A stretch of DNA of 64,000 nt from Opitutaceae bacterium (lineage in GTDB: Bacteria; Verrucomicrobiota; Verrucomicrobiia; Opitutales; Opitutaceae). The notes under the pieces are model-generated. The model was not told where the DNA came from, searched no databases, and was given only the letters and a program-made list of their open reading frames with translations. The position numbers and the translations under genes are program-made. Positions 1 through 64,000 of the stretch are shown piece after piece. The DNA lies in NCBI GenBank assembly GCA_015075305.1, contig JABTUS010000001.1, positions 310,001-374,000 of the forward strand. Direction: 5' to 3'. Position 1 is the first letter of the stretch, and each line of letters begins with the position of its first letter.

Positions 1-97
1 CCCTCCAGGCAAGCAAGCCGAGCAACTCGCGAAATTTCCACACCTCGGCCCAATAATGCACGCTCGAGCGCCGCGGACGAATGACAACGGGGTCCAT
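1..97 (-). CDS. ABC-2 type polysaccharide export permease, N-terminal fragment
   Basis: An ATG at 97 on the minus strand opens a frame that runs off the left edge after 32 codons. The peptide starts MDPVVIRPRRSS and continues with WKFRELLGLLAWR. This resembles the start of Wzm-type ABC-2 permeases, in which a VIRPRRG-like stretch is followed by an amphipathic (Y/F)RELL..L.WRD segment before the first membrane helix. Such permeases carry lipid-linked polysaccharide or O-antigen across the inner membrane with a Wzt ATPase, which would lie outside the window. The family is inferred from these few residues and the polysaccharide neighbours. Confidence 0.6.
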   Translation of the reverse strand, partial: MDPVVIRPRRSSVHYWAEVWKFRELLGLLAWR

Positions 98-451
98 ACA
101 ATTATCGGGAGTCAGAGGTCAGTTTATCATGGAGGGGCACGCTTTGTCGTGACCAGGCAACGCGCTCCGCGCAACAGCACCGGCTGATTCACCATTCGAT
201 CCATCAATTCACGACGCCGTTCCAAATTCCAATTTCAAACAATCATCGATCCGGTCACGACAGAGCGTGCCCCTCCAGTTGATAACCAATTCCTCCCTCC
301 GCGATCTCCGCGTCTCCGCGTGAAACTCTCCGTCTCCGTTATGCATCACCCGTCCCCCGGTCACGACGGAGCGTGCCCCTCCAGTTGAAAGAGAAATCTC
401 TTCCTCCGCGTCCTCGCGCCTTCGCGTTTAATCCTCCGACTTCCGACCTCC
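98..451. repeat. Mosaic intergenic repeat tract 1
   Basis: No gene. From left to right: a short GTCAGAGGTCA run, a MITE-like unit (131-276), a reverse B module (tandem CTCCGCG, about 290-335), a reverse A arm (359-382) and a D module (CTTCGCGTTTAA, about 419-440) that ends 11 bp before the stop of the next minus-strand gene. Confidence 0.85.
131..276. repeat. MITE-like unit, copy 1
   Basis: A forward 24-bp arm beginning GGAGGGGCACGCTTTGTCG (131-154) faces its reverse complement (253-276) across a core of about 98 bp. The core contains CATTCGATCCATCAA and AACAATCATCGATC, shared with nine other copies in the window. There is no ORF inside. Confidence 0.8.
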
Positions 452-1645
452 TCACCTCCGGCGCAGGCAGTCCTGCGCCGCCTCGACGATCCGCGGTCGA
501 ATGGCCTGCCAGGTCCACTTATTCTGAAACGCCTTGAACGCCCGATCCGCCATCTCCGCGGCCTCTCTCGGATTGGCCAGGATGCCGTTGCAGGCTTCCG
601 CAAACGCCGTGTCGCTGTCGGCCAGGCGCAGGTGCACGCGGTCGGTCACCTCGTAGCCGAACGCGCCGAGCGAGGTCGCCACCACAGGGCATTTCCTAGC
701 AAAACCCTCCGCGATCTTGATGCGCGTCCCTCCGCCCTCGCGGACCGGCACGATCATGAGCGACCAGGTGGCGATCTCCGCCGCCGCATCCGCCACGAAA
801 CCGAGCCTGTCGACGTCCGGTGCATCCGGCACGTCCAGCAACTCGCTGCCGCGTCCAGCCAGCCGCAGCCGCGCCTGAGGGAAAGCCCTCTTGATCTGCG
901 GCCACACCAGCCTCCAGAACCATTCCACCCCGCGGCGATTCGGTGCGTACGAATAGAGCCCGATGAAACCCACGCGAAAGAATTCATCGGCGTTCCGCGA
1001 AGGTTCGTGCGCCGGCGCATCGTAGCCATTGGGGATGACGTGCATGCGTTCGCCGCCGCCCAGGTAGGCCTTGTCCGCCTCGCTGCAGACTGAAAGCGTG
1101 CTGAAGCGCTCCGGGAACAGGACCTCGCGCCGCTTCAGGGACGCCTCCTCCAGGCGCAGTTTGCCCCTCGCCAGCCAACCCCGCACCGCCTGTCGCGCCG
1201 AACGCGCATAGGTGCTGGGCACGTCATCGATGTCGAGGTGCGTGCGCGGCCAGTTCCAGATGCCGAGGATGTTGGCGGTCCTTGAATTGAAAACCCAGAC
1301 GAGATCGTAGGCGCCCAGCGAGGCCATGAACCGCTGCCGCTCAGCCGGATCCACGCTTAGCCCGTGCACGTTCATGAACCGCGGATCCAGCATGCGACGC
1401 AGCTTGGCGGCCACGGAGCGATTCGGGGTGGAAAGCCCGGGGACGACCTGTCCGACGGCAAACTCCTCCGCGGTCAGCCGCCGCGCCTCGGCATCGTCAG
1501 CCGCCGACCCGACAACGGAAACCGTTACCGGCCCCAGCGTGCCCAATGCGCGCGCCAGATTGAGCGACCGAATCTGCCCACCAAAGCTCCCTCCGTGAGG
1601 CCAGGATGAACCGACAAAAAGTATTCGCGGACCGCAGATGCTCAT
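452..1645 (-). CDS. GT4-type glycosyltransferase
   Basis: A 397-residue retaining glycosyltransferase of GT-B fold, expected to add one sugar to the growing polysaccharide repeat at the cytoplasmic face of the inner membrane. The N-terminus has the FVGSSWPHGGSFGGQIRSL type of acceptor-binding loop seen in GT4 enzymes. Near residue 205 is VIPNGYD, and around residue 300 VREGGGTRIKIAE, the E..GGGTR nucleotide-sugar signature. The frame extends to a TTG at 1651, but the ATG at 1645 (MSICGPRILFV) is preferred. It follows the nucleotide-sugar dehydrogenase at a distance of 240 bp, all of it repeat sequence. The donor and acceptor cannot be predicted. Confidence 0.85.
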   Translation of the reverse strand: MSICGPRILFVGSSWPHGGSFGGQIRSLNLARALGTLGPVTVSVVGSAADDAEARRLTAEEFAVGQVVPGLSTPNRSVAAKLRRMLDPRFMNVHGLSVDPAERQRFMASLGAYDLVWVFNSRTANILGIWNWPRTHLDIDDVPSTYARSARQAVRGWLARGKLRLEEASLKRREVLFPERFSTLSVCSEADKAYLGGGERMHVIPNGYDAPAHEPSRNADEFFRVGFIGLYSYAPNRRGVEWFWRLVWPQIKRAFPQARLRLAGRGSELLDVPDAPDVDRLGFVADAAAEIATWSLMIVPVREGGGTRIKIAEGFARKCPVVATSLGAFGYEVTDRVHLRLADSDTAFAEACNGILANPREAAEMADRAFKAFQNKWTWQAIRPRIVEAAQDCLRRR

Positions 1646-1886
1646 GGGCAAAAACGAGAAGAAGAGGTCAGTCCGTGGCTCGGGCTTCCAGCCCGCAGTC
1701 AGCTTTAGAGATTAAACAGAGGGCCTCACGCGGAGTCGCGGAGCACGCGGAGAAATCGGATGCGAAAAAACTCTTCTCCGCGTGCTCCGCGTCTCCGCGT
1801 GAAATTTCCGCGCCACGCGTCGCGCGTTCCCAGGTCACGACAAAGCGTGCCCCTCCAGTTGACAAGGCGAACCTCCGACCTCCGTC
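1646..1886. repeat. Mosaic intergenic repeat tract 2 with long inverted repeat
   Basis: Contains the GGGCTTCCAGCCCGCAGTC motif (about 1685-1703), a forward B module (about 1728-1755), a reverse B module (about 1774-1801) and a reverse A arm (1833-1856). The two B modules form an inverted repeat of about 28 bp with one mismatch around a loop of about 20 bp. Transcribed from either strand it would give a strong hairpin. Confidence 0.8.
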
Positions 1887-3173
1887 CTACGCCTTCCGCA
1901 CCTGCCCTGGCGTCGTGCGCACGGGCGCCATCGCGTTGCGCGTATCGATGATGCACGGCGCCCAGTCGGCCAGTTCCTGATAGTTCACGGACGCGTGGTT
2001 CGTCGCCAGCAGCACCGCGTCGAAGGACGCGATCGTTGCGCGATCCCACGCGACCGACTTCGTGCCCGCCCACTGCGGGTGCTCCCGCGTGGGTTTGATC
2101 ACAGGCACATAGGGGTCGTGATACGAAACCAGCGCCCCCCGCTGCTTGAGCATTTCCATCAGCACGTAGCTCGGCGATTCACGATCGTCGTCCACATTCG
2201 GCTTGTAGGCCAGTCCAAGCACCAGCACCCGGCTGCCGCGCACGGGCTTGCTGCGCTCGTTGAGTGCATCGGCAACCTGATGGATCACATGCTCCGGCAT
2301 GGCGGTGTTGATCTCGCCCGCCAGTTCAATGAAGCGCGTGTGCTGACCATATTCGCGCGCCTTCCAGGTCAGATAAAAGGGATCGATCGGAATGCAATGC
2401 CCCCCCAGTCCCGGCCCCGGGTAAAACGCCATGAAGCCGAAAGGCTTGGTCTTCGCGGCATTGATAACCTCCCAGACATCGATGCCCATCGCCGCGTAAA
2501 CCACCTTGAGCTCGTTCACCAAAGCGATGTTCACTCCGCGGAAGGTGTTCTCGAGCAGCTTGGTGGCCTCGGCGACGCGACACGAGGAGACCGGCACGAG
2601 TGTTTTGATCGCTATCGAGTAGAGCTCGGTCGCCCGCTTCAAACAGGCCGGCGTAAAGCCGCCCACCACCTTGGGGATCGTGGCTACCACGCTTTGCGGA
2701 TTGCCCGGATCCTCGCGTTCCGGTGAGAACGCCAGATGAAAATCGGTCCCGGCCTTCAATCCCGAGCCCTTTTCGAGCACACCCCGCAGATCCTCATCGG
2801 TCGTGCCCGGATAGGTTGTCGATTCAAGCACGACAACCGTGCCCTTCTGCAGGTGCGGCGCGATGGCCTTGCCGGTTTCCGTGATGAAGGAGATGTCCGG
2901 CTCACGGTTCTTGTTGAGCGGGGTCGGCACGCAGATGATCACCGCGGAAACACCACGGATGCGGGCGAAATCCGTGCTCGCCTCGAAGCGCCCCGCCTTG
3001 CGTTCGGTGGCGATGGCATCACCGGTGATATGCTTGATGTAACTCCTCCCGCTGTTCAGTGCCTCCACCTTGGAAGGATCGATGTCCAGACCAAGAACCT
3101 TCGCGCCCGAGCGCGCAAACTGCAGGGAAAGCGGAAGCCCGACATAGCCGAGCCCGACGATGGAGATGTTCAT
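1887..3173 (-). CDS. wbpA: UDP-N-acetyl-D-glucosamine 6-dehydrogenase (WbpA/WecC-type)
   Basis: A 428-residue NAD-dependent UDP-sugar dehydrogenase that oxidises C6 of a UDP-HexNAc to the uronic acid. The Rossmann motif GLGYVGLPLS is at residues 7-16, the middle domain has EATKLLENTFR with Lys205, and the catalytic cysteine is Cys260 in GPGLGGHCIPIDP. Length and motifs fit the WbpA/WecC branch better than the UDP-glucose dehydrogenase branch; the substrate is inferred from this and from the WbpB/D/E-like genes at 45.4-48.4 kb, which would use its product. The start is the ATG at 3173. No strong ribosome-binding site is visible. The gene stands apart from its partners, between two repeat tracts. 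Confidence 0.88.
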   Translation of the reverse strand: MNISIVGLGYVGLPLSLQFARSGAKVLGLDIDPSKVEALNSGRSYIKHITGDAIATERKAGRFEASTDFARIRGVSAVIICVPTPLNKNREPDISFITETGKAIAPHLQKGTVVVLESTTYPGTTDEDLRGVLEKGSGLKAGTDFHLAFSPEREDPGNPQSVVATIPKVVGGFTPACLKRATELYSIAIKTLVPVSSCRVAEATKLLENTFRGVNIALVNELKVVYAAMGIDVWEVINAAKTKPFGFMAFYPGPGLGGHCIPIDPFYLTWKAREYGQHTRFIELAGEINTAMPEHVIHQVADALNERSKPVRGSRVLVLGLAYKPNVDDDRESPSYVLMEMLKQRGALVSYHDPYVPVIKPTREHPQWAGTKSVAWDRATIASFDAVLLATNHASVNYQELADWAPCIIDTRNAMAPVRTTPGQVRKA

Positions 3174-3880
3174 GGGAATGAATGATGCTGAGAGGAAAAG
3201 TTGTCCTGATAAAGTGAATGTCCTGAGGGATAGCCCCCATCATCGGCACGATCCGCCCCCGGCTCAACCCCGATTGATGGCAGAGGTCGGAGCGGAACCA
3301 GCGGGTCAGCGATCAAAGTTTTTCCAATTGGAGGGGCACGCTCCGTCGTGACCAGGGGACGCGCGTCGCGCAACTACGTCAGATTTTCTCACGCAAAGAC
3401 GCGAAGGCGCGAAGCAGAGAGGACAATTCCGACTGACCTTTGACCGCTGACCTCCGCCCACAGAGCGCCAAAGGCGCGGACCATGCCAGCCCATGGCAAC
3501 GCCATGGGTATTGGTGGTTACATCAATCGTGAGCCCTGAAGGGGCGACTCAAGGTACATCGCCGAGAAAACGGACGCGTCAAAAAAATCCATTGGGGCAC
3601 GCTCCGTCGTGACCAGGGGACGCGCATCGCGCAACAACGCCGGCTGATTCGTCATTCGATCCATCAATTCAAGACGCCGTTCCAAATTCCGATTTCAAAC
3701 AATCATCGATCCGGTCACGACAAAGCGTGCCCCTCCAGGTGAAAACAAGTTCGTCTTCTCCGCGCCCTCCGCGTCTCCGCGTGAGACCCTTCCGACCTCT
3801 GACCTCAGTATTCCAACTTCCAATTGACCTCAAGATGACTGCGGGCTGGAAGCCCGAGCCGCGCGTGGAAATCCAGCCTC
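3174..3880. repeat. Mosaic intergenic repeat tract 3
   Basis: About 700 bp without a gene. It holds a forward A arm (3330-3353), a stretch with TTTTCTCACGCAAAGACGCG, a second element (about 3460-3560) pairing GAGCGCCAAAGGCGCGGACC, CCATGGCAACGCCATGG and GAGCCCTGAAGGGGCG, a MITE-like unit (3594-3736), a reverse B module, and the GACTGCGGGCTGGAAGCCCG motif (about 3839-3858). Confidence 0.85.
3594..3736. repeat. MITE-like unit, copy 2
   Basis: The forward arm is truncated by about 3 bp at its outer end (3594-3614) and the reverse arm is complete (3713-3736). The core matches copy 1 closely, including the GATCCATCAATTCA and AACAATCATCGATC stretches. Confidence 0.75.
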
Positions 3881-4867
3881 CTACGGCAGCGAGGCCCTGA
3901 GTGAGTCATGCATCGCCTGCAAATCGCTGATCGAGCGCGTGGCAAGGTTCTCAGCCGGAGTCGCGTCGCGACCCAAAAGGTCCTGCAAGAGCTGAATCCT
4001 CCCAATCAACTGACCGATTTGCTGGCCCTCCCTGCGCCCCTCCTGCTGACCTTCCTGTCGGCCTTCCTGTCTGTACTGTTCGGCAATGGTCATGGCGTTG
4101 TCCTTGATGGCTGCTGTTTTGAGTGTGTTCAGTTTCCGATTGATCGTCGTTTTGTCAAATTCACCCACGCCCACGATATAACGCAGTATCCGCTCCATGT
4201 GGCTGGGTGTAAGGTCAAGCAGGAGCGCTTCGTCCCAAACAAGGTCACTCATCAGATCTCCCGTTCGTTCAGCCTTGAGCACCCGCAGTGTGAGCGTGCC
4301 CAGCGACGTTCCGGTGATTTCCGTGAAGGGCAGCGCCGCCAATTGGATCAGCCCATACATGAAATCAGGCACGTACTGGGATAGGGGAGATTTTCCGAAA
4401 TCAGCGGCTTCGCCTGAAGCATCGAGCAGGGCATGAAAACGAGGAACAATTGACCAAGCCTGATTGTTCTGCGCCAAGACCATCGGCAGGATTGGCGGCA
4501 ATGCCAGTGACAACGGATGAGCCGCACGATACTTCTGCCAGATCCGGGTTTGGTAGGTCAGCAGGCGCAAAGCAATCCATCGGTCCTCGCGGCGCTGATG
4601 CTCAAAAAGCAGGTAGACAAATGCATCAGCTGTGGCTGATATCCGATGAGCGGCTTGCAGCCCTACCCGATAGAGCAGATCACTTTCCGAGGAACGAAGT
4701 TCATCGTCGATAAATGAACCTGATTCCAATCTCAGACTTTCCCAGTCAATGATCGCAACGATCGCCGGCGGAAAATGCGTCCGGAAAAATGCCCTGGCGG
4801 TGTTCCTGTCCCCAAAACTCGATTTGAAGAGCTTGTCATGGGGCTGGTGCAAACGTTCGTCCGGCAT
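3881..4867 (-). CDS. Rpn-family recombination-promoting nuclease (PD-(D/E)XK)
   Basis: A 328-residue protein of the Rpn/transposase_31 family, PD-(D/E)XK DNA endonucleases that promote RecA-independent recombination. It begins with the family hallmark PHDKLFKSSFGD (residues 9-20). The putative catalytic residues are Asp63 in SESDLLYRV and Glu89/Gln91 in FEHQRRED, followed by LRLLTYQTRIW. The C-terminus has the usual low-complexity (R/Q)EGQ run near residue 275 before a short coiled segment. The ATG at 4867 is the natural start. It lies beside an IS110 element and two toxin-antitoxin pairs in a repeat-rich patch, consistent with a mobile accessory gene rather than a part of polysaccharide synthesis. 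Confidence 0.88.
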   Translation of the reverse strand: MPDERLHQPHDKLFKSSFGDRNTARAFFRTHFPPAIVAIIDWESLRLESGSFIDDELRSSESDLLYRVGLQAAHRISATADAFVYLLFEHQRREDRWIALRLLTYQTRIWQKYRAAHPLSLALPPILPMVLAQNNQAWSIVPRFHALLDASGEAADFGKSPLSQYVPDFMYGLIQLAALPFTEITGTSLGTLTLRVLKAERTGDLMSDLVWDEALLLDLTPSHMERILRYIVGVGEFDKTTINRKLNTLKTAAIKDNAMTIAEQYRQEGRQEGQQEGRREGQQIGQLIGRIQLLQDLLGRDATPAENLATRSISDLQAMHDSLRASLP

Positions 4868-5010
4868 TCATCGATCAGCTCGACTGAACGTAGACGAAAT
4901 ACAAGGCATTAATGCAATTGTAATGCGACATTGCCAGCAACCTCCGATATCACCCATCTCAATCTCCCCACTTCTCAGTGTCCTCCAGCCTCTCCGCGAT
5001 CTCCGCGTCT
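4868..5010. repeat. Mosaic repeat remnant interrupted by IS110
   Basis: An upstream AT-richer spacer leads into the left half of a reverse B module (about 4990-5010, ending CTCCGCGTCT). The right half, CCGCGTGAAACTCTCCG, resumes at 6257. Joining 5010 to 6257 restores the repeat as found uninterrupted at about 296-332. Confidence 0.8.
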
Positions 5011-5040
5011 TGTATGTCCAATTTCGTGAACAAGAGGGGA

Positions 5041-5102
5041 GTGACAAAGGCCGCCGCCGAGAATGGGCCATTTGGCTCGTCGGAGGCGGCGGCCTTTGTC
5101 AC
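5041..5102. repeat. 18-bp perfect inverted repeat inside the IS110 left end
   Basis: GTGACAAAGGCCGCCGCC (5041-5058) is exactly complementary to 5085-5102, with a 26-nt spacer. It lies in the left non-coding region, upstream of the transposase. It could be the 5' stem of the guide RNA, or a barrier to transcription entering from outside. Confidence 0.85.
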
Positions 5103-5307
5103 AGTAGATTTGGCCTTGGATGAGCGAACCTCTTCCAAGGTCGCCAGGGCGCGTGTTCGGCCGGCCGCCGGACACGCGGCAGGGCAGGAAGATCGATTCG
5201 CGCCAAGAGGCTCGACCTCGCCGCGGAGCAATGATCCCTGTCCTGTGCCTGGTTTAACTCGAACCGCTGGAAGAGCCTTGAGCTCGCATCGCAAGAAGGA
5301 GCATACC
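5103..5307 (+). ncRNA. Candidate IS110 bridge RNA
   Basis: The left non-coding region upstream of the transposase contains, in the order known for the IS621 bridge RNA, four short stretches matching target and donor. These are CGCGT at 5150-5154 (same as the target left flank, 5004-5008), CACGCGG at 5173-5179 (complement of the target right flank, 6257-6263), ACCGCTG at 5263-5269 (same as the IS right end, 6248-6254) and CATAC at 5302-5306 (complement of the IS left end, 5012-5016). The first pair lies in a hairpin (CGCGTGT 5150-5156 with ACACGCG 5172-5178). Three matches abut the CT core; the left-end match is one base away. The RNA boundaries are not known. Confidence 0.5.
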
Positions 5308-6243
5308 ATGCCCGCAAATGTGTCACCCAACTACGTTGGACTGGATATTTCCAAGGACCAACTCGATTACTGCTTGAGCGAAACTGCTGAAGGCCGCTGT
5401 GCCAACACCCCCGCAGGTCGCTCTGAACTCATCCAAAGAATCCGCTCCGTACCAAATCCCCGCGTTGTGTGCGAAGCCAGCGGCGGCTACGAAAAGCTAA
5501 TCGTCGCAGAACTGCTGCAAGCGGGCATTGAGGTGTGTGTCGTGCAACCAGGACGATGTCGCGCGTTTGCCTATGCGGAGGGCTTGCTGGCTAAGACCGA
5601 TCGTATCGATGCCCGCATGCTGCGTCGCTTCGGGGAGAAAATGAATCCGCGCCTGGCTGTGCCGGCCGATCCGGCTTCGGCTACCTTGCGCGAGATGCTT
5701 GAACATCGCCGGCAATTGACCACCCAACTCGTGGAGGTGAATGCCCGCCTCTCCTTGGCTGGACCGACCCTGCGACACCTGCTGACGACCCAACAGAAGT
5801 TTCTCGCTCAGCAGATTGCCAAGGTCGAAAAACTCATCGACCAACTCATCGATCAGGATCCCGATCTCAAGCACAAGTCTCAACGGCTCCAGCAGGTCAA
5901 GGGCATCGGACCTGTGCTCGCTGCCACGGTTCTGGCCTACGTCCCTGAATTGGGCCAGATCGAATCCGCGCAGCTCTCGGCCTTGCTGGGTGTCGCACCC
6001 CACGCGGCCGATTCCGGCCACACCTGCGCACCCCGTCACGTACGCGGCGGGCGCGCACCCGTCCGACATGTCCTGTACATGGCCGCCGTCTCGGCATCCC
6101 GCTCCAATCCAATTCTCGCCGCCTTCTACCAGCGACTTCGCGCCAACGGCAAACCAGCCAAGGTCTGTCTCGTCGCCGTCATGCGGAAGATGGCCTGCCT
6201 GATGAATCATCTCCTTCAAGACCCTGATTTTGTTCTTGCCTGA
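5308..6243 (+). CDS. IS110-family transposase (DEDD recombinase)
   Basis: A 311-residue transposase starting at the ATG at 5308, preceded by AAGAAGGAG. The upstream frame is open to 4978 but crosses the IS end, so it is not used. The N-terminal RuvC-like domain shows the DEDD tetrad Asp13 (VGLDISK), Glu56 (VCEASGG) and Asp98/Asp101 (KTDRIDARM). The C-terminal domain has a helix-hairpin-helix (KGIGPVLAATVLA, about 198-210) and the conserved serine motif ADSGH (Ser236) followed by RHVRGGRAPVR. All expected catalytic residues are present, so it looks functional. It would cut and join at CT cores under guide RNA control. Confidence 0.93.
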   Translation: MPANVSPNYVGLDISKDQLDYCLSETAEGRCANTPAGRSELIQRIRSVPNPRVVCEASGGYEKLIVAELLQAGIEVCVVQPGRCRAFAYAEGLLAKTDRIDARMLRRFGEKMNPRLAVPADPASATLREMLEHRRQLTTQLVEVNARLSLAGPTLRHLLTTQQKFLAQQIAKVEKLIDQLIDQDPDLKHKSQRLQQVKGIGPVLAATVLAYVPELGQIESAQLSALLGVAPHAADSGHTCAPRHVRGGRAPVRHVLYMAAVSASRSNPILAAFYQRLRANGKPAKVCLVAVMRKMACLMNHLLQDPDFVLA

Positions 6244-6405
6244 AAACACCGCTGCTCCGCGTGAAACTCTCCGATTCCCGACCTCTGATATCCACCTTGC
6301 AATTGGCCTAATGACGACTGCGGGCTGGAAGCCCGAGCCACCCCCTCCCCCCATCGCTCATCCTCCGCGTCCTCGCGCCTCCGCGTTTAGCCCTCCGGCA
6401 TCTGG
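6244..6405. repeat. Mosaic repeat tract between IS110 and the ParE-like gene
   Basis: After the IS end the interrupted B module resumes. Then follows an 81-bp block (6261-6341) recurring almost exactly at 7113-7193, with the GACTGCGGGCTGGAAGCCCG motif. A D-like module (about 6379-6398) ends 7 bp before the ParE-like stop codon. Confidence 0.85.
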
Positions 6406-6717
6406 TCAGAATCCAGTCGATTGACCCTTCTTCAGCTCCGACTTGATCCATCGCGGATTTCGCCGGCAATCAAGCACGCGCCAGACACGGATTTCATCGC
6501 CAGAGATGTCATAGTAGACCCCGAACGGAAATCGCTTGGACAAAAGTCGATGATAGCCAAAGAGACGACGATGAATGCCGGCATAAAGGCGAAGCGCCTC
6601 AATATCGGAGTAGAGCGAATCGAGAAAATAGGATCCAACCCCAACCTGCTGTCGTTCATAGAAACGGAAGCCGTCCAACAAGTCGGCTTCCGCCAGGCTG
6701 AGTAGTCGAAGCGTCAC
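6406..6717 (-). CDS. ParE/RelE-superfamily toxin
   Basis: A 103-residue protein with the compact RelE/ParE fold signature: an N-terminal helix AEADLLDGFRFYERQQVG, a central HRRLFGYHRLLSKRFPFGVYYD segment and the strand-forming DEIRVWRVLDCRRNP near the end. Members inhibit gyrase or cleave mRNA; the sequence does not say which. It starts with GTG at 6717, and the GTGA overlaps the stop of the upstream antitoxin gene, so the two are translationally coupled. The pair sits between two direct copies of an 81-bp repeat block. Confidence 0.87.
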   Translation of the reverse strand: MTLRLLSLAEADLLDGFRFYERQQVGVGSYFLDSLYSDIEALRLYAGIHRRLFGYHRLLSKRFPFGVYYDISGDEIRVWRVLDCRRNPRWIKSELKKGQSTGF

Positions 6718-6941
6718 GCTGGCCTGACGGCTTTGCGCCGTATCCGCTTCTTTGCTTCCTCCCAGTCCGTGAAGGTCGCCCCGCCGGTACTCACCGCGCG
6801 TTCCGCATCCCTTAGTGCATCTGCGTGCCAGGCAGGAGAGTCAAACTGATCCTCTTCGCGGCTCAAGTCCACCCAAAGCGCCTCCATTGCTTGAAGCTTT
6901 TCAAGGCGGGACATCTTCTTCAAAGGGAAAACGGTGGCCAT
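6714..6941 (-). CDS. Addiction-module antitoxin component
   Basis: A 75-residue protein of the putative addiction module component type: KMSRLEKLQAMEALWVDLSRE at the N-terminus, then a short linker, and a basic C-terminal FTDWEEAKKRIRRK. This is the usual partner of ParE-like toxins, and the order, antitoxin then toxin with a 4-bp overlap, is typical. It would neutralise the toxin and repress its own promoter. The ATG at 6941 follows AGATTTCCTCT and has no strong ribosome-binding site. Confidence 0.83.
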   Translation of the reverse strand: MATVFPLKKMSRLEKLQAMEALWVDLSREEDQFDSPAWHADALRDAERAVSTGGATFTDWEEAKKRIRRKAVRPA

Positions 6942-7475
6942 AGAGGAAATCTAGACCGACAATACGACATGGCAAGCGGTCTCGTGCCTCCCGCCGGGAC
7001 ATGCCGGAGTTCAGAGTTCAGCAGTCAGAAGTCAGCACTTTGACTTCTGACCTTGCCCTCCGACATCTGACCACCGATCGCCTTCCTCCCTCCGCGATCT
7101 CCGCGCCTCCGCGTGAAACCCTCCGATTCCCGACCTTTGATATCCACCTTGCAATTGACCTCAAGGCGACTGCGGGCTGGAAGCCCGCAGTCACCTTCGG
7201 AGATCAAACGGAATTTCTCACGCGGAGCCGCGGAGATCGCGGAGAGAGGAAATCGGTCAAAGGTCTGTCGGAATTGTCCTCTCTGCTTCGCGTCTTTGCG
7301 TCTTCGCGTGAGAAAATCTGACGTAGTTGCGCGACGCGCGTCCCCAGGTCACGACGGAGCGTGCCCCTCCATTCTCAACTGACCTCAGACTTCCGACCTC
7401 CGACCTCTCATCCCCCGGCTCCCCTTCGCTCTTCCTCCGCGTCCTCGCGCCTTCGCGTTTAACCCCTCCGCCCCC
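6942..7475. repeat. Mosaic intergenic repeat tract between the two toxin-antitoxin pairs
   Basis: Contains GTCAGAAGTCAG-like runs (about 7010-7060), a reverse B module (about 7090-7118), the 81-bp block copy (7113-7193), a forward B module (about 7218-7252), a reverse A arm (7347-7370) and a D module (7451-7470) that ends 5 bp before the VapC stop. The stretch 7218-7370 recurs at 8243-8392. This is one of the few tracts where a reverse module precedes a forward one. Confidence 0.85.
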
Positions 7476-7886
7476 TCAGCCGGGATGACGCAGCGCAAGC
7501 GGCCGGCTTCCGAATCGTCGATAAACCGTGAAATGAGCGGAATCGGTCGTGATCACCGTGGCGCGCGGAAACATTTCCGCCAAACGCACAACAGCAGCGT
7601 CACAGAAATCCATTTGCGCGTACTTCGCGCTGAGTGCGCGCAGGTGAGCCATGTGCTCCGGCAGGATGGGCACCACGCGCAAAGCCCCGGCGTCGACAAG
7701 ACCGTAGAGGCGGTCCACCGCATTGCGCGAACGCCCCAACAGCCAGGCTGCTTCCGCGATCACTGACTCACAGGTGATCAGCGGCGGCGCAATGGCCGCC
7801 AGTGCCGCAACGCTCCAGTCATGCCACTGGTCCCGGGAATTGATCCAGCCCACCAGCGGTCCTGTGTCAGCGATGAAATCAGCCAC
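7476..7886 (-). CDS. vapC: VapC-like PIN-domain toxin ribonuclease
   Basis: A 136-residue PIN-domain protein. The acidic residues of the metal-binding site are visible: Asp in IADTGPLVGW near the N-terminus, Glu in ESVIAEAAWLLGR, Asp in QMDFCDAAVVRLAE, and Asp in VITTDSAHF. A longer frame starts at 7955, but the GTG at 7886 is preferred. It gives the normal PIN start (ADFIADTG) and overlaps the end of the antitoxin gene (GTGGCTGA), the common coupled arrangement. The module is bracketed by direct repeats of about 150 bp. Target RNA unknown. Confidence 0.85.
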   Translation of the reverse strand: MADFIADTGPLVGWINSRDQWHDWSVAALAAIAPPLITCESVIAEAAWLLGRSRNAVDRLYGLVDAGALRVVPILPEHMAHLRALSAKYAQMDFCDAAVVRLAEMFPRATVITTDSAHFTVYRRFGSRPLALRHPG

Positions 7887-8094
7887 CAAAGCCTTCCCGA
7901 GCAGAAAGATTCCGCGGGCCCCTGTAGGCACCCCTGGCGGGAGCCGCCAGTTCACCGAACGTCTGGGTCGGCTTGGCCGTCAGCAGAAAGCGTTCACCCG
8001 ACTTGCCATCGACAATCTCGACCGCCTGCCCCTTGCGCGCGGCGGCCTTCGCCTTGGGAAACTCCCGCACCAGTGTTCGTGTCGACAAGGTCAT
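7879..8094 (-). CDS. VapB/Phd-like antitoxin
   Basis: A 71-residue partner of the PIN toxin. The N-terminal half, MTLSTRTLVREFPKAKAAARKGQ, followed by VEIVDGKSGERFLLT resembles Phd/YefM-type DNA-binding antitoxins. The C-terminal half is the flexible toxin-binding part. An in-frame ATG at 8115 gives seven more residues (MYDRVSD); the ATG at 8094 fits the family better. The stop codon lies inside the start of the toxin gene. Confidence 0.78.
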   Translation of the reverse strand: MTLSTRTLVREFPKAKAAARKGQAVEIVDGKSGERFLLTAKPTQTFGELAAPARGAYRGPRNLSAREGFGG

Positions 8095-8574
8095 GTCTGA
8101 CACCCTGTCATACACCCCGATCGTGTCAAGATTGGCCAGAAGTCAGAGTTCAGCGCCCAGACAGAATTATTTCACACAGGCGCACGAGGGGCACGCTCCG
8201 TCGTGACCGGGTACGGGTGATGCATAACGGAGACGGAAAGTTTCACGCGGAGACGCGGAGATCGCGGAGAGGAATCGGTCAAAGGTCTGTCGGAATTGTC
8301 CTCTCTGCTTCGCGTCTTTGCGTCTTCGCGTGAGAAAATCTGACGTAGTTGCGCGACGCGCGTCCCTGTGGTCACGACGGAGCGTGCCCTCCATTTGAAA
8401 ACAAATCCATTCCTCGTCTTCTCCGCGTTCTCCGCGTCTCCGCGTGATACCCTCCGTCTCCGTTTCGCGACACCCGTCCCCAGGTCACGACAAAGCGTGC
8501 CCCTCCAGTTGAAAGAGAAATCTCATCCTCCGCGTCCTCGCGCCTTCGCGTTTAACCCTTCCGACCCACTCCGC
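8095..8574. repeat. Mosaic intergenic repeat tract upstream of the VapBC pair
   Basis: Forward A arm (about 8188-8210), forward B (about 8243-8270), a block 8243-8392 that duplicates 7218-7370, a reverse A arm lacking one C (8370-8392), a reverse B module, a reverse A arm (8483-8506) and a D module (8543-8563) ending 11 bp before the next stop codon. Confidence 0.85.
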
Positions 8575-9258
8575 TCACGGCCAGAAAAACAGCTTCGCGT
8601 AAACATACGCGATGGTCTCCCCGACCACATCCCTGACGCCCTCGCTGTATTTCCACCAGTGGCCCGGATCATAGTCCGGGTTCGGAATGGCGATGATCCC
8701 CACCGAGTACCGACTCCCCAAGGCCAGCTGAAAAAGCAGTCGTGTGCGCCTAGCATGCACATCTGTGGTCATCACATTAACGCTCCGCGTATCCGGCAGA
8801 TTCGCCGACAGCCACTCCCGCAAGGCCAGCGCCGATGCGTACGTGCGGTCGCGCTGCATGACCCGCGAGGGCACCATCTGCAGTTGATCCGAACCGAAAC
8901 CCAGCGCCCGGAGCCGTGTCGCGCCAATGCTGGCGGCCGTGCTGTAATCATTGACATACCCACCCATCCCCTGAACCGGCCCCCCCGTTGTCAGAATCCT
9001 GGCGTAGCCGCCCCTTCCAAACTCATCCGCCGCCGCGCGAATCGCATAATCCGGCACCCACCCCTCGACGACCAGAATGTTGGTATCGACCCGCTGCGTT
9101 GTGGAGAAAAACGGATAGATCCCAAACAGTCCGCCTGCCACCAGCACCGCCACGGCAAGCAGGACCGCAACCTTTCCCCGCAGCGAAAGCCCCCAACGCA
9201 TGCGCCGATGGAAAAGGCCAAGAGCAGCCCGTGAGCAATCTGTTGGAGATTCTGACAC
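8575..9258 (-). CDS. DUF218/YdcF-ElyC-like membrane-anchored protein
   Basis: A 227-residue protein with one N-terminal membrane segment (KVAVLLAVAVLVAGGLFGIYPFF, about 29-51) and a periplasmic DUF218-type domain: a Rossmann-like strand ILVVEGWVPD, the loop ILTTGGPVQG, and a NVMTTDVHARRTRLLFQ strand-turn near residue 160. SanA/ElyC/YdcF relatives influence envelope polysaccharide or peptidoglycan, but their reaction is not established. The frame starts at GTG 9258; an ATG at 9201 would still leave the membrane segment intact. It is the last gene of a group of sugar-transfer genes. Confidence 0.75.
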   Translation of the reverse strand: MSESPTDCSRAALGLFHRRMRWGLSLRGKVAVLLAVAVLVAGGLFGIYPFFSTTQRVDTNILVVEGWVPDYAIRAAADEFGRGGYARILTTGGPVQGMGGYVNDYSTAASIGATRLRALGFGSDQLQMVPSRVMQRDRTYASALALREWLSANLPDTRSVNVMTTDVHARRTRLLFQLALGSRYSVGIIAIPNPDYDPGHWWKYSEGVRDVVGETIAYVYAKLFFWP

Positions 9259-9399
9259 TAAGCTCCTTGAATCGATATTCCTGGATCGAAATGTGGAGCA
9301 GGCATTCTTGTCTGCCTCGTGCCTTCAGCCCAAAGGCAGGAAGGTCTGTGCCACACTTTCGCCAAACCAGAGCATCAAGATCATGAACGATGCTCCGGC

Positions 9400-10422
9400 C
9401 TACGAACGCACATCCTTCGCTATGGGATGAAACGTTCGCGATCCCAATCCATCATAGGTGGAAGGGAAGAGTTTCTCGGAGAGAACCAAGAGGTGGCGAC
9501 CCAGACGGCTGCCATGCAGTCGCAGCAGATTGCTCCCGAGCCGGTGATGAAACCGACTGCATAGCCCCAGCGCCCGCGCCTCCCGCCAGACATCCAAGGC
9601 ACCTGCCGTATCGCCGGTTTGCCGCCAGAGTTCAGCGAGCCACCAGTAAAGCGGGCGCATCTCCGCCCTCAGCGCGCGGACGGACGGATCGGCAGCGCCT
9701 GCCAGGATGTCAACGGTCCGTCGGAACATGCCTCGATGTGATTTCAGGTGTCGGAGCTCCCGCGTGGATTTCGAACTGAGCTGGTCGGTCTGCCAGTCGG
9801 GCCGACGATACAGGTGGTCAACCTTCGGAACCTTGCGGTATCTCAAACCAGCGATCAGCGCGCGAACATGAATGTCCCAATCCTGAAAGCTGGCCAGTGA
9901 TTCATCGAATCCACCGATGCGAAGAAGCGCATCCCTGCGCCAGATGGGACCCGACGTATGCCACACGAGATCCATGCGCAGAAAGCGCCTTAAATCAGAC
10001 TCTTCGGAAAACTCATTCCAGATGACCGCGGAGTCTCCGGGATTGCGTCCGAACAGCCGGGTCATGAAAACATGAAAATCCATGCCCGGTTCAGCCTCCG
10101 CCTGATGCACGCGATACTCGAAGGCACCCGGCAGCAGCAGATCATCCGAATCCAGAAACACAACCAGTGGAGCCGACGCAGCAAGGATCCCCTGATTGCG
10201 GCAGACATCCGCGCCACGCTTTTCCCCTTCACGCGGCAGACACCGAAAGCGCGGATCCCGCCTCGCATAGTCACTCGCCACCTCGAAGGTGTCGTCATTG
10301 GATCCATCGTCCACGACGATCGCCTCCCAGTCCTGGAAAGTCTGCCGCAGAAGACTGTCCAACGCCTCCGGGAGCAGTTTGCGACGATTGAAAGTGGGTA
10401 TGACGACTGATACTCGTGGCAT
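9400..10422 (-). CDS. GT2-family glycosyltransferase
   Basis: A 340-residue GT-A enzyme. It begins PRVSVVIPTFNRRKLLPEAL, the classical GT2 start, followed by WEAIVVDDGSNDDT and VVFLDSDDLLLPGAFE, in which the DSDD plays the metal-binding DXD role. AGLRYRKVPK and the downstream helix-rich tail of about 100 residues are common in envelope polysaccharide GT2 enzymes. The start is the ATG at 10422; the frame extends two codons upstream to a GTG. It is separated from FkbM by about 60 bp. Sugar specificity cannot be read from the sequence. Confidence 0.9.
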   Translation of the reverse strand: MPRVSVVIPTFNRRKLLPEALDSLLRQTFQDWEAIVVDDGSNDDTFEVASDYARRDPRFRCLPREGEKRGADVCRNQGILAASAPLVVFLDSDDLLLPGAFEYRVHQAEAEPGMDFHVFMTRLFGRNPGDSAVIWNEFSEESDLRRFLRMDLVWHTSGPIWRRDALLRIGGFDESLASFQDWDIHVRALIAGLRYRKVPKVDHLYRRPDWQTDQLSSKSTRELRHLKSHRGMFRRTVDILAGAADPSVRALRAEMRPLYWWLAELWRQTGDTAGALDVWREARALGLCSRFHHRLGSNLLRLHGSRLGRHLLVLSEKLFPSTYDGLGSRTFHPIAKDVRS

Positions 10423-10484
10423 GACCACCGCATGGGCTTTCTTGATGATGGACGATCCCTGTCAGATGAATGGTTGAAGCATGC

Positions 10485-11267
10485 TCATCGACATGCCTCC
10501 GACCGCAAAGTTCCTTGCGACCAGCTCGAAACCCCCGCCATCCGCCGCGAAACAAACAAGACATTGGCGCGACGCAGCACCGGCTGCTTCAACTTCCATT
10601 CCTGTGTCTGCTCATAAAGCGCAAATACGAGGTAGCCCCTCCCCTCCATATGCCGTTTCACCTCCTCGAACGGCACATGAAACGCATTCGTGGGATTCAT
10701 GCTCACCTCCGCCATCACAAGGGGAATGCGCTGCTCATCGATCCATGCACCCGCACCTTTCAACACCTGCAGATCAAAGCCTTCCGTATCGATCTTGAGA
10801 TAGTCGATTCCGGTGATTCCGGACTCCTCACAAAAGGTCTCCAGCGTCCGGACCGCGACGCATTCCGCTTTCGTTGACGAGCCGCCTGCCGGCGCCGCCG
10901 GATTCCGGGCCGCAAGGGAATTCATCACCGAGTCCACGCCCGACAACGGCCCTGCCACTTCCGCCTCGCCATTCGCAGCGCCCAGCGCCAGCTGGTGAAC
11001 CTTTATTCCCATGTCCCGCGTGTTCTCCCGCAGCCGGGAGAATGTGTCCGCAATCGGTTCAATCGCGTGGATCTCCGCCTGCGGAAAGTGCCGCCGAATC
11101 TGCCGCGCGGTCTGGCCGACGTTTGCCCCAACATCGACGAAACACGCGAAGGGGTGCCGGGGAAACGCAGCCTTGATGTCAACAAACTCGTCGATCCCAA
11201 GCGGCAGGCGCCTGAATATGCGCGTGCCGCTCAGACGTTCTGCCCACTGGCGCAACAGGCTTTTCAT
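10485..11267 (-). CDS. FkbM-family methyltransferase
   Basis: A 260-residue SAM-dependent methyltransferase. The FkbM core starts at ACFVDVGANVGQTARQIRR (SAM motif I) and continues with AEIHAIEPIADTFSRLREN. Further motifs are YLKIDTEGFDLQVLKGA, typical of FkbM, and LVMAEVSMNP. In polysaccharide loci such enzymes O-methylate sugar residues, here probably a capping or decoration step. It lies between a GT2 gene and a GT4-like gene in the same orientation. The ATG at 11267 is used. No defect is visible. Confidence 0.87.
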   Translation of the reverse strand: MKSLLRQWAERLSGTRIFRRLPLGIDEFVDIKAAFPRHPFACFVDVGANVGQTARQIRRHFPQAEIHAIEPIADTFSRLRENTRDMGIKVHQLALGAANGEAEVAGPLSGVDSVMNSLAARNPAAPAGGSSTKAECVAVRTLETFCEESGITGIDYLKIDTEGFDLQVLKGAGAWIDEQRIPLVMAEVSMNPTNAFHVPFEEVKRHMEGRGYLVFALYEQTQEWKLKQPVLRRANVLFVSRRMAGVSSWSQGTLRSEACR

Positions 11268-11326
11268 GACCCGCGTTACCTTGACCTCCTTCTCGCGCGA
11301 ATTCGCTCCTCGTAGTGAGTATTCAA

Positions 11327-12442
11327 CTACAATGACTGGAAGTAGGCATCCAAATCAGACGCGTAGCGATTGATATTGAAGAACTCCTCGCAGTGCTGGC
11401 GTCCGGTGACACCCATTTCCGCGGCCGTGGCCGGATCGTCGTGCAAGACGCGCATGGCATCCGCTAGCGCCTGCGCATCGCCGACGGGAATAGCGATGCC
11501 ACACCTTCGTTTCACAAGATCCAGCACGCCCGGCATCGCGCCGGTGTGCGTCACTATGACCGGCCGGGCCATCGCCATGGCTTCAATCGCGGCCGTGAAG
11601 CCCACAGCTGTCTTTTCGCGCGGATCGGCATTCAGGGCTATGATCGACGCCGTGCAATGGGCATAGTAGTGGTGGACGAGTTCGGAAAACGGAACGGAAT
11701 CCCCTGGCCCTCCGGTCCCAACTCGCTTGGCATTGGTCGGCCAGACGACCCCTGGTGCGTCCTTGGCCGAGACGATTGATGTGACATGACCCGACAGCCC
11801 AACTCCGCGCGCGAGCGTGCCGAAATCCCGCTCGGTACGACCGCAGGATAGGAAGAATTTTGGGTTGTACGGGAGCACCGGGTAGAACCCCAAATCCACC
11901 CCCCAGCCCAGCATCGCCACCTTCGCGTGGGGAGCCACGCGCCGGGCTTCGTCCGCAGCCGCCGGCGTGAGCGCGATCACGCCGCGGTGCGCGCGGGGAA
12001 AATCCAGTTGCTCCCGCGCATAGGTGAGCGACACAATCACCCGCCGCCTGTACCCGAGCTGATGCAGCAGGGGAATCCAGTACAGGAGGGTGTGCGCGCT
12101 GAACAGGATGTCGTCCCTGCGAAGCCAGTCGGCGAGATGCCGGTGATACTTCAAATCATGCGGCAGGATACGGCCTCGAATGCTGAAATGCTTGATGGGC
12201 TCGGACACCAGCACGGTGTAGCCGCGCGCAAGCAGTTCGATACATCCCCAAAGATGATGCGTCGGCGCGAGACCCTCCCTGATCTCCCGCCACAAGTTCG
12301 GGCCGCCGTAGGAGTTGACAAACAGCACACGGCGTCCGTTCGAGTGACCGCGACGCGACAGGATGATGCCGCCGGGAACCGGTTCGGCGTCAATGTTCTC
12401 ACAGGCCTGAGGCATGTCTGCAAACTTCTCGATTGTTGTCAT
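11327..12442 (-). CDS. GT-B glycosyltransferase (GT1/GT4-like)
   Basis: A 371-residue protein with a C-terminal half of GT4 type: AMAMARPVIVTHTGAMPGVLD, followed by KRRCGIAIPVGDAQALADAM and a final segment GRQHCEEFFNINRYASDLDAY. The N-terminal half is less typical, with RVLFVNSYGGPNLWREIREG near residue 40 and a WLRRDDILFSAHTLLYW segment. Role: sugar transfer during repeat-unit assembly at the inner membrane. It starts 3 bp after the stop of the upstream GT gene, so the two are co-transcribed. Confidence 0.8.
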   Translation of the reverse strand: MTTIEKFADMPQACENIDAEPVPGGIILSRRGHSNGRRVLFVNSYGGPNLWREIREGLAPTHHLWGCIELLARGYTVLVSEPIKHFSIRGRILPHDLKYHRHLADWLRRDDILFSAHTLLYWIPLLHQLGYRRRVIVSLTYAREQLDFPRAHRGVIALTPAAADEARRVAPHAKVAMLGWGVDLGFYPVLPYNPKFFLSCGRTERDFGTLARGVGLSGHVTSIVSAKDAPGVVWPTNAKRVGTGGPGDSVPFSELVHHYYAHCTASIIALNADPREKTAVGFTAAIEAMAMARPVIVTHTGAMPGVLDLVKRRCGIAIPVGDAQALADAMRVLHDDPATAAEMGVTGRQHCEEFFNINRYASDLDAYFQSL

Positions 12443-12445
12443 GGT

Positions 12446-13477
12446 TCACCAGCCCTGACGTCGCAGCAAGTGCTCCAGTCCGCGCGTGAACAGGCTGCCG
12501 CGGCGAGCCTGCGACCACTTGAGCAGCCGGTGAACCAGTCGCTCCCAGGAGTTCCTGGGATCCGAAAAATCGCCGGCTACTCCCGCGAGTGCGGCCATCC
12601 GGTTCCAATCCTGATCCCACAGATGAATCCGCCGAAAGGCCTGCGTACCCGCCTTGCTCATAAACTCCAGAACCTCGCGGTCCCACCAAGTCACATCCTC
12701 GCTCTTCAGTTTCCGGTACTCAATGCCGCGGGCATCGTACCCCGCCAGCCACTCGGGATCGACAGGGAAGATCTCCTCCTTGTTCCAGCTCCCATGCATG
12801 TGGTTATACTCCCTGAAAATGGCCAGCGGTCCCTTGACACCATGGCCATGGTGCTCCCAAGCCTGATACCAGCGCTGCTTGCTGGCCATGCGCTGCCAGG
12901 CCACGAACTGGAAGTGCAGAACAACAATCTCCCGGCAGTCGAGGGTCGGTGCGCCCGGAGGATGCGGCACCCGGGAACTATGGATGCGCCGACCCTGATG
13001 CTCGCTGCCGTCATCGACGAATCCGCAGGGAATGAGGTTCGGGGGGATCCATGCCGTCTTGAACCCCGGCAGAATATTCACCCACCGAAACCGCAGGACC
13101 GTACCCGGGGCGGCCTCCTGGATCATCTTCCATTCCCTGCTGCCTGTCGCATTGGCCGACAGGGCCTCATCGGCATCGAGTCCGAAAAGGATTCTTTTCC
13201 CAGGCACCTTCCTGGCTGCGGTCAGGAGCAGCTTTTGCCGGGCATTCTCGTCATAAGTGGGCGAGTCATTGCAGAGAAGTTCCGCTCGCGGCGTTGATCG
13301 AATGATTTCCCGCGATGCATCCGTGGATAACTGGTCCGCAACAAAAGTCCTCGCCGCCCAGGTCCCGGCAGCGCCCAGATGGTGTTGCAGAATCCATGCC
13401 TCATTCTTCGCCGGCGTGAGGCAAAGGTTGCTCACCGCGCTTTGTCCTCTTTCAACAATGTTTTCGAATTCTTCCAT
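12446..13477 (-). CDS. GT2-like glycosyltransferase
   Basis: A 343-residue protein with a divergent GT-A N-terminus: NLCLTPAKNEAWILQHHLGAA, then RTFVADQLSTDASREI and RILFGLDADEALS, where DADE is the DXD-like metal site. The C-terminal 200 residues carry many aromatic residues, including WQAWEHH-like and WDREVLEF stretches. This pattern is common in GT2 proteins annotated in polysaccharide loci that begin with a PxKNE motif. The ATG at 13477 is used; the next gene starts 3 bp after its stop. Upstream the base composition changes to AT-richer DNA. Confidence 0.78.
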   Translation of the reverse strand: MEEFENIVERGQSAVSNLCLTPAKNEAWILQHHLGAAGTWAARTFVADQLSTDASREIIRSTPRAELLCNDSPTYDENARQKLLLTAARKVPGKRILFGLDADEALSANATGSREWKMIQEAAPGTVLRFRWVNILPGFKTAWIPPNLIPCGFVDDGSEHQGRRIHSSRVPHPPGAPTLDCREIVVLHFQFVAWQRMASKQRWYQAWEHHGHGVKGPLAIFREYNHMHGSWNKEEIFPVDPEWLAGYDARGIEYRKLKSEDVTWWDREVLEFMSKAGTQAFRRIHLWDQDWNRMAALAGVAGDFSDPRNSWERLVHRLLKWSQARRGSLFTRGLEHLLRRQGW

Positions 13478-13821
13478 ACAATGTCGCGTCTGCTTCTCCG
13501 AGTTGCTTAGCGGAGGCTCACCATCTCATCAGTTTCCTTCTTAAAAGGCTTTCGGATCGTCACGAACCCAGAAAATCCGGTGAGCCACCGAACACTTGCC
13601 CTAGCAAACGCCGATCGATGACTTGCTACATGTGACGAGGACACGCCGCAGCACCTGTATCGCTTCATAAATGTCGCAATGACGAGACCAGCGGAAAATC
13701 GTGATCAATAGTATACAATACCCTCTTCATTCAGTTCATGCCCCGCAGAAGCAATGTTTAAAGCACCGGATATCACCAATTACTAGGTTCAATCATATTC
13801 AACAAATTGACTGACACTTCT
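13478..13821. other. Gene-free AT-richer junction
   Basis: 344 bp between two glycosyltransferase genes. No credible ORF, no copy of the mosaic repeat and no clear terminator seen. It marks the left border of the AT-richer block that runs to about 18.9 kb and may hold a promoter for the genes to its left. Confidence 0.5.
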
Positions 13822-14919
13822 TTAACCAAACAGTTGTAAGTATATCGCGTCATGCTTTTCCGCAGCCAGATCCCACGATAGTGCGGAGGCTCTTGCTATC
13901 CCGCGTCTCAATATGGGTGAAAGATCCGCGGAACCCTTGGCCACTGTCACAATCCGATCCACCCATGCATCCGTGTCGAATGGATCTAGCAGCATTCCTG
14001 CATCCCCAACAACTTCCGGAAGACTGGTTCGAGAAGACGCAATTACAAGAGAACCACACGCCATGGCCTCCAACGCAGGAATTCCAAACCCTTCATGCAC
14101 GGATGGGTACAATAGGGCAGTTGAGTCCAAATATAGCTTATGCAACTGAGCCTCACTAGGCTTGCAATGTACCTCAATGAATTCGTTTAAGCCACGCGCC
14201 TCAACCTGCCATCGTTCTTCCTTCGAAAGTGCGGCACCAGCAACCACGAGTTTCATCGGGATACCCGATTTTACAGATTTGTGGAATGCATCCAGAATAA
14301 AAAGAAAATTTTTATAGGTAGCTCGCCCTCCAACAAATAGAAACCGGGATACAGCCCGATTGGCAACCTTCTCCTGCAACCCCACTTCGGTAAGCGCTGG
14401 AAAAGACGATCCATGATACACTACTGAGGACTTTCCGCGAGTATTCGGGTACCGTTCATGGAGCTCTGATTCGGTATACTTGGAAACACAAATGAGGTGG
14501 TCCGCCGCCTGAATTGCTTCCGCTTGCTCTGCAATCATCACTGCACATTCCTCACGAAACTCAGAATATGCCAGCATAATAAAGTCATGCACAGTGACAA
14601 CTAATCGACAGCGGAGGTCACCGTACTTGAGTCCGCATGATAGTCGATAGTTCGTCGGGTGAAAAACGCATCCGCGAGAGAGATACCTTCTTGCCCAGTA
14701 TTCGGTTACAATTGCCTGGGAGATTCGTCGTGGCTTTATTCTACTCGGTGGGGAAAAGCCTACTCCTGTGCGTGTGATCCCAGCCACTGCTCCCACACCC
14801 AGAATCCGTCTGCCAACGGCAAGGCGCGATCTGGATATTATTTCGCAAAAATACCGGCTGACACCACCATAGGTCTGCCATCGGAATATGTGACCGTCAT
14901 ATACAATTCTCCGACTCAT
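13822..14919 (-). CDS. GT4-family glycosyltransferase
   Basis: A 365-residue retaining glycosyltransferase. The N-terminal half has RWQTYGGVSRYFCEII, typical of GT4 mannosyl- or rhamnosyltransferases. The C-terminal half has FLFVGGRATYKNF, then KLYLDSTALLYPSVHEGFG (the E.FG motif), IPALEAMACGSLVIAS and LPEVVGDAGMLLDP. Start chosen at the ATG at 14919 (MSRRIVYDGH), with a GTG four codons upstream. Codon usage is visibly more AT-rich than in the genes to the left and right of the block, which suggests later arrival. It follows the flippase gene after about 50 bp. Confidence 0.9.
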   Translation of the reverse strand: MSRRIVYDGHIFRWQTYGGVSRYFCEIISRSRLAVGRRILGVGAVAGITRTGVGFSPPSRIKPRRISQAIVTEYWARRYLSRGCVFHPTNYRLSCGLKYGDLRCRLVVTVHDFIMLAYSEFREECAVMIAEQAEAIQAADHLICVSKYTESELHERYPNTRGKSSVVYHGSSFPALTEVGLQEKVANRAVSRFLFVGGRATYKNFLFILDAFHKSVKSGIPMKLVVAGAALSKEERWQVEARGLNEFIEVHCKPSEAQLHKLYLDSTALLYPSVHEGFGIPALEAMACGSLVIASSRTSLPEVVGDAGMLLDPFDTDAWVDRIVTVAKGSADLSPILRRGIARASALSWDLAAEKHDAIYLQLFG

Positions 14920-14972
14920 GTCGCACTTCACTTGGTTTTTGATTCACCTCTTGGAATCCGATCGCAAAATAA

Positions 14973-16487
14973 TCAAGCAACTACTTTTCTCCGCGCTGAC
15001 GCCTTGAAGACATCGAATAGTGATTTGATTTCTGCAAGACCTCCCGGCTGGATGATCCAAGCGGAGCCGGCGAAGAGGGCGGCACCGGTACCGGCAACAA
15101 GGACGTTCACTGTGTTGGATGCAGTTCCATCCTGAAGCAGAGTTCGAAGGATAACAAGTGCCGCACCCATCACACAGCTCGTGATGAAAGGACGCTTCAG
15201 CGTGGAAAAGTAATCACCCACTGTAAAGGGTGATCCGCGCAGTGCAAAATACACTCTTGGATAAAACATCAAATAGGTGACTGAAACATCGGCGATGGCG
15301 AGACCGATTGGCCCCCACCAGACTCCAGACAAGACGCCGACAAGACTTATCGTTTGGTTGAGGAGGTTTAGGTTTCGATACGCTCGGGTGCGGCCAGTGG
15401 AGAGCAAGACAAAGAAACTGCACCCTGCACACTGCTTTACGAAGGTACTGATACACAGGAGCCGAACAACGGGTGCCGAATCCACCCATCTTGCGCCGAG
15501 AAGAAACAGCGTAACTTCGGACGAGAAGACTGCAACAAACAGACTCAGTGGCATGGTGACCACGCCAACCATCATAAGGAGCTGGCCGAAATACCGCCGA
15601 AAACGTTGAGGTTCGGTTTGAAGTCGACTCAGCGTTGGGTATACTACTTGGTAGACTGGGCTCAATAGTTGATCATTGGGCGTTGTCACCACTTGATAGG
15701 CCTGCCGGTAGGTTGCGACAGGTGCCGCACCAAACAGGCGACCGAGCAAGAACCGATCCAGTCCTCCGCATAGATTGAGAATCACATGGGTAATGGTGAG
15801 GTTGCCGCCAAATTTGAGGAAAGGCATAACACTAACGTTGCGATTTGGCAGGCTAGGAATCCAAGGCAGGCACAGCCAGACCCCAGACACCACAATTAGG
15901 GTGCGTGAGATCTCACGCGCAACTAGAGCCCAGTACCCATGACCCAATGCTGCAAGCCAGATGCACAGACCCGTGCTGAGCACACTTGAAAGCAAACGTA
16001 CCGCTGCCGTCGAACCCATTCTCAACTTTCGGGTAAGTAACGCCTGGTGCTGGATCAGCAGCCCACCGAGTAAGGTGTTTATCGATAAGCTTGCGCTGAG
16101 GCAAATCAAGCGGGGTTCGCGATAGTATAAGGCGATAAGGGGTGATGCTGAAAGCAGCAGCACGGCCAGTCCCAGTCCCATGCTAACGCTGATCCAGAAA
16201 AGATTGCTCGCCTCCGCGTGGCTCAGCGACTTTCGCTGAACAGTGGCTGAGGAGAGCCCGAGTTCGCGAATCTGATCAATGAGACCGGTCACAACAGTGA
16301 CCATCATGAACAAACCAAAGTGCTCTGGAATGATCAGTCGCGCCGTCACCGCAATCGATCCCATACGTAGCGCGAAGTCGAAAAATGAGGACGCACTCGT
16401 CCAGAAAGCCGCCCGGATCGACCGTGTCCTAAGATCGCCGTGCGAATCCTCCCTCATGAGCATTTCAAATCTAGCTTCGTGGGTCAT
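14973..16487 (-). CDS. Wzx-type oligosaccharide flippase
   Basis: A polytopic protein of about 504 residues of the MATE-like polysaccharide transporter group (WzxC-type), moving undecaprenyl-linked repeat units to the periplasmic side. Many hydrophobic segments are visible, such as FGLFMMVTVVTGLIDQIREL, GYWALVAREISRTLIVV and VGVVTMPLSLFVAVFSSEV. The N-terminal RAAFWTSASSFFDFALRMGSI and the loop FRRYFGQLLMMVG are typical. The frame continues to a TTG at 16505; ATGs at 16487, 16463 and 16457 are all possible. AT-richer than the rest of the locus. A Wzy-like ligase/polymerase is at 28.5-29.9 kb. Confidence 0.88.
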   Translation of the reverse strand: MTHEARFEMLMREDSHGDLRTRSIRAAFWTSASSFFDFALRMGSIAVTARLIIPEHFGLFMMVTVVTGLIDQIRELGLSSATVQRKSLSHAEASNLFWISVSMGLGLAVLLLSASPLIALYYREPRLICLSASLSINTLLGGLLIQHQALLTRKLRMGSTAAVRLLSSVLSTGLCIWLAALGHGYWALVAREISRTLIVVSGVWLCLPWIPSLPNRNVSVMPFLKFGGNLTITHVILNLCGGLDRFLLGRLFGAAPVATYRQAYQVVTTPNDQLLSPVYQVVYPTLSRLQTEPQRFRRYFGQLLMMVGVVTMPLSLFVAVFSSEVTLFLLGARWVDSAPVVRLLCISTFVKQCAGCSFFVLLSTGRTRAYRNLNLLNQTISLVGVLSGVWWGPIGLAIADVSVTYLMFYPRVYFALRGSPFTVGDYFSTLKRPFITSCVMGAALVILRTLLQDGTASNTVNVLVAGTGAALFAGSAWIIQPGGLAEIKSLFDVFKASARRKVVA

Positions 16488-16938
16488 AAAGCAAAACAGG
16501 CTCAATTTTCGTCATCCCTTCCTGCGTTAACGCTCCGTCGTAAGCAGAGCCTGTTCCAAGACCGGTCGCAAGAAGTTAATGATCAACATAAAGCCCGCCT
16601 AGAAATATGGCTAAAGCGCCGCAAAATTGGCGATACTTCAAAAATTGGAGCCTTATAACCCGTGTATCCACCTATGGGTGAGCTTCGGAAGCCGGTTCGT
16701 ACACAGTACACAATGTTAGAGGCGATACTTGATACTTTCATTTACGTCTATCCAAAATTCATTGATAATTCCCCAGCGACGCATAAGCATATCCGCATTA
16801 TTCGACGATTCTTGAAATAGGAAAACTTGTGACAGACTCTAAGTACTTCCGCATCGCTAACCAAGCCGCACCAATACAGTGGCACTAGTGCCACCGCTGA
16901 CGAAGTACTTTCGACTGCACTGATATGATTAAATCAGT
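16488..16938. other. Gene-free AT-rich spacer upstream of the flippase gene
   Basis: About 450 bp with no credible ORF and no mosaic repeat. It probably holds the promoter of the flippase-glycosyltransferase pair, but no convincing -35/-10 pair could be chosen by eye. Confidence 0.45.
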
Positions 16939-18890
16939 TCACCGCGCAGCACTTACGGAAAGGCCGCTAGGAGCATTGGGCAATGCAGGCCCCTGCGACA
17001 ATCCCGGCACGTCAGCACCCCTCACGTAACGGTATCCCGCCGGAATGCTATCAAATGTCACATTGGGATTGCGAGGATCAATCGCGGGCCAAGGGAGGTT
17101 GCCAAAATAGTCAGGTTTTGAGGAACGAAAAAGTGAATCAGGCAGGAGTCGGATCCAAGGCTCTCATTGACGGGAATTCCATTGTCCCCGCTGTTAAAAT
17201 TCCCACGCAAGAGCGTTGTTGCCTCAACATCAAGATCCATTTCCTGATACCCGGCTGGGCCCATAAAGACCGATACCAACGTACCCTCTGCGGGCAGAAC
17301 AGCTCCGATACCGCCAGAAAACGATACTCCGTTGGTGCCTATAGAAGAAACCGAAAACTGAATTCGCTTATTGTCCCACAAAAGATAGCCGAGTTGCCCA
17401 ACAAAGAATGTACCCTTAGTCAGTTTCACAATCCCAGCATCGTCAGACACTCGTACGACTAGAGTACCCTGTGCCTTCCAATCCCGCCAAAATTGTCCCA
17501 AAATTGCACGTGCTGATCCGTCATACGCGCCATTTCCCATATTTGGGTTGCCAAAGCTGTATGGAATCCCACTAAAGCCGGGATCCCCAATGATATTTCC
17601 AACAATTGAATAATTGCGGGAAAATCGATTCAAGCAAAGCTTGAAAGCTCGAAATGTTCTCCTCAAGTCGGTCCCATGCAACCAATTTCGAAATACCGTA
17701 TCTTCAGAGGCCCCTCCAAAATACCCATCACACTGCAGATTCGGAGATATATTACCCTCATACAAATTGTACGAATTATGTGGGCCATGATTGGTATTTA
17801 TCGTTCCACCAATATTGCTCTCCAGGAGATTATACGCGAACACATTTCCTGCAGAGGAAGACGTAACCTCAATTGCCGGCGCAACATTCACCACAATATT
17901 GTCTTCTATCAAACTCGCCGACACCGCACCTATTAGTAATCCAGCGCCATTGGACCCTACGTACTTACGATCACGGATTACGCATTGACGAATTTCGCAG
18001 TTCAATGAATCGGTAATATAAATTCCATAATTATTTGTGTTGATAATCTTAACACCCTTAACCCAGCTGCCATAACACTGATCAAATAATATTGGAAAAA
18101 TCGTGGAGCCATTCACACCATCGATCGTTAAATCTTCAATTCCGACAAAATCACACTGCTGCTGCACGATGTTTACTCTGGCACTCAACCCACTTGGGGG
18201 AACATAATAGAGCGGCGGATAGAAGGAAATCGACGTACTTGTCTTGCTAGTGACTCGAGTCTTCTGAGTCCTGAGGTAATTGTAGCCGCCAACTGAAATA
18301 GTTGGTACATACCCGGCCTTTACAAGTTCTTCTGAAGTGATATTGTCAAACGCAATTCGTATAATTTGCCCCACGGAAAATGGAGAGGTGGAATCGATGG
18401 AAACAGATTTGCTACCCCTTGCTAGTCCTTCGGTAACTATATTGTTTGAAGATGGCCAAAGCCATTGGTAATCACTCCCTGATCCCACATTGAATGCTCC
18501 GTTTGTTCGCACATCCATTACAGTCGCTTCCATACCGGCACCCCTTACAGTTATTGAATCCTTTTCCGGCCCAATGTAAATAGGTGAATCAATCCGGTAT
18601 ACACCCGCCGGAAGAAACACCACATCGCCGGCGCTTGCGGCCTTCACCGCAGCCTGAATTGCGGAACTCGCATTCTGCACTCCGGAACTGTCGGCATTGT
18701 ATGGGGCCTCCGTGACATTGATAAGCCGCGTGCGCTGCTGGATACCTCCTGGCACGCCGACAGCCACGTTTGCGGTCCAATCTACCCGTCGTGGGGCAGG
18801 AATCAGTTCACCTCTTACCAAAGGCACCAGTCCCATGCTGACTAGGAGCACGGAGCCTACGAAGCGAACAGGAGAATATATGTGTTTCAT
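16939..18890 (-). pseudogene. Secreted right-handed beta-helix (pectate-lyase-like) protein with C-terminal frameshift
   Basis: The uninterrupted frame (17058-18890) encodes 610 residues: a signal peptide (FVGSVLLVSMGLVPLVRGE) and a Pectate_lyase_3/GH28-like domain starting at SSAIQAAVKAASAGDVVFLP, with beta-helix rungs such as IEDNIVVNVAPAIEVTSSS. After NESLGSDS the frame drifts into an atypical tail. A -1 shift at about 17141-17155 gives LPDSLFRSSKPDYFGNLPW, then PAIDPRNPNVTF and FDSIPAGYRYV, the usual C-terminus of this family, ending at TGA 16939. One base is therefore missing, through decay or a sequence error. Likely a periplasmic or surface polysaccharide lyase or epimerase. The IS4 element ends 79 bp upstream of its start codon. 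Confidence 0.72.
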
Positions 18891-18969
18891 ATTCTAATAA
18901 TTGGCCGAAGCGTGTGGTTTATCAAGTCCGCGTCCCTTTCTCCCCAGAGTACTGTTGCGGACATGAAGA

Positions 18970-18982
18970 CAAGGGCGTCCAA
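18970..18982 (+). repeat. IS4 element left terminal inverted repeat
   Basis: CAAGGGCGTCCAA, pairing with 20421-20433 at 12 of 13 positions. Confidence 0.7.
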
Positions 18983-19133
18983 ACCACTTTATAAAACGAT
19001 TGCGGAATAACGAAACTTGGGAGCGACAATGCGCAATTGGAACGGGCTTCAGGGTGGCCTGTATCGGGGATTGAGTGGTGGAGGGTAATCTCGTTGCAGA
19101 GGCAAGAAGACGCCCGGAAAATTGTTTAAACTT

Positions 19134-20411
19134 ATGCTTGAAGATGCATTGAGGGTCAGGTTGGGGCCCCATATGGAGCACATTTCTGATCCTGTATTGA
19201 GGAAGACGTTTTTCGCGCCCTTGAGCAATGCCCTGGCTGCGTCGCTGCATCAGCGGGACTGCCGGGCGGTCACGGACGCCGAGTTTCTTGAACTCGGCGC
19301 GACCCGGGTGATTTGCGATCCACGCAGTGGTCGAGGATTCCTTCAGCAGATTGGCGTGCACATTGAATCGTGCCCGCAGCGGAGCAGCTTTTTCGAGCAA
19401 CTCAAGAGCATGCGGCGCCTGCAGATGCTCTCCGACGTGACCGAGCGGGTTGCGGCAACGATGGCGCCACGGGCGGAGATGCCGGAAGAGCTCGCCAATC
19501 ACGAACTGTACGCCGGCGATGGTCATTGGCACGGTGCCGCCACGCATGATGCGAAGATCGATGATCGGCGCTGGGCGGTCGGCCATGTTTACGCTCTGAA
19601 CCTGCGCACCCGCGCCCTGCATCACCTTGATCTGACTCAGGGCAAAAAGGAGCACGACATGTCTGTGCTCAAACGGCTCGGCGCGGACATGCTTCGAATG
19701 GGTGCGAAGAAGCGTCAGCGCGTCATCTGGGTGTGGGACCGTGCTGGCATAGACTTCGAGCTCTGGCAAAACTGGAAAGCCACCCGCGGCATCTACTTCA
19801 TCTCGAGAACCAAGGACAACATGACTTTCACCACGGTGTCTCAAGTAGCTCCTGATCCGGACCGCCCGATCGACCCGAATATCCTCTCGGACGAGCGCTG
19901 CTTGAGCGGCCAAGGCACCGAGGTCCGCCTGATTCGATATCGCGATCCGGTGGGCGCAACGGTGTACGAGTTCGTCACCACCGCATTCCACCTGCCCGCC
20001 GACATCATTGCCTGGCTGTATAAAGCGCGATGGAACATCGAGAAGGTCTTCGATCAGCTCAAAAACAAGTTCGACGAGTCCAAGGCTTGGGCAACCAGCG
20101 ATACGGCGAAATCCATCCAAGCGAAGTTCCTTTGCCTGGCTCACAACTTGCTCGAGCTGTTTGAGGTGCACTTGGAAAACGACTATCGGATTCGCAACGA
20201 AGCCGGCCTGCAACGTCGTGAAAAAAGGCTCGCCGAACACACTGCCGTTGCCCGGAAAAAAGGGTACGCCGTCTCAGCCCTGCTAACCAAGCTATTCCAG
20301 CCTCTACAATGCAGTATAAAACTCATCCGATGGCTTCGCTCCTACTGGTTCTCCAGCGCCCCTCTATCGCAGATCCTGCCTGTCCTGGCCCGCTCATACG
20401 CACATTCCTAG
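19134..20411 (+). CDS. IS4-family DDE transposase
   Basis: A 425-residue transposase with all expected motifs. The DDE triad is Asp129 in YAGDGHWHG, Asp202 in IWVWDRAGID and Glu303 in the YREK signature (Tyr296-x2-Arg299-x3-Glu303-x6-Lys310, in YKARWNIEKVFDQLK). The C-terminal SAKFLCLAHNLLELFE-like helix and basic tail fit the family. The ATG at 19134 is preferred to a TTG at 19122. It is GC-rich, unlike the AT-richer beta-helix gene next to it, and appears intact. Confidence 0.92.
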   Translation: MLEDALRVRLGPHMEHISDPVLRKTFFAPLSNALAASLHQRDCRAVTDAEFLELGATRVICDPRSGRGFLQQIGVHIESCPQRSSFFEQLKSMRRLQMLSDVTERVAATMAPRAEMPEELANHELYAGDGHWHGAATHDAKIDDRRWAVGHVYALNLRTRALHHLDLTQGKKEHDMSVLKRLGADMLRMGAKKRQRVIWVWDRAGIDFELWQNWKATRGIYFISRTKDNMTFTTVSQVAPDPDRPIDPNILSDERCLSGQGTEVRLIRYRDPVGATVYEFVTTAFHLPADIIAWLYKARWNIEKVFDQLKNKFDESKAWATSDTAKSIQAKFLCLAHNLLELFEVHLENDYRIRNEAGLQRREKRLAEHTAVARKKGYAVSALLTKLFQPLQCSIKLIRWLRSYWFSSAPLSQILPVLARSYAHS

Positions 20412-20420
20412 CCTCCCACA

Positions 20421-20433
20421 TTGGACACCCTTG
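20421..20433 (-). repeat. IS4 element right terminal inverted repeat
   Basis: TTGGACACCCTTG, complementary to 18970-18982 at 12 of 13 positions, 10 bp beyond the transposase stop. Confidence 0.7.
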
Positions 20434-20558
20434 CTTGAAGAAAATCATTGATCTCTGATCGAACCGTTTTCTCACGAGATAAGAATCCAATCTGCTCTAA
20501 AAGCAATTGGAAGAAGGAGGGAATCCTTGCAAACTCCTATACCTCCGTACCATGTGAA

Positions 20559-20676
20559 TTCCGGGCTCTCAGCCCGCCAGCGTCTCCTCTCGCGTTTTTA
20601 CTTGTATTTTACCACCGATCCAACGCTCACGCCGTCACGACGCGGGAGCCCGACTTGCCTACTTCGAGGTAGGCGT
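20559..20676. other. Two short hairpins downstream of the AlgX-like gene
   Basis: CGGGCT/AGCCCG with a 3-nt loop (20562-20576) and GCCTAC/GTAGGC (about 20656-20673) around the minus-strand stop codon. Neither is followed by a clear T-run, so they are weak terminator candidates. Confidence 0.35.
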
Positions 20677-21684
20677 GCCTTTCCTAGTTTCAAGGAAGTT
20701 CCTAAGGTGCAGGGCTATTTCCTCACTAAATAACTCCGCGCCCCGTGCATTCAGGTGCTGGGAGTTGTAGAAATATGCGTGATCATGGCTGAGAGAGGAA
20801 TCGCTGAAATCCCAGAATTCTGTGCCATACTTTGCAGCCAGTTCAGTGAAATGCTCGAAGATATCCAGTCGGTTCTTTTCCAGCTTTTGCATCTCTCGAT
20901 ACTCAGGTGCAAACACAAGAATCATAACGGCACCGTGCAACTGCGCAAGCTGCAGACAGCGCTCCAGCGCGGCCACTCCTTTGGGTTCAATGCGATAGGT
21001 GACGCCGGCAGACACGCTGTGACGAAAGCTTTCGAAGTCCTGCGTCCATTGCACATGCCGTGGATTGAAGCCGTCAAAGTAGTCCTGACGGCCCTCATAC
21101 GAAAACCACCGAAGAACACCGAGTGCCCAGGTGAAACGCATATCTGGCACCGCATAGCCGTAGAGGGGCACATGCTTCCACTTCCAGACGTCCGGATCAA
21201 TAGCGAGGAGTGTCTGATATAGCGGTTCACTTTTCGAAAGATAGGGCACATATACTCCCGGATCGTATATCTCACCCCGGCGGGTGGTTTCGAAACTGAA
21301 GGCTTCCAAATTCTGAAGGATGACAGCCGGCGCCTTGTTGCGTGACAGGTAGGCATCGAGGATGCCCGCCTGAACGTCGATCTGAATCCCGTTCATGCCC
21401 AGATTGTAGGCACTTAGTCCCGTTTCCCGGGCAATGACCCGTGGATCGTAATGCACAAGTGCGCGAGAGGAACCATTGATGATGATGTCGCTGTTAACCC
21501 GTTCCACCATCCAGGCATTGATGGCTCCAAACTTGGAAGTCGTTATGCGCCGCAGTCCTCCGGAAATCACCGCGTGAAGTCCTGCTGCCACTACCGCCAG
21601 GATGACAAAAAAGAGGACTATTCGACCAAACCCGCGCCACCGAGACGAGGCGCGCACTCGGGCTGCCGCTGAAGGCTTTAACAT
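20659..21684 (-). CDS. AlgX/DltD-like SGNH-type membrane-anchored protein, partner of the MBOAT
   Basis: A 341-residue protein with one N-terminal membrane segment (IVLFFVILAVVAAGLHAVI) and a periplasmic domain. IIINGSSRALVHYDPRVIA is a GSS/R block I motif, and FYNSQHLNARGAELFSEEIA is the C-terminal H.N..G signature of DltD/AlgX-type SGNH proteins. Together with the MBOAT upstream it should transfer acyl groups to the exported polysaccharide. The frame is open to 21891, but the ATG at 21684 has a GGAG six bases upstream and lies 25 bp after the MBOAT stop, so it is the likely start. Confidence 0.8.
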   Translation of the reverse strand: MLKPSAAARVRASSRWRGFGRIVLFFVILAVVAAGLHAVISGGLRRITTSKFGAINAWMVERVNSDIIINGSSRALVHYDPRVIARETGLSAYNLGMNGIQIDVQAGILDAYLSRNKAPAVILQNLEAFSFETTRRGEIYDPGVYVPYLSKSEPLYQTLLAIDPDVWKWKHVPLYGYAVPDMRFTWALGVLRWFSYEGRQDYFDGFNPRHVQWTQDFESFRHSVSAGVTYRIEPKGVAALERCLQLAQLHGAVMILVFAPEYREMQKLEKNRLDIFEHFTELAAKYGTEFWDFSDSSLSHDHAYFYNSQHLNARGAELFSEEIALHLRNFLETRKGTPTSK

Positions 21685-21709
21685 GGGTGTCTCCACAGAT
21701 TGCATCCGA

Positions 21710-23143
21710 CTAAAATTGGAAATAGATAAACTGAGCGGATTGATAGACCCCGAATAGAATGACGAAGTAAACCACGGATGCATAGGCGGGCCAGCGCACC
21801 AAAGTGGGAAGACGGACGAGCCTGCCTGAAACTTGCCAGCGGCCTTCTGCGTACTGGAGGAACTCCAGTAGTGCGATGCCAAATATCGCAACCGGAAAGT
21901 GCTTCAACTGAAAATTCTGTGTTTTGAGAGTCGCCAGATCCCATCCGGAGTAAAGGTGCGTCAAGATGTACCAGGCATCCGAAAATGTCTTCGCTCGGAA
22001 AAGTATCCAGGTGATGCCGATGAGCACGAATGTGGTCAGCCACATCAGGAATCGCCGGAGGAGCGTCGCTTCATGAAGGCCCATCGCCCCAAGGCAGCGA
22101 TTCCGCAAACCATTCGTCATGCCTCCAAAGACGAGATAGACGCCATTCAGCAGGCCCCAGATCACATAGGTCCAGGCCGCCCCGTGCCAGAGTCCGCTAA
22201 CTCCAAAGGTAACTAGAATGTTACGGACCCATTTCGGTCGGGACACCTTGCTGCCACCCATCGGGAAGTACACGTAATCCCGGAACCAGGTTGACAGCGA
22301 AATATGCCAGCGACGCCAGAACTCCGAAATGGAGGTCGACTGGTACGGGCGCTCGAAGTTCTCCATGAGCGTGAAGCCGAGCACTCGCGCGGATCCAATG
22401 GCGATGTCCGAGTAGCCTGAGAAATCACAGTAGATCTGATAGGCAAAGAATACAGTCGCAATCGTGAGCTGCAGACCGTTGTGCTGCTGGGGAGCTCCAT
22501 AGACATCGTTGACAAACAGGGCCAGGCGGTCAGCGACGACCAGTTTCTTGAAGAACCCCCAAGCCATCCGACGGAGTCCGCTGACAACCCGCTCATGATC
22601 GAACCCCTGTGGCTCATGGAATTGGTGCAGCAGGTTCTGCGGTCGCTCGATAGGCCCCGCCACGAGCTGGGGAAAAAACATCACATAAGTGGCGTAGGTG
22701 ACAAAATCGCGCTCGGCCTTCTGATGCCCTCGATAAACTTCTATGACATAACTGAGACTCTGGAACGTGTGAAAGGAAAGCCCGATGGGAAGTATGATCT
22801 TGAGCGCAGGCTCCAAACTGGCCGGTGCGCCGCCGTGAAATGGCGGCAGGGTGTCCGTGAAGAAAAAGTATTTGAAAACAAATAGTATCACACACGTGAC
22901 GACGATGCTCACCCAGAGCAGGGTCCTGCGGCGGCGGCCCTCGCTGTTTTCGATCCAAATTCCAGCAAAATAGTCGACCAGAATGGTGGTGAAAAGAATC
23001 AGGATATAGGCGGGAATAAACGCCATATAGAACCCGCAGCTCGCAACCAGCAGCAGCGGTGTTTTCAACCCCCGCGGAACCAGAAAGTAGAGGGCGCAGA
23101 CTACCGGAAAAGAGACCGCGAATTCGAGCGAATTGAAAAGCAT
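21710..23143 (-). CDS. MBOAT O-acyltransferase (AlgI/DltB type)
   Basis: A 477-residue polytopic membrane protein starting at MLFNSLEFAVSFPVV, the stereotyped AlgI start; the frame is open 30 codons further upstream. It shows YFAGIWIENSEGRRR, LSYVIEVYRGHQKAERDFVTY, PQLVAGPIERP, FWRRWHISLSTWFRDYVYFP and the catalytic-histidine region FGVSGLWHGAAWTYVIWG. It passes an acyl group (often acetyl) across the inner membrane for O-acylation of polysaccharide in the periplasm, with the AlgX-like protein downstream. All key motifs are intact. Confidence 0.93.
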   Translation of the reverse strand: MLFNSLEFAVSFPVVCALYFLVPRGLKTPLLLVASCGFYMAFIPAYILILFTTILVDYFAGIWIENSEGRRRRTLLWVSIVVTCVILFVFKYFFFTDTLPPFHGGAPASLEPALKIILPIGLSFHTFQSLSYVIEVYRGHQKAERDFVTYATYVMFFPQLVAGPIERPQNLLHQFHEPQGFDHERVVSGLRRMAWGFFKKLVVADRLALFVNDVYGAPQQHNGLQLTIATVFFAYQIYCDFSGYSDIAIGSARVLGFTLMENFERPYQSTSISEFWRRWHISLSTWFRDYVYFPMGGSKVSRPKWVRNILVTFGVSGLWHGAAWTYVIWGLLNGVYLVFGGMTNGLRNRCLGAMGLHEATLLRRFLMWLTTFVLIGITWILFRAKTFSDAWYILTHLYSGWDLATLKTQNFQLKHFPVAIFGIALLEFLQYAEGRWQVSGRLVRLPTLVRWPAYASVVYFVILFGVYQSAQFIYFQF

Positions 23144-23162
23144 ACGGATTCGAGTGCTGTGC

Positions 23163-24168
23163 TCAGGCGAAAATGAATCGGTAAATCCGATCACTCGGCG
23201 GAGAGACCCGCCGAAGTGCCGCAAGCGCCTCAATCAGAAGCGTCATGACGACGGTGGTTACCAGCATCCAGAGGTAGAAGGCGGAAGACCAGGGATCCGG
23301 GCGGCCGACCAGGCGCAGGATCACCTGGAGGATCGCGATTTGCAGGACGTAGGCTGGCAGCGAATATTGCCCCAGCACGATCACGCGGCGGATCAGCCAG
23401 CCGTTTGGCGAGACCGCTTGACCCGCGGCGAGGGACGCAAATACCGCCAATGCCGCACCGGCGATCTGCACTTCGAAAACATGTCCCCAGTACCGCCCGA
23501 CAAATCTACAGACGACAAACGCCACTCCCAGAAGCATGACTTTGCCGCGACGGCCCATGCGAGCCGCCTGAGGCCGACAAACGGCCCGTCGCCGCACCGA
23601 TCATCCCCGCCATCAGAGATTGAGGTTCCCCGCTGAAAGGCCGTGATGATTCAGGACTGCAGTCACCCCAGCGGCCACCGCCGCAAAGGCGAGCAGGTGC
23701 CAGCGGCTCAGGCATGCAGAGCGAGCACGACCGGCGAAAGCACAAGAAATACCCAATCGGGAGGAGCACCTCGAAGATCGCGCTGCGGCCCGATCCGATG
23801 AGAAAGATGTCGGAGGCGTTCGCCCCCATGACTGCCAGCACGTCGAGCGGATTCATCCGCTTCGCGAGCGCCAGGCCGCCGAGGTTGAGGAGGGTGAAGA
23901 TCAGAATGAGGCGCACGCCGCGGCTGATGAGGCGGATGTGCATGCGCGCCTTGTTCTCGCCATACCGGGCCGGGTAGAGGGCGATCACCAGATACCCCGT
24001 GATGAAGATGAATGACGGCGGCAGAAACGACATGTACCGAAACGCGAGGTGATACTGCGAGGAGTAGTTCAGGCTGTGGTAAAAAACCATCGTCAGCACG
24101 AGCACCCCCTTGCAAATATCCAGCGCCGCCAACCGCGGCGCGCTCTGTCTGGGTAACGCAGAGTTCAC
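23163..24168 (-). pseudogene. Membrane acyltransferase (OpgC/acyltransferase-3-like), multiply frameshifted
   Basis: The 5' part (GTG at 24168, ALDICKGVLVLTMVFYHSL, then FIFITGYLVIALYPARYG) and the 3' part (23163-23597, VMLLGVAFVVCRFVGRYWG, IVLGQYSLPAYVLQIAILQ) are membrane protein sequence of an acyltransferase resembling OpgC or heparan N-acetyltransferase relatives. Between about 23570 and 23740 coding sense jumps through all three frames: LLPIGYFL, then VLSPVVLALHA, then SRWHLLAFAAVAAGVTAVLN, then LMAGMIGAATGR, then the 3' part. At least four indels within about 170 bp are needed. Either the gene is dead or this stretch is poorly sequenced. Probable role when intact: acylation of the polysaccharide. 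Confidence 0.75.
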
Positions 24169-25017
24169 TGATTCAGTCCTATGGAGTACGGGTGGCTAGA
24201 ATTGCCGAAGCAGAAGCCAAAGTTCGGAGAAGTTTCACGCGGAGAAGAGATTTTCCTAAATTGGAGGGGCACGCCTTGTCGTGACCAGAGGACGAGCGAC
24301 GATATCGGAGAATTTCACGCGGAGGCGCGGAGCACGCGGAGAGGAGAAGTCTGCAAAATGGAGGGGCACGCTTTGTCGTGACCAAGGGACGGGTGTCGCA
24401 ATACAACGCCGGCAATTTCACGCGGAGAGCAAAGGGCAGCTGGGGATCAGATCGGGGATCAGACAACGGAAGGTTCACGCGGAGACGCGGAGAACGCGGA
24501 GAAGAATTTTTTGTATTTTGGAGGGGCACGCTTTGTCGTGACCAAGGGGCGGGTGTCGCAATACAACGCCGGCAATTTCACGCGGAGAGCAAAGGGCAGC
24601 TGGGGATCAGATCGGGGATCAGACAACGGGGTTCACGCGGAGACGCGGAGCACGCGGAGAAGAATTTTGTATTTTGAGGGGCACGCTTTGTCGTGACCGG
24701 TTGCGCGCATCGCGTCAAAACGCCGGTTGTTTCACCATTCGATCTATCAAATCACGTCGCCATTCTGAATTCCGATTCCAAACATTCATCGATCCGGTCA
24801 CGACAAGGCGTGCCCCTCCATTTGAAAATAAACTCGCTCCGCGTCCTCCGCGCCTCCGCGTGAAACCCTCTCCGTCTCCGTTTCGCATCTCCAGTCCCCT
24901 GGTCACGACAAAGCGTGCCCCTCCAGATGAAAGAGAAATCTCTTCCTCCCCTTCGCTCATCCTCCGCGTTCTCCGCGCCTCCGCGTGATACCCTCCGGCT
25001 TCATCCGCCGAGCTCCC
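24169..25017. repeat. Mosaic intergenic repeat tract, forward array then reverse array
   Basis: About 850 bp without a gene. Forward A arms at 24263, 24360, 24520 and 24676, each followed by forward B modules and a CAATACAACGCCGGCAATTT block. Then the MITE-like unit (24676-24819), then reverse arms at 24796 and 24901 with reverse B modules. The units starting at about 24360 and 24520 are near-identical tandem copies of about 160 bp. Confidence 0.88.
24676..24819. repeat. MITE-like unit, copy 3
   Basis: Forward arm (24676-24698) and reverse arm (24796-24819) around a core with CATCGCGTCAAAACGCCGG, CATTCGATCTATCAAATCA and CATTCATCGATCC. Confidence 0.75.
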
Positions 25018-25788
25018 CTATCCCGCCTTTTCCGTGCTCCCCAATCCACAAGCCCGGATCGCCTCTTTCACCGACAGAATCTGCGCCCCCGATTCAATCG
25101 CCCACTGAAACACCTGCTCGAAGAGCGCCGGCGTGCACCCGTATTCCGTTGGATTCTCCGTCACATCATGCGTCGAAAATATCAACCAAGCATGCTCAGC
25201 CTGGACCGTGCGATCAATCTCTTCCCGCATCGCCTCGGGCTTGTCTCTGGATCGCTCGATGAAGAAGGACCGCAGGTAGGCCAGGTCGGCCTCACCGGCA
25301 TTGTGCGTCTGCCCGCCGGCTCGCCCGGAAACGAACCGCCGGCCAATGAAGCGTTTCGTGCGCAGCCGCGGAAAGCTGATCGGATACGAGTGGTTCTCGA
25401 AGGTCGCCAGAGGCTCAAGGGCGCGCAGTTCGCTCAGATTCCGCGACACCGAATCCCGGTACGCCGCGAACGACGTCTCAAAAGCGTCGAAATGATCGTA
25501 CGTGTGACACGCCACCTCATGCGGTCCGGTTAGGACCTCCCGCAAGAGCTCCCGGCTGACAATCCGGCCCGTGGGGGTCTGGGTGCCCAGAAGGCCGAGG
25601 GAAGTGTAGAATGTCGCCCGCAGGCCACCGGCCTGGGCGAAGAGCGGCGCTGTCGCCGTATAGGCGGACGCCGGGAAATCGTCGAACGTGAAAGAAATGA
25701 TCGGCCGCGCATTGCGAAGCACCACCCGGCGCCGCGAAAACCAAGCCGCCACCCGCCTCCCCAAGGCCCGTTGCAAACGCCCGCTCAT
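25018..25788 (-). CDS. Polysaccharide deacetylase (NodB/CE4 family)
   Basis: A 256-residue CE4 enzyme. Motif 1 is ISFTFDDFPASAY (TFDD), motif 2 is CHTYDHFDAF (H-T-x-x-H) and the later strand ends in LIFSTHDVTENP. These supply the metal-binding Asp-His-His triad of NodB-like N-deacetylases, which remove acetyl groups from HexNAc units. There is no signal peptide or membrane helix, so it may act on cytoplasmic or lipid-linked precursors. ATG at 25788. It lies alone between two repeat tracts but in line with the other polysaccharide genes. Confidence 0.88.
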   Translation of the reverse strand: MSGRLQRALGRRVAAWFSRRRVVLRNARPIISFTFDDFPASAYTATAPLFAQAGGLRATFYTSLGLLGTQTPTGRIVSRELLREVLTGPHEVACHTYDHFDAFETSFAAYRDSVSRNLSELRALEPLATFENHSYPISFPRLRTKRFIGRRFVSGRAGGQTHNAGEADLAYLRSFFIERSRDKPEAMREEIDRTVQAEHAWLIFSTHDVTENPTEYGCTPALFEQVFQWAIESGAQILSVKEAIRACGLGSTEKAG

Positions 25789-26595
25789 ACCTTGTATTCA
25801 ACCACGGATCCCGATCGTACGACCACGGAATGCGCAGAAGGCACGGATGGAGAGGCGGAGGTCAGAGGTCGGAGGTCAGATCTCAGATGTCGGTTCATTA
25901 TCACCTGGAGGGGCACGCTTTGTCGTGACCAGAGGACGGGCGACGAAATCGGAGAGTTTCACGCGGAGGCGCGAATAACGCGGAGAGAAGAAGTCTGCAA
26001 ATTGGAGGGCACGCTTTGTCGTGACACGACGGCGTGTCGCAACACACGCCGGCAATTTCACGCGGAGAGCATAGGACAGCTGGGGATCAGATCGGGGATC
26101 AGACAACGGAAGGTTTCACGCGGAGACGCGGAGCACGCGGAGAGATCGGAGGTCAGAAGTCGGAGGTCAAGGGTCCGTTGTCAGAGGCCAGGAATCAAAT
26201 CTCAATCCACAGATTGCCGGCATCTGAAATCATATTTCTAAACTCCGCGCCCTCCGCGCCTCCGCGTGAAAAATTCCGTCGCCCTTGCGCCCCACGCATC
26301 CCCGGTCACGACAAAGCGTGCCCCTCCAGTTGAAAACAAATCCATTCCTCGGTCTTCCCGCGACCTCCAGCGCCCCGCGTGAAAAATTCCGGTCTTCCTT
26401 GCGCCCCGCCCGTCCCCAGGTCACGACAAAGCGTGCCCCTCCAATAATCAAAAATCTGACATCCAACCTCCAAATCCATTCCTCGTCTTCTCCGCGCCCT
26501 CCGCGTCTCCGCGTGAGCCCTTCCGTCCTCCGGACCCGCGTGCTCCGCGCCTCCGCGTGAAACCCCGCCGGCATTCTTCTTCCGCGTGAGGCTTC
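25789..26595. repeat. Mosaic intergenic repeat tract
   Basis: About 800 bp without a gene. GGAGGTCAGAGGTCGGAGGT runs (about 25856-25880), forward A arms at 25907 and 26003, forward B modules, a block (about 26115-26350) that recurs at about 27071-27310, reverse A arms at 26304 and 26419 and reverse B modules up to the GxxExxY stop. Confidence 0.87.
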
Positions 26596-27012
26596 TCATT
26601 GATTCACCTTGAGGCTCGGGGATGTCGTCGGAGTCAGATTGTTGACAATGCGGTGCAGGCCTTCCCTCAGCGTGGCTTCCCCAAAATTGATCAGCAATCC
26701 GACGGGTAGGTGCATCAGACGCAGGTAGGTTAGCAACTGCTTGCCGTGCACAGGCGCAAGCTTCTCCACGGATTTCAGTTCCACGATCACGCGGTCCTCC
26801 ACAAGCAGGTCAGCACGGAATCCTTCCTCAAAGACCATGCCATCATATTCAAACCGGATCGCCTTCTGCCGCTCGACCTGAAACCCGCGACGCTCCAGAT
26901 CACGCGCCAGCACAGCCTCGTATACCGATTCCAGAAGCCCCGGCCCAAGCCTCACGTGAATCTTCATCGCGGCATCCACAATGGCCCCAGTGACTTCATC
27001 CAGTTCTTTCAT
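26596..27012 (-). CDS. GxxExxY family protein
   Basis: A 138-residue protein of the GxxExxY family, named for the motif seen here as GPGLLESVYEAVL (about 23-35). It also shows FRADLLVEDRVIVELKSVEKL (about 80-100), with a PD-(D/E)XK-like D-x(n)-E-x-K arrangement, and HGKQLLTYLRLMHLPVGLLINFG. The cellular function is unknown; a nuclease-like fold is suggested for the family. It is not related to polysaccharide synthesis. It is bracketed by direct repeats of about 230 bp that lie 955 bp apart, which suggests it entered as a passenger. Confidence 0.9.
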   Translation of the reverse strand: MKELDEVTGAIVDAAMKIHVRLGPGLLESVYEAVLARDLERRGFQVERQKAIRFEYDGMVFEEGFRADLLVEDRVIVELKSVEKLAPVHGKQLLTYLRLMHLPVGLLINFGEATLREGLHRIVNNLTPTTSPSLKVNQ

Positions 27013-27657
27013 GATCGGAGAGTTTCACGCTGAGCGGAGAGGAGGTCGGCAAGCAGAGTTCAGAATTGGTTCACGCGGAGGCGCGGAGCACGCGGAGAGA
27101 TCGGAGGTCAGAAGTAGGAGGTCAAGGGTCCGTTGTCAGAGGCCAGGAATCAAATCTCAATCCACAGATTGCCGGCATCTGAAATCATATTTCTAAACTC
27201 CGCGCTCCCCGCGTCTCCGCGTGAAAATTTCCGTCGCCCTTGCGCCCCACGCATCCCCTGGTCACGACAAAGCGTGCCCCTCCATTTGAAAACAAATCCA
27301 TTCCTCGTCTTCTCCGCGCCCTCCGCGCCTCCGCGTGAAACCCTCCGTCTCCGTTTTGAATCATCCGCCCCCTGGTCACGACAAAGCGTGCCCCTACATT
27401 GTACAGACTTCTCCTCTCCGCGATCTCCGCGCCTCCGCGTGAAACCCTCCGTCTCCGTTTCGCATCGCCCGTCCCCTGGTCACGACGAAGCGTGCCCCTC
27501 CAATAGTCAAAATCTGACATCCAACCTCCAAATCCATTCCTCGTCTTCTCCGCGCCTCCGCGTGAAACCCTCCGTCTCCGTTTCGCGACGCCCGTCCCCT
27601 GGTCACGACAAAGCGTGCCCCTCCAATAGAGAAAGGCTCCCTGTCTCCGCGTTTCAA
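27013..27657. repeat. Mosaic intergenic repeat tract
   Basis: About 645 bp. The block at about 27071-27310 duplicates about 26115-26350. Reverse A arms at 27260, 27374, 27479 and 27601 alternate with reverse B modules and CCCTCCGTCTCCGTTT blocks. No gene. Confidence 0.87.
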
Positions 27658-28464
27658 TCAGCCGTGCCCCGGTATCCTACGGGTCGCTCCCAACGCCGCG
27701 CTCTCGGCCTCGCCCCGTCTCCGCAACCGCGCTTCCCACGCTCTCGCGAGCCTGCGGTATAGCACGCTGCGGCCCGGTCGCCAGGAGGCTGCCATCAGGT
27801 GGACACCGTACCTTCCGAATTGATGCCAGGTCTTCTCATCCCTCACATCCCCCGGAAAGAGCACCCGCATGCCAGCCGTGGTCGCCGGATGCTCGGCCAT
27901 CGTTCGCGTGAGCAGGCCGGGGCCCGTGCTGACGAGCACCGACAACTCGTCCCGCAGCAGCCGCGGCGCCCAGTCCAGCATCGGGGCCACCCAGTCCGGT
28001 TCGCGCTGGCCGCGCACACAATTCTCGATCACCTGCCCAAGAAACGCATTCCCCGGCGCCGCACCGAAGGCATAGTTCCCGATCTCCCAGTCAATGCCAT
28101 GGGCGCGCCTCAACCGCTGGTTCAACGTAATCTCCTCGAACGGAAACACGCAGGCATGCTCCAGCAAATCATCGAGCGACTCACTCAGGAAAACATCGAG
28201 ATCGAAATAGAATCCTCCCAGGTGGTACACCGCGAGGTAACGAAAGAAATCGAAGCGCTGGATCTTGTGTGGAAAACCCTCGAAGACCGCGCGGTACTGC
28301 GGAAAATGGTCAGAGACGAAACGATTGACATCCGCATCATCGAAGAACGTGCACGTCCAGTCCGGATGCAGCAGTTGCAGCAAACGCGCCGCAGCACGGT
28401 CCGCCGGTTTGAGATCGCGGCTGCGTGCGGTCTGGATGATGCGACGAGGAATGGAGGCGGACAT
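27658..28464 (-). CDS. GT32-type (OCH1-like) glycosyltransferase with DXD motif
   Basis: A 268-residue protein. IPRRIIQTARSRDLKP is the usual start (IPKxIHQ type) of capsular and OCH1-like enzymes. WTCTFFDDADVNRFV and the DXD motif in YHLGGFYFDLDVFLS are diagnostic for GT32. The long frame extends to 28743, but the ATG at 28464 overlaps the stop of the O-antigen ligase gene (TGATG) and gives the expected N-terminus. It is translationally coupled to the ligase gene. Likely adds a single hexose. Confidence 0.85.
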   Translation of the reverse strand: MSASIPRRIIQTARSRDLKPADRAAARLLQLLHPDWTCTFFDDADVNRFVSDHFPQYRAVFEGFPHKIQRFDFFRYLAVYHLGGFYFDLDVFLSESLDDLLEHACVFPFEEITLNQRLRRAHGIDWEIGNYAFGAAPGNAFLGQVIENCVRGQREPDWVAPMLDWAPRLLRDELSVLVSTGPGLLTRTMAEHPATTAGMRVLFPGDVRDEKTWHQFGRYGVHLMAASWRPGRSVLYRRLARAWEARLRRRGEAESAALGATRRIPGHG

Positions 28465-29858
28465 CAGGACGTGCGGTATCGGGGAGAGCGCATGCCCGAA
28501 GTCGCTGGCCGAATGCCCGCATGTCGGCCGGACGTCGGTCGCCGTGTCTCCGCAGGTCGGCTCACATTGTAGGCGCGTGCGTGTCCGATCCCGGCGAGCC
28601 AGAGCAGCAGGCCCATGGGGGTCATGCAGAGAAAATTCGATTCTGAAAAATTCATGATCAGCGCCATCATCAGGATGGCGAAACGAATCAGGCTGAAATT
28701 GTCGCCGCTGCGAAGAGATGCATTGATGCGGACGGCAGCCCATACCAGCACAAATGCGAGCAGGGATATGGCCACCCAGCCGCCCATAAGGTAGATCTCT
28801 ATGTACCCATTATGCGCAGACCCTGCCACCCAGTAGGGCAGCTGGTTCCGATAGAAGGGATCATCCCACAAGCTCATGAACCCGGTTCCGAAAATCGGAT
28901 TTGTGCCCACACTGAGCAACTCCCGCCAGACATCCGTGCGTCCAGTGAAGGACATGTCCCGCCCCATCGCTCCGACAAGTTCCTGCGAGATGCCAAACTC
29001 GGAATCGAGCACCCAGAATACTCCAGCTGCAAGCAATGCATAGATACCGAAAGCCCCAATGCGTTTGCGCAGGAAAGGAACTTTGCTCGAAAATACGATG
29101 AATGCACCCACCACCAAGCAAAGCATCGATGTCTGGCTATTGCACTGATAGAGGAGATAAATGCCAAGTGACAGCAGCCCGGGTGTAATCAGCCGATCCC
29201 GCCAGGAGCTGAACCGCTTGTCCCGGGCTTTCTCAATCCAATCCCAGAGCAGGAAAACTCCACAAATTGCCACCATGGCACCCAACGTATTCTTTTGGGT
29301 CGTCACGCCCGTAATTTCGAGGCCACCGGACCGGCTGTAGCGCCTCCCGAGACTCGGGAAGTAGCGGATGTAGATTACCGAAAGCGCAAAAAATTGAAAC
29401 GCGCAGCGCGTGAAAATGGCCCGAAGTGCCTGGCGCGGATCGGGTTCAGTGAGGATAAGCAGGATAATCAGGATGTTTCCGCACTCCTTGAACCAACGTT
29501 TGAACGAAACATACGACGAGTTGGCCCAGAGCACGCTGACGAGAAAAAATCCGTAGAGAAGGAAGAGCGGCCAGTTCCGCCTCAAGGTATCCCCCCAATC
29601 GAGTCGCCGTTTTATGAGCACGACGAACGCAATGGCCATGAGCGTGAAGTAGAAGATGGCATCGACGGAACTCCCCTCCATCGACGTGCCACCGTCACCA
29701 CCGATCGACAGCCAGGAGGTGAGCGGCTTGCTCATGATAATCCCAATCCAGATGGTCGGAATCCACAACCAGGGCGTGATGCCCGAACGCTTCCTGTTGT
29801 CCCGCCGGATGGCCCAGGAGGAGGGAATCGAATAGAGGAGCAGCGTGAGCAGGTTCAC
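28464..29858 (-). CDS. O-antigen ligase/polymerase family membrane protein
   Basis: A 464-residue polytopic protein with around ten hydrophobic segments (for example YGFFLVSVLWANSSYVSF, MVAICGVFLLWDW and FGIYALLAAGVFWVL). The stretch GVTTQKNTLGAMVAICGVFL resembles the conserved region of O-antigen ligase (Wzy_C) proteins from exopolysaccharide loci. VAGSAHNGYIEIYLMGGW carries the typical (S/A)HN.Y(L/I)E motif. It would polymerise repeat units or ligate the polymer to an acceptor. GTG start at 29858, overlapping the stop of the asparagine synthase gene (GTGA). Confidence 0.88.
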   Translation of the reverse strand: MNLLTLLLYSIPSSWAIRRDNRKRSGITPWLWIPTIWIGIIMSKPLTSWLSIGGDGGTSMEGSSVDAIFYFTLMAIAFVVLIKRRLDWGDTLRRNWPLFLLYGFFLVSVLWANSSYVSFKRWFKECGNILIILLILTEPDPRQALRAIFTRCAFQFFALSVIYIRYFPSLGRRYSRSGGLEITGVTTQKNTLGAMVAICGVFLLWDWIEKARDKRFSSWRDRLITPGLLSLGIYLLYQCNSQTSMLCLVVGAFIVFSSKVPFLRKRIGAFGIYALLAAGVFWVLDSEFGISQELVGAMGRDMSFTGRTDVWRELLSVGTNPIFGTGFMSLWDDPFYRNQLPYWVAGSAHNGYIEIYLMGGWVAISLLAFVLVWAAVRINASLRSGDNFSLIRFAILMMALIMNFSESNFLCMTPMGLLLWLAGIGHARAYNVSRPAETRRPTSGRHAGIRPATSGMRSPRYRTS

Positions 29859-31629
29859 GACTGGGAGAGGAGGCGGCTGGCCGTGATCTGGCTGGCGATC
29901 AGGCGGTGGATCGGCAGCGTGTGGTTGGCACGGCCGCTGGTGTGTTCGTCAACGACCGTGCGAAGGATGTCGGGCCGGAAGGGCGGCGGGAGCGACGGGA
30001 ATGCATTGGCCATGGAGCGGATCTGCTCCGCCAGCACACCACGATACCAGGTGCGAAAGTGATAGAACTTGTGCCGCCCGAGAAAAAGACGCTCGAGCTG
30101 CAGCGGGCGCAGCACGCGGTCGATCCTCGTGAGGGCCGGCGGCATGCCATAGTCATAGGCATACTCGGCCTTTGCCGTGAGTTCTCGATAGCGGCGCACG
30201 CCCTGGCCCACCCAGCCAAGGCGGTGCAATTGAAGCGAACGATCGGTCGGCACCCGCCGGAGGCGTTCGTCGCCCCGCGCAATCAGCTCGAGCAGAGGTT
30301 GCGGGCTTCCCTCGAGCGACGCCGGACACCGGTAGGCCAGAGCCGCGAGGTCATTGTCGAGAAAGGGCGAAATCGGTTGCAGCAGGCCGGCCTCGAGGGA
30401 GCGTCGCGAGTAGTGATGCCAGGGCACCTGCTTGAAGAGGATGAAGGTCATCCGCGAGCCCGCGCGCTCCTGCTCATAGGTTTTCGCCGCACGCTGAAGC
30501 TCCGAATGAAACTGCTCCTGAAAGAGATGTGAAAAGAGGCGCGTGGGGCGAAAGGCGACATTCGCCCGCAGCACCTCCGAGCCGTAATTGCCGGTGATGC
30601 GACGCGGTGAAATGCCGCGCGCCCGGGCATTGCAGAACACTTCGATCGAGCCCGACGCATCCATCGTGCCGTCGCTGAACAGCACCGATCGCTCAGCCAG
30701 CGCGGCGAACGAAGCAAAAAACAAAGCCCCACCCGGATGGTCTGGTGTTCCTGTCCCGTCGCTTGTGCGAGGCGTCGCGCGAGGGTCACGTCCGCACAAT
30801 CGCGCAGGGGTCCCCCGAACGTGTAGCAGGGAAGTGAACTGGGTGCCGCGTGAGCCCACGCGAGCACCATGCGACTGTCCAGGCCGCCGGTCAGCGACAT
30901 CGCGCTGCCATCCCCCGCCCTCAGGTAGCGCGGCAGAATTCTCGGAAAGAGATCGATCAACGCTTCCGTATAGGCGGCTGGCTCCAGCGGCGACTCGCTC
31001 TCCCACTCGGCGGGACTGAAATACTGCGCGCGCTCGATCCGCCCGTCGCGATGAAAGGTCCAGGCCGACGCCGGCGGGAGGAGTTCAATGCCCTGGAAGA
31101 GACTGCGATTCTGCAGCGTGCAGCCGACGGTGTACGTTTCCGCCAGTCCACGTTCGTCGATGCGCCGCGTCTCCGGAAGCACGGCGAGCAGCGCCTTGGC
31201 TTCGGAGGCGAAGTGCAGAACCCCGGATGCCCGGTGCCAGTAAATGCGACCCAGACCGAAGCGATCATTGAAAAGCACGACGCTTCCCTTGCGCCGGTCG
31301 AGAATCACGCCCGAGGCGTTGCCATTGAGCTCGCGCAGGGCAGCGATGCCTCGCTCGGCAAAGGCATTGGGAAGCGAGGCTAAGTTACCGGAAAAGTCCT
31401 CGCCGGAAACGAGGATCTCGATCTCGCCGCGGTTGTCGTATCGCAACACAGCGTTCTCCGGAAACGCGACATCCCACACCCACCCCAGTTGGGCATTGCA
31501 GCCCGGCTCGGCATGCGTGGCGTGCGAGTGAATGCTCGCGTCATGCACCAGACACGCCGTCATCCGCCGCACCCGGTCTACGGTGTCAGGCGGACTGCCA
31601 AGCTGAAGAATACCACAGATACCCGGCAT
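29855..31629 (-). pseudogene. Asparagine synthase-like protein, frameshifted at a T run
   Basis: The 5' frame (31629 down to about 30725) gives an N-terminal glutaminase-like domain (MPGICGILQLG, DRFGLGRIYWH) and the synthase P-loop SLTGGLDSRMVLAWA. The 3' frame continues FFASFAALAERSVLFSDG and the rest of the synthase domain to 29855. The frames meet at a run of six T (minus strand, about 30716-30721); seven would restore one frame. The cysteine is at position 5 rather than 2, so glutamine amidotransfer is doubtful. Such enzymes amidate uronic acids or other sugars in polysaccharide loci. The alternatives are a dead gene, slippage at the T run, or a sequence error. Confidence 0.8.
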
Positions 31630-32691
31630 GGGTTTTAGATAGAGACGTTAGAGTTCGTTTCATTCCCAAACTGGAGGGGCACGCTCCGTCGTGACCAGGG
31701 GACGAGGATCGCGAAGCGTGTGCGCGCAACGGATTTTTTCACGCGGAGGCGCGGAGCACGCGGAGACGCGGAGCACGCGGAGAAGAATTTTTTGTATTTT
31801 GGAGGGGCACGCCTTGTCGTGACCTGGGGATAAGCGACGCACAATGGAATCGGAATTTTTCACGCGGAGACGCGGAGCACGCGGAGAGGAATTTTTCTAG
31901 TTTGGAGGGGCACGCTTTGTCGTGACCAAGGGACGGGTGTCGCAATACAATGCCGGCAATTTCACGCGGAGGGCAAAGGGCAGCTGGGGATAAGATCGGG
32001 GATCAGACCGCCTTGGAGATGGAAGGTGTCACGCGGAGACGCGGAGAACGCGGAGAGGAGAACTCTGTACACGCTCTGGATGGGCACGCTTTGTCGTGAA
32101 TGCTTGCGACGCGTCGCGTCAAAACGCCGGTTGTCTCGCCATTCGATCCATCAAATTTTCACATCGCCAGCGCGCGAAAATACGATCCCTATCATCGATG
32201 GGTCACGAATTTCACGCCCCTACAGGAAAAATTTTCTGGTTTGGAGGGGCGCGCCCTTGTCGTGACCGCGTGAACGCACATCGCGTCAAAACGCCGGTTG
32301 TTCTGTATTCGACCCATCAAACGCTGACGCCATGCGGGCTGGATCCCGAGCCACGCATCGAACCCGGTCACGACAAAGCGTGCCCCTCAGTTGAAAACAG
32401 GCTCATCTCCTCCGCCCTCCGCGACCTCCGCGCCTCCGCGTGAAACTTCCGACGCTGCGTTCCATTTTCCAATTGATCCCTTGGTCACGACAAAGCGTGC
32501 CCTCCAGTTGAAAAGCCCCTCGATCCTCCCCTTCGCCGCGCCCTCCGCGTGAAATTCCTGCGCTGTTAACGCATCGGTGCGTCCCCTGGCACGACGCGTG
32601 CCCCCGGAGTTGAATGCTCCATCTGCCGAAGACTATCTTCCTCCGCGGCTTCGTGCCTTCGCGTGAAACCCCTCCGACTTCCGATCTTTGC
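31630..32691. repeat. Long mosaic intergenic repeat tract
   Basis: About 1.06 kb with no gene. Forward A arms at 31673, 31801, 31904, 32078 (degenerate) and 32243, with forward B modules between. The MITE-like unit at 32243-32388, then reverse arms at 32366, 32483 and about 32587 (degenerate). The order is strictly forward then reverse. Confidence 0.87.
32243..32388. repeat. MITE-like unit, copy 4 (diverged)
   Basis: Arms at 32243-32267 and 32366-32388. The core keeps CATCGCGTCAAAACGCCGG but has GCGGGCTGGATCCCGAGCC, resembling the other hairpin motif of the family, in its right half. Confidence 0.65.
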
Positions 32692-33582
32692 CTACCGTTC
32701 GCTGACCGGGTTCAAACCGACGACCGCAGTCAGCCTCCCGAAATGATCACAGAAACGGATCATGTACTTCATGAAGACATGCTGCCCACCCAGGAGCGTG
32801 AACGGCAGCACGAGGGTGTACAGCGGGACTGCTATGAGCGAGGTGGCGAGGTTGGCCGCGCGTCGCTCAGCCACCTTCAGGCTGTTCTTCCCGCGGAGCA
32901 TCGCCCGCCGGAGCATGTACCGGCGGGTCCACCGGTCCGGCGGGACGCTTTCATGAACGGGCGCCTCATTGCACCAGACAAAGGTGTGGCCGCGCGCATT
33001 CATGCGGACAAAGAAATCGACATCCTCACCCCCATTCGGAAACGCCGGGTCAAACGGCTGGGGATTGTCCAGGATCAGTTCCCTTCGAAACAACACATTG
33101 CCCGTGCGGCACTTCAAGCCCGGGATCACACTCCCCGTCGGAGGTTCCGGCCTTTCGCAGAAGCGGCCACGGATGATCCACGACGGCGGCGGTGAATCGA
33201 AGTGGGGGCGAACCGGGCCGAGCACACCCGCGGCACCATGGCGCTCAAGCGCCGCCAGGTGCTGCATGAGCCAGTCGGCATCCGGGAATTCATCATCATC
33301 CAGGATGGCGATGTAGTCGCCCGCGGCAGTCGCCACCGATGCGTTCCGCGTCAGGGCGATGTTCTTCACCGGCTGGCTGACGTAGTGAATGGCGACCGGG
33401 CTGCTCCGGGCGAGTTCGCTGACAACCGGATCGGCGGATCTCGCGGGATCATTGTCAGCCACCACGACGCCATGCGTGAATGACCCGTCCGTCTTCTGCG
33501 TTATCAGCGCCTGCAACAACCGCCGTAGCATGTCAGGCCGCCGGTAGGTGCAAAGGCAGACATCTATGTGTTTGGGAACCAC
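32692..33582 (-). CDS. GT2-family glycosyltransferase
   Basis: A 296-residue GT-A enzyme: IDVCLCTYRRPDMLRRLLQAL at the N-terminus, VVVADNDPARSADPVV, then DYIAILDDDEFPDADWL with the metal-binding DDDE, and GEDVDFFVRMNARGH, the typical G-ED acceptor or catalytic motif of GT2. The C-terminal FTLLGGQHVFMKYMI stretch is hydrophobic and could touch the membrane. The only start in range is a GTG at 33582, with no clear ribosome-binding site. Repeat tracts lie on both sides. Confidence 0.88.
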   Translation of the reverse strand: MVPKHIDVCLCTYRRPDMLRRLLQALITQKTDGSFTHGVVVADNDPARSADPVVSELARSSPVAIHYVSQPVKNIALTRNASVATAAGDYIAILDDDEFPDADWLMQHLAALERHGAAGVLGPVRPHFDSPPPSWIIRGRFCERPEPPTGSVIPGLKCRTGNVLFRRELILDNPQPFDPAFPNGGEDVDFFVRMNARGHTFVWCNEAPVHESVPPDRWTRRYMLRRAMLRGKNSLKVAERRAANLATSLIAVPLYTLVLPFTLLGGQHVFMKYMIRFCDHFGRLTAVVGLNPVSER

Positions 33583-34446
33583 GGGGGAGAGGTCGGAAGT
33601 CAGAGGGCAGCGGTCGGGCGTCGGAGGTCGGAAGGTTTCACGCGGAGGCGCGGAGAACGCGGAGGAGAGTTTTTCTCAAATTGGAGGGGCACGCTTTGTC
33701 GTGACCAAGGGACGGGTGTCGCAATACAACGCCGGCAATTTCACGCGGAGAGCAAAGGGCAGCTGGGGATAAGATCGGGGATCAGACGACGGAAGGTGTC
33801 ACGCGGAGAGGAGAACTCTGTACAATGGAGGGGCACGCTTTGTCGTGACCTGGTTGCGCACATCGCGTCAAAACGCCGGTTGTTTCGCCATTCGACCCGT
33901 CAAATCATGACGTCATTCCAAATTCCTATTTCAGACAATCATCGAACCGGTCACGACAAAGCGTGCCCCTCCAGTTGAAAATAGGCTCGTCTCCTCCGCG
34001 CCCTCCGCGCCTCCGCGTGAAACCTTTCCGTCTTCCGACCTCTGCATTCCATTTTCCAATTGATCCTCAAGAGGACTGCGGGCTGGAAGCCCCAGCAACG
34101 CTGCCCTCCTCTCCGCGTGCTCCGCGCCTCCGCGTGAAAAATTGTCCGGCGCTGTTGCGCGTCGTGCGAACCCTGGTCACGACAAAGCGTGCCCCTCCAA
34201 ACTACACAAAATTCCTCTCCGCGTTCTCCGCGTCTCCGCGTGATACTCTCTGTTTCCGTTTCGCATTACCCGTCCCCTGGGCACGACAAAGCGTGCCCCT
34301 CCAGTTGAATGAATCTCCCCTTCCTTCTTCCTCCGCGTCCCTCCGCGCCCTTGCGCCTTCGCGTTTAACCCTCCGTTACCCTTGCGCGGCGCGCGAACCC
34401 TGGTCACGACGGAGCGTGCCCCTCCAATTGGGAAAGGTCGGACTGA
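33583..34446. repeat. Mosaic intergenic repeat tract
   Basis: About 860 bp with no gene. Forward A arms at 33683 and 33827, the MITE-like unit 33827-33972, then reverse arms at 33949, 34175, 34279 and 34402 with reverse B modules, the GACTGCGGGCTGGAAGCCC motif (about 34074-34092) and a D module (34356-34375). Confidence 0.88.
33827..33972. repeat. MITE-like unit, copy 5
   Basis: Complete 24-bp arms at 33827-33850 and 33949-33972. The core has CATCGCGTCAAAACGCCGG, CATTCGACCCGTCAAATCA and CAATCATCGAACC. Total 146 bp. Confidence 0.82.
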
Positions 34447-35388
34447 TCAGCGGTCCGCCTTCCAGATTTTCCTGAACCGCGTCATCTGCTCCTGCCGGTG
34501 AAACGCCATCAACTCGGGCGTCACCACCCGCGGCACGCGTTTGAGCCAGGAATGGACGTAGCCCCAGTAAAACAGCAGACCGCCAAGCACCCGGGGTTTC
34601 TGGCGCATCTGCGAAAAGGCGCGGATCACGATCCACAGGGGGTGGCCGCCGACAAAATACGCCTTCCGTCCATAGTGATAGAACACCATGGCCGGGCTGT
34701 TGTTTCCCGTCCCCAGTTTCCGGTGATGCAGCGTGTATTTCTCGGTAAACGTGCGTGTCTGCCAGCCCTTCATGCGCGCTGTCGTCACCGCGATCCAGTC
34801 GATGGCGCCTCCTTTGATGGGCACGTACCCGCCGACGTCCGCAAAGCACTCCCGACGGAAAAGCTGGCACGCACCCGACACGTGTTCGAGCTGCGCATGT
34901 CTGTGCGCGTAGGTGTGTCGCCTGATCTCGGATTCGTCCTCAATGAAGGGCGTGCCCGCCACCCCGAGCCTCGCATTCTCCTCGAAGCGCGAGAGGAGGA
35001 ATTCGAGATAGCCGGAATCGAAGGTCAGGTCGGCATCCAGGTTGCCCACGACATCGTACGGCAGGTGCCTGACGCGCTCAAAGCCGGCATTGAAGGCATT
35101 GGCCTTCGCCGCGAACTGGCGATCCCGCCGCTCGGGCATGCGCAGAAGCTCGATCCACTCGTGCTCGCGCGCATACCGCTGGACGATGGCATCCGTGTTG
35201 TCAGTGGAGCCGTCGCTCACAATCACCCATCGCAGGGGACGATGCGTCTGCGCCACCACGGATTTGATGGTGCCCTCGATGAAATCCTGTTCATTCCGAG
35301 CCGGCGTGATCAGCACCAGACGAAGTGAAGGCACAGCATCAGCCGCAGCAGTGACAGCAGGCGCGGGCATGGTTTCAGTTGAATGCAT
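34447..35388 (-). CDS. GT2-family glycosyltransferase
   Basis: A 313-residue GT-A enzyme: LRLVLITPARNEQDFIEGTI, RWVIVSDGSTDNTDAIVQ, VGNLDADLTFDSGYLEFLL (DXD as DAD), GACQLFRRECFADVGGY and KGGAIDWIAVTTARMKGWQ. This set is typical of GT2 enzymes beginning with TPARNE. The C-terminal 80 residues contain an aromatic YWGYVHSWLKRVPR stretch that may associate with the membrane. ATG at 35388. The stop is separated from the D module by one reverse A arm. Confidence 0.9.
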   Translation of the reverse strand: MHSTETMPAPAVTAAADAVPSLRLVLITPARNEQDFIEGTIKSVVAQTHRPLRWVIVSDGSTDNTDAIVQRYAREHEWIELLRMPERRDRQFAAKANAFNAGFERVRHLPYDVVGNLDADLTFDSGYLEFLLSRFEENARLGVAGTPFIEDESEIRRHTYAHRHAQLEHVSGACQLFRRECFADVGGYVPIKGGAIDWIAVTTARMKGWQTRTFTEKYTLHHRKLGTGNNSPAMVFYHYGRKAYFVGGHPLWIVIRAFSQMRQKPRVLGGLLFYWGYVHSWLKRVPRVVTPELMAFHRQEQMTRFRKIWKADR

Positions 35389-36579
35389 TGAAATGGAGTT
35401 CGCAGAGCGAAGACAAGAGTCCGGATCTTCTCACGCGGAGGCGCGGAGCGCGGAGTTTTTGTAAACTGGAGGGGCACGCTTTGTCGTGACCTGGGGACGG
35501 GTGTCGCAATACAACGCCGGCAATTTCACGCAAAGATCAAAGGGCAGCTGGGGATAAGATCGGGAATCAGACGACGGAAGGTTTCACGCGGAGGCGCGGA
35601 GCACGCGGAGAAAGAAGCCCGCAAAATGGAGGGGCACGCTTTGTCGTGACCTGGGGACCGGTGTCGCAATACAACGCCAGCAATTTCACGCAAAGATCAG
35701 CGCAGCCGGGGATAAGATCAGGGAATCAGACGACGGAAGTTTCATCGCGAGACGCGGAGCACGCGGAGAGAGGTCGTTTAACTGGAGGGGCACGCTTTGT
35801 CGTGACACGACGACGGTGTCGCAACACAACGCCGGCAATTTCGCAAAGATCAAAGGGCAGTTGGGGATAAGATCAGAATCAGACGACGGAAGGTTTCACG
35901 CGGAGGCGCGGAGCACGCGGAGAGGAGAAGTCTGCAAAATGGAGGGGCACGCTTTGTCGTGACCTGGGGACGGGTGTGGCGTCAAAACGCCGGTTGGTTC
36001 GCCATCCGCACCATCAAACCACGCCGCCATTCTGAATTCCTATTTCAGACAATCATCGATCCGGGCACGACGAAGCGTGCCATCTCCAGTTGAAAACAAT
36101 TCCATTCCTCGTCTTCTCCGCGCTCTCCGCGCCTCCGCGTGAAAATGTCCGGTGCCGTTGCGCGATGCTCGTCCCCGTGTCACGACAAAGCGTGCCTCCA
36201 ATGAAATACAAACTCGTCTTCCGCGCCCCGCGTCTCCGCGTGAGACCCTTCCGACCCTCTGACCCTCAGTATTCCAACTTCCTATTGACCTAAAGACGAC
36301 TGCGGGCTGGAAGCCCGCAGCCACGCTGCTCTCCATCCTCCGCGTGAAAAATCCCGGCGCCGTTGCGCATCACCCGTCGCCAGGTCACGACAAAGCGTGC
36401 CCCTCCATTTGAAAATAATGCCATTCCTCGTCTTCTCCGCGTGCTCCGCGCCTCCGCGTGAAAATGTCCGGCGCCGTTGCGCGATGCCCGTCCCCAGGGC
36501 ACGACAAAGCGTGCCCCTCCAGTTGATTAAGATCTCCTCCCTCCGCGATCTCCGCGTCTTCGCGTTTAACCCTCCGACC
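35389..36579. repeat. Long mosaic intergenic repeat tract
   Basis: About 1.19 kb without a gene. Forward A arms at 35468, 35628, 35783 and 35941, spaced about 155-160 bp and separated by CAATACAACGCC(G/A)GCAATTT blocks and forward B modules. Then the MITE-like unit 35941-36086, then reverse arms at 36063, 36179, 36383 and 36497. A D module (36558-36578) touches the stop codon of the next gene. Confidence 0.88.
35941..36086. repeat. MITE-like unit, copy 6
   Basis: Arms at 35941-35964 and 36063-36086. The core is shared with copies 3 and 5. It lies exactly at the switch from forward to reverse units in this tract. Confidence 0.78.
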
Positions 36580-37749
36580 TCATCCTTCCCCATTCCTCCT
36601 TCGCACAAGCAGCAGGTGCGCGAGCGCCTTGAACATCGTCGACTGGCCCCAGTGGAAATACGGCGTGCGCGCGGTCAGCAGCGGGTACTTCCGATAATAG
36701 AAGTGCCCGTCCGCCCCCTGCATGTGGGTTAAAGTCCACTCCGCCACGCGCCCCGCCATTTCCAGCGCGGCCGAATCCCAGTCGGCGAACAACGCGAAAG
36801 TGTCGATCGCCTGCGACGCGCACTGGATGTCGATCGGATAGGGACGGTCATGGTAGTACCGCGGGCGGCCGTTCGGTTCGAAGAAGACCCGTTTGAAATA
36901 TTCATAACCCTTCTCAATCTGCGGACGAAACGACTCGTCCCCGCTCGATTCCTGGTAGCGCTTGAGACTGTCGAGATTGTACGCCGTGTGAAAATTGTCG
37001 ATCCAGTGGTACTTCGGAGCCTCGCCATACCACCATGAGCCATCCTCCCGCTGGCGGCTGCAGGAGTAGAGCACCGCCTCGCGCGCCGTGTGCAGGTACT
37101 CCTGACGCCTGCGGTGCTTCCAGGTGCGGGCAAGCAGTCCGGCTCCCAGCAGGTTGGAGTTGTGAACGGAATTCTGGAAAACGGCCGTGTAACTCAGGCA
37201 GGTGCCCGTGGGCGTCTTCTCCTTTGGCAGCGACAATATCCACCGACAGATGCTTTCGGCCACGTCCAACAGCCAGGGTTCACCGAGGCGTTCATACGCC
37301 TCCAGGAAAGCCTGGCCAATGAGACCCGACCAGACGATCGTCGGGGTGTGCGCCACCATGCGACCGCTGCGCGTCGTGAAATCGAAGTGATTTCCCCAGC
37401 AGTGGCCCACCGGGTTTGGCACCCGTGCGGTGTCCAGCCAGCGCAGACACGCAAGCGCGCGTTCCCGGTCCGCCTCATTTCCCGTGCGGGCATGGGTCAG
37501 CACGTACCCCCAGGCCATGAAACCGCGCCCCTTGGTCGATTCCAGCGGCTTCACCCCGACGAGCGGCCGCACATTAACGGGTGCCTTCCAGATGGCCTGC
37601 TGGAGCACGCGCTCGGCGAAGATGTTTCCAAAGGTCAGCGGACGCAGGAAACTGGTGAGGCCATCACCGGGATCATAACCCTTGTAGTCACGCGACTCCA
37701 CCCAGTGGCGGACGCGATCCAGACTCTCCAGCAGTTTCCGATCTTCCAT
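36580..37749 (-). CDS. VpsJ-like (alpha/alpha)6-barrel protein of polysaccharide synthesis
   Basis: A 389-residue protein without signal peptide. Repeated helical hairpins with conserved aromatic and acidic residues are visible: FMAWGYVLTHART, WSGLIGQAFLEAYERLG, HNSNLLGAGLLARTWKHR, REDGSWWYGEAPKYHWIDNFHTAYNL and CASQAIDTFALFADWD. This resembles VpsJ and related six-hairpin glycosidase-like proteins in exopolysaccharide loci, whose activity is not established. The frame is open to 37881, but the ATG at 37749 lies 2 bp after the upstream GT2 stop and is preferred. Hydrolase, epimerase or scaffold roles are all possible. Confidence 0.7.
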   Translation of the reverse strand: MEDRKLLESLDRVRHWVESRDYKGYDPGDGLTSFLRPLTFGNIFAERVLQQAIWKAPVNVRPLVGVKPLESTKGRGFMAWGYVLTHARTGNEADRERALACLRWLDTARVPNPVGHCWGNHFDFTTRSGRMVAHTPTIVWSGLIGQAFLEAYERLGEPWLLDVAESICRWILSLPKEKTPTGTCLSYTAVFQNSVHNSNLLGAGLLARTWKHRRRQEYLHTAREAVLYSCSRQREDGSWWYGEAPKYHWIDNFHTAYNLDSLKRYQESSGDESFRPQIEKGYEYFKRVFFEPNGRPRYYHDRPYPIDIQCASQAIDTFALFADWDSAALEMAGRVAEWTLTHMQGADGHFYYRKYPLLTARTPYFHWGQSTMFKALAHLLLVRRRNGEG

Positions 37750-37751
37750 GC

Positions 37752-38684
37752 TCAAATTGCAGCGGCGCTCTCGCGCGAATAGCGGCGGGGCTGCCGCATC
37801 ACATCCCGCGCGGCGGAATCCTGATAAAGCGTGCTGAGTAGAAAGAGCTCCCATTCCGGTGCACCCTCGCGTTGATGCCATTCACTCCATCGCAGGAGAC
37901 GCTTGGCCGCGAGTTCCAGGCGATAACGCGCCAGCCTCGCGGTGCCCAGTCGCTCCAGATCTCCGGACCAGTGCCAGGCGACATAAGTGGCGCTGCGGGC
38001 CTCCATGCGCGCATAGTTCAAAAACGCCTCCCGCAGCAGGCGGTCCTCGTCGAACCAGTGCTCAACCACACCATCCTGCGCCCGACAAAGCCTGAAACCC
38101 GCTTCGACGAGCTGCATGGAGAACAGGGTGTCCTCCCAAAGGCCGAGTTTTCCAGGACCCAGTTCGACATCGAATCCAGGCACCTTTTCGAGAACCCGTC
38201 GGTGAAACGCCATGTTTGCCCCAACCGCTGCAGCTGGATGAACGGGATCGAGCGATTCTGTGCAAGCCAGCCAGGCCTTGTGGGTTGACCTCATCCACGG
38301 CCGCTGGAGGTGGGGCGCCATGATGACCGTGCCGGCGGCTGCATCAGCCCTGCCCTGCGCAATCTCACCCGTGAGACCCTCGATCCAGTTTCCCTTCGGG
38401 CGAATGTCGTCATCCGTCAGGATCACAATCCCACCGTCCGACTGCGCCAGCCCGGTGTTCAGCGCGCTCGACTTGCCGCGTCTGTCCTCGCGGAGGTAGC
38501 GCCCGCCGGGCAGCGACTCGAGTGCTCGCGGGAGTTCCTCCGCCGTGGCATCGCTGGACCCGTTGTCGACGAAGAGAAATTCGGCATCCAATCCGTCGGG
38601 AATGCGCACCGACTTCAATGCCTGCAGGGTTGCGAGGACATTGGCGCAGCGGTCGCGCGTGCAGATGATGACGGATGCCTTCAA
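37752..38684 (-). CDS. GT2-family glycosyltransferase
   Basis: A 310-residue GT-A enzyme: ASVIICTRDRCANVLATLQAL, AEFLFVDNGSSDATAEELP, GGIVILTDDDIRPKGNWIEGL with the DDD metal site, and GKLGLWEDTLFSMQLVEAG with the ED motif. It starts with TTG at 38684, preceded by GGAACG; no better start is nearby. It lies 12 bp from the deacetylase-glycosyltransferase gene upstream and 2 bp from the VpsJ-like gene, so the three form a tight transcription unit. Confidence 0.88.
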   Translation of the reverse strand: MKASVIICTRDRCANVLATLQALKSVRIPDGLDAEFLFVDNGSSDATAEELPRALESLPGGRYLREDRRGKSSALNTGLAQSDGGIVILTDDDIRPKGNWIEGLTGEIAQGRADAAAGTVIMAPHLQRPWMRSTHKAWLACTESLDPVHPAAAVGANMAFHRRVLEKVPGFDVELGPGKLGLWEDTLFSMQLVEAGFRLCRAQDGVVEHWFDEDRLLREAFLNYARMEARSATYVAWHWSGDLERLGTARLARYRLELAAKRLLRWSEWHQREGAPEWELFLLSTLYQDSAARDVMRQPRRYSRESAAAI

Positions 38685-38696
38685 GCAGCGCGTTCC

Positions 38697-40907
38697 TCAG
38701 CAGACAGGCTCGCGATTGTCCGCATGCGCGGACCTGGCCTCCTCGGCCATTTCGCTGGCGGGCACGGTCACCCCGCTCACGAGTTGATCGACGATCGCAA
38801 AGTAGTCATGCTTCCGGATTTCCCAGCTGTTCCGACGGGAATACTCGAGCGCGTTCTCGATGAGCCGTTTCCGCTTCTCCTCATCCGTAAGGATCTCGAT
38901 GATCGCAGCCGCCAAAGCCTCCACATTGCCCGACTCGAAGAAGCGCACGACGGAGTCGTCAAAATAGAACTTGTCGATCTTGGTGCTGGAGATGACGGCC
39001 GGCACTCCGACCGACATGAACTCCATGATCTTCGTGCTGTAGGCCTCGTTGCCAAAGGAGTCGGCGCGTTTTGGCACGACGCCGAGGTCGGCGTCGGCCA
39101 TCACACGGGCCACCTGCTTGACGCTCACCGGTTCAAAGAATCGGACCTTCTCGCCAAGCCCCAGCTTTTGCGAGAGCTTGATCAGCGAAGGCTTCATGTT
39201 GCCGTCGCCGTAGATGTGGAACTCCGCATTCGGGATTGTCTGGATGACCCGGGCGAACGCCTCGATGGCGATGTCGAGACCCTGGTGCCACTGCAGGCCG
39301 CCGGGAAAAATGATGATGCGCCGGCCATCCGGCTCCCGCGTCGGCTGGGGTGTAAACACCCGCGTGTTCACATTGTTGATGAACACCGAGCAGCGGTTCA
39401 TCGTGCCGGTGCGCTCGGCATACTTGTCTCTCCAGAGGTGATTCGAAATGATGACGTGGTCGGCAATTTTCGCCGATGCTTTTTCCGCCCTTTCCAGCAC
39501 CGTGCGCGTCAGCGTGCGACGCGACGCTCCAAACTTGCTGGTGTAGAACTCCGGCACGATGTCATGGATGTCGAGAATAACCTTGGTGCCCTTCATCCGC
39601 GGATAGAGCGCGGCAAAGGCCAGGAAGTCCGGCATGTTGTGCACATGGACGAGGTCATAGGGGAGGCGCCGGTGCCGGCGGAACAGCCACCATCCCGAAC
39701 GCGAAAGAAAACGCACCCAGGAGAGGAGGTATTCCAGCTTTGACCGCTCCTGCTTGCCCATGCGCTTCAGGATGCGGTGCACATGCACGCCCTCCGACTG
39801 CTGGTAGGCGGGCATCTCCAGCGATCGGCGGAGCGCCAGCACATCCACATGATCGCCGCGGGCCGCGAGCGCCTCGGCGTAGCGCATCACGCGATTGTCA
39901 TTCTCATAGAAGGAGTGCGTGACCATGCACACGCGCTTGCGTCGGGAGGGTGGCGCCGGCCGGATGCGCGCCACGTAGTCCGCCAGTTCGCCCGGCAGCG
40001 GCTGCCAGAACGTGCCGCGATGGGCGGTGCCCGCATGCCGGAGCAGTTCGGCATAATGGCTGACGGGAAATTTCCGCGGGGAAGGTGCGTCTCCCTCAAA
40101 CTGGAGATAGTCCGGATGAACGTTGACAAGCGCCATGCCGCCCCGCCTGGCCACCCAGTCGAGCTTCTCCTTCCAGATGCGCGGGGATTTTTCGCGCAAC
40201 ACCAGAAACAGCGTCGAATCCTGCGGGAGCGTGTAGGGCAGCTCCGCATAGCCTCCGAGATTGTTCGGCACCGGCACAATTTTTCGATAAGGGTGGTCGT
40301 CGCCGGCGGATATCCAGAATGGAAAAATCGTCGCCGTGCCATCCGACTGGACCTCGAAGGGATCGGTGTCGAATGTCGAGGCATCGTAGCGGACGTCAAG
40401 ACGGTGCAGCCAGTCGAGGTTGCGAAGCATGAACCCCGAGCGGAATCCGCCCGCACCCCATTCGCGCAGGTGGGAGTTGATGCGCTGCGCCTTCGCCTCG
40501 AAGGCGGACTCCGAGGCGAACAGGCGGCCGTCGTGCTTGAGGTCGTGCACGCCGACCTCGAACCCGTTTTCAACAAGCCAGTCCCTCAGCGCCTTCGGCA
40601 CCGCATAGGAACCCTCCGGGATGAAGTTGAATACCGAGCGGTAGCCGAGACTCATCTCCAGCTCCGCGAGTTTTCGCACATTGGCCAGACCCTCGGGTCC
40701 CTCGACATCATGGCTGAGGACAAACGCGAATTTCTCGCCATTCGGCCAGCCCGGCCAGTCCGCCGGGCGGCGGCCGGCCGCCTCATTGATCGGCCAGGTC
40801 GCGCGGTTCCTTTCGCGCTGGTAAAGGGCCAGCCGGCACCTCAGCCACATGCGCGCGCGCCAGGGCACGTAGGGCTTCAGGAGATAGTAGACGCGATGTC
40901 GCAGCAT
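38697..40907 (-). CDS. Fusion of polysaccharide deacetylase-like domain and GT4 glycosyltransferase
   Basis: A 736-residue two-domain protein. Residues about 55-300 are a NodB-like domain: KFAFVLSHDVEGPEGLANVR (HDVE instead of TFDD), VFNFIPEGSYAVP, GFEVGVHDLKHDGRLF and MALVNVHPDYLQFEG. From about 325 the sequence is a GT4 enzyme: RKRVCMVTHSFYENDNRVMRY, VHVHNMPDFLAFAALYPRMK, IIIFPGGLQWHQGLDIAIEAF and VVPKRADSFGNEAYSTKIMEF. Deacetylation and sugar transfer may be coupled on one lipid-linked intermediate. No frameshift is evident at the join (near RPAPPSRRKR). ATG at 40907. Confidence 0.87.
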   Translation of the reverse strand: MLRHRVYYLLKPYVPWRARMWLRCRLALYQRERNRATWPINEAAGRRPADWPGWPNGEKFAFVLSHDVEGPEGLANVRKLAELEMSLGYRSVFNFIPEGSYAVPKALRDWLVENGFEVGVHDLKHDGRLFASESAFEAKAQRINSHLREWGAGGFRSGFMLRNLDWLHRLDVRYDASTFDTDPFEVQSDGTATIFPFWISAGDDHPYRKIVPVPNNLGGYAELPYTLPQDSTLFLVLREKSPRIWKEKLDWVARRGGMALVNVHPDYLQFEGDAPSPRKFPVSHYAELLRHAGTAHRGTFWQPLPGELADYVARIRPAPPSRRKRVCMVTHSFYENDNRVMRYAEALAARGDHVDVLALRRSLEMPAYQQSEGVHVHRILKRMGKQERSKLEYLLSWVRFLSRSGWWLFRRHRRLPYDLVHVHNMPDFLAFAALYPRMKGTKVILDIHDIVPEFYTSKFGASRRTLTRTVLERAEKASAKIADHVIISNHLWRDKYAERTGTMNRCSVFINNVNTRVFTPQPTREPDGRRIIIFPGGLQWHQGLDIAIEAFARVIQTIPNAEFHIYGDGNMKPSLIKLSQKLGLGEKVRFFEPVSVKQVARVMADADLGVVPKRADSFGNEAYSTKIMEFMSVGVPAVISSTKIDKFYFDDSVVRFFESGNVEALAAAIIEILTDEEKRKRLIENALEYSRRNSWEIRKHDYFAIVDQLVSGVTVPASEMAEEARSAHADNREPVC

Positions 40908-41038
40908 CTGGGATGGAAGGAGATTTTCTTCAATTGGAGGGGCACGCTTTGTCGTGACCTGGGGGATGGGTGATGGGCAACGGCGCCGGAATTTTCACGC
41001 GGAGCAGGGGAGCACGCGGAGAAGAATTTTTCTGGTTT

Positions 41039-41183
41039 GGAGGGGCACGCTTTGTCGTGACCTGGTTGCGCGCATCGCGTCAAAACGCCGGTTGTTTCGC
41101 CATTCAATCCATCAATTCAAGACGCCTTTCAAAATCTGATTCCAAACAATCATCGAACCGGTCACGACGAAGCGTGCCCCTCC
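41039..41183. repeat. MITE-like unit, copy 7
   Basis: Arms at 41039-41062 and 41160-41183, with the usual core. Confidence 0.78.
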
Positions 41184-41471
41184 AGTTGGAAAGACGGACT
41201 GATCGCTGACCTCTGACTTCTGGTTTCCCCGTGGTCCGAAGTCCCAACGGGGCGCGTGAACAACAGCCCAGGGCATCGCCCCGGTTTCATATTCGCAAAT
41301 TCAACGCGAGCCCTGAAGGGGCGGCCAAACCCGTGACGACAACAGCTTGGATCGCCCCTTCAGGGCTCAAAATTTTCTTTCTTCACGAATGACCCATGGC
41401 GTTGCCATGGGCTGCCATGGTCCGCGCCGTTGGCGCAGTGAGACGGAGGGCGGAGATGAGTCCTTGCAAAC

Positions 41472-41617
41472 TGAGGGGCACGCTTTGTCGTGACCTGGTT
41501 GCGCGCGGCGCGTCAAAACGCCGATTGTTTCGCCATTCGACCCATCAAGTCACGACGCTGTTCTCAAATCTGATTCCAAACAATCATCGAACCGGTCACG
41601 ACAAAGCGTGCCCCTCC
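41472..41617. repeat. MITE-like unit, copy 8
   Basis: Arms at about 41472-41495 and 41594-41617. Nearly identical to copy 9, as part of the tandem duplication. Confidence 0.78.
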
Positions 41618-41910
41618 AGTTGGAAAAGACCGGACTGATCGCTGACCTCTGACTTCTGGTTTCCCCGTGGTCCGAAGTCCCAACGGGGCGCGTGAACAAC
41701 AGGCCGGGGCATCGCCCCGGTTTCATATTCGCAAATTCAACGCGAGCCCTGAAGGGGCGGCCAAACCCGTGACGACAACAGCTTGGATCGCCCCTTCAGG
41801 GCTCAAAATTTTCTTTCTTCACAAATAACCCATGGCGTTGCCATGGGCTGCCATGGTCCGCGCCGTTGGCGCTGTGTAGACGGAGGGCGGAGATGAGTCC
41901 TTTGCAAACT

Positions 41911-42056
41911 GGAGGGGCACGCTTTGTCGTGACCTGGTTGCGCGCGGCGCGTCAAAACGCCGGTTGTTTCGCCATTCGACCCATCAAGTCACGACGCTGT
42001 TCTCAAATCTGATTCCAAACAATCATCGAACCGGTCACGACAAAGCGTGCCCCTCC
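41911..42056. repeat. MITE-like unit, copy 9
   Basis: Arms at 41911-41934 and 42033-42056. Ends about 45 bp before the stop codon of the chain-length protein gene. Confidence 0.78.
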
Positions 42057-42101
42057 AGTTGAACGAGACCGGGCTGATCTTTGAGCGCTGACTTCCGGTG
42101 G

Positions 42102-44384
42102 CTAGACCAGGTCCGTCGCGTCCTGATGCAGGGCCTTGGGGATGTAGGTGCGCGTGTTGTTCAGGACCGCACCCACGGGTGTCTTCGATTCGGCGAGCAG
42201 GTCGCGGGCACGCGTGACGGCATCGCGGTCCGCCTTCTCCGACTCGATCACAAGCAGCACCACGTCCATGAACGCAGCCAGTCGCGGCGTGACGCTGACC
42301 GAACTGACCGACGGCATGTTGAAGATGATGAAATCGAAGTCGCTCGCTTTCAGCTTGGGTATCAGGTGACTGAAGCGCATCGGCAGAGCGCGCGGCAGGC
42401 GGTCGCCCTTGCCAACCTCGCTGACGACAAAAAGATTCTGCTGCACTTGGGCGGTGTCCTTCGATTCAAGGGCGTCATCGATGCTGCCGACGGCGCGCCC
42501 CTTGAAGAACTGCTGCGCACTCCCCTGCCCCGTGGTCATGTCGACGTAGAGGACATTGCCGCCCTCGGTTTCCGAGAGCGAACTGGCCAGACCGGCCGCG
42601 ACGCTCGCGTCGTTGGCATTGGTGCCCACGCCCGCAAGCGCAATGAGCTTCGGCTTGTGGGTAAGGTTCTCGCTCTCGAAGAAGCCGATGACGCGGTCGC
42701 GCAGGGTGTCGTAATACGGCTGGAGACGGCTGTCAGGTCCCGGGGCGGGATCCGGCCCCTTGCCCGGCTCCTTCCCCTGGGTTCCATCCGCCATCGCTCT
42801 CTGGGGAAGCGCCAGCTGAGGCTTCTTGCGCTTGGATATCTTGGGAATGGAGAGATAGAGATTGAGCCCCGCGTGGCGGGCGACGTCCACCGGACGCTTG
42901 ATCGTGCGGTCCAGCACGAAGTCCTTGAGGAAGGCGAAGCCGATGCCGATCGCAAAACCGGCCACGGCGACAACCGCGGCCACCTTGATGGCCTTGCTGG
43001 TCACGCGTATCGGCGGCGACGGCGTCTGGATCTCGTTGATGTTCGTCTGGCGCCCCGTGCCGAGCGCGTCGTTGATTCGCGACTGTTCCAGGCTGGACCG
43101 CAGGTACTTGAAATTCGCCTCCTCCATGCTCTTCCGGAGTTCGAGGTCGCGGATGGAAACCTCGGACTTCTCCACCTCGGCGCTTTCCTGCCTCACCTTG
43201 TCCAACTGTGCATTCAAAACCTGGATACGCGTGGACAGGGCCTCAATCTCGACGCGCGCCGTCCTGGGATCGAAAACCTTGATGCGGTTCTCAGCATTCT
43301 TGTCCGTCAGGACCACGGTCGGCGTCGGTGTCGGAACCTTCACCAGAACGGGATACTTGGTCTCCATCTCCTTCTTCTGAACCTCGTAATCGGTGATCAG
43401 GCTCCTGAGCGTCTTCACCGGGTTCGCCGTGGGCAGCATGGTCTTCAGCATCTCGTCCACGCGGTGTTTGGCGGAGTCGAGGCGGCTGAGCAGGCTCTTG
43501 TACTCATCGACAGGAACGCCCGTCATGTCGACCGGAGCCTCGGGTGCGACCACTTCAATCTTGTCCGAACGCACGGGGGCGTCGGGAGACGACATGATCC
43601 GATTGTAGGTGGCGGTGCGTTCGGCAAGCGCGGCCTCGGCCTCGAAGATGAGTGATCGGAGCTGGCTGATCTTCTTGCCGAATTCCTCCTTGGCCTGGTC
43701 GAGCGAATAGATGCCGACGGCCTTGCGCGCGTTGACCAGTTCCTCCTCCGTCCGGCGCAGGCGCGCCTGCAGGGTGTCGGTCTGCTGGATGAGGGCGTCG
43801 TCGAAGGCTCCGACCGGCATGTGGACCTCGCGGTGACGCTTCAGGTACTGTTCGATGATCGTGGCTAGGACCGGCTGGACCACCTGCGGGTTGCTGTGAC
43901 GAAAGTTGATCTCCAGCACGCTGCTGGACTTGGGCACGTCGACGTTCAACCCCGCAACGACCACCTGCGCCGCGGCATACTTGCCCTCCGGGCCGGCCGG
44001 TGCTCCCAGGAGTTTCTCATAGCCCACGGCGTCGGCGACCTTCTGCGCCAGATCCAGGCTGGTCAGGATCGCGATCTCGGCCACGATGAACGACGAGTCC
44101 CCGATTGAGCGCACGCCCATGCCGGATTCCGCCGCCGGGTTCCTGTCCTCAGTGATGTAACGGATGAACAGCCGCGCCTCGGAGCGATACTCCTTCGGCG
44201 CATTGTAGAAGACATATCCGGCCACGCCGAGACCGAGCAGGCCGCAGATCAGGATCGCCCACTTGTGGCGGAAAAGCGTGTAATAAATGTCTCCAATATC
44301 CAGGCCCTTCCGGATCGGCATGGGTCGGTAGGAAACGTCGCCGCCGTCATCGACGTAATTATCTGATGAATACGGATCGTTCAT
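42102..44384 (-). CDS. Wzc/GumC-type polysaccharide chain-length protein with degenerate kinase domain
   Basis: A 760-residue polysaccharide co-polymerase. A Wzz domain starts near residue 28 (GLDIGDIYYTLFRHKW) with a first membrane helix ILICGLLGLGVAGYVFY, then periplasmic coiled coils (about 200-290 and 385-440), a PTPSPPIRV-like proline motif near PSPPIRVTSKA, and a second membrane helix VAAVVAVAGFAIGIGFAF. The cytoplasmic domain aligns with BY-kinases, but its motifs are lost: the Walker A region reads ALAGVGTNANDAS without Lys, Walker A' reads VLYVDMTTG, Walker B reads FIIFNMPSVSS. There is no tyrosine cluster at the C-terminus. It probably controls length without kinase activity. ATG at 44384. 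Confidence 0.88.
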   Translation of the reverse strand: MNDPYSSDNYVDDGGDVSYRPMPIRKGLDIGDIYYTLFRHKWAILICGLLGLGVAGYVFYNAPKEYRSEARLFIRYITEDRNPAAESGMGVRSIGDSSFIVAEIAILTSLDLAQKVADAVGYEKLLGAPAGPEGKYAAAQVVVAGLNVDVPKSSSVLEINFRHSNPQVVQPVLATIIEQYLKRHREVHMPVGAFDDALIQQTDTLQARLRRTEEELVNARKAVGIYSLDQAKEEFGKKISQLRSLIFEAEAALAERTATYNRIMSSPDAPVRSDKIEVVAPEAPVDMTGVPVDEYKSLLSRLDSAKHRVDEMLKTMLPTANPVKTLRSLITDYEVQKKEMETKYPVLVKVPTPTPTVVLTDKNAENRIKVFDPRTARVEIEALSTRIQVLNAQLDKVRQESAEVEKSEVSIRDLELRKSMEEANFKYLRSSLEQSRINDALGTGRQTNINEIQTPSPPIRVTSKAIKVAAVVAVAGFAIGIGFAFLKDFVLDRTIKRPVDVARHAGLNLYLSIPKISKRKKPQLALPQRAMADGTQGKEPGKGPDPAPGPDSRLQPYYDTLRDRVIGFFESENLTHKPKLIALAGVGTNANDASVAAGLASSLSETEGGNVLYVDMTTGQGSAQQFFKGRAVGSIDDALESKDTAQVQQNLFVVSEVGKGDRLPRALPMRFSHLIPKLKASDFDFIIFNMPSVSSVSVTPRLAAFMDVVLLVIESEKADRDAVTRARDLLAESKTPVGAVLNNTRTYIPKALHQDATDLV

Positions 44385-44396
44385 GTGAGGGTCTTC

Positions 44397-45437
44397 CTAG
44401 GCTGCGTGTCGATAGAGAATCGCGCCGACGACACGGGACAGCGGGATGGGGAGCATTCTGAAAAGGGGCGAGAGGCGGTTGCTGGAGCGGTCCGCGACCG
44501 TCGTCCATCGGGACGTGCGGCCATCCAGTCGAAAGTAGTTGATCGCACGCTCATCGGAACCCCAGCTCCGCTTGAACCGGCGGAGGCCTTCATTGGCGAG
44601 GGACGTGCGGCCGAAGTCGAAACTCTCGAATCCGCGTCGCGCATAGTGTCTGATCGCATTCCACATGACCAGATTGTTGCCGCGATGCTGCTGAAACTTC
44701 TGGTCGGAACCGCCGAACTTGTAGAGCGCCTTCCGCTTGTGCTCCAGAAACAGGCCCGCCGCAATCGCCCTGCCTTCGCGACGCGCTGTCACAATGCATC
44801 CTTTGCCAGGGCGAATCATGCCTTGGTGGATGTTCCTGAAGAATGCCGCGGGCTGCTGAGGCACGCCGTGCCGCCTGCGGGTTTGCGCGAGCAGGCCCTG
44901 CAAGCCGGCCATGGCGGCGTCGCTGTGCTCGATCTCGACCTCAACGCCGTCATCCCGGCCCTTTCGAAGCGCCCGGCGCACGGCCGGGTCCAGTCGTTCC
45001 TGAAGGACGGTTTCGTCATCAACGAGCGGGAGCGCATGACCGTGGAAAACCGTGGATGCCTGCGCGCCGGCGAGTCGCTCGAGTCCGCCCCGGATTTCCA
45101 GGTAGCGCCACGATTCCACCCGTGCCAGGTCGCGCGCCTTTGCGACGACGGCGTGCAAGGCTTCCTCATCGAGGCTGAGCGGTGCGCATGCATCAGAAAA
45201 GGGAAGCCCCACGCCGCGCCGGCCGGTCAGCCAGCTGTCGACCTGCATGAGCGGCAGCACTGCCCTCGGTGCACGCGTGGCGCCCAGAAGCAGGTAGCGG
45301 GGCGAAAACCCATAGGTGGCGCGGAGTATGGCGGCCCATTCCCGGGTATGGAAGAACGTGGAATCGGAGAAGGGTTCCAGGAGTTCATCCCACTCGGGAA
45401 TCTCGTCGGGATCGACGATGGCAACCGAGGAGAACAT
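44397..45437 (-). CDS. FemAB/GNAT-type acyltransferase (peptidoglycan bridge-like family)
   Basis: A 346-residue protein with two GNAT-like halves of the FemAB type: FFHTREWAAILRATYGFSPRYLLL at the N-terminus, VVAKARDLARVESWRYLEIRG, and the C-terminal AIAAGLFLEHKRKALYKFGGS followed by NNLVMWNAIRHYARRGFESFDFGRT. Homologues in exopolysaccharide loci are of unsettled function and may acylate a sugar or attach an amino acid. It lies 12 bp upstream of the chain-length protein gene and 5 bp from the aminotransferase gene, so it belongs to the same operon. ATG at 45437. Confidence 0.83.
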   Translation of the reverse strand: MFSSVAIVDPDEIPEWDELLEPFSDSTFFHTREWAAILRATYGFSPRYLLLGATRAPRAVLPLMQVDSWLTGRRGVGLPFSDACAPLSLDEEALHAVVAKARDLARVESWRYLEIRGGLERLAGAQASTVFHGHALPLVDDETVLQERLDPAVRRALRKGRDDGVEVEIEHSDAAMAGLQGLLAQTRRRHGVPQQPAAFFRNIHQGMIRPGKGCIVTARREGRAIAAGLFLEHKRKALYKFGGSDQKFQQHRGNNLVMWNAIRHYARRGFESFDFGRTSLANEGLRRFKRSWGSDERAINYFRLDGRTSRWTTVADRSSNRLSPLFRMLPIPLSRVVGAILYRHAA

Positions 45438-45443
45438 TTTTCC

Positions 45444-46589
45444 TCATGCCGCCGTGACACGCGGCAGGTCCTGCTGGAGCAGCACCTGCCTGAGCTCGCG
45501 CACGACGCTTTCAATCTGCCAGGTGGTAAGCTCGGGGAACATGGGCAGCGACAGGATTTCCGTCGCGCAGCGTTCGGCCACCGGAGTCGTGCCGGGCCCC
45601 AGCCCGAGGTGGGCGTAGGCCTGCTGGAGGTGAATCGGCTTCGGATAGTGAATGCCGCAGCCGATGCCGCGTTCCCCGAGCCTGGCGAGGACGGAGTCGC
45701 GATGCTTCACACGAATGACGTACAGGTGAAAGACGGGCGAACCCTGGTCCGCGACGACCGGTGTGACGACACCGGGGACATCCGCCAGCAGGCGGGAATA
45801 GAGCGCCGCGTTGGCGCGGCGGGAGGCGTTTCCCTTGTCGAGGCTGCGCAGCTTGATTCGCAGCGCCGCGGCCTGGAGGCCGTCCATGCGCCCGTTCCAG
45901 CCGATCATCGAGTGGTGGTACCGTTTCTCCTGTCCGTGCTCGCGCAGCGTGCGAACCTTCGCCGCGAGCGCGGCGTCCTGCGTGGTTACGCCGCCGCCTT
46001 CGCCCAGCGCGCCAAGATTCTTGCCGGGATAGAAACTGAAGCAGCCGAGCTCGCCCATCGTGCCGGCGCGGCGGCCCTTGTACTCGGCGCCATGGGCCTG
46101 GCAGGCGTCCTCGACAACGGGGATGCCGTGGCGTTTCGCGACATCAAGGATGGGATCCATGTCGGCCACCTGACCGTAAAGGTGCACCGGAACGATCGCC
46201 TTGGTTTTCGGCGTGATCGCGCGCTCGAGCAGCGCGGGGTTCATCGTGTAGGTGGCTTCATCGATGTCGACGAACACGGGCGTTGCCCCGCAAAAACTGA
46301 TTGCCTCGGCCGTGGCCATGAACGTGGCGGAAACGGTGATCACCTCGTCCCCCGGTCCAACGCCCAACGCGAGCAGCGAGAACCAGAGCGCGTCCGTGCC
46401 ATTTCCCACGCCGATCGCGTGACCGGCGCGGCAATACGCGGCGAAGTCCTCCTCGAATTTCTGAACGAACGGACCGCCCGCAAAGGCATTCTGGTCGATC
46501 ACCTCGTTGAAGGCGGCGAGCAGCTCCGCACGAATGGGATCGTGCTGCGCACGCAGATCAAGGAACGGAACGGTTGTTTTGGCACTCAT
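45444..46589 (-). CDS. wbpE: DegT/DnrJ/EryC1/StrS sugar aminotransferase (WbpE-like)
   Basis: A 381-residue PLP-dependent enzyme. The pyridoxal lysine lies in GCFSFYPGKNLGALGEGG. VGNGTDALWFSLLALGV and PVVEDACQAHGAEYKG are the other hallmark segments. It should aminate the 3-keto sugar made by the neighbouring dehydrogenase. The frame is open to 46682 through the repeat, but the ATG at 46589 (MSAKTTVPFLDLRAQ) has GGAGG-like sequence upstream and gives the normal start. The assignment to a 3-amino pathway rests on the neighbouring WbpB- and WbpD-like genes. Confidence 0.9.
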   Translation of the reverse strand: MSAKTTVPFLDLRAQHDPIRAELLAAFNEVIDQNAFAGGPFVQKFEEDFAAYCRAGHAIGVGNGTDALWFSLLALGVGPGDEVITVSATFMATAEAISFCGATPVFVDIDEATYTMNPALLERAITPKTKAIVPVHLYGQVADMDPILDVAKRHGIPVVEDACQAHGAEYKGRRAGTMGELGCFSFYPGKNLGALGEGGGVTTQDAALAAKVRTLREHGQEKRYHHSMIGWNGRMDGLQAAALRIKLRSLDKGNASRRANAALYSRLLADVPGVVTPVVADQGSPVFHLYVIRVKHRDSVLARLGERGIGCGIHYPKPIHLQQAYAHLGLGPGTTPVAERCATEILSLPMFPELTTWQIESVVRELRQVLLQQDLPRVTAA

Positions 46590-46752
46590 GGAGGAAAGGT
46601 TTGAGAAGCCGGTGGTCGGTTCTCTATCAAATGGCGGGGCACGCTCCGTCGTGACCGGGGGATGCACGTCGCGCAACGGCACCGGAAGGTTTCACGCGAA
46701 GGCGCGGAGCACGCGGAGGAAGAAAGACACGGAGACATGGCTTGGCCGGAGA
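46590..46752. repeat. Short mosaic repeat tract
   Basis: One degenerate forward A arm (about 46632-46656) and a forward B module (about 46690-46722) between the aminotransferase start and the acetyltransferase stop. No reverse unit. Confidence 0.75.
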
Positions 46753-47256
46753 TCAGAGATCGGAGCGCCCTGCCTTCTGACCGCCGCCCACCACCCGGGC
46801 GGGATTCCCCGCCACCACCGCGTCGTCGGGCACGTCCTTGGTCACGACGCTTCCCGCTCCAATCGTGGCGCGCGCGCCGATCGTGATGCCGCAGAGAATG
46901 GTGGCGTTTGACCCGATCGCCGCACCCTTCCTGACTAGCGTGGGCACGCAGGTCCAGTCGGCGTCGGTCTTGAGCGATCCATCGGCATTGGTCGCCCGCG
47001 GATAAAGGTCGTTGGTGAACATCACACCATGGCCGACAAACACCTCGTCCTCGAGCGTGACCCCCTCGCAGATGAAGGAGTGACTCGACACCTTGCAGCG
47101 CCTGCCGATCTTCGCGCCCTTCTGGATTTCCACGAAGGTCCCTATCTTCGACTCGTCGCCGATCTCACACCCATAGAGATTGGTGAATCCAAAGACGCGA
47201 ACGCCCGCGCCCATCTTCACGGATGGTGCTATCTGCTGGTTGGGTCCGGATGTCAT
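46753..47256 (-). CDS. wbpD: Left-handed beta-helix N-acetyltransferase (WbpD/WlbB-like)
   Basis: A 167-residue hexapeptide-repeat acetyltransferase with repeats such as GCEIGDESKIGTFVEIQKGA, IGRRCKVSSHSFICEGVTLE and IGSNATILCGITIGARATIGA, a loop FTNDLYPRATNADGS and the C-terminal VVAGNPARVV. The order and neighbours match WbpD/WlbB, which acetylates the 3-amino group of UDP-GlcNAc(3N)A. It uses acetyl-CoA and acts in the cytosol, usually as a trimer. ATG at 47256; 38 bp after the dehydrogenase stop. Confidence 0.9.
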   Translation of the reverse strand: MTSGPNQQIAPSVKMGAGVRVFGFTNLYGCEIGDESKIGTFVEIQKGAKIGRRCKVSSHSFICEGVTLEDEVFVGHGVMFTNDLYPRATNADGSLKTDADWTCVPTLVRKGAAIGSNATILCGITIGARATIGAGSVVTKDVPDDAVVAGNPARVVGGGQKAGRSDL

Positions 47257-47294
47257 CGAATCGGAAAAATCAATTGGTGCGTGGAACTGCGGGA

Positions 47295-48380
47295 CTATCG
47301 CTGCGCCAGAACCTCGCCGGCCGTCTGCGGCTGCGCTTTTGCCTGCTTCACCAGACGGTCGGTTGAGATTTCGACGGGCGCCCCCTTGTTCCGCAGGGAA
47401 TGGCTTGACGCCTCAAGGATGCGAACGACATCCAGGCCGGACCGGCCGGATGTCAGTGCTTCCACGCCGGACTTGATCGAATCGAGGAAATGCTGGCACT
47501 CGGTCTTGAGCGGTTCGTCCTGCCTGATGTAGGGGCAGTAGATGTCGCCATAGTGGTAGGCGTAGTGAAACTCGGCGAATGTGTCGTAGTGCGGCGGCCG
47601 CTCCACGCGCGCGTCGAAGACCTTGATCTTCTCCTGCGGGGCGATGTCGTCGTACACGATCATGCGCTTGCTGCCGACGATGGTCATTTCCCGGATCTTG
47701 CGCGGATCATGCCAGCTGCTGTGGATGATCGCCGACCGCTCCTTGGAGAACTGCAGGCTCATCGACGTCACGTCCTCGATGCCCTTGGTGATATGTGCGC
47801 CGCCGCGGCAGTTCACGCTCTGCGGCAATTCGCGCATGATGTAGAGAATGATCGAAATGTCGTGGGGCGCGAGGTCCCAGGCGACATTGATGTCCTTCTG
47901 GAAGAGCCCGAGATTGAGGCGGCGGGCCGAAATGTAGCGCAGCTCGCCGACATCGCCGTTGTCGATGATCTCCTTGATCTTCCTGACCGGCGCGGAATAG
48001 AGGAACGTGTGCCCGACCATGAGCGTCAGCCCCTTCTGGCGGGCGATGTCGATGAGTTCCTCGCACTCGGCAACCGAGGCGGCCATCGGCTTTTCGATTA
48101 GCGTGTGTTTCCCCGCCATCAGCGCCGCCTTGGCCATCGGAAAATGGAAGCGCACGGCCGTCGCGATCACGACCGCATCGATATCGGGACGGGCTATGAG
48201 CTTCTCGAAGCTCTTTTCGCCCTCGACCTCCGGGTACAGTGACTTGAGGTGAGCGAGTCGCTCATCCTTGAGATCGCACATGACCTTCAGGCAACAGTCC
48301 GGAAGGGATCGGAAATTGCGGACCAGATTCGGGCCCCAATAGCCAAGTCCGACAACGCCGACATTGATGGGTTTGTTCAT
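47295..48380 (-). CDS. wbpB: Gfo/Idh/MocA sugar-nucleotide 3-dehydrogenase (WbpB/WlbA-like)
   Basis: A 361-residue NAD-dependent oxidoreductase. GVVGLGYWGPNLVRNFRSLP is the Rossmann motif, followed by KHTLIEKPMAASVAECEELI (the EKP motif) and LNLGLFQKDINVAWDLAPHDI with the catalytic DLAPHD region. The sequence matches WbpB/WlbA proteins that oxidise C3 of UDP-GlcNAcA. With WbpA at 1.9-3.2 kb, WbpE and WbpD it completes synthesis of UDP-GlcNAc(3NAc)A. A WbpI-like 2-epimerase is not in the window. ATG at 48380. Confidence 0.9.
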   Translation of the reverse strand: MNKPINVGVVGLGYWGPNLVRNFRSLPDCCLKVMCDLKDERLAHLKSLYPEVEGEKSFEKLIARPDIDAVVIATAVRFHFPMAKAALMAGKHTLIEKPMAASVAECEELIDIARQKGLTLMVGHTFLYSAPVRKIKEIIDNGDVGELRYISARRLNLGLFQKDINVAWDLAPHDISIILYIMRELPQSVNCRGGAHITKGIEDVTSMSLQFSKERSAIIHSSWHDPRKIREMTIVGSKRMIVYDDIAPQEKIKVFDARVERPPHYDTFAEFHYAYHYGDIYCPYIRQDEPLKTECQHFLDSIKSGVEALTSGRSGLDVVRILEASSHSLRNKGAPVEISTDRLVKQAKAQPQTAGEVLAQR

Positions 48381-48769
48381 GAAATTGCGTGGAATGAAAG
48401 GGATGCCGATTTCGAGCGATTCATCCTATATCGACCATCCGTCCGCAGAATGGAATGGAGACGGGATTTTGGGGCGGAGGGCGGATGCCAGAGGTCGGAG
48501 ATCAGAGGGCGGAATGGTTTCTCGGAGACAGCTGCAATCGCGGAGAAAGGAGTTTTTCATCAGTTGGAGGGGCACGCTTCGTCGTGACCTGGTTGCGCAC
48601 ATCGCGTCAAAACGCCGGTTGCCTCGCCATTCGCCCCATCAAATTCCGGCACCGTTCAGAATTCCGATGCCAGACAATCATCGATCCGGGCACGACAAAG
48701 CGTGCACCTCCAGTTGATAAAGAACCGACCTCTAACATCCGATCTCCGTCCTCCGGCCTACATCGTGGC
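48381..48769. repeat. Mosaic intergenic repeat tract
   Basis: About 390 bp without a gene: GATGCCAGAGGTCGGAGATC runs, one MITE-like unit (48566-48711) and a CCGACCTCTAACATCCGATC tail up to the sugar transferase stop. Confidence 0.82.
48566..48711. repeat. MITE-like unit, copy 10
   Basis: Arms at 48566-48589 and 48688-48711, 146 bp in total, with the usual core including CATCGCGTCAAAACGCCGG and CAATCATCGATCC. Confidence 0.82.
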
Positions 48770-49537
48770 CTAATTGTGGACGGATGAACTTGATGTGTGA
48801 GAAAACTCCGCAGGCGATGCCGTCGCGGCAAGCGTCTCCTTGCGCCCGCGGCGGGTGTCGCCGATCTGGGTAAGCAGGGCCGGCAGCGTCATAACGATGA
48901 TCCTCAGATCGAGGAGCAGCGATCGCTCCTTGGTGTATTGGATATCGAAATGAATCATCTCATCAAAGGTGGTGCGGTTCTTGCCTGACACCTGCCAAAG
49001 TCCGGTCAGCCCGGGCGTGGCCTTGAAGCGTTCGCGCTGCCAGGGCAGGTACTGCTCGTATTCGTAAGGCAGGCACGGGCGCGGGCCGACGAAACTCATC
49101 TGACCCTGAAGAACATTAATGATTTGCGGCAGCTCATCGAGGCCTGACGCACGCAGGATCCATGCACCCGGAATGAGACGGGAATCACGCCTTGAATCCA
49201 TCTTCGTCATGGGCGTGTTCGATTGCATCAACTGGGCGAGGTGGGCCTGATGGGCCGACGAGTCGGCCCTCGCCTTCATGGTGCGAAACTTGTAGCAGAT
49301 GAACCGGCGACCCAGGTACCCGACCCGCTCTTGGCGAAAGAGCACCGGACCCGGCGAGGTCAGCTTTGTCAGCACCGTCATCAACAGCGTGAAAAGCGCG
49401 AGCACCGGCAGGGCCATCAGACTGAAGCCTATGTCGATTGCGCGCTTCCACACCGGAAGCGGCACCGGGACGCCACGAGGGTCCAACGCCCCGTGGCGTC
49501 GCTCGTCTGCCAACTCATTTTCCAGCCTGGTTGTCAT
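48770..49537 (-). CDS. Initiating polyprenyl-phosphate sugar-1-phosphate transferase (PglC/WbaP family)
   Basis: A 255-residue membrane enzyme that starts repeat-unit assembly by moving a sugar-1-phosphate onto undecaprenyl phosphate. WKRAIDIGFSLMALPVLALF is the re-entrant or membrane helix, followed by SPGPVLFRQERVGYLGRRF, CYKFRTMKA (the KFRTM motif), ASGLDELPQIINVLQGQM, SFVGPRPCLP and PGLTGLWQVSGKN. All key motifs of the bacterial sugar transferase domain are intact. It is the second gene of the operon, 47 bp after the NusG-like gene. ATG at 49537. Confidence 0.94.
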   Translation of the reverse strand: MTTRLENELADERRHGALDPRGVPVPLPVWKRAIDIGFSLMALPVLALFTLLMTVLTKLTSPGPVLFRQERVGYLGRRFICYKFRTMKARADSSAHQAHLAQLMQSNTPMTKMDSRRDSRLIPGAWILRASGLDELPQIINVLQGQMSFVGPRPCLPYEYEQYLPWQRERFKATPGLTGLWQVSGKNRTTFDEMIHFDIQYTKERSLLLDLRIIVMTLPALLTQIGDTRRGRKETLAATASPAEFSHTSSSSVHN

Positions 49538-49584
49538 GAAACGGTTCTTGCGGATCCCCGGTTTTCAGAAATTTGCGGCACGGC

Positions 49585-50085
49585 TTAGCTTACTTTCTGA
49601 AGCTGGGAACGACTGATATTGACTTGCGCTGCACATTGCAGCGTCGACAAAAGCACGGCGACCCGCTCGCGATCGTCGCAATCGCGCAGGACGAGCGCGT
49701 GAAGCCCCCTCATCGGGCCATCGATCACCTCAACCTGATCCCCAGGTGCCAGGGGCGGTTCGATCGTGATCAGGTCGACCGCTTCGCCTGCCCAAAGCCT
49801 GAGATCCTGAATGATTGTCTCATCAACGACAGCCGGCCCCTCACCGAAGCGCACCACATCGAGGACATCCGGAGCGTAGCGCGCAGCGCGAAACTGGAGC
49901 CCAGGATCAAACCGGCAAAAGAGATACCGTGGGAACAGCGGACTGACAACCGTGCGGCGGACCCTCCGGATGATTCGCTCCCGCTTCAAGCGAGGGAAAT
50001 ACGTTTCCAGCCCCAGGTTCTCGGTCAGGTAGGTGACCGTCCGCGCCTCCTTCAGCGGCTTGGTGTGCAGGCAGTACCAATTCAT
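49585..50085 (-). CDS. NusG-like/RfaH-type transcription antiterminator
   Basis: A 166-residue NusG paralogue: MNWYCLHTKPLKEARTVTYL at the start, ETYFPRLKRER, SPLFPRYLFCRFD, which is the NGN core, and a C-terminal KOW domain (PPLAPGDQVEVIDGPMRGLHA). Its place as first gene of the polysaccharide operon is typical of specialised NusG proteins (RfaH, LoaP, UpxY, TaA) that help RNA polymerase through long envelope loci. No JUMPstart/ops element (GGCGGTAG) was found in the leader, so recruitment, if any, uses a different signal. ATG at 50085. Confidence 0.9.
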   Translation of the reverse strand: MNWYCLHTKPLKEARTVTYLTENLGLETYFPRLKRERIIRRVRRTVVSPLFPRYLFCRFDPGLQFRAARYAPDVLDVVRFGEGPAVVDETIIQDLRLWAGEAVDLITIEPPLAPGDQVEVIDGPMRGLHALVLRDCDDRERVAVLLSTLQCAAQVNISRSQLQKVS

Positions 50086-51049
50086 TTCATCAAAAACCAG
50101 TCACGCAGGCGATTCGGTGCTGCGAAGTGAGTTCCGCGCCCTTGTCCGGGCAGAAGTGACTCCTTGTACGGCATGCGCTTGTAATCGCCGAAACAGAGAG
50201 GAATGGCAAAGGCAATTTCATGGGTGGAATTGCATAGTCCTGTCACGGAAATTACCGAGCCCGTGCGCTTTCAAGCTGCCGCCATTCCGGTGCATGCGTG
50301 GCATCGGTTGTTGAACTTCGAACTTGGAATCTAGCCCTGTCAGACCCGAAAAACGCCTCTATCCGCAGCGTCACTTCCAATCGAGTTTCCTGATTCATGA
50401 GGCAGCAACAGCAGGTTTCTTGGCTCGTCGTACGCGGGGAGAATCATGGATTACAGAAACTCTCTAGGAACAAATGCTCACTCCATCGACGCGCCCACCC
50501 CATTCTTTACCGCTGGCCCCCCGCAAATTTTGAAAAAACTTGGAAGCAGTTGCCGCCGCTAGCTGTAAACATACCCGACATATTTCATGGACTGCGAACT
50601 CAAGCAAGTTTTTTTGCGGACATGAGAAATTTCACGCCGATTATAAGTCGATCCGCTTGCCAATTCCACCGAAATTTCTATTGGTAAGCGTCCAAATCAA
50701 GTTCATAACTAATTTAGTGACAGTAATTTATAAAATCTCTATCAGAGACATTCTTGTATATGGCTGCGATCAGTCATAATGAAAACGCAACAGCGTGTCA
50801 CCCGGATACACCTCGCATTCTCTTCGATGCCGCTGACATATTACAGCAAGTTAATTGCCTTTAAATAAAAGTCTTTTATAGGTATTTCACCCTATCTGGG
50901 AAAATTGCGTATTTTCCCTCGATCCATACCTCACCGATCCGCGAAGATTTGATGCACAAATCTCCAAAACGCTAGCTCTACTCGAGACCCTGACCGGTAA
51001 TTTCATGAAAGGATCCGGATTTGATTTCAGCGTCTAGGGTCAAATTCCT
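50086..51049. promoter_or_regulatory. AT-rich leader upstream of the polysaccharide operon
   Basis: About 960 bp without a credible gene and without mosaic repeats, AT-rich compared with its surroundings, especially 50540-50900. It separates the NusG-like gene (minus) from a small gene read the other way, so it should carry divergent promoters. Two short palindromes stand out: ATAAAAGTCTTTTAT at 50865-50879 and TCTCTATCAGAGA at 50736-50748. Individual promoter elements could not be placed with confidence. Confidence 0.5.
50865..50879. promoter_or_regulatory. Perfect palindrome, possible operator
   Basis: ATAAAAG-T-CTTTTAT in the leader. Exact symmetry in an AT-rich region can arise by chance; no known regulator site is recognised. 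Confidence 0.3.
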
Positions 51050-51355
51050 ATGGCTTCTGAGCATTTCGCTCTATGGGCATCCGGATCGCAAGGCGCTACC
51101 TTCCGCGAATCCAAGGCGGAAACTCAGCGCGGCAGCCCCATCTCAACAGCCTCCATGGTGCCTCTCTATCTCATTACGATCATCGGAATGACCGTATTGG
51201 CACTGGCCAGCTCGTTGGCCCTCTATTTCGCGATTCGAAACGCCTCGATCGGCTATGAGGATGGTTCCGGGTTTCATGGCGATGTCATCCCTCGCAGCAC
51301 CCCCGCAACCGCGGTCGAGAGGAGTCACTTCCCCCAGGCAGTCGGCGCCAAGTGA
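51050..51355 (+). CDS. Small one-TM protein, related to the convergent 51422-51703 gene
   Basis: A 101-residue protein with one membrane helix (LYLITIIGMTVLALASSLALYF) followed by FAIRNASIGYEDGSGFHGDV and a short polar tail. The core LYFAxRNxxxGYxDxxGFH is shared with the neighbouring convergent gene, so the two are paralogues. The start could also be the ATG at 51155, which removes most of the N-terminal polar region. The function is not recognised. It lies between the operon leader and a giant secreted protein. Confidence 0.6.
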   Translation: MASEHFALWASGSQGATFRESKAETQRGSPISTASMVPLYLITIIGMTVLALASSLALYFAIRNASIGYEDGSGFHGDVIPRSTPATAVERSHFPQAVGAK

Positions 51356-51421
51356 GATCTGGCTTGTGTGCGGTACGGATCGGCCTGCGGCTGTCCGTGA
51401 AAAAACTTCCCTGCGAAGGAA

Positions 51422-51703
51422 TCAGCTATCGCCGGCGACTGCAAAATCGGCCCGGGACTTTATGGCTTCAGGTGTTTTCCTGGGTGCAACGTCAGCGATT
51501 CCGGCCTTCGAAGGCATCTCCAGCAAGGGAGCCTCAACCGGCTTCGGTTCAATCCCGAGATGAAAGCCCTCCGCGTCCTGATAACCGACCGCCGAATTCC
51601 GGAACGCGAAATAGAGCGGAGCGCCCAGGAGAACCAGCACGCCAGCCGCCGAAAGGGATAGGATCAGGACCGTATTCATGGGACTAACCGTGGTATCGGC
51701 CAT
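51422..51703 (-). CDS. Small one-TM protein, paralogue of the 51050-51355 gene
   Basis: About 93 residues from the ATG at 51703 (MADTTVSPMNTVL), or 85 from the ATG at 51679. One membrane helix (VLILSLSAAGVLVLLGAPLYF) followed by YFAFRNSAVGYQDAEGFHLG and a polar, proline-containing tail. The motif after the helix matches the convergent gene. A longer frame to 51784 runs into repeat sequence and is rejected. Function unknown. Confidence 0.6.
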   Translation of the reverse strand: MADTTVSPMNTVLILSLSAAGVLVLLGAPLYFAFRNSAVGYQDAEGFHLGIEPKPVEAPLLEMPSKAGIADVAPRKTPEAIKSRADFAVAGDS

Positions 51704-51922
51704 TCCAGCGGAAAGTTGACTGCTCTTTCGCTGACACCGCGTGAATACCTCCGGCACCGTTGTCGAGGTGCGTCCCCAGGTCACGACGGAGCATGCCCCT
51801 CCAGTTGAAAAATCCCCCTCTCTCCGAATCTCCCTGTCACAAAGTCCCTCCGCTCCGACCTTCGCGTCTTCGCTGCTTCGCGTTTAACCCATCCGATTGC
51901 AGCCCTCATGGCGCCATCACCC
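51704..51922. repeat. Short mosaic repeat tract at the 3' end of the giant gene
   Basis: One reverse A arm (51779-51802), a D module (about 51876-51895) and a 13-bp direct repeat CCCTCATGGCGCC (about 51904 and 51920) that overlaps the stop codon of the giant gene. Confidence 0.75.
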
Positions 51923-54900
51923 TCATGGCGCCTCGTAAACCTCGACAATCACGACGCCCTCGGAGCCGTCCGCGCTGCGCGCGTGCGCCGTGTAGGTTCC
52001 TGGCGCGAGCCAGATCACGATCGCTGAACTCTTGGAACCCGCGGTCATCGGAAAGGCCCCCACTCTGCCGCTGACCTGGGTGACGACGTCCGCATTCGCC
52101 AACCAGTCATCGTTGCGTGCAACCTCGGTCGTTACGCCATCCTTCGTCTGATAGATCACAAGCTCCGGATTGGCCATCGAGCCGCCAACTCCGAACGCAC
52201 CCAGTTCCGGCCCCACCGCCCTGACCAGCATGCGCCGCGGCGCATCGCCACTCACGATGAATCCCGTGACAATGACCTTGTCGCCGCTTCCTCCCAATCC
52301 ACGAAGCGACAGATTCGTCAGTCTGGTATTCGAAGTTCCAACGGCGTCACCATCGTAAAGCTCGACCATCGTTGCACCGGTTGCACCATTCGCTCCGGTC
52401 ACCTCCGCGGAATATCCTCCAGCCGGCAGATCCATGACCAGCGCGGCATCCTTGCTTCCCGATTTGAGCGGAAACGCGCCCACAGCCTGGGCCGTTGCCG
52501 CGGCATCGGGATACCAGTCGTTGTTCGAGGCAATCACGGTCGCCGCTCCCGTGCCTTGACGGTAAATCGTGAGCACCGGGTCGGCCAGGACTCCCGCCAC
52601 GCCGAACGCCTCCAGCGCAGGGCCGGTGGCACGAAGCAGGATCTTCTTTGTTCCCGATCCCGAAATGGTGAAGCCTGCGGCGAGTGTCGCGGCGCCATTG
52701 CCCGCATGCGCTCTAGCCGACATGTTGTTGACCTTCGTGATCGACGCAGAGCTGTCGCGCACGCCGCCAGCCTCAAGGGTGCGGCTTCCGTCGGACACCG
52801 TTCCAGAAAGCAGACCTCCATCGAAATCGAATCCAACGTCCCTGCCATCCGGCAGCGTCAGCGCCAGGACTCCATCGGCGGCCACCGTTCCCTGGCGGCC
52901 ATGAGCGACTCCCGCCCGGGTGACTGCGACAAAGGCCCTGCCCGAGGTACCTACCAAAGCGGCAACCTCGTCATCCGCGGAGAAAACCAGAGCGCCCTGG
53001 TACAGCCCGGCAATGGCTGATGCCGGACCATCCGTGGGCTCGATCGAACCGCTGAACGGCAGCAGGCCCGTGCCAATGGTTCCGGATACCGATGTTCCAT
53101 TGACATACCCATTGACCGTTCCAACGCCCGGTGCGCTGAACGTGAACGCGCCATTGGCCGCAATCGCGAATCCGCGCGCAATGACACCGCGGGAAAGCGC
53201 GGGGGAATCAGCCAGGAAAACCGCCGTCTTGTCCGCATTTACGCGCAGTGCGAAGCTTCCGGCATTGGGACCGGGCAGGCCCGTGGTTCCAAAGTAGGAG
53301 TGGCGGCCCCCCGCCACCGTGACCACCGCCGTGCGGCTCATGGCCGACTGCGAGCCCTGGGAGATGCTCACCCAGTAGCTGGACGTGATCAGCAATTCCG
53401 GAGTCGTGAACACCGCCGACGTCGCGCCGCGAATCGGCATGCCGGTGTCACCCCGGGCTCCGGCGTACCACTGGTAGGCAACCGCACCCGCCGCAATTGC
53501 CGTCACCTCCAGCGCGGTTGATTTCCCCGCCTCGACAGTCGCATCCGCGGGCTGGCGGATGATCAGGATATCCGCCTGGCCCGGCTGCTGAATCACAGGT
53601 CCGCCAGTACCCGGGTCCGGCTGGTTGCCCGGTTCGGATGTGGGCGGCGGCTTTGTGCCGTCGGCATTCACGGTGAGGACAAAGGACTTGGATGTCGCGA
53701 GGTTTCCGTCGCTGGCGGTGATCGTCACCGTCGTCACGCCCACCTGCCCTGGATTCGGTGTGACCGTGAGGGTGCGGTTCATTCCCTCGCCCGAGAAACT
53801 GACGGAGGCGTTTGGCAGCAGCGCCTGATTCGAGGACGAGCCGGACACCACCAGGCTGTCCGCGGCCGAATCAGCATCGCTCAGCGTGAAGCCAATGACC
53901 TCCGGAACGCCATTCGCGATGATCGTGCGGTCACCAAGGCCGGAGAGCACGGGCGCGGCGTTGACCGCATAGACGGTCACAAAGAAGCTGGAGCTCGAAC
54001 TGTTCTGGCCGTCGCTCGCGGTCAGCGTGATCATCGCATTTCCCGTCTGATTCGGTAGTGGTGTCACGGATACACTGCGGTTGTCGCCGGCGCCGCCGAG
54101 AACGATGCCGCCGCCCGCCACGAGCGCCGGATTCGACGACTTCGCGGTGACCGCCACGTTCGTGGTCGGTGTGTCGAAATCCGTGACGACGAACGAAATC
54201 GAGCCCGTGCCCGTGTTCGCATCGATGGTCCGGTTGTAGATGCGGCTGATCGTCGGCACGCTGCCGGGCGCCTTGACGGTCAGCATGAAGCTCGCCGTCG
54301 TCGAAAGCGCGCCGTCGCTGACGCGGAAGGTGATCACCGCCGAGCCCGTGCGGTCGGTCGCCGGAGTGATGATCGCGGTGCGGTTGGCGCCGCCTCCACC
54401 GAAGACGATGTTCGAAAGGGGAACCAGGACGGTGTTCTGCGAGGTGGCGGTGACCGTGAGGCTGCCGGGGGCGGTCTCGGCGTCGCTCACGGTGAACGTG
54501 ACACCCACATTGCCATTCATCGCGGCGGTGATGTTGACGAGATCGGAGATGCGCGGGGCCGTGCTGAGCGCGGTGATGTTCAGGACAAAACTGCCCGACG
54601 TCACCAGGCTGCCGTCGCTGACCGTCAGCGTCACCGTGACGGAGCCCGTCTGCTTGGATGACGGCGTCAGCGTGATCGTGCGCCGTTCACCCGAACCGCC
54701 GAGCACGATGTTCTGATTCGGGAGCAGGGTCTGGTTTGAGGAAAGCGCCGTGACCGTCAGGCTCCCCGCGGGCGTTTCGGCGTCGCCAATCGTGAAGTCG
54801 ATCGCACCCGATGTGCGTCCCACGACCGTCGACCGGTCTTCGAGTCCGTTCAGCGTCGGCGCCGTGTTGGGAACGTTGACCGCGAGCACAAAACTCGAGC

Positions 54901-57900
54901 TCGAGCTCAGTTGGCCGTCACTGACCGTGACCGTGATCGTCGTGGTGCCGGTTTGACCGGCGGCGGGCGTGGCCCTGAGCCAGCGATTCGCACCAGACCC
55001 TCCAAAAACTATGGCGGAATTGGGAACCAGGGAGGCATTTGAACTGGTGGCGGTCACGGAGAGATCGCCCGCTGGTGTCAGAGCGTCTCCAACGAAGAAC
55101 TCAATGGCCGCCGTGGTCGTCGCCATCGTGACCGAACGGCTGCCGATCGAAGAGATGGTCGGTGCCTCGTTCTTCGGGCTGACGGTCACGACAAACTGCG
55201 TGCTTGTGGCAAGCGAGCCATCGCTGACCGTCAGGGTCACCGTCGCCGCACCCGTCTTTCCAGGCCGCGGCGTGATTGTCACCGAACGTCCTCCGCCCAA
55301 GCCGCTGAAGGAGAATCCCCCGGCGTCGATCAGCGACTGGTCCGAGCTCGAAGCGGTGACACTCAGGTTTTCCGCGGTGGTTTCACCGTCGGCCACGACA
55401 AAAGCGATGGCGCTCGAGGATGCATCCCTTTCAATCGCCTGATTTTCAACGCTCGAGATGGTCGGCGTCGTGTTGGGCGCCTGGACCGTCAGCGCAAAAC
55501 TCGTGGACGTGACCTTGGTTCCGTTGCTGACGCTGATCGTGATGGTCGTCGATCCCGTGGCTCCGGCGGCCGGAGTCACCCTGAGCGAACGCTGCGCTCC
55601 CGACCCATCGAGCGCGATGCCCGACAGGGGAGCCAGGAACAGGTTCGAGGAGTTGACAAACACCGTAAGCAGTTCCGGGGACACCGTTGGATCCCCGATC
55701 ACAAAGGCAATGGGGCCGGAGGCGGCCCCGGCAGGAATCGTCCGGTCCGCCACATTGCCTATTGTCGGCGCCTCCGACGATGGCACGACGGAGACCACAA
55801 AACTCGTGCTCGCTGATGCGGCGCCATCACTGACCGTCAGCGTTATTGCAGCCGTTCCCGTCAGGCCTGTGGCGGGGAAAATTCGAACGGACCGGGACGA
55901 GCCTTCTCCGCTGAGCTCGATGCCGACATTCGGGATCAGGCTGGCGTTCGAGGAACTGGCCGTGACCAGGAGCAGACCAGGCAGCGTTTCCACATCGCCA
56001 ACCGAGAACGGAATGAGCCCGCTGGACTTTCCCGCGACGAGGGCAAGGTTGTCGATCGGCGTGATCGAAGGCGAAAGATTCTCGCCGGCCACCGTCAGCA
56101 CGAAGCTGGTGCTGGCGCTGGACGAACCATCGCTCACGGTCAGCGTGACCGTTGATGTGCCCGTCATGCCGGGAGAAGGCGTGAGGGAAACGCTCCTTGC
56201 TCCACCGGATCCGCCAAGAACGACCGACGACTGGGGAAGCAGGGACAGGTTCGAAGAATTGGCCGTAAGGACCAGGCTGTCGACCGGCGTGTCCGAATCG
56301 TTCACGGCGACAGCGAGCGCCCCTGTGCTGCCGCCACGGCCGACGGTCTGGTTCGCAATGCTGCCGATGGTCGGAACCGCATTCGCTCCCTGAACCGTGA
56401 CGTTGAAGGACGTGCTGGAAGTCAGCGAGCCGTCGCTGACAGTAACCGTCACGGTCGCCGCGCCCGACTTGTCCGCCGCGGGAGTCACGATGATCGTGCG
56501 GTTCGCCCCGGCTCCGCCGAAGCTGATGCCAGATGCGGGAAGAAGCGTCGCATTCGATGAGGCGGCTGTCACGAGCAGGCTGTCGGCCGCCGTCATGCTG
56601 TCGCCGACCGTAAACGCGATGGCACCGGTGGTGCGATTGACGCTGATGGCGCGATCGCCAATTGCGCTGATCGTCGGGGGAGTGTTGACCGCATTGACGG
56701 TGACGAGGAAGCTCTCGCTCGCGCTCAGCGTGCCGTCGCTGACCACGATGGTCACCGTGGCGCTTCCTGTCCTTTGCGCGGCCGGTGTCACCGTGACCGT
56801 GCGGCTTTCGCCCGCGCCGCCGAGCACAATCCCTCCCACGGGGAGAAGCGTTGGATCCGATGTGGATGCGGAAACCGTCAGGCTGGCCGCCGGTGTAGAC
56901 GCATGGGAGATCGTGAACGGTATCGCAGCGGTGCTTCCATTCATGTCGACGGCGACATTCGCGATCTCGGTGATTGTCGGCGCTGTTGCAACGGCTGTCA
57001 CGGTCACCGTGAACGTCATGGTCGATGTGAGGCTTCCGTCGCCCACCTCGACTGCGATCGTGCTGGAACCCACCTGATTGACCGTCGGCGTGACCGTGAT
57101 CGAACGATTCGCGCCGGTGCCGCTCAAGAGAAGACTGCCGCTGGAGACAAGGGCCGTGTTGGAGGAGGAGGCGGCCACCGTGAGCGAAGTCGCGGCCGTC
57201 TGCGCATCGCCAATGACAAAGGACAGTGCGCCGGTGGAGGTGTTGGCCTCGATGGTCCGGCTGGCGATCGCGCTGATCGTCGGCGGCGTGTTGACCGCAT
57301 TGACGGTTACAACAAACGAACGCGATGCCGAGAGCGCGCCGTCGCTCACAGTCACCGTGATGCCGGCGGAACCGAACTGGTTTGCAGCCGGCACAACCGA
57401 CACCGTGCGACTGGCTCCACTTCCGCCAAAGGCAATGTTCGCCACGGGAACCAGCGCGAGGTTTGTGGAATACGCCGACACTACAAGATTGGAAGCCGGC
57501 GTCTGGGCGTCTCCGACGGTGAATGCGAGGGCCGGTGTCGCCGTATTGGCGTCAATCGTTGCATTCGCAATCGACGAGATCGTCGGCGCGGTGTTGGGCG
57601 CGGTGACCGTCAGCACGAAACTGTCGCTCGCCGTGGACTGCCCGTCGGACACCGTCACGGTGATCGTGGCCACACCCGAGAGTCCCGCGGGAGGCTGCAC
57701 CACAAGCGTGCGGGACGAATCCCCCCCTCCCAGGATGAGCGCGGACGCGGGCACCAGCGTGGGATTGGTCGAAGATGCCGTTACGGTGAGCAGGCTCGCC
57801 GATGTCTGCGCATCCCCGATGGTGAACCTAATAACTCCCGTGTTCGAGCCCGAGGCTATCGTCAGGTTTGAAATGTCGCCAATGGTCGGAGGGGTGTTGG

Positions 57901-58900
57901 GCAGGTTCACCGTGAGGACGAAGCTCTCGTTCGCGACCAGCACTCCGTCGGAAACGCTGACCGTGATCGTCGCCACGCCCGATCGGTTCGCGGCGGGCTG
58001 CACGGAGATGGTCCGGTTCGCCCCTGATCCGCCGAGCACGATGTTCGCATCAGGCACAAGCATCTGATTCGACGAACTGGCGGTGACCACCAGGTTTCCC
58101 GCGACAGTCTGGGCATCGCCAACAATGAAGCTTATGGCGCCGGTATTGACACCCGAGTCGATCGTGCGGTTGGCGATATCGCTGATCGTCGGCGCCGTGT
58201 TCACGCTGTTAACCGTGACAGTGAACGCCCGGGTTGAAGTGTTCACTCCATCGCTGACGGCCAGCGTGATGGTGGCGGTGCCGGTCTGATTCGCCGAAGG
58301 GGAAACGGTGACGGTGCGATTTGCCCCGCTCCCGCCATGGACAATGCCCGAGTTCGGGACGAGGACCGTGTTGGACGACGTTGCGCTGACTGAGAGCGAA
58401 CCCGCGGAAGTTTCGGCGTCCCCAATCGTGAAGGCTATCGGTGCGGAGGAGCTGTTCGCATTGATGGCAATGGAACTGATTGCACTGATCGTCGGCGCGG
58501 CATTGGACGCCGACGGCGTCGTCGCGGAAGCCGTCGCTGAATAGGCGGAGGCGCCAGCAGCGTTGTAGGCGCAGACGCGGTAGGTGTATGACTTGCCATC
58601 CTCAAGACTCGAATCGACGTAGGTCGTGACATCCGCGCCCGTCGCACCGATCATCATGAAACTGCCGCCGGCGGCCGAGCGCTCTATCCTGAATCCGAGC
58701 TCGTTGTCGGAATTGTCCTGCCAGGTGAGCGTCAACTGGGCCCCTCCAGCAGCAACGGCTCCAGCCATGAGACCGCTGACAGCCATGCGAAGGAGGCGCG
58801 AGGCGATGCGCTTCGGCAAATGTGGGACGCCACTCCTGATTGCAGAAAATAAACCGGTCATCGCAGGAATGTGGCTCGTGGCTGTTGAGTCGGGAGTCAT
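51923..58900 (-). CDS. Giant secreted protein: FN3 domain, 16 tandem Ig-like domains, doubled C-terminal module
   Basis: A 2325-residue protein. The N-terminal region has a basic stretch and a hydrophobic segment (LLRMAVSGLMAGAVAAGG, about 36-53) fitting a signal peptide. Then an FN3 domain (about 54-128) and from residue 133 sixteen repeats of about 101 residues, each with APTIS.I.....I..N, F.VGDA.T....L.V.A.SSN, GGSGANRT..V.P....G.A.I.V.VSDG and SFV.TVN. After these come an Ig-like domain (RQPADATVEAGKS), a unique region, and two copies of a module with G(F/V)xxSG..., LRA(T/V)GP.L.AFGV..., NNDW/NDDW and VE(L/V)Y. Probably a surface or matrix adhesin that interacts with the polysaccharide. 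No sorting signal was recognised. Confidence 0.88.
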   Translation of the reverse strand: MTPDSTATSHIPAMTGLFSAIRSGVPHLPKRIASRLLRMAVSGLMAGAVAAGGAQLTLTWQDNSDNELGFRIERSAAGGSFMMIGATGADVTTYVDSSLEDGKSYTYRVCAYNAAGASAYSATASATTPSASNAAPTISAISSIAINANSSSAPIAFTIGDAETSAGSLSVSATSSNTVLVPNSGIVHGGSGANRTVTVSPSANQTGTATITLAVSDGVNTSTRAFTVTVNSVNTAPTISDIANRTIDSGVNTGAISFIVGDAQTVAGNLVVTASSSNQMLVPDANIVLGGSGANRTISVQPAANRSGVATITVSVSDGVLVANESFVLTVNLPNTPPTIGDISNLTIASGSNTGVIRFTIGDAQTSASLLTVTASSTNPTLVPASALILGGGDSSRTLVVQPPAGLSGVATITVTVSDGQSTASDSFVLTVTAPNTAPTISSIANATIDANTATPALAFTVGDAQTPASNLVVSAYSTNLALVPVANIAFGGSGASRTVSVVPAANQFGSAGITVTVSDGALSASRSFVVTVNAVNTPPTISAIASRTIEANTSTGALSFVIGDAQTAATSLTVAASSSNTALVSSGSLLLSGTGANRSITVTPTVNQVGSSTIAVEVGDGSLTSTMTFTVTVTAVATAPTITEIANVAVDMNGSTAAIPFTISHASTPAASLTVSASTSDPTLLPVGGIVLGGAGESRTVTVTPAAQRTGSATVTIVVSDGTLSASESFLVTVNAVNTPPTISAIGDRAISVNRTTGAIAFTVGDSMTAADSLLVTAASSNATLLPASGISFGGAGANRTIIVTPAADKSGAATVTVTVSDGSLTSSTSFNVTVQGANAVPTIGSIANQTVGRGGSTGALAVAVNDSDTPVDSLVLTANSSNLSLLPQSSVVLGGSGGARSVSLTPSPGMTGTSTVTLTVSDGSSSASTSFVLTVAGENLSPSITPIDNLALVAGKSSGLIPFSVGDVETLPGLLLVTASSSNASLIPNVGIELSGEGSSRSVRIFPATGLTGTAAITLTVSDGAASASTSFVVSVVPSSEAPTIGNVADRTIPAGAASGPIAFVIGDPTVSPELLTVFVNSSNLFLAPLSGIALDGSGAQRSLRVTPAAGATGSTTITISVSNGTKVTSTSFALTVQAPNTTPTISSVENQAIERDASSSAIAFVVADGETTAENLSVTASSSDQSLIDAGGFSFSGLGGGRSVTITPRPGKTGAATVTLTVSDGSLATSTQFVVTVSPKNEAPTISSIGSRSVTMATTTAAIEFFVGDALTPAGDLSVTATSSNASLVPNSAIVFGGSGANRWLRATPAAGQTGTTTITVTVSDGQLSSSSSFVLAVNVPNTAPTLNGLEDRSTVVGRTSGAIDFTIGDAETPAGSLTVTALSSNQTLLPNQNIVLGGSGERRTITLTPSSKQTGSVTVTLTVSDGSLVTSGSFVLNITALSTAPRISDLVNITAAMNGNVGVTFTVSDAETAPGSLTVTATSQNTVLVPLSNIVFGGGGANRTAIITPATDRTGSAVITFRVSDGALSTTASFMLTVKAPGSVPTISRIYNRTIDANTGTGSISFVVTDFDTPTTNVAVTAKSSNPALVAGGGIVLGGAGDNRSVSVTPLPNQTGNAMITLTASDGQNSSSSSFFVTVYAVNAAPVLSGLGDRTIIANGVPEVIGFTLSDADSAADSLVVSGSSSNQALLPNASVSFSGEGMNRTLTVTPNPGQVGVTTVTITASDGNLATSKSFVLTVNADGTKPPPTSEPGNQPDPGTGGPVIQQPGQADILIIRQPADATVEAGKSTALEVTAIAAGAVAYQWYAGARGDTGMPIRGATSAVFTTPELLITSSYWVSISQGSQSAMSRTAVVTVAGGRHSYFGTTGLPGPNAGSFALRVNADKTAVFLADSPALSRGVIARGFAIAANGAFTFSAPGVGTVNGYVNGTSVSGTIGTGLLPFSGSIEPTDGPASAIAGLYQGALVFSADDEVAALVGTSGRAFVAVTRAGVAHGRQGTVAADGVLALTLPDGRDVGFDFDGGLLSGTVSDGSRTLEAGGVRDSSASITKVNNMSARAHAGNGAATLAAGFTISGSGTKKILLRATGPALEAFGVAGVLADPVLTIYRQGTGAATVIASNNDWYPDAAATAQAVGAFPLKSGSKDAALVMDLPAGGYSAEVTGANGATGATMVELYDGDAVGTSNTRLTNLSLRGLGGSGDKVIVTGFIVSGDAPRRMLVRAVGPELGAFGVGGSMANPELVIYQTKDGVTTEVARNDDWLANADVVTQVSGRVGAFPMTAGSKSSAIVIWLAPGTYTAHARSADGSEGVVIVEVYEAP
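53665..58504 (-). repeat. Sixteen tandem coding repeats of about 303 bp
   Basis: Residues about 133 to 1745 of the giant protein. The copies have diverged at the DNA level but keep spacing and the VSDG, GGSG and SSN motifs. The number was counted from the translation. Confidence 0.85.
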
Positions 58901-59279
58901 TTAGAAGTCGTTGCATGCAGGTGTCTACCACGATCGGGCTGCCAACCTTCGAAAGGCTGCCGCCGCGACCGCAGGCAATGGCTGCATTTATCCGCTGAAC
59001 TCATTCGTCCCCACCAGGCGATTGCCCCGGGTTTTACCAATTTTTATCAGCCGGAAACCTGACTCCAAATCCGCGGCATCCCTCGATCGGGATCCCAGCT
59101 AATTCCCTGAAACCAAACAACATCGTCCACACATGGGGGATTTCATCCCATGGCCCCGGGAATTCACGATCTCCGAGATGGTGGAAACTCGGCCCCCACC
59201 CGGGAATTCCCTCCATGCAAACGACGGAGAGGGGGTGACGGGGCCAATCCCTTGCACCCTGCTTTCCAGATCTTTGACG
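58901..59279. other. Gene-free spacer between the giant gene and the helicase gene
   Basis: About 380 bp, no credible ORF, no mosaic repeat. It should contain the promoter of the giant gene (minus, starts at 58900). A loose GGGAATTC/GAATTCCC inverted pair is present (about 59158 and 59200). Confidence 0.5.
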
Positions 59280-62200
59280 TTAGCGCCGAAACAGGCTGGC
59301 AAGTGAGCCGAGGTCCTTGAGCTGAGACTTCTTTGCCGGAGTTTGCGAAATGGGGGCCATCATCGGCGGGGGCTTGGGCTGTGGTGGCGAACTCACCTTT
59401 TCCTCGACTCCACCTTCGTCCTTCAACGCACGATCAAGCTTGACCGCGGAAACCGGCTCCGCCGTGCCAAGCTCCTGCGCAAACAGGCTGACACGGAACT
59501 CCTCCACCATCCAGCGCACCGGATCCTCAAAGCTGCGCCGGGTCGCCTCCGCGGCATAGGGCGCCAGCATTTCGCCTCGCTCCCGGTCCTTGGCCGGATT
59601 CTTTCGCCAGCGCTCATTTCGCACCTGCATGGCCTGCAGATACCGCGTCAGGTGGTGGAGTCGTTCGTAGGGAATCCTGCGCACGAAATCCGGAGGCAGC
59701 AGGGCCTGCACGTCCCTCGCCAAATTCGGATACGGATGCGGCGCCACGAGCAGCGCCTGACGCAAACCCAGGATTTCCTTAAGCAGGTCCGCCAGCTTCG
59801 GAACAATTCCGCGCAGGTCCGCTTTGGCGGACTCGACCGCCGACTCAAACGCAGGACGTGTCAGGGCTGCCACTCGCGCGGGATCACCCACCCAGCGTCT
59901 GATGGAGACATGCGCGTCCTCCTGCATCATCGCCGCAGGCGCGAGCGTTGAGGCGAGCGGGCCGAGCTGGCGGAGCGCGCGCAGCTCCTTCTCCAGCCAG
60001 GCCAGATCGTACCTCAGGCTCAACTCCAGCAGGCGGCGGAGCCCCCGGCGGGTCGTGCCACGGGCATCCTCCTCCGAGCGCACCAGCCGCAGCGCCACCC
60101 CGGTCTCGCCCGCAACCAGCGCCGGAAAGGCATGCACCACCACGCCCGCCTGCTCGGTGACAGGCACGCGCGGTGGAATCGCATCGAATTCCCAGGCCAC
60201 AGACTCCGGGCGCTCCCATCGCCGGCGCGCCAGGCGCCAGGCATCCGGATCCTCGCGCGCGACCGACTCCGACGCCTCGCGCGCGCGCTTCGCGAGAACT
60301 GACTTCACTTCTTCAAGATCGCGACTCGCCACCAGCACATTGCCGTCATCGTCCTGCACGGACACGCGCACGCGAAGATGCCCGGGGATGGGGCGATCCG
60401 ACCAGTACGCCGGATCCACCCGCAGTTGGTATCGGTCAAAGAGATGTTCCGCGAGAACCTCCTCAAACGTGCCGGCAGGATCGCGCAAACGCGCCAGCGA
60501 CGCCACCCCTGCAGTGACAGTCTTCACGGATTCGGCCAGCGGGACAAACAATCGCCGGTGATCCTTTGGCAGCGCGCGCAACCGGTGCTCAACCCGGGCC
60601 GCCAGGTGGCCCGGCACAGCCCAGTCCAGCGCCGCGGGCGTCAGCCTGCGCGCATCATGAACGCTGACCTCGAGATTGACGCCATCATCATCCGCCCCCG
60701 GCTTGTAGGCGTACTGAAGCGGCAGCGCCCGGTTTTCCAGAGGCAGCGCCTCGGGAAACGCCGAGTGGTCATGTTCAAGCGCCTCTGGCTCGCGCAAATC
60801 CTCAGCGCGCACATGCATGAAATCAGGATCCGTCGCTCGGCGGTGGCGGACGAGATCCACGAGTTCCGCAACCGTCGAAACACCGCGCGGACGTGCATCC
60901 GGATCCGCTTCTGAAACACGCGTCTCCGAATCCAGGCTCGCCGCATAAAAATTGTAGAGCGCCTCATCCAGGTTCAAGTATCCCGCATTGCGCGTGCGCG
61001 TCAGTACGTCCTCCACCTGCTGGCGCACCTCGCGGTTGTGGATGAGAAAATCGAAGGGCCAGGTGATGGTGTCGGCGACGAGCCCTTCGCGGATGAAGAT
61101 CTCCGTTGCATGCACCGGATCGATGCGCCCGTAGCCGACCGCCCGCGTGTCGAGTTCGAGTCCGTAAAGGCGCGTGCGCTCCTTGACCATCACGCGCCCT
61201 GTGTCCGCACTCCAGAAGGGTTCGCTGTGACTCGTCCTCACGACATGTCCGGCAAGATCCATCACCCACGCGGGATCGATGCGCGCACATGTCCGCGCAT
61301 AGAGCCGCGAGGTCTCCACGATTTCCGAGGACATGATCCAAGGCGGCACACGCACCGCCTTCTTTTCAGGAGCGCCATCGCGTCCGCGTTTCCTTGAATC
61401 CTCCCGACGAAACAGCACCGAGCCGGGAAACAACGCCACCCGCCGGTCATGCGTCGCCTTGTAAGCGCGGTTTTCCTCATCCCATCGTGCGACATTGCCG
61501 AGCAGCCCCGTCAGCACGCTCCGATGAATCGCCCGATATCCGGAGCCGCCATAGGACATCAGCGTCTCGGCCGCGGCGGAGTCGATCGACGGCAGCCCGT
61601 CGAATACCGAGGTCGCTGCAAAATCGCTGCGCTGCTCGAGCACGTCCGTGAGCTGGCCATGGATGTCGCGCCACTCGCGGAGCCGAACATAGCTGAGAAA
61701 GTGCTCGTGGCAGAATTTCCGCAGCCGCGCCTGGGAGAGCCGCTCAAACTGCGCATGGTAGGCGTTCCAGATCGCAAGCAGCGTGAGAAAGTCCGACTCC
61801 GGATGCCTGAACCGTCGGTGCGCGGCGTCGGCCGCGGCCTGTTTGTCAAGCGGCCGCTCCCGCGGATCCTGCACCGACAGGCCCGCTGCAATGACCAGCA
61901 CCTCCTTCAGGCACTTCTCCTTTCTGGCCTGAAGAATCATGCGGCCCACCGTCGGATCAACTGGAAGTCGGGCGAGTTCCTGTCCCAGCGGAGTCAACGT
62001 GCGGTTCCCCTCCGTCGAAACCGCGGCGCTGTCCGGGGCCGCATCATTTCCGGACTTCACATTCGGAGGTGTCAGCGCCCCCAGCTCCTCCAGAAGAGCG
62101 TAGCCGGATCGGATCGCCTTGCCCGCCGGCGGATTGATGAACGGGAAGCGTTCGACGTCCCCCAGCCCGAACGCCTTCAAGCGAAGGATGACATCCGCAA

Positions 62201-63389
62201 GATTCGCCCGCTGGATCTCAGGCTGCGTGAACCGCGGCCGCTCGTTGTATTCAGCTTCGGAATACAGGCGGATGCAGACCCCATCGGAAACGCGCCCCGC
62301 CCTCCCCGCCCGCTGGTCGGCGCTGGACTGCGAGACCGCCTCGATCGGCAGGCGCCGCGTGCGCGCCTGCGGAGCGTATCGGCTGAGCCGGGCGAGACCG
62401 GTGTCGACGACGTACCGGATGCCGGGAATCGTCAGCGAGGTTTCCGCAATGTTGGTCGCAAGCACCACCTTGCGGCGCTGGCTCGGGGAGAATACCTGCT
62501 GCTGCTCCGCATTGGACAGTCTTCCAAAGAGCGGAACCACTTCGATCCTGGAACCTGGGCCGGCGCCGCGTTCATCCAGCAGGTCACGCAGTTCGCGAAT
62601 GTCCCGCTCGCTCGGCAGGAAGACCAGCAGGTCGCCCTCGTCCGTCTCCGTCAGCACCTTCTCGATCGCCTGCGCCGCGCCATCCACATAGTGCAGCGCC
62701 TCAACCCGCGCGGATTGCTCGGCTCCGCGATCCGGCTCCTCGGGGTCCTCGACATAATCGCTGCCGAGTCCGTCGAGGGGGGAATAGACCAGATCGACGG
62801 GATGTGTCCGTCCGGAAACCTGGATGATCGGTGCGCCATCGAAAGCCTGGCTGAAAGCCTCGGTGTCGATCGTGGCCGAGGTGATGATGATCTTCAGCTC
62901 GGGGCGCCTGAATCGAAGGGTGCGCAAATGACCCAGCAGGAAATCGATGTTGAGCGATCGTTCGTGTGCCTCGTCAATGATGATGGTGTCATAGGCCCGC
63001 AGCATCGGGTCGCTCTGGACCTCCGCGAGGAGCATGCCATCGGTCAGGAACTTGATGACGGTGCCGCGCGAGGTGCGGTCATCGAAGCGGATCTTGCAGC
63101 CAACCGGTCCGCCCCATTCGACACCCAGTTCCTCCGCGACACGGCGCGACACCGACAATGCGGCGACGCGGCGCGGTTGCGTGCAGGCGATCATGCCGCG
63201 GCTTCCCCGACCCGCAACGAGGCACATCTTTGGAATCTGCGTCGTCTTGCCCGAGCCCGTTTCCCCGGCAAGAATCACCACGGGATGTTCCTGAAGCGTG
63301 GCGATGATCTCCCCGGCCCGCGCCGAAATCGGCAGGTCCGGCGGGAAGTCAACGCGGAAGGCAAAAGGCTTTTGATCTGGCTTTGGCAC
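59280..63389 (-). CDS. hrpA: ATP-dependent RNA helicase HrpA
   Basis: A 1369-residue DEAH-box helicase, close to the length of HrpA. Motif I GETGSGKT at 42-49, DEAH at 139-142, motif III SAT in IITSATIDTEAF, motif VI QRAGRAGR, followed by helicase-associated and OB-fold domains and the long HrpA-specific C-terminal part (YNFYAASLDSETRVSEAD, PALDWAVPGHLAARVEHRL). It acts on RNA and ribosome-related complexes, including rescue of collided ribosomes in E. coli. GTG start at 63389. A housekeeping gene outside the polysaccharide locus; it gives no hint of repeats or transfer. Confidence 0.93.
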   Translation of the reverse strand: MPKPDQKPFAFRVDFPPDLPISARAGEIIATLQEHPVVILAGETGSGKTTQIPKMCLVAGRGSRGMIACTQPRRVAALSVSRRVAEELGVEWGGPVGCKIRFDDRTSRGTVIKFLTDGMLLAEVQSDPMLRAYDTIIIDEAHERSLNIDFLLGHLRTLRFRRPELKIIITSATIDTEAFSQAFDGAPIIQVSGRTHPVDLVYSPLDGLGSDYVEDPEEPDRGAEQSARVEALHYVDGAAQAIEKVLTETDEGDLLVFLPSERDIRELRDLLDERGAGPGSRIEVVPLFGRLSNAEQQQVFSPSQRRKVVLATNIAETSLTIPGIRYVVDTGLARLSRYAPQARTRRLPIEAVSQSSADQRAGRAGRVSDGVCIRLYSEAEYNERPRFTQPEIQRANLADVILRLKAFGLGDVERFPFINPPAGKAIRSGYALLEELGALTPPNVKSGNDAAPDSAAVSTEGNRTLTPLGQELARLPVDPTVGRMILQARKEKCLKEVLVIAAGLSVQDPRERPLDKQAAADAAHRRFRHPESDFLTLLAIWNAYHAQFERLSQARLRKFCHEHFLSYVRLREWRDIHGQLTDVLEQRSDFAATSVFDGLPSIDSAAAETLMSYGGSGYRAIHRSVLTGLLGNVARWDEENRAYKATHDRRVALFPGSVLFRREDSRKRGRDGAPEKKAVRVPPWIMSSEIVETSRLYARTCARIDPAWVMDLAGHVVRTSHSEPFWSADTGRVMVKERTRLYGLELDTRAVGYGRIDPVHATEIFIREGLVADTITWPFDFLIHNREVRQQVEDVLTRTRNAGYLNLDEALYNFYAASLDSETRVSEADPDARPRGVSTVAELVDLVRHRRATDPDFMHVRAEDLREPEALEHDHSAFPEALPLENRALPLQYAYKPGADDDGVNLEVSVHDARRLTPAALDWAVPGHLAARVEHRLRALPKDHRRLFVPLAESVKTVTAGVASLARLRDPAGTFEEVLAEHLFDRYQLRVDPAYWSDRPIPGHLRVRVSVQDDDGNVLVASRDLEEVKSVLAKRAREASESVAREDPDAWRLARRRWERPESVAWEFDAIPPRVPVTEQAGVVVHAFPALVAGETGVALRLVRSEEDARGTTRRGLRRLLELSLRYDLAWLEKELRALRQLGPLASTLAPAAMMQEDAHVSIRRWVGDPARVAALTRPAFESAVESAKADLRGIVPKLADLLKEILGLRQALLVAPHPYPNLARDVQALLPPDFVRRIPYERLHHLTRYLQAMQVRNERWRKNPAKDRERGEMLAPYAAEATRRSFEDPVRWMVEEFRVSLFAQELGTAEPVSAVKLDRALKDEGGVEEKVSSPPQPKPPPMMAPISQTPAKKSQLKDLGSLASLFRR

Positions 63390-63421
63390 GGTGTAATCGC
63401 GGGAATGTCCCTTCCCTAACG

Positions 63422-63949
63422 ATGGCTGGCAAGTTCGACGCTCCTCCTCCTCTCCCGCACGAAGTCCTCGAACGGGTGCTCCGTGTCTCGCAGATTGACG
63501 GTCGGATGCTCTTGTTCATCGCAGGCGGTTTCGCGCTTGTCTCCGCCTACGCCGGCGACGCGCTCGGCGCGATCGTCGGCTGCTGCGCCGCGGGAGCAGG
63601 GGCCCTCGAGCTTCATGGTGCCGGTCGCTTGCGTTCCGGCAGCATCGCGGGCATCCGGGATCTTGTCAGGAGTCAATTGCTTCTGCTGGGCGTGATCTTC
63701 GGCTACGTCGGGTATCAACTGGGCAATTTTCAACCGGAGGCCATCCTGTCGGCGGTGACGCCGGCACTCAAGGAGCGGTTCACAGAAATGGGCATCAGCT
63801 CTGATCAATATCTGCCGATCCTCAGGCAATCCTACTATTTCGGCTACGTCGCGGTCGCGCTGGTCTCCCTCGTCTATCAAGGCAGTCTGGCACTCTACTA
63901 CCGCCGGTCGCGCAGGGTGATTGCGCGCGCATTTGAAGATTCGGATTGA
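63422..63949 (+). CDS. Small membrane protein of unknown function
   Basis: A 175-residue protein read away from hrpA, with 32 bp between the starts. Hydrophobic segments: MLLFIAGGFALVSAYAGDAL, AIVGCCAAGAGALELHGAG, LLLLGVIFGYVGYQLG and YFGYVAVALVSLVYQGSLALYY, so three to four membrane helices, with a basic YRRSRRVIARA C-terminus. Family not recognised. The frame also opens at 63383, but the ATG at 63422 avoids overlap with hrpA. Confidence 0.72.
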   Translation: MAGKFDAPPPLPHEVLERVLRVSQIDGRMLLFIAGGFALVSAYAGDALGAIVGCCAAGAGALELHGAGRLRSGSIAGIRDLVRSQLLLLGVIFGYVGYQLGNFQPEAILSAVTPALKERFTEMGISSDQYLPILRQSYYFGYVAVALVSLVYQGSLALYYRRSRRVIARAFEDSD

Positions 63950-64000
63950 TGGGACAGGTAGCCCGGTGCCGCAACTGGCAATGGCACCGCACCGTCCCGC

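What the first reader, a model, noticed from the sequence alone, without database searches (positions are those of the whole stretch)
5103..5307. Candidate bridge RNA with guides matching both donor and repeat target
Four stretches occur in the order target-left, target-right, donor-left, donor-right: CGCGT (5150-5154), CACGCGG (5173-5179), ACCGCTG (5263-5269), CATAC (5302-5306). They match, with the polarity known for the IS621 bridge RNA, the sequence next to the CT core at the target (5004-5008; 6257-6263) and the element ends (6248-6254; 5012-5016). Bridge RNAs are established for IS110; a guide aimed at a genomic intergenic repeat would be a natural multi-site programme.
Basis: partly seen in the sequence, partly recalled or inferred. 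Interest (0 to 1): 0.85.

Follow-up and report, generated by a model that had tools for sequence, protein, structure and literature searches.

The report
IS110 bridge RNA, guides placed elsewhere

Summary
The element at 5011-6254 is an IS110-group insertion sequence with an IS621-like DEDD/Ser recombinase and a long left end encoding a predicted bridge RNA. The genome holds two identical copies, both in CCGCGT-CT-CCGCGTGA.

The "target guides" (5150-5154, 5173-5179) are the two arms of one 12-bp covarying hairpin; in homologues they match the flanks in 1 of 11 and 1 of 13 cases, the window itself each time. The "right donor guide" (5302-5306) is found in 1 of 17 and lies at the donor-loop closing stem. 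Only the left donor guide (5263-5269) stands.

Homologues place the right target guide at 5222-5228 (CGCGGAG, reverse complement of CT+CCGCG; 12 of 13 match their own flank exactly), the left target guide at 5197-5204 and the right donor guide at 5287-5295, as in IS621. The consensus fold covaries (40 of 61 pairs changed on both sides). Against: folded alone, this RNA pairs its two target guides with each other and does not show the donor loop.

In passing: the hairpin at 5041-5102 has a core that also occurs in IS256-, IS3- and IS21-type loci and microviruses.

The parts
5002..5008 (+). left target (LT) TCCGCGT, followed by CT core 5009-5010
   Evidence: the second copy has the same LT and core
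5009..5016 (+). CT core plus right donor (RD) CT-TGTATG, left end of element
   Evidence: CTTGTATG in 15 of 17 close homologues (this motif was also used to find their left ends); the six G150 copies fix the boundary independently
5013..5018 (+). weak -10-like TATGTC of the promoter inferred at the RE-LE junction of the circle; -35-like TTGCCT at 6236-6241, spacing 17
   Evidence: TTG at that spacing in 14 of 17, TATGTY in 16 of 17 homologues
5041..5102 (+). 5' hairpin with conserved core CGAGAATGGG...CTCGTCGGAG
   Evidence: helix 1: 13 of 16 pairs changed on both sides, helix 2: 3 of 6; wider distribution
5143..5148 (+). P1 stem 5' strand, pairs with 5248-5253
   Evidence: helix 3: 98% paired but no change on both sides; shares 5251-5253 with the donor-loop closing stem
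5150..5178 (+).
   Evidence: helix 4: 10 of 12 pairs changed on both sides
5179..5246 (+). target-binding loop: stems 5179-5187/5238-5246 and 5191-5194/5233-5236, apical hairpin 5207-5210/5216-5219
   Evidence: helices 5-7: 9 of 9, 2 of 4 and 2 of 4 pairs changed on both sides
5197..5204 (+). left target guide TTCGCGCC (LT7 plus core C)
   Evidence: 77/88 own matches (wobble and three registers allowed) vs permuted mean 57.4, 0 of 200,000
5222..5228 (+). right target guide CGCGGAG = reverse complement of CT+CCGCG
5251..5307 (+). donor-binding loop; closing stem 5251-5254/5304-5307 (3 of 4 pairs in the window), apical stem 5273-5276/5282-5285; contains Shine-Dalgarno-like AAGGAG 5296-5301 and abuts the start codon
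   Evidence: not in the single-sequence fold
5287..5295 (+). right donor guide CATCGCAAG, pairs discontiguously with CTTG-ATG of the left end
5308..6243 (+). IS110 recombinase, 311 aa, D13 E56 D98 D101 and S236
6248..6254 (+). left donor (LD) ACCGCTG, right end of element
6255..6261 (+). CT core plus right target CCGCG

Best explanation
The window holds an IS110-group element, probably moved recently (two identical copies). As in IS621, the excised circle would rebuild a promoter at its joined ends and transcribe the left end into a bridge RNA: a 5' hairpin, a GGCC-loop hairpin, a target-binding loop and a donor-binding loop. In the target loop 5197-5204 pairs with the bottom strand left of the CT core and 5222-5228 with the top strand CT+CCGCG of the dispersed CCGCGT-CT-CCGCG repeat. 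In the donor loop 5263-5269 and 5287-5295 pair with the element's own right and left ends. The DEDD/Ser recombinase exchanges strands at CT. Shown by comparison: consensus fold, guides, boundaries, catalytic residues. Inferred: transcription, opening of the guide loop by the protein, binding, catalysis.
For: Recombinase: both IS110 Pfam domains; the two PDB sequences matched at E up to 0.001 are ISCro4 and IS621; five catalytic positions kept. Two identical copies at the same target. Consensus fold: 97.4% of cells paired, 40 of 61 pairs changed on both sides, 0 of 500 shuffles. Right target guide: 12 of 13 exact, nine different guides; beyond the alignment 22 of 29 loci vs 6 of 740 cross pairs. 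Left target guide 77/88 vs 57.4. Left donor guide in 29 of 29 loci with a recognised right end. Right donor guide follows the published IS621 pattern. A covariance model, trained on 15 of these RNAs, hits 37 of 252 family genomes.
Against: No RNA data. Folded alone, the window RNA pairs 5197-5202 with 5222-5227 (the two target guides) and lacks the donor loop; forcing open guides and the donor stems costs about 17 kcal/mol (-131.9 vs -148.8). The left target guide of this element has a mismatch and a wobble, and its core sits one base off the register of several relatives. Handshake pairing is inconclusive (7 of 11, p 0.11). Seven of 29 more distant loci lack an exact right target guide. The P1 stem shows no change on both sides and shares bases with the donor-loop closing stem. 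The -10 box is weak.
Confidence: 0.92

Rival explanations
1. One reading: bridge RNA at 5103-5307 with target guides 5150-5154 and 5173-5179 and right donor guide 5302-5306.
For: Exact letter matches in order and polarity.
Against: The two target guides pair with each other in a helix with 10 of 12 pairs changed on both sides and in the single-sequence fold; neither follows the target in homologues; CATAC in 1 of 17.
Confidence: 0.02
2. The left end is only a structured leader regulating transposase translation, and the guide matches are incidental.
For: Shine-Dalgarno-like stretch and start codon lie in or next to the donor loop; strong 5' hairpin; the free RNA closes its guides on each other.
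Against: Own-target matching far beyond permutation is not expected from a leader role alone. A regulatory role in addition is not excluded.
Confidence: 0.03
3. Bridge RNA with the corrected guides, but the 5' hairpin 5041-5102 is not part of its working fold: it is a separate element-end module with its own role. (A variant of the best explanation, not an alternative to it.)
For: The same core sits at IS256-, IS3- and IS21-type loci and in microviruses; the core pattern was found in 6 of the 25 sources whose bridge RNA was aligned, window included (some contigs end too early to tell).
Against: It lies downstream of the inferred junction promoter, so it would be in the same transcript unless processed.
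Confidence: 0.45

Closest known systems
IS621 and its bridge RNA (IS110 group, E. coli)
   Same: Recombinase homology (103 of 308 aligned residues) and catalytic residues; RNA in the left end ending directly before the start codon; target loop then donor loop; CT core; right donor beginning CTTGTAT; discontiguous right donor guide (IS621 ATTTGCAAG, here CATCGCAAG); insertion into a dispersed repeat.
   Different: Left end of 297 nt against a 177-nt RNA; extra 5' hairpin; 7-nt right target guide (IS621 4, extendable to 7 according to passages of PMC11208160); different target.
ISCro4 recombinase (PDB 9t56)
   Same: Best PDB sequence match, E 3.3e-41.
   Different: Not compared beyond the protein sequence.
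seekRNA of IS1111/IS110 elements (PMC11187229)
   Same: RNA from the non-coding region with stretches matching both target strands (listing and passages seen).
   Different: Its elements were not compared here.

Membership tests
IS110 family element | DEDD (PF01548) plus C-terminal PF02371 domain with catalytic Ser | tested here: met
   (IS621 D/E residue numbers recalled; S241 seen)
IS110 family element | long left non-coding end and short right end (IS110 group) | tested here: met
   left end 297 nt, right end 11 nt
IS110 family element | CT core shared by donor and target | tested here: met
   CT at both ends in the two copies here and in six copies of the G150 relative
bridge RNA | conserved fold with a target loop and a donor loop | tested here: met
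   target loop; donor loop: closing stem with three pair types at one position, apical stem with one changed pair, so weaker; neither loop is open in the single-sequence fold
bridge RNA | target guides covary with target flanks | tested here: met
   at 5197-5204 and 5222-5228:
bridge RNA | donor guides match element ends | tested here: met
   left: 29 of 29 loci with a recognised right end; right:
bridge RNA | promoter rebuilt at the RE-LE junction | tested here: inconclusive
   boxes with 17-bp spacing in 14 of 17, -10 weak; no RNA data
bridge RNA | handshake guides | tested here: inconclusive
   7 of 11, permutation p 0.11
bridge RNA | expressed RNA bound by the recombinase | not testable with these tools
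   needs RNA sequencing and a binding assay

The most novel reading that the evidence does not exclude
The conserved 5' hairpin (5041-5102) is not a bridge-RNA part by origin but a portable hairpin module: core CGAGAATGGG...CTCGTCGGAG in a freely varying, base-paired stem. Unrelated mobile elements of this bacterial phylum (IS110, IS256, and IS3- and IS21-type) and ssDNA microviruses carry it, often at element ends. It would serve one shared task, for example controlling transcription that enters the element or is made from it; here it is fused to a bridge RNA.
Probability: 0.4. Interest if true: 0.75.

Novelty: new member of a known kind. Interest (0 to 1): 0.42.

Why it matters
The family is a natural experiment on bridge-RNA retargeting: close relatives carry nine different 7-nt right target guides that match their own flanks, so the guide-to-target code can be read from genomes. 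It also shows how a letter-match search can mistake a hairpin for guides when the target is itself repetitive. The shared hairpin core, if its role is confirmed, would be a common part of otherwise unrelated mobile elements.

Tried and rejected
Rfam: for 4800-6500 only two sub-threshold matches, one of them (mir-4504, 19.9 bits against a gathering score of 104) on the 5' hairpin; for seven stand-alone hairpin loci three matches (a tRNA, two sub-threshold), none on the hairpin. Handshake pairing was tested and is not significant. A search for the core letters listed 8 of 447 papers, seen as a listing only; one search listed 8 papers, and passages of one (PMC3733652) describe end-tagged palindromes that did not seem to be this core. 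The idea that the hairpin always faces into the element was dropped: in L162 it lies in sense orientation at the 3' end of an rve gene.

Rows left out: L048, L049, L051 (same genome as L025) and L014 (truncated right flank) from the right-guide test; L048, L049, L051 and L010, L018, L020 (left flank missing at contig edge) from the left-guide test; 10 of 39 loci without a right end recognised by my donor patterns. The 29 loci come from 20 genomes; the 22 hits from 13, five of these loci from the genome of L025 and five being copies in one genome; L068 was tested with 6 bases only and L056/L057 have a low-complexity guide (AAAAAAG). The seven misses come from seven genomes. In one search one of 39 loci (L027) did not fit the pattern.

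Full report
What is there. The element runs from 5011 to 6254 between two CT cores (5009-5010 and 6255-6256). Its gene (5308-6243, 311 aa) has both IS110 Pfam domains; the two PDB sequences matched at E up to 0.001 are the ISCro4 and IS621 recombinases, and D13, E56, D98, D101 and S236 align with the catalytic residues of IS621 (103 of 308 aligned residues identical; D/E numbers of IS621 recalled). The genome has one more, identical copy on another contig, and both lie in CCGCGT-CT-CCGCGTGA.

Observation. The four stretches exist at the stated places. Dinucleotide shuffles of the left end give all four in order in 0 of 5000, but the two target matches are one event: they are the arms of a hairpin, and the target is a CGCGT repeat.

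Homologues. Protein searches found related elements in 44 of 252 family genomes (E up to 1e-40), in 13 of 384 class genomes (E up to 1e-60) and in three genome records named Opitutia, Opitutaceae and Verrucomicrobia (a fourth match was 29% identical). Seventeen left ends of the close clade were aligned (A1); their starts had been located by the CTTGTATG-like motif. A structure taken from their RNAalifold consensus gave 97.4% of cells paired, 40 of 61 pairs with changes on both sides and 0 of 500 shuffles as good; sliding the partners by 1-3 columns dropped pairing to 32-42%. The structure came from the same alignment, which favours it on pairing.

Single-sequence fold. The window RNA folds 7 standard deviations below shuffles. 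The open two-loop form therefore rests on the homologues and, by inference, on the protein.

Target guides. For 13 elements with a readable right flank (nine different guides), the 7-mer at the position of 5222-5228 is the reverse complement of CT plus the first five bases of the element's own flank in 12 and differs by one base in the other, L024, of whose six copies two match exactly. The next best column has 0 of 13 exact. Swapping targets among elements gives 55.1 of 91 on average against 90 observed. Outside the alignment, 22 of 29 loci have the exact guide upstream of the donor guide, against 6 of 740 cross pairs; the hits are 13 genomes, the misses seven. The left target guide at 5197-5204, allowing three registers and wobble, scores 77 of 88 over 11 elements against 57.4.

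Donor guides. ACCGCTG at 5263-5269 equals the right end of the element. In all 29 further loci with a right end recognised by donor-like patterns, its last seven bases recur in the left end, in four versions: ACCGCTG, ACCGTTG, ACAGTTG, AGAGTTG. In the close clade 14 of 17 have the exact letters. The right donor guide is 5287-5295: CAAG pairs with CTTG, a G faces T, one base is left out and CAT pairs with ATG. This resembles the pattern reported for IS621 (A157-U158/C162-G165; PMC11208158, passages). L049 has CTTATATG with TATAATAAG, a compensated change, though L025 has that guide with CTTGTATG (G-U); L056 has CTTGTAGG with CTACAAG. CATAC (5302-5306) occurs in 1 of 17; its place is the donor-loop closing stem GGTN/NACC, whose fourth pair is T-A, C-G or A-T in 14 of 17 and unpaired in 3, the window included.

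Comparison with IS621. The recalled 177-nt IS621 RNA was found at 100% in E. coli genomes; in the record read it ends on the base before the transposase start, as the donor loop does here. The hairpin at 5150-5178 has a GGCC loop and directly precedes the target loop, like the IS621 5' stem-loop (inference). A covariance model of 5143-5307 hits 37 of 252 family and 13 of 387 phylum genomes at E up to 1e-4, training genomes included. In 24 of 25 matches aligned to it the hairpin forms 9 or more of 12 pairs (L098: 1), an alignment that leans to the model. Seven relatives of another subgroup (L028-L031, L034, L035, L041) also match the model; alignments of four of them were shown, and none of these four has a good hairpin there.

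Target supply. The genome has 21 exact CCGCGTCTCCGCG sites, 3 TCGCGCCTCCGCG and 74 CGCGNCTCCGCGT sites; the window has 39 CGCGNCTCCGCG against 0.33 expected. A guide aimed at a dispersed repeat is thus real, as reported for IS110 elements and REP sequences (PMC11208160, section 5 read).

The 5' hairpin. A loose form of its core was found in 71 of 130 loci then held, copies and re-fetched loci included; the core pattern in 13 of 286 class genomes, in 41 of 240 genomes of the phylum and in 7 IMG/VR contigs; the reversed pattern was 0 in the genome rows shown. Of 30 neighbouring reading frames scanned, one per locus and chosen by me, 18 matched mobile or phage families: Transposase_mut 4, rve-type 6 (one below its cut-off), IstB 1, IS110 3, microvirus-type Rep 4; five matched other families and seven none. 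Ungapped stems paired in 7-18 of 18 positions over 38 loci (L197 has only 11 positions), six of them below 10, near the roughly 7 expected by chance (the expectation is my estimate). Its function is unknown; I rate a shared module with one task at 0.4.

Noticed in passing
5041-5102; loci L161-L197 and L131-L144: Hairpin core CGAGAATGGG...CTCGTCGGAG with freely varying stems occurs beside IS110, IS256, rve (IS3-like) and IS21 genes, 34-245 nt upstream of the replication gene in four microvirus-like contigs (L161, L163, L164, L167), and in palindromes with GAGTTATNCATAG...CTGTGNGTAACTC-like outer stems; no Rfam family reached its threshold on the hairpins searched.
   Followed up: partly
genome contig C1 299.9-346.5 kb (window up to 36459 and about 10 kb before it): 46 of the 74 CGCGNCTCCGCGT repeats of the genome lie in this 47-kb stretch, a strong local concentration.
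   Followed up: no
L079:1561-1690 (E. coli NZ_CP024240.1): An IS621 left end begins inside the left target guide of another IS621 left end, as if inserted there; the right side was not examined.
   Followed up: no
L018-L020, L022, L024-L026 left ends: In these relatives the likely recombinase start codon lies inside the donor loop, so that the bridge RNA would overlap the first codons (start codons not verified).
   Followed up: partly
4978-5307: The recombinase frame is open through the whole left end (421 aa in all), and long open frames occur in several relatives too; may be chance.
   Followed up: no
L095: A close bridge-RNA match (G139) stops after the target loop and shows no donor loop, perhaps a truncated or rearranged element.
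   Followed up: no
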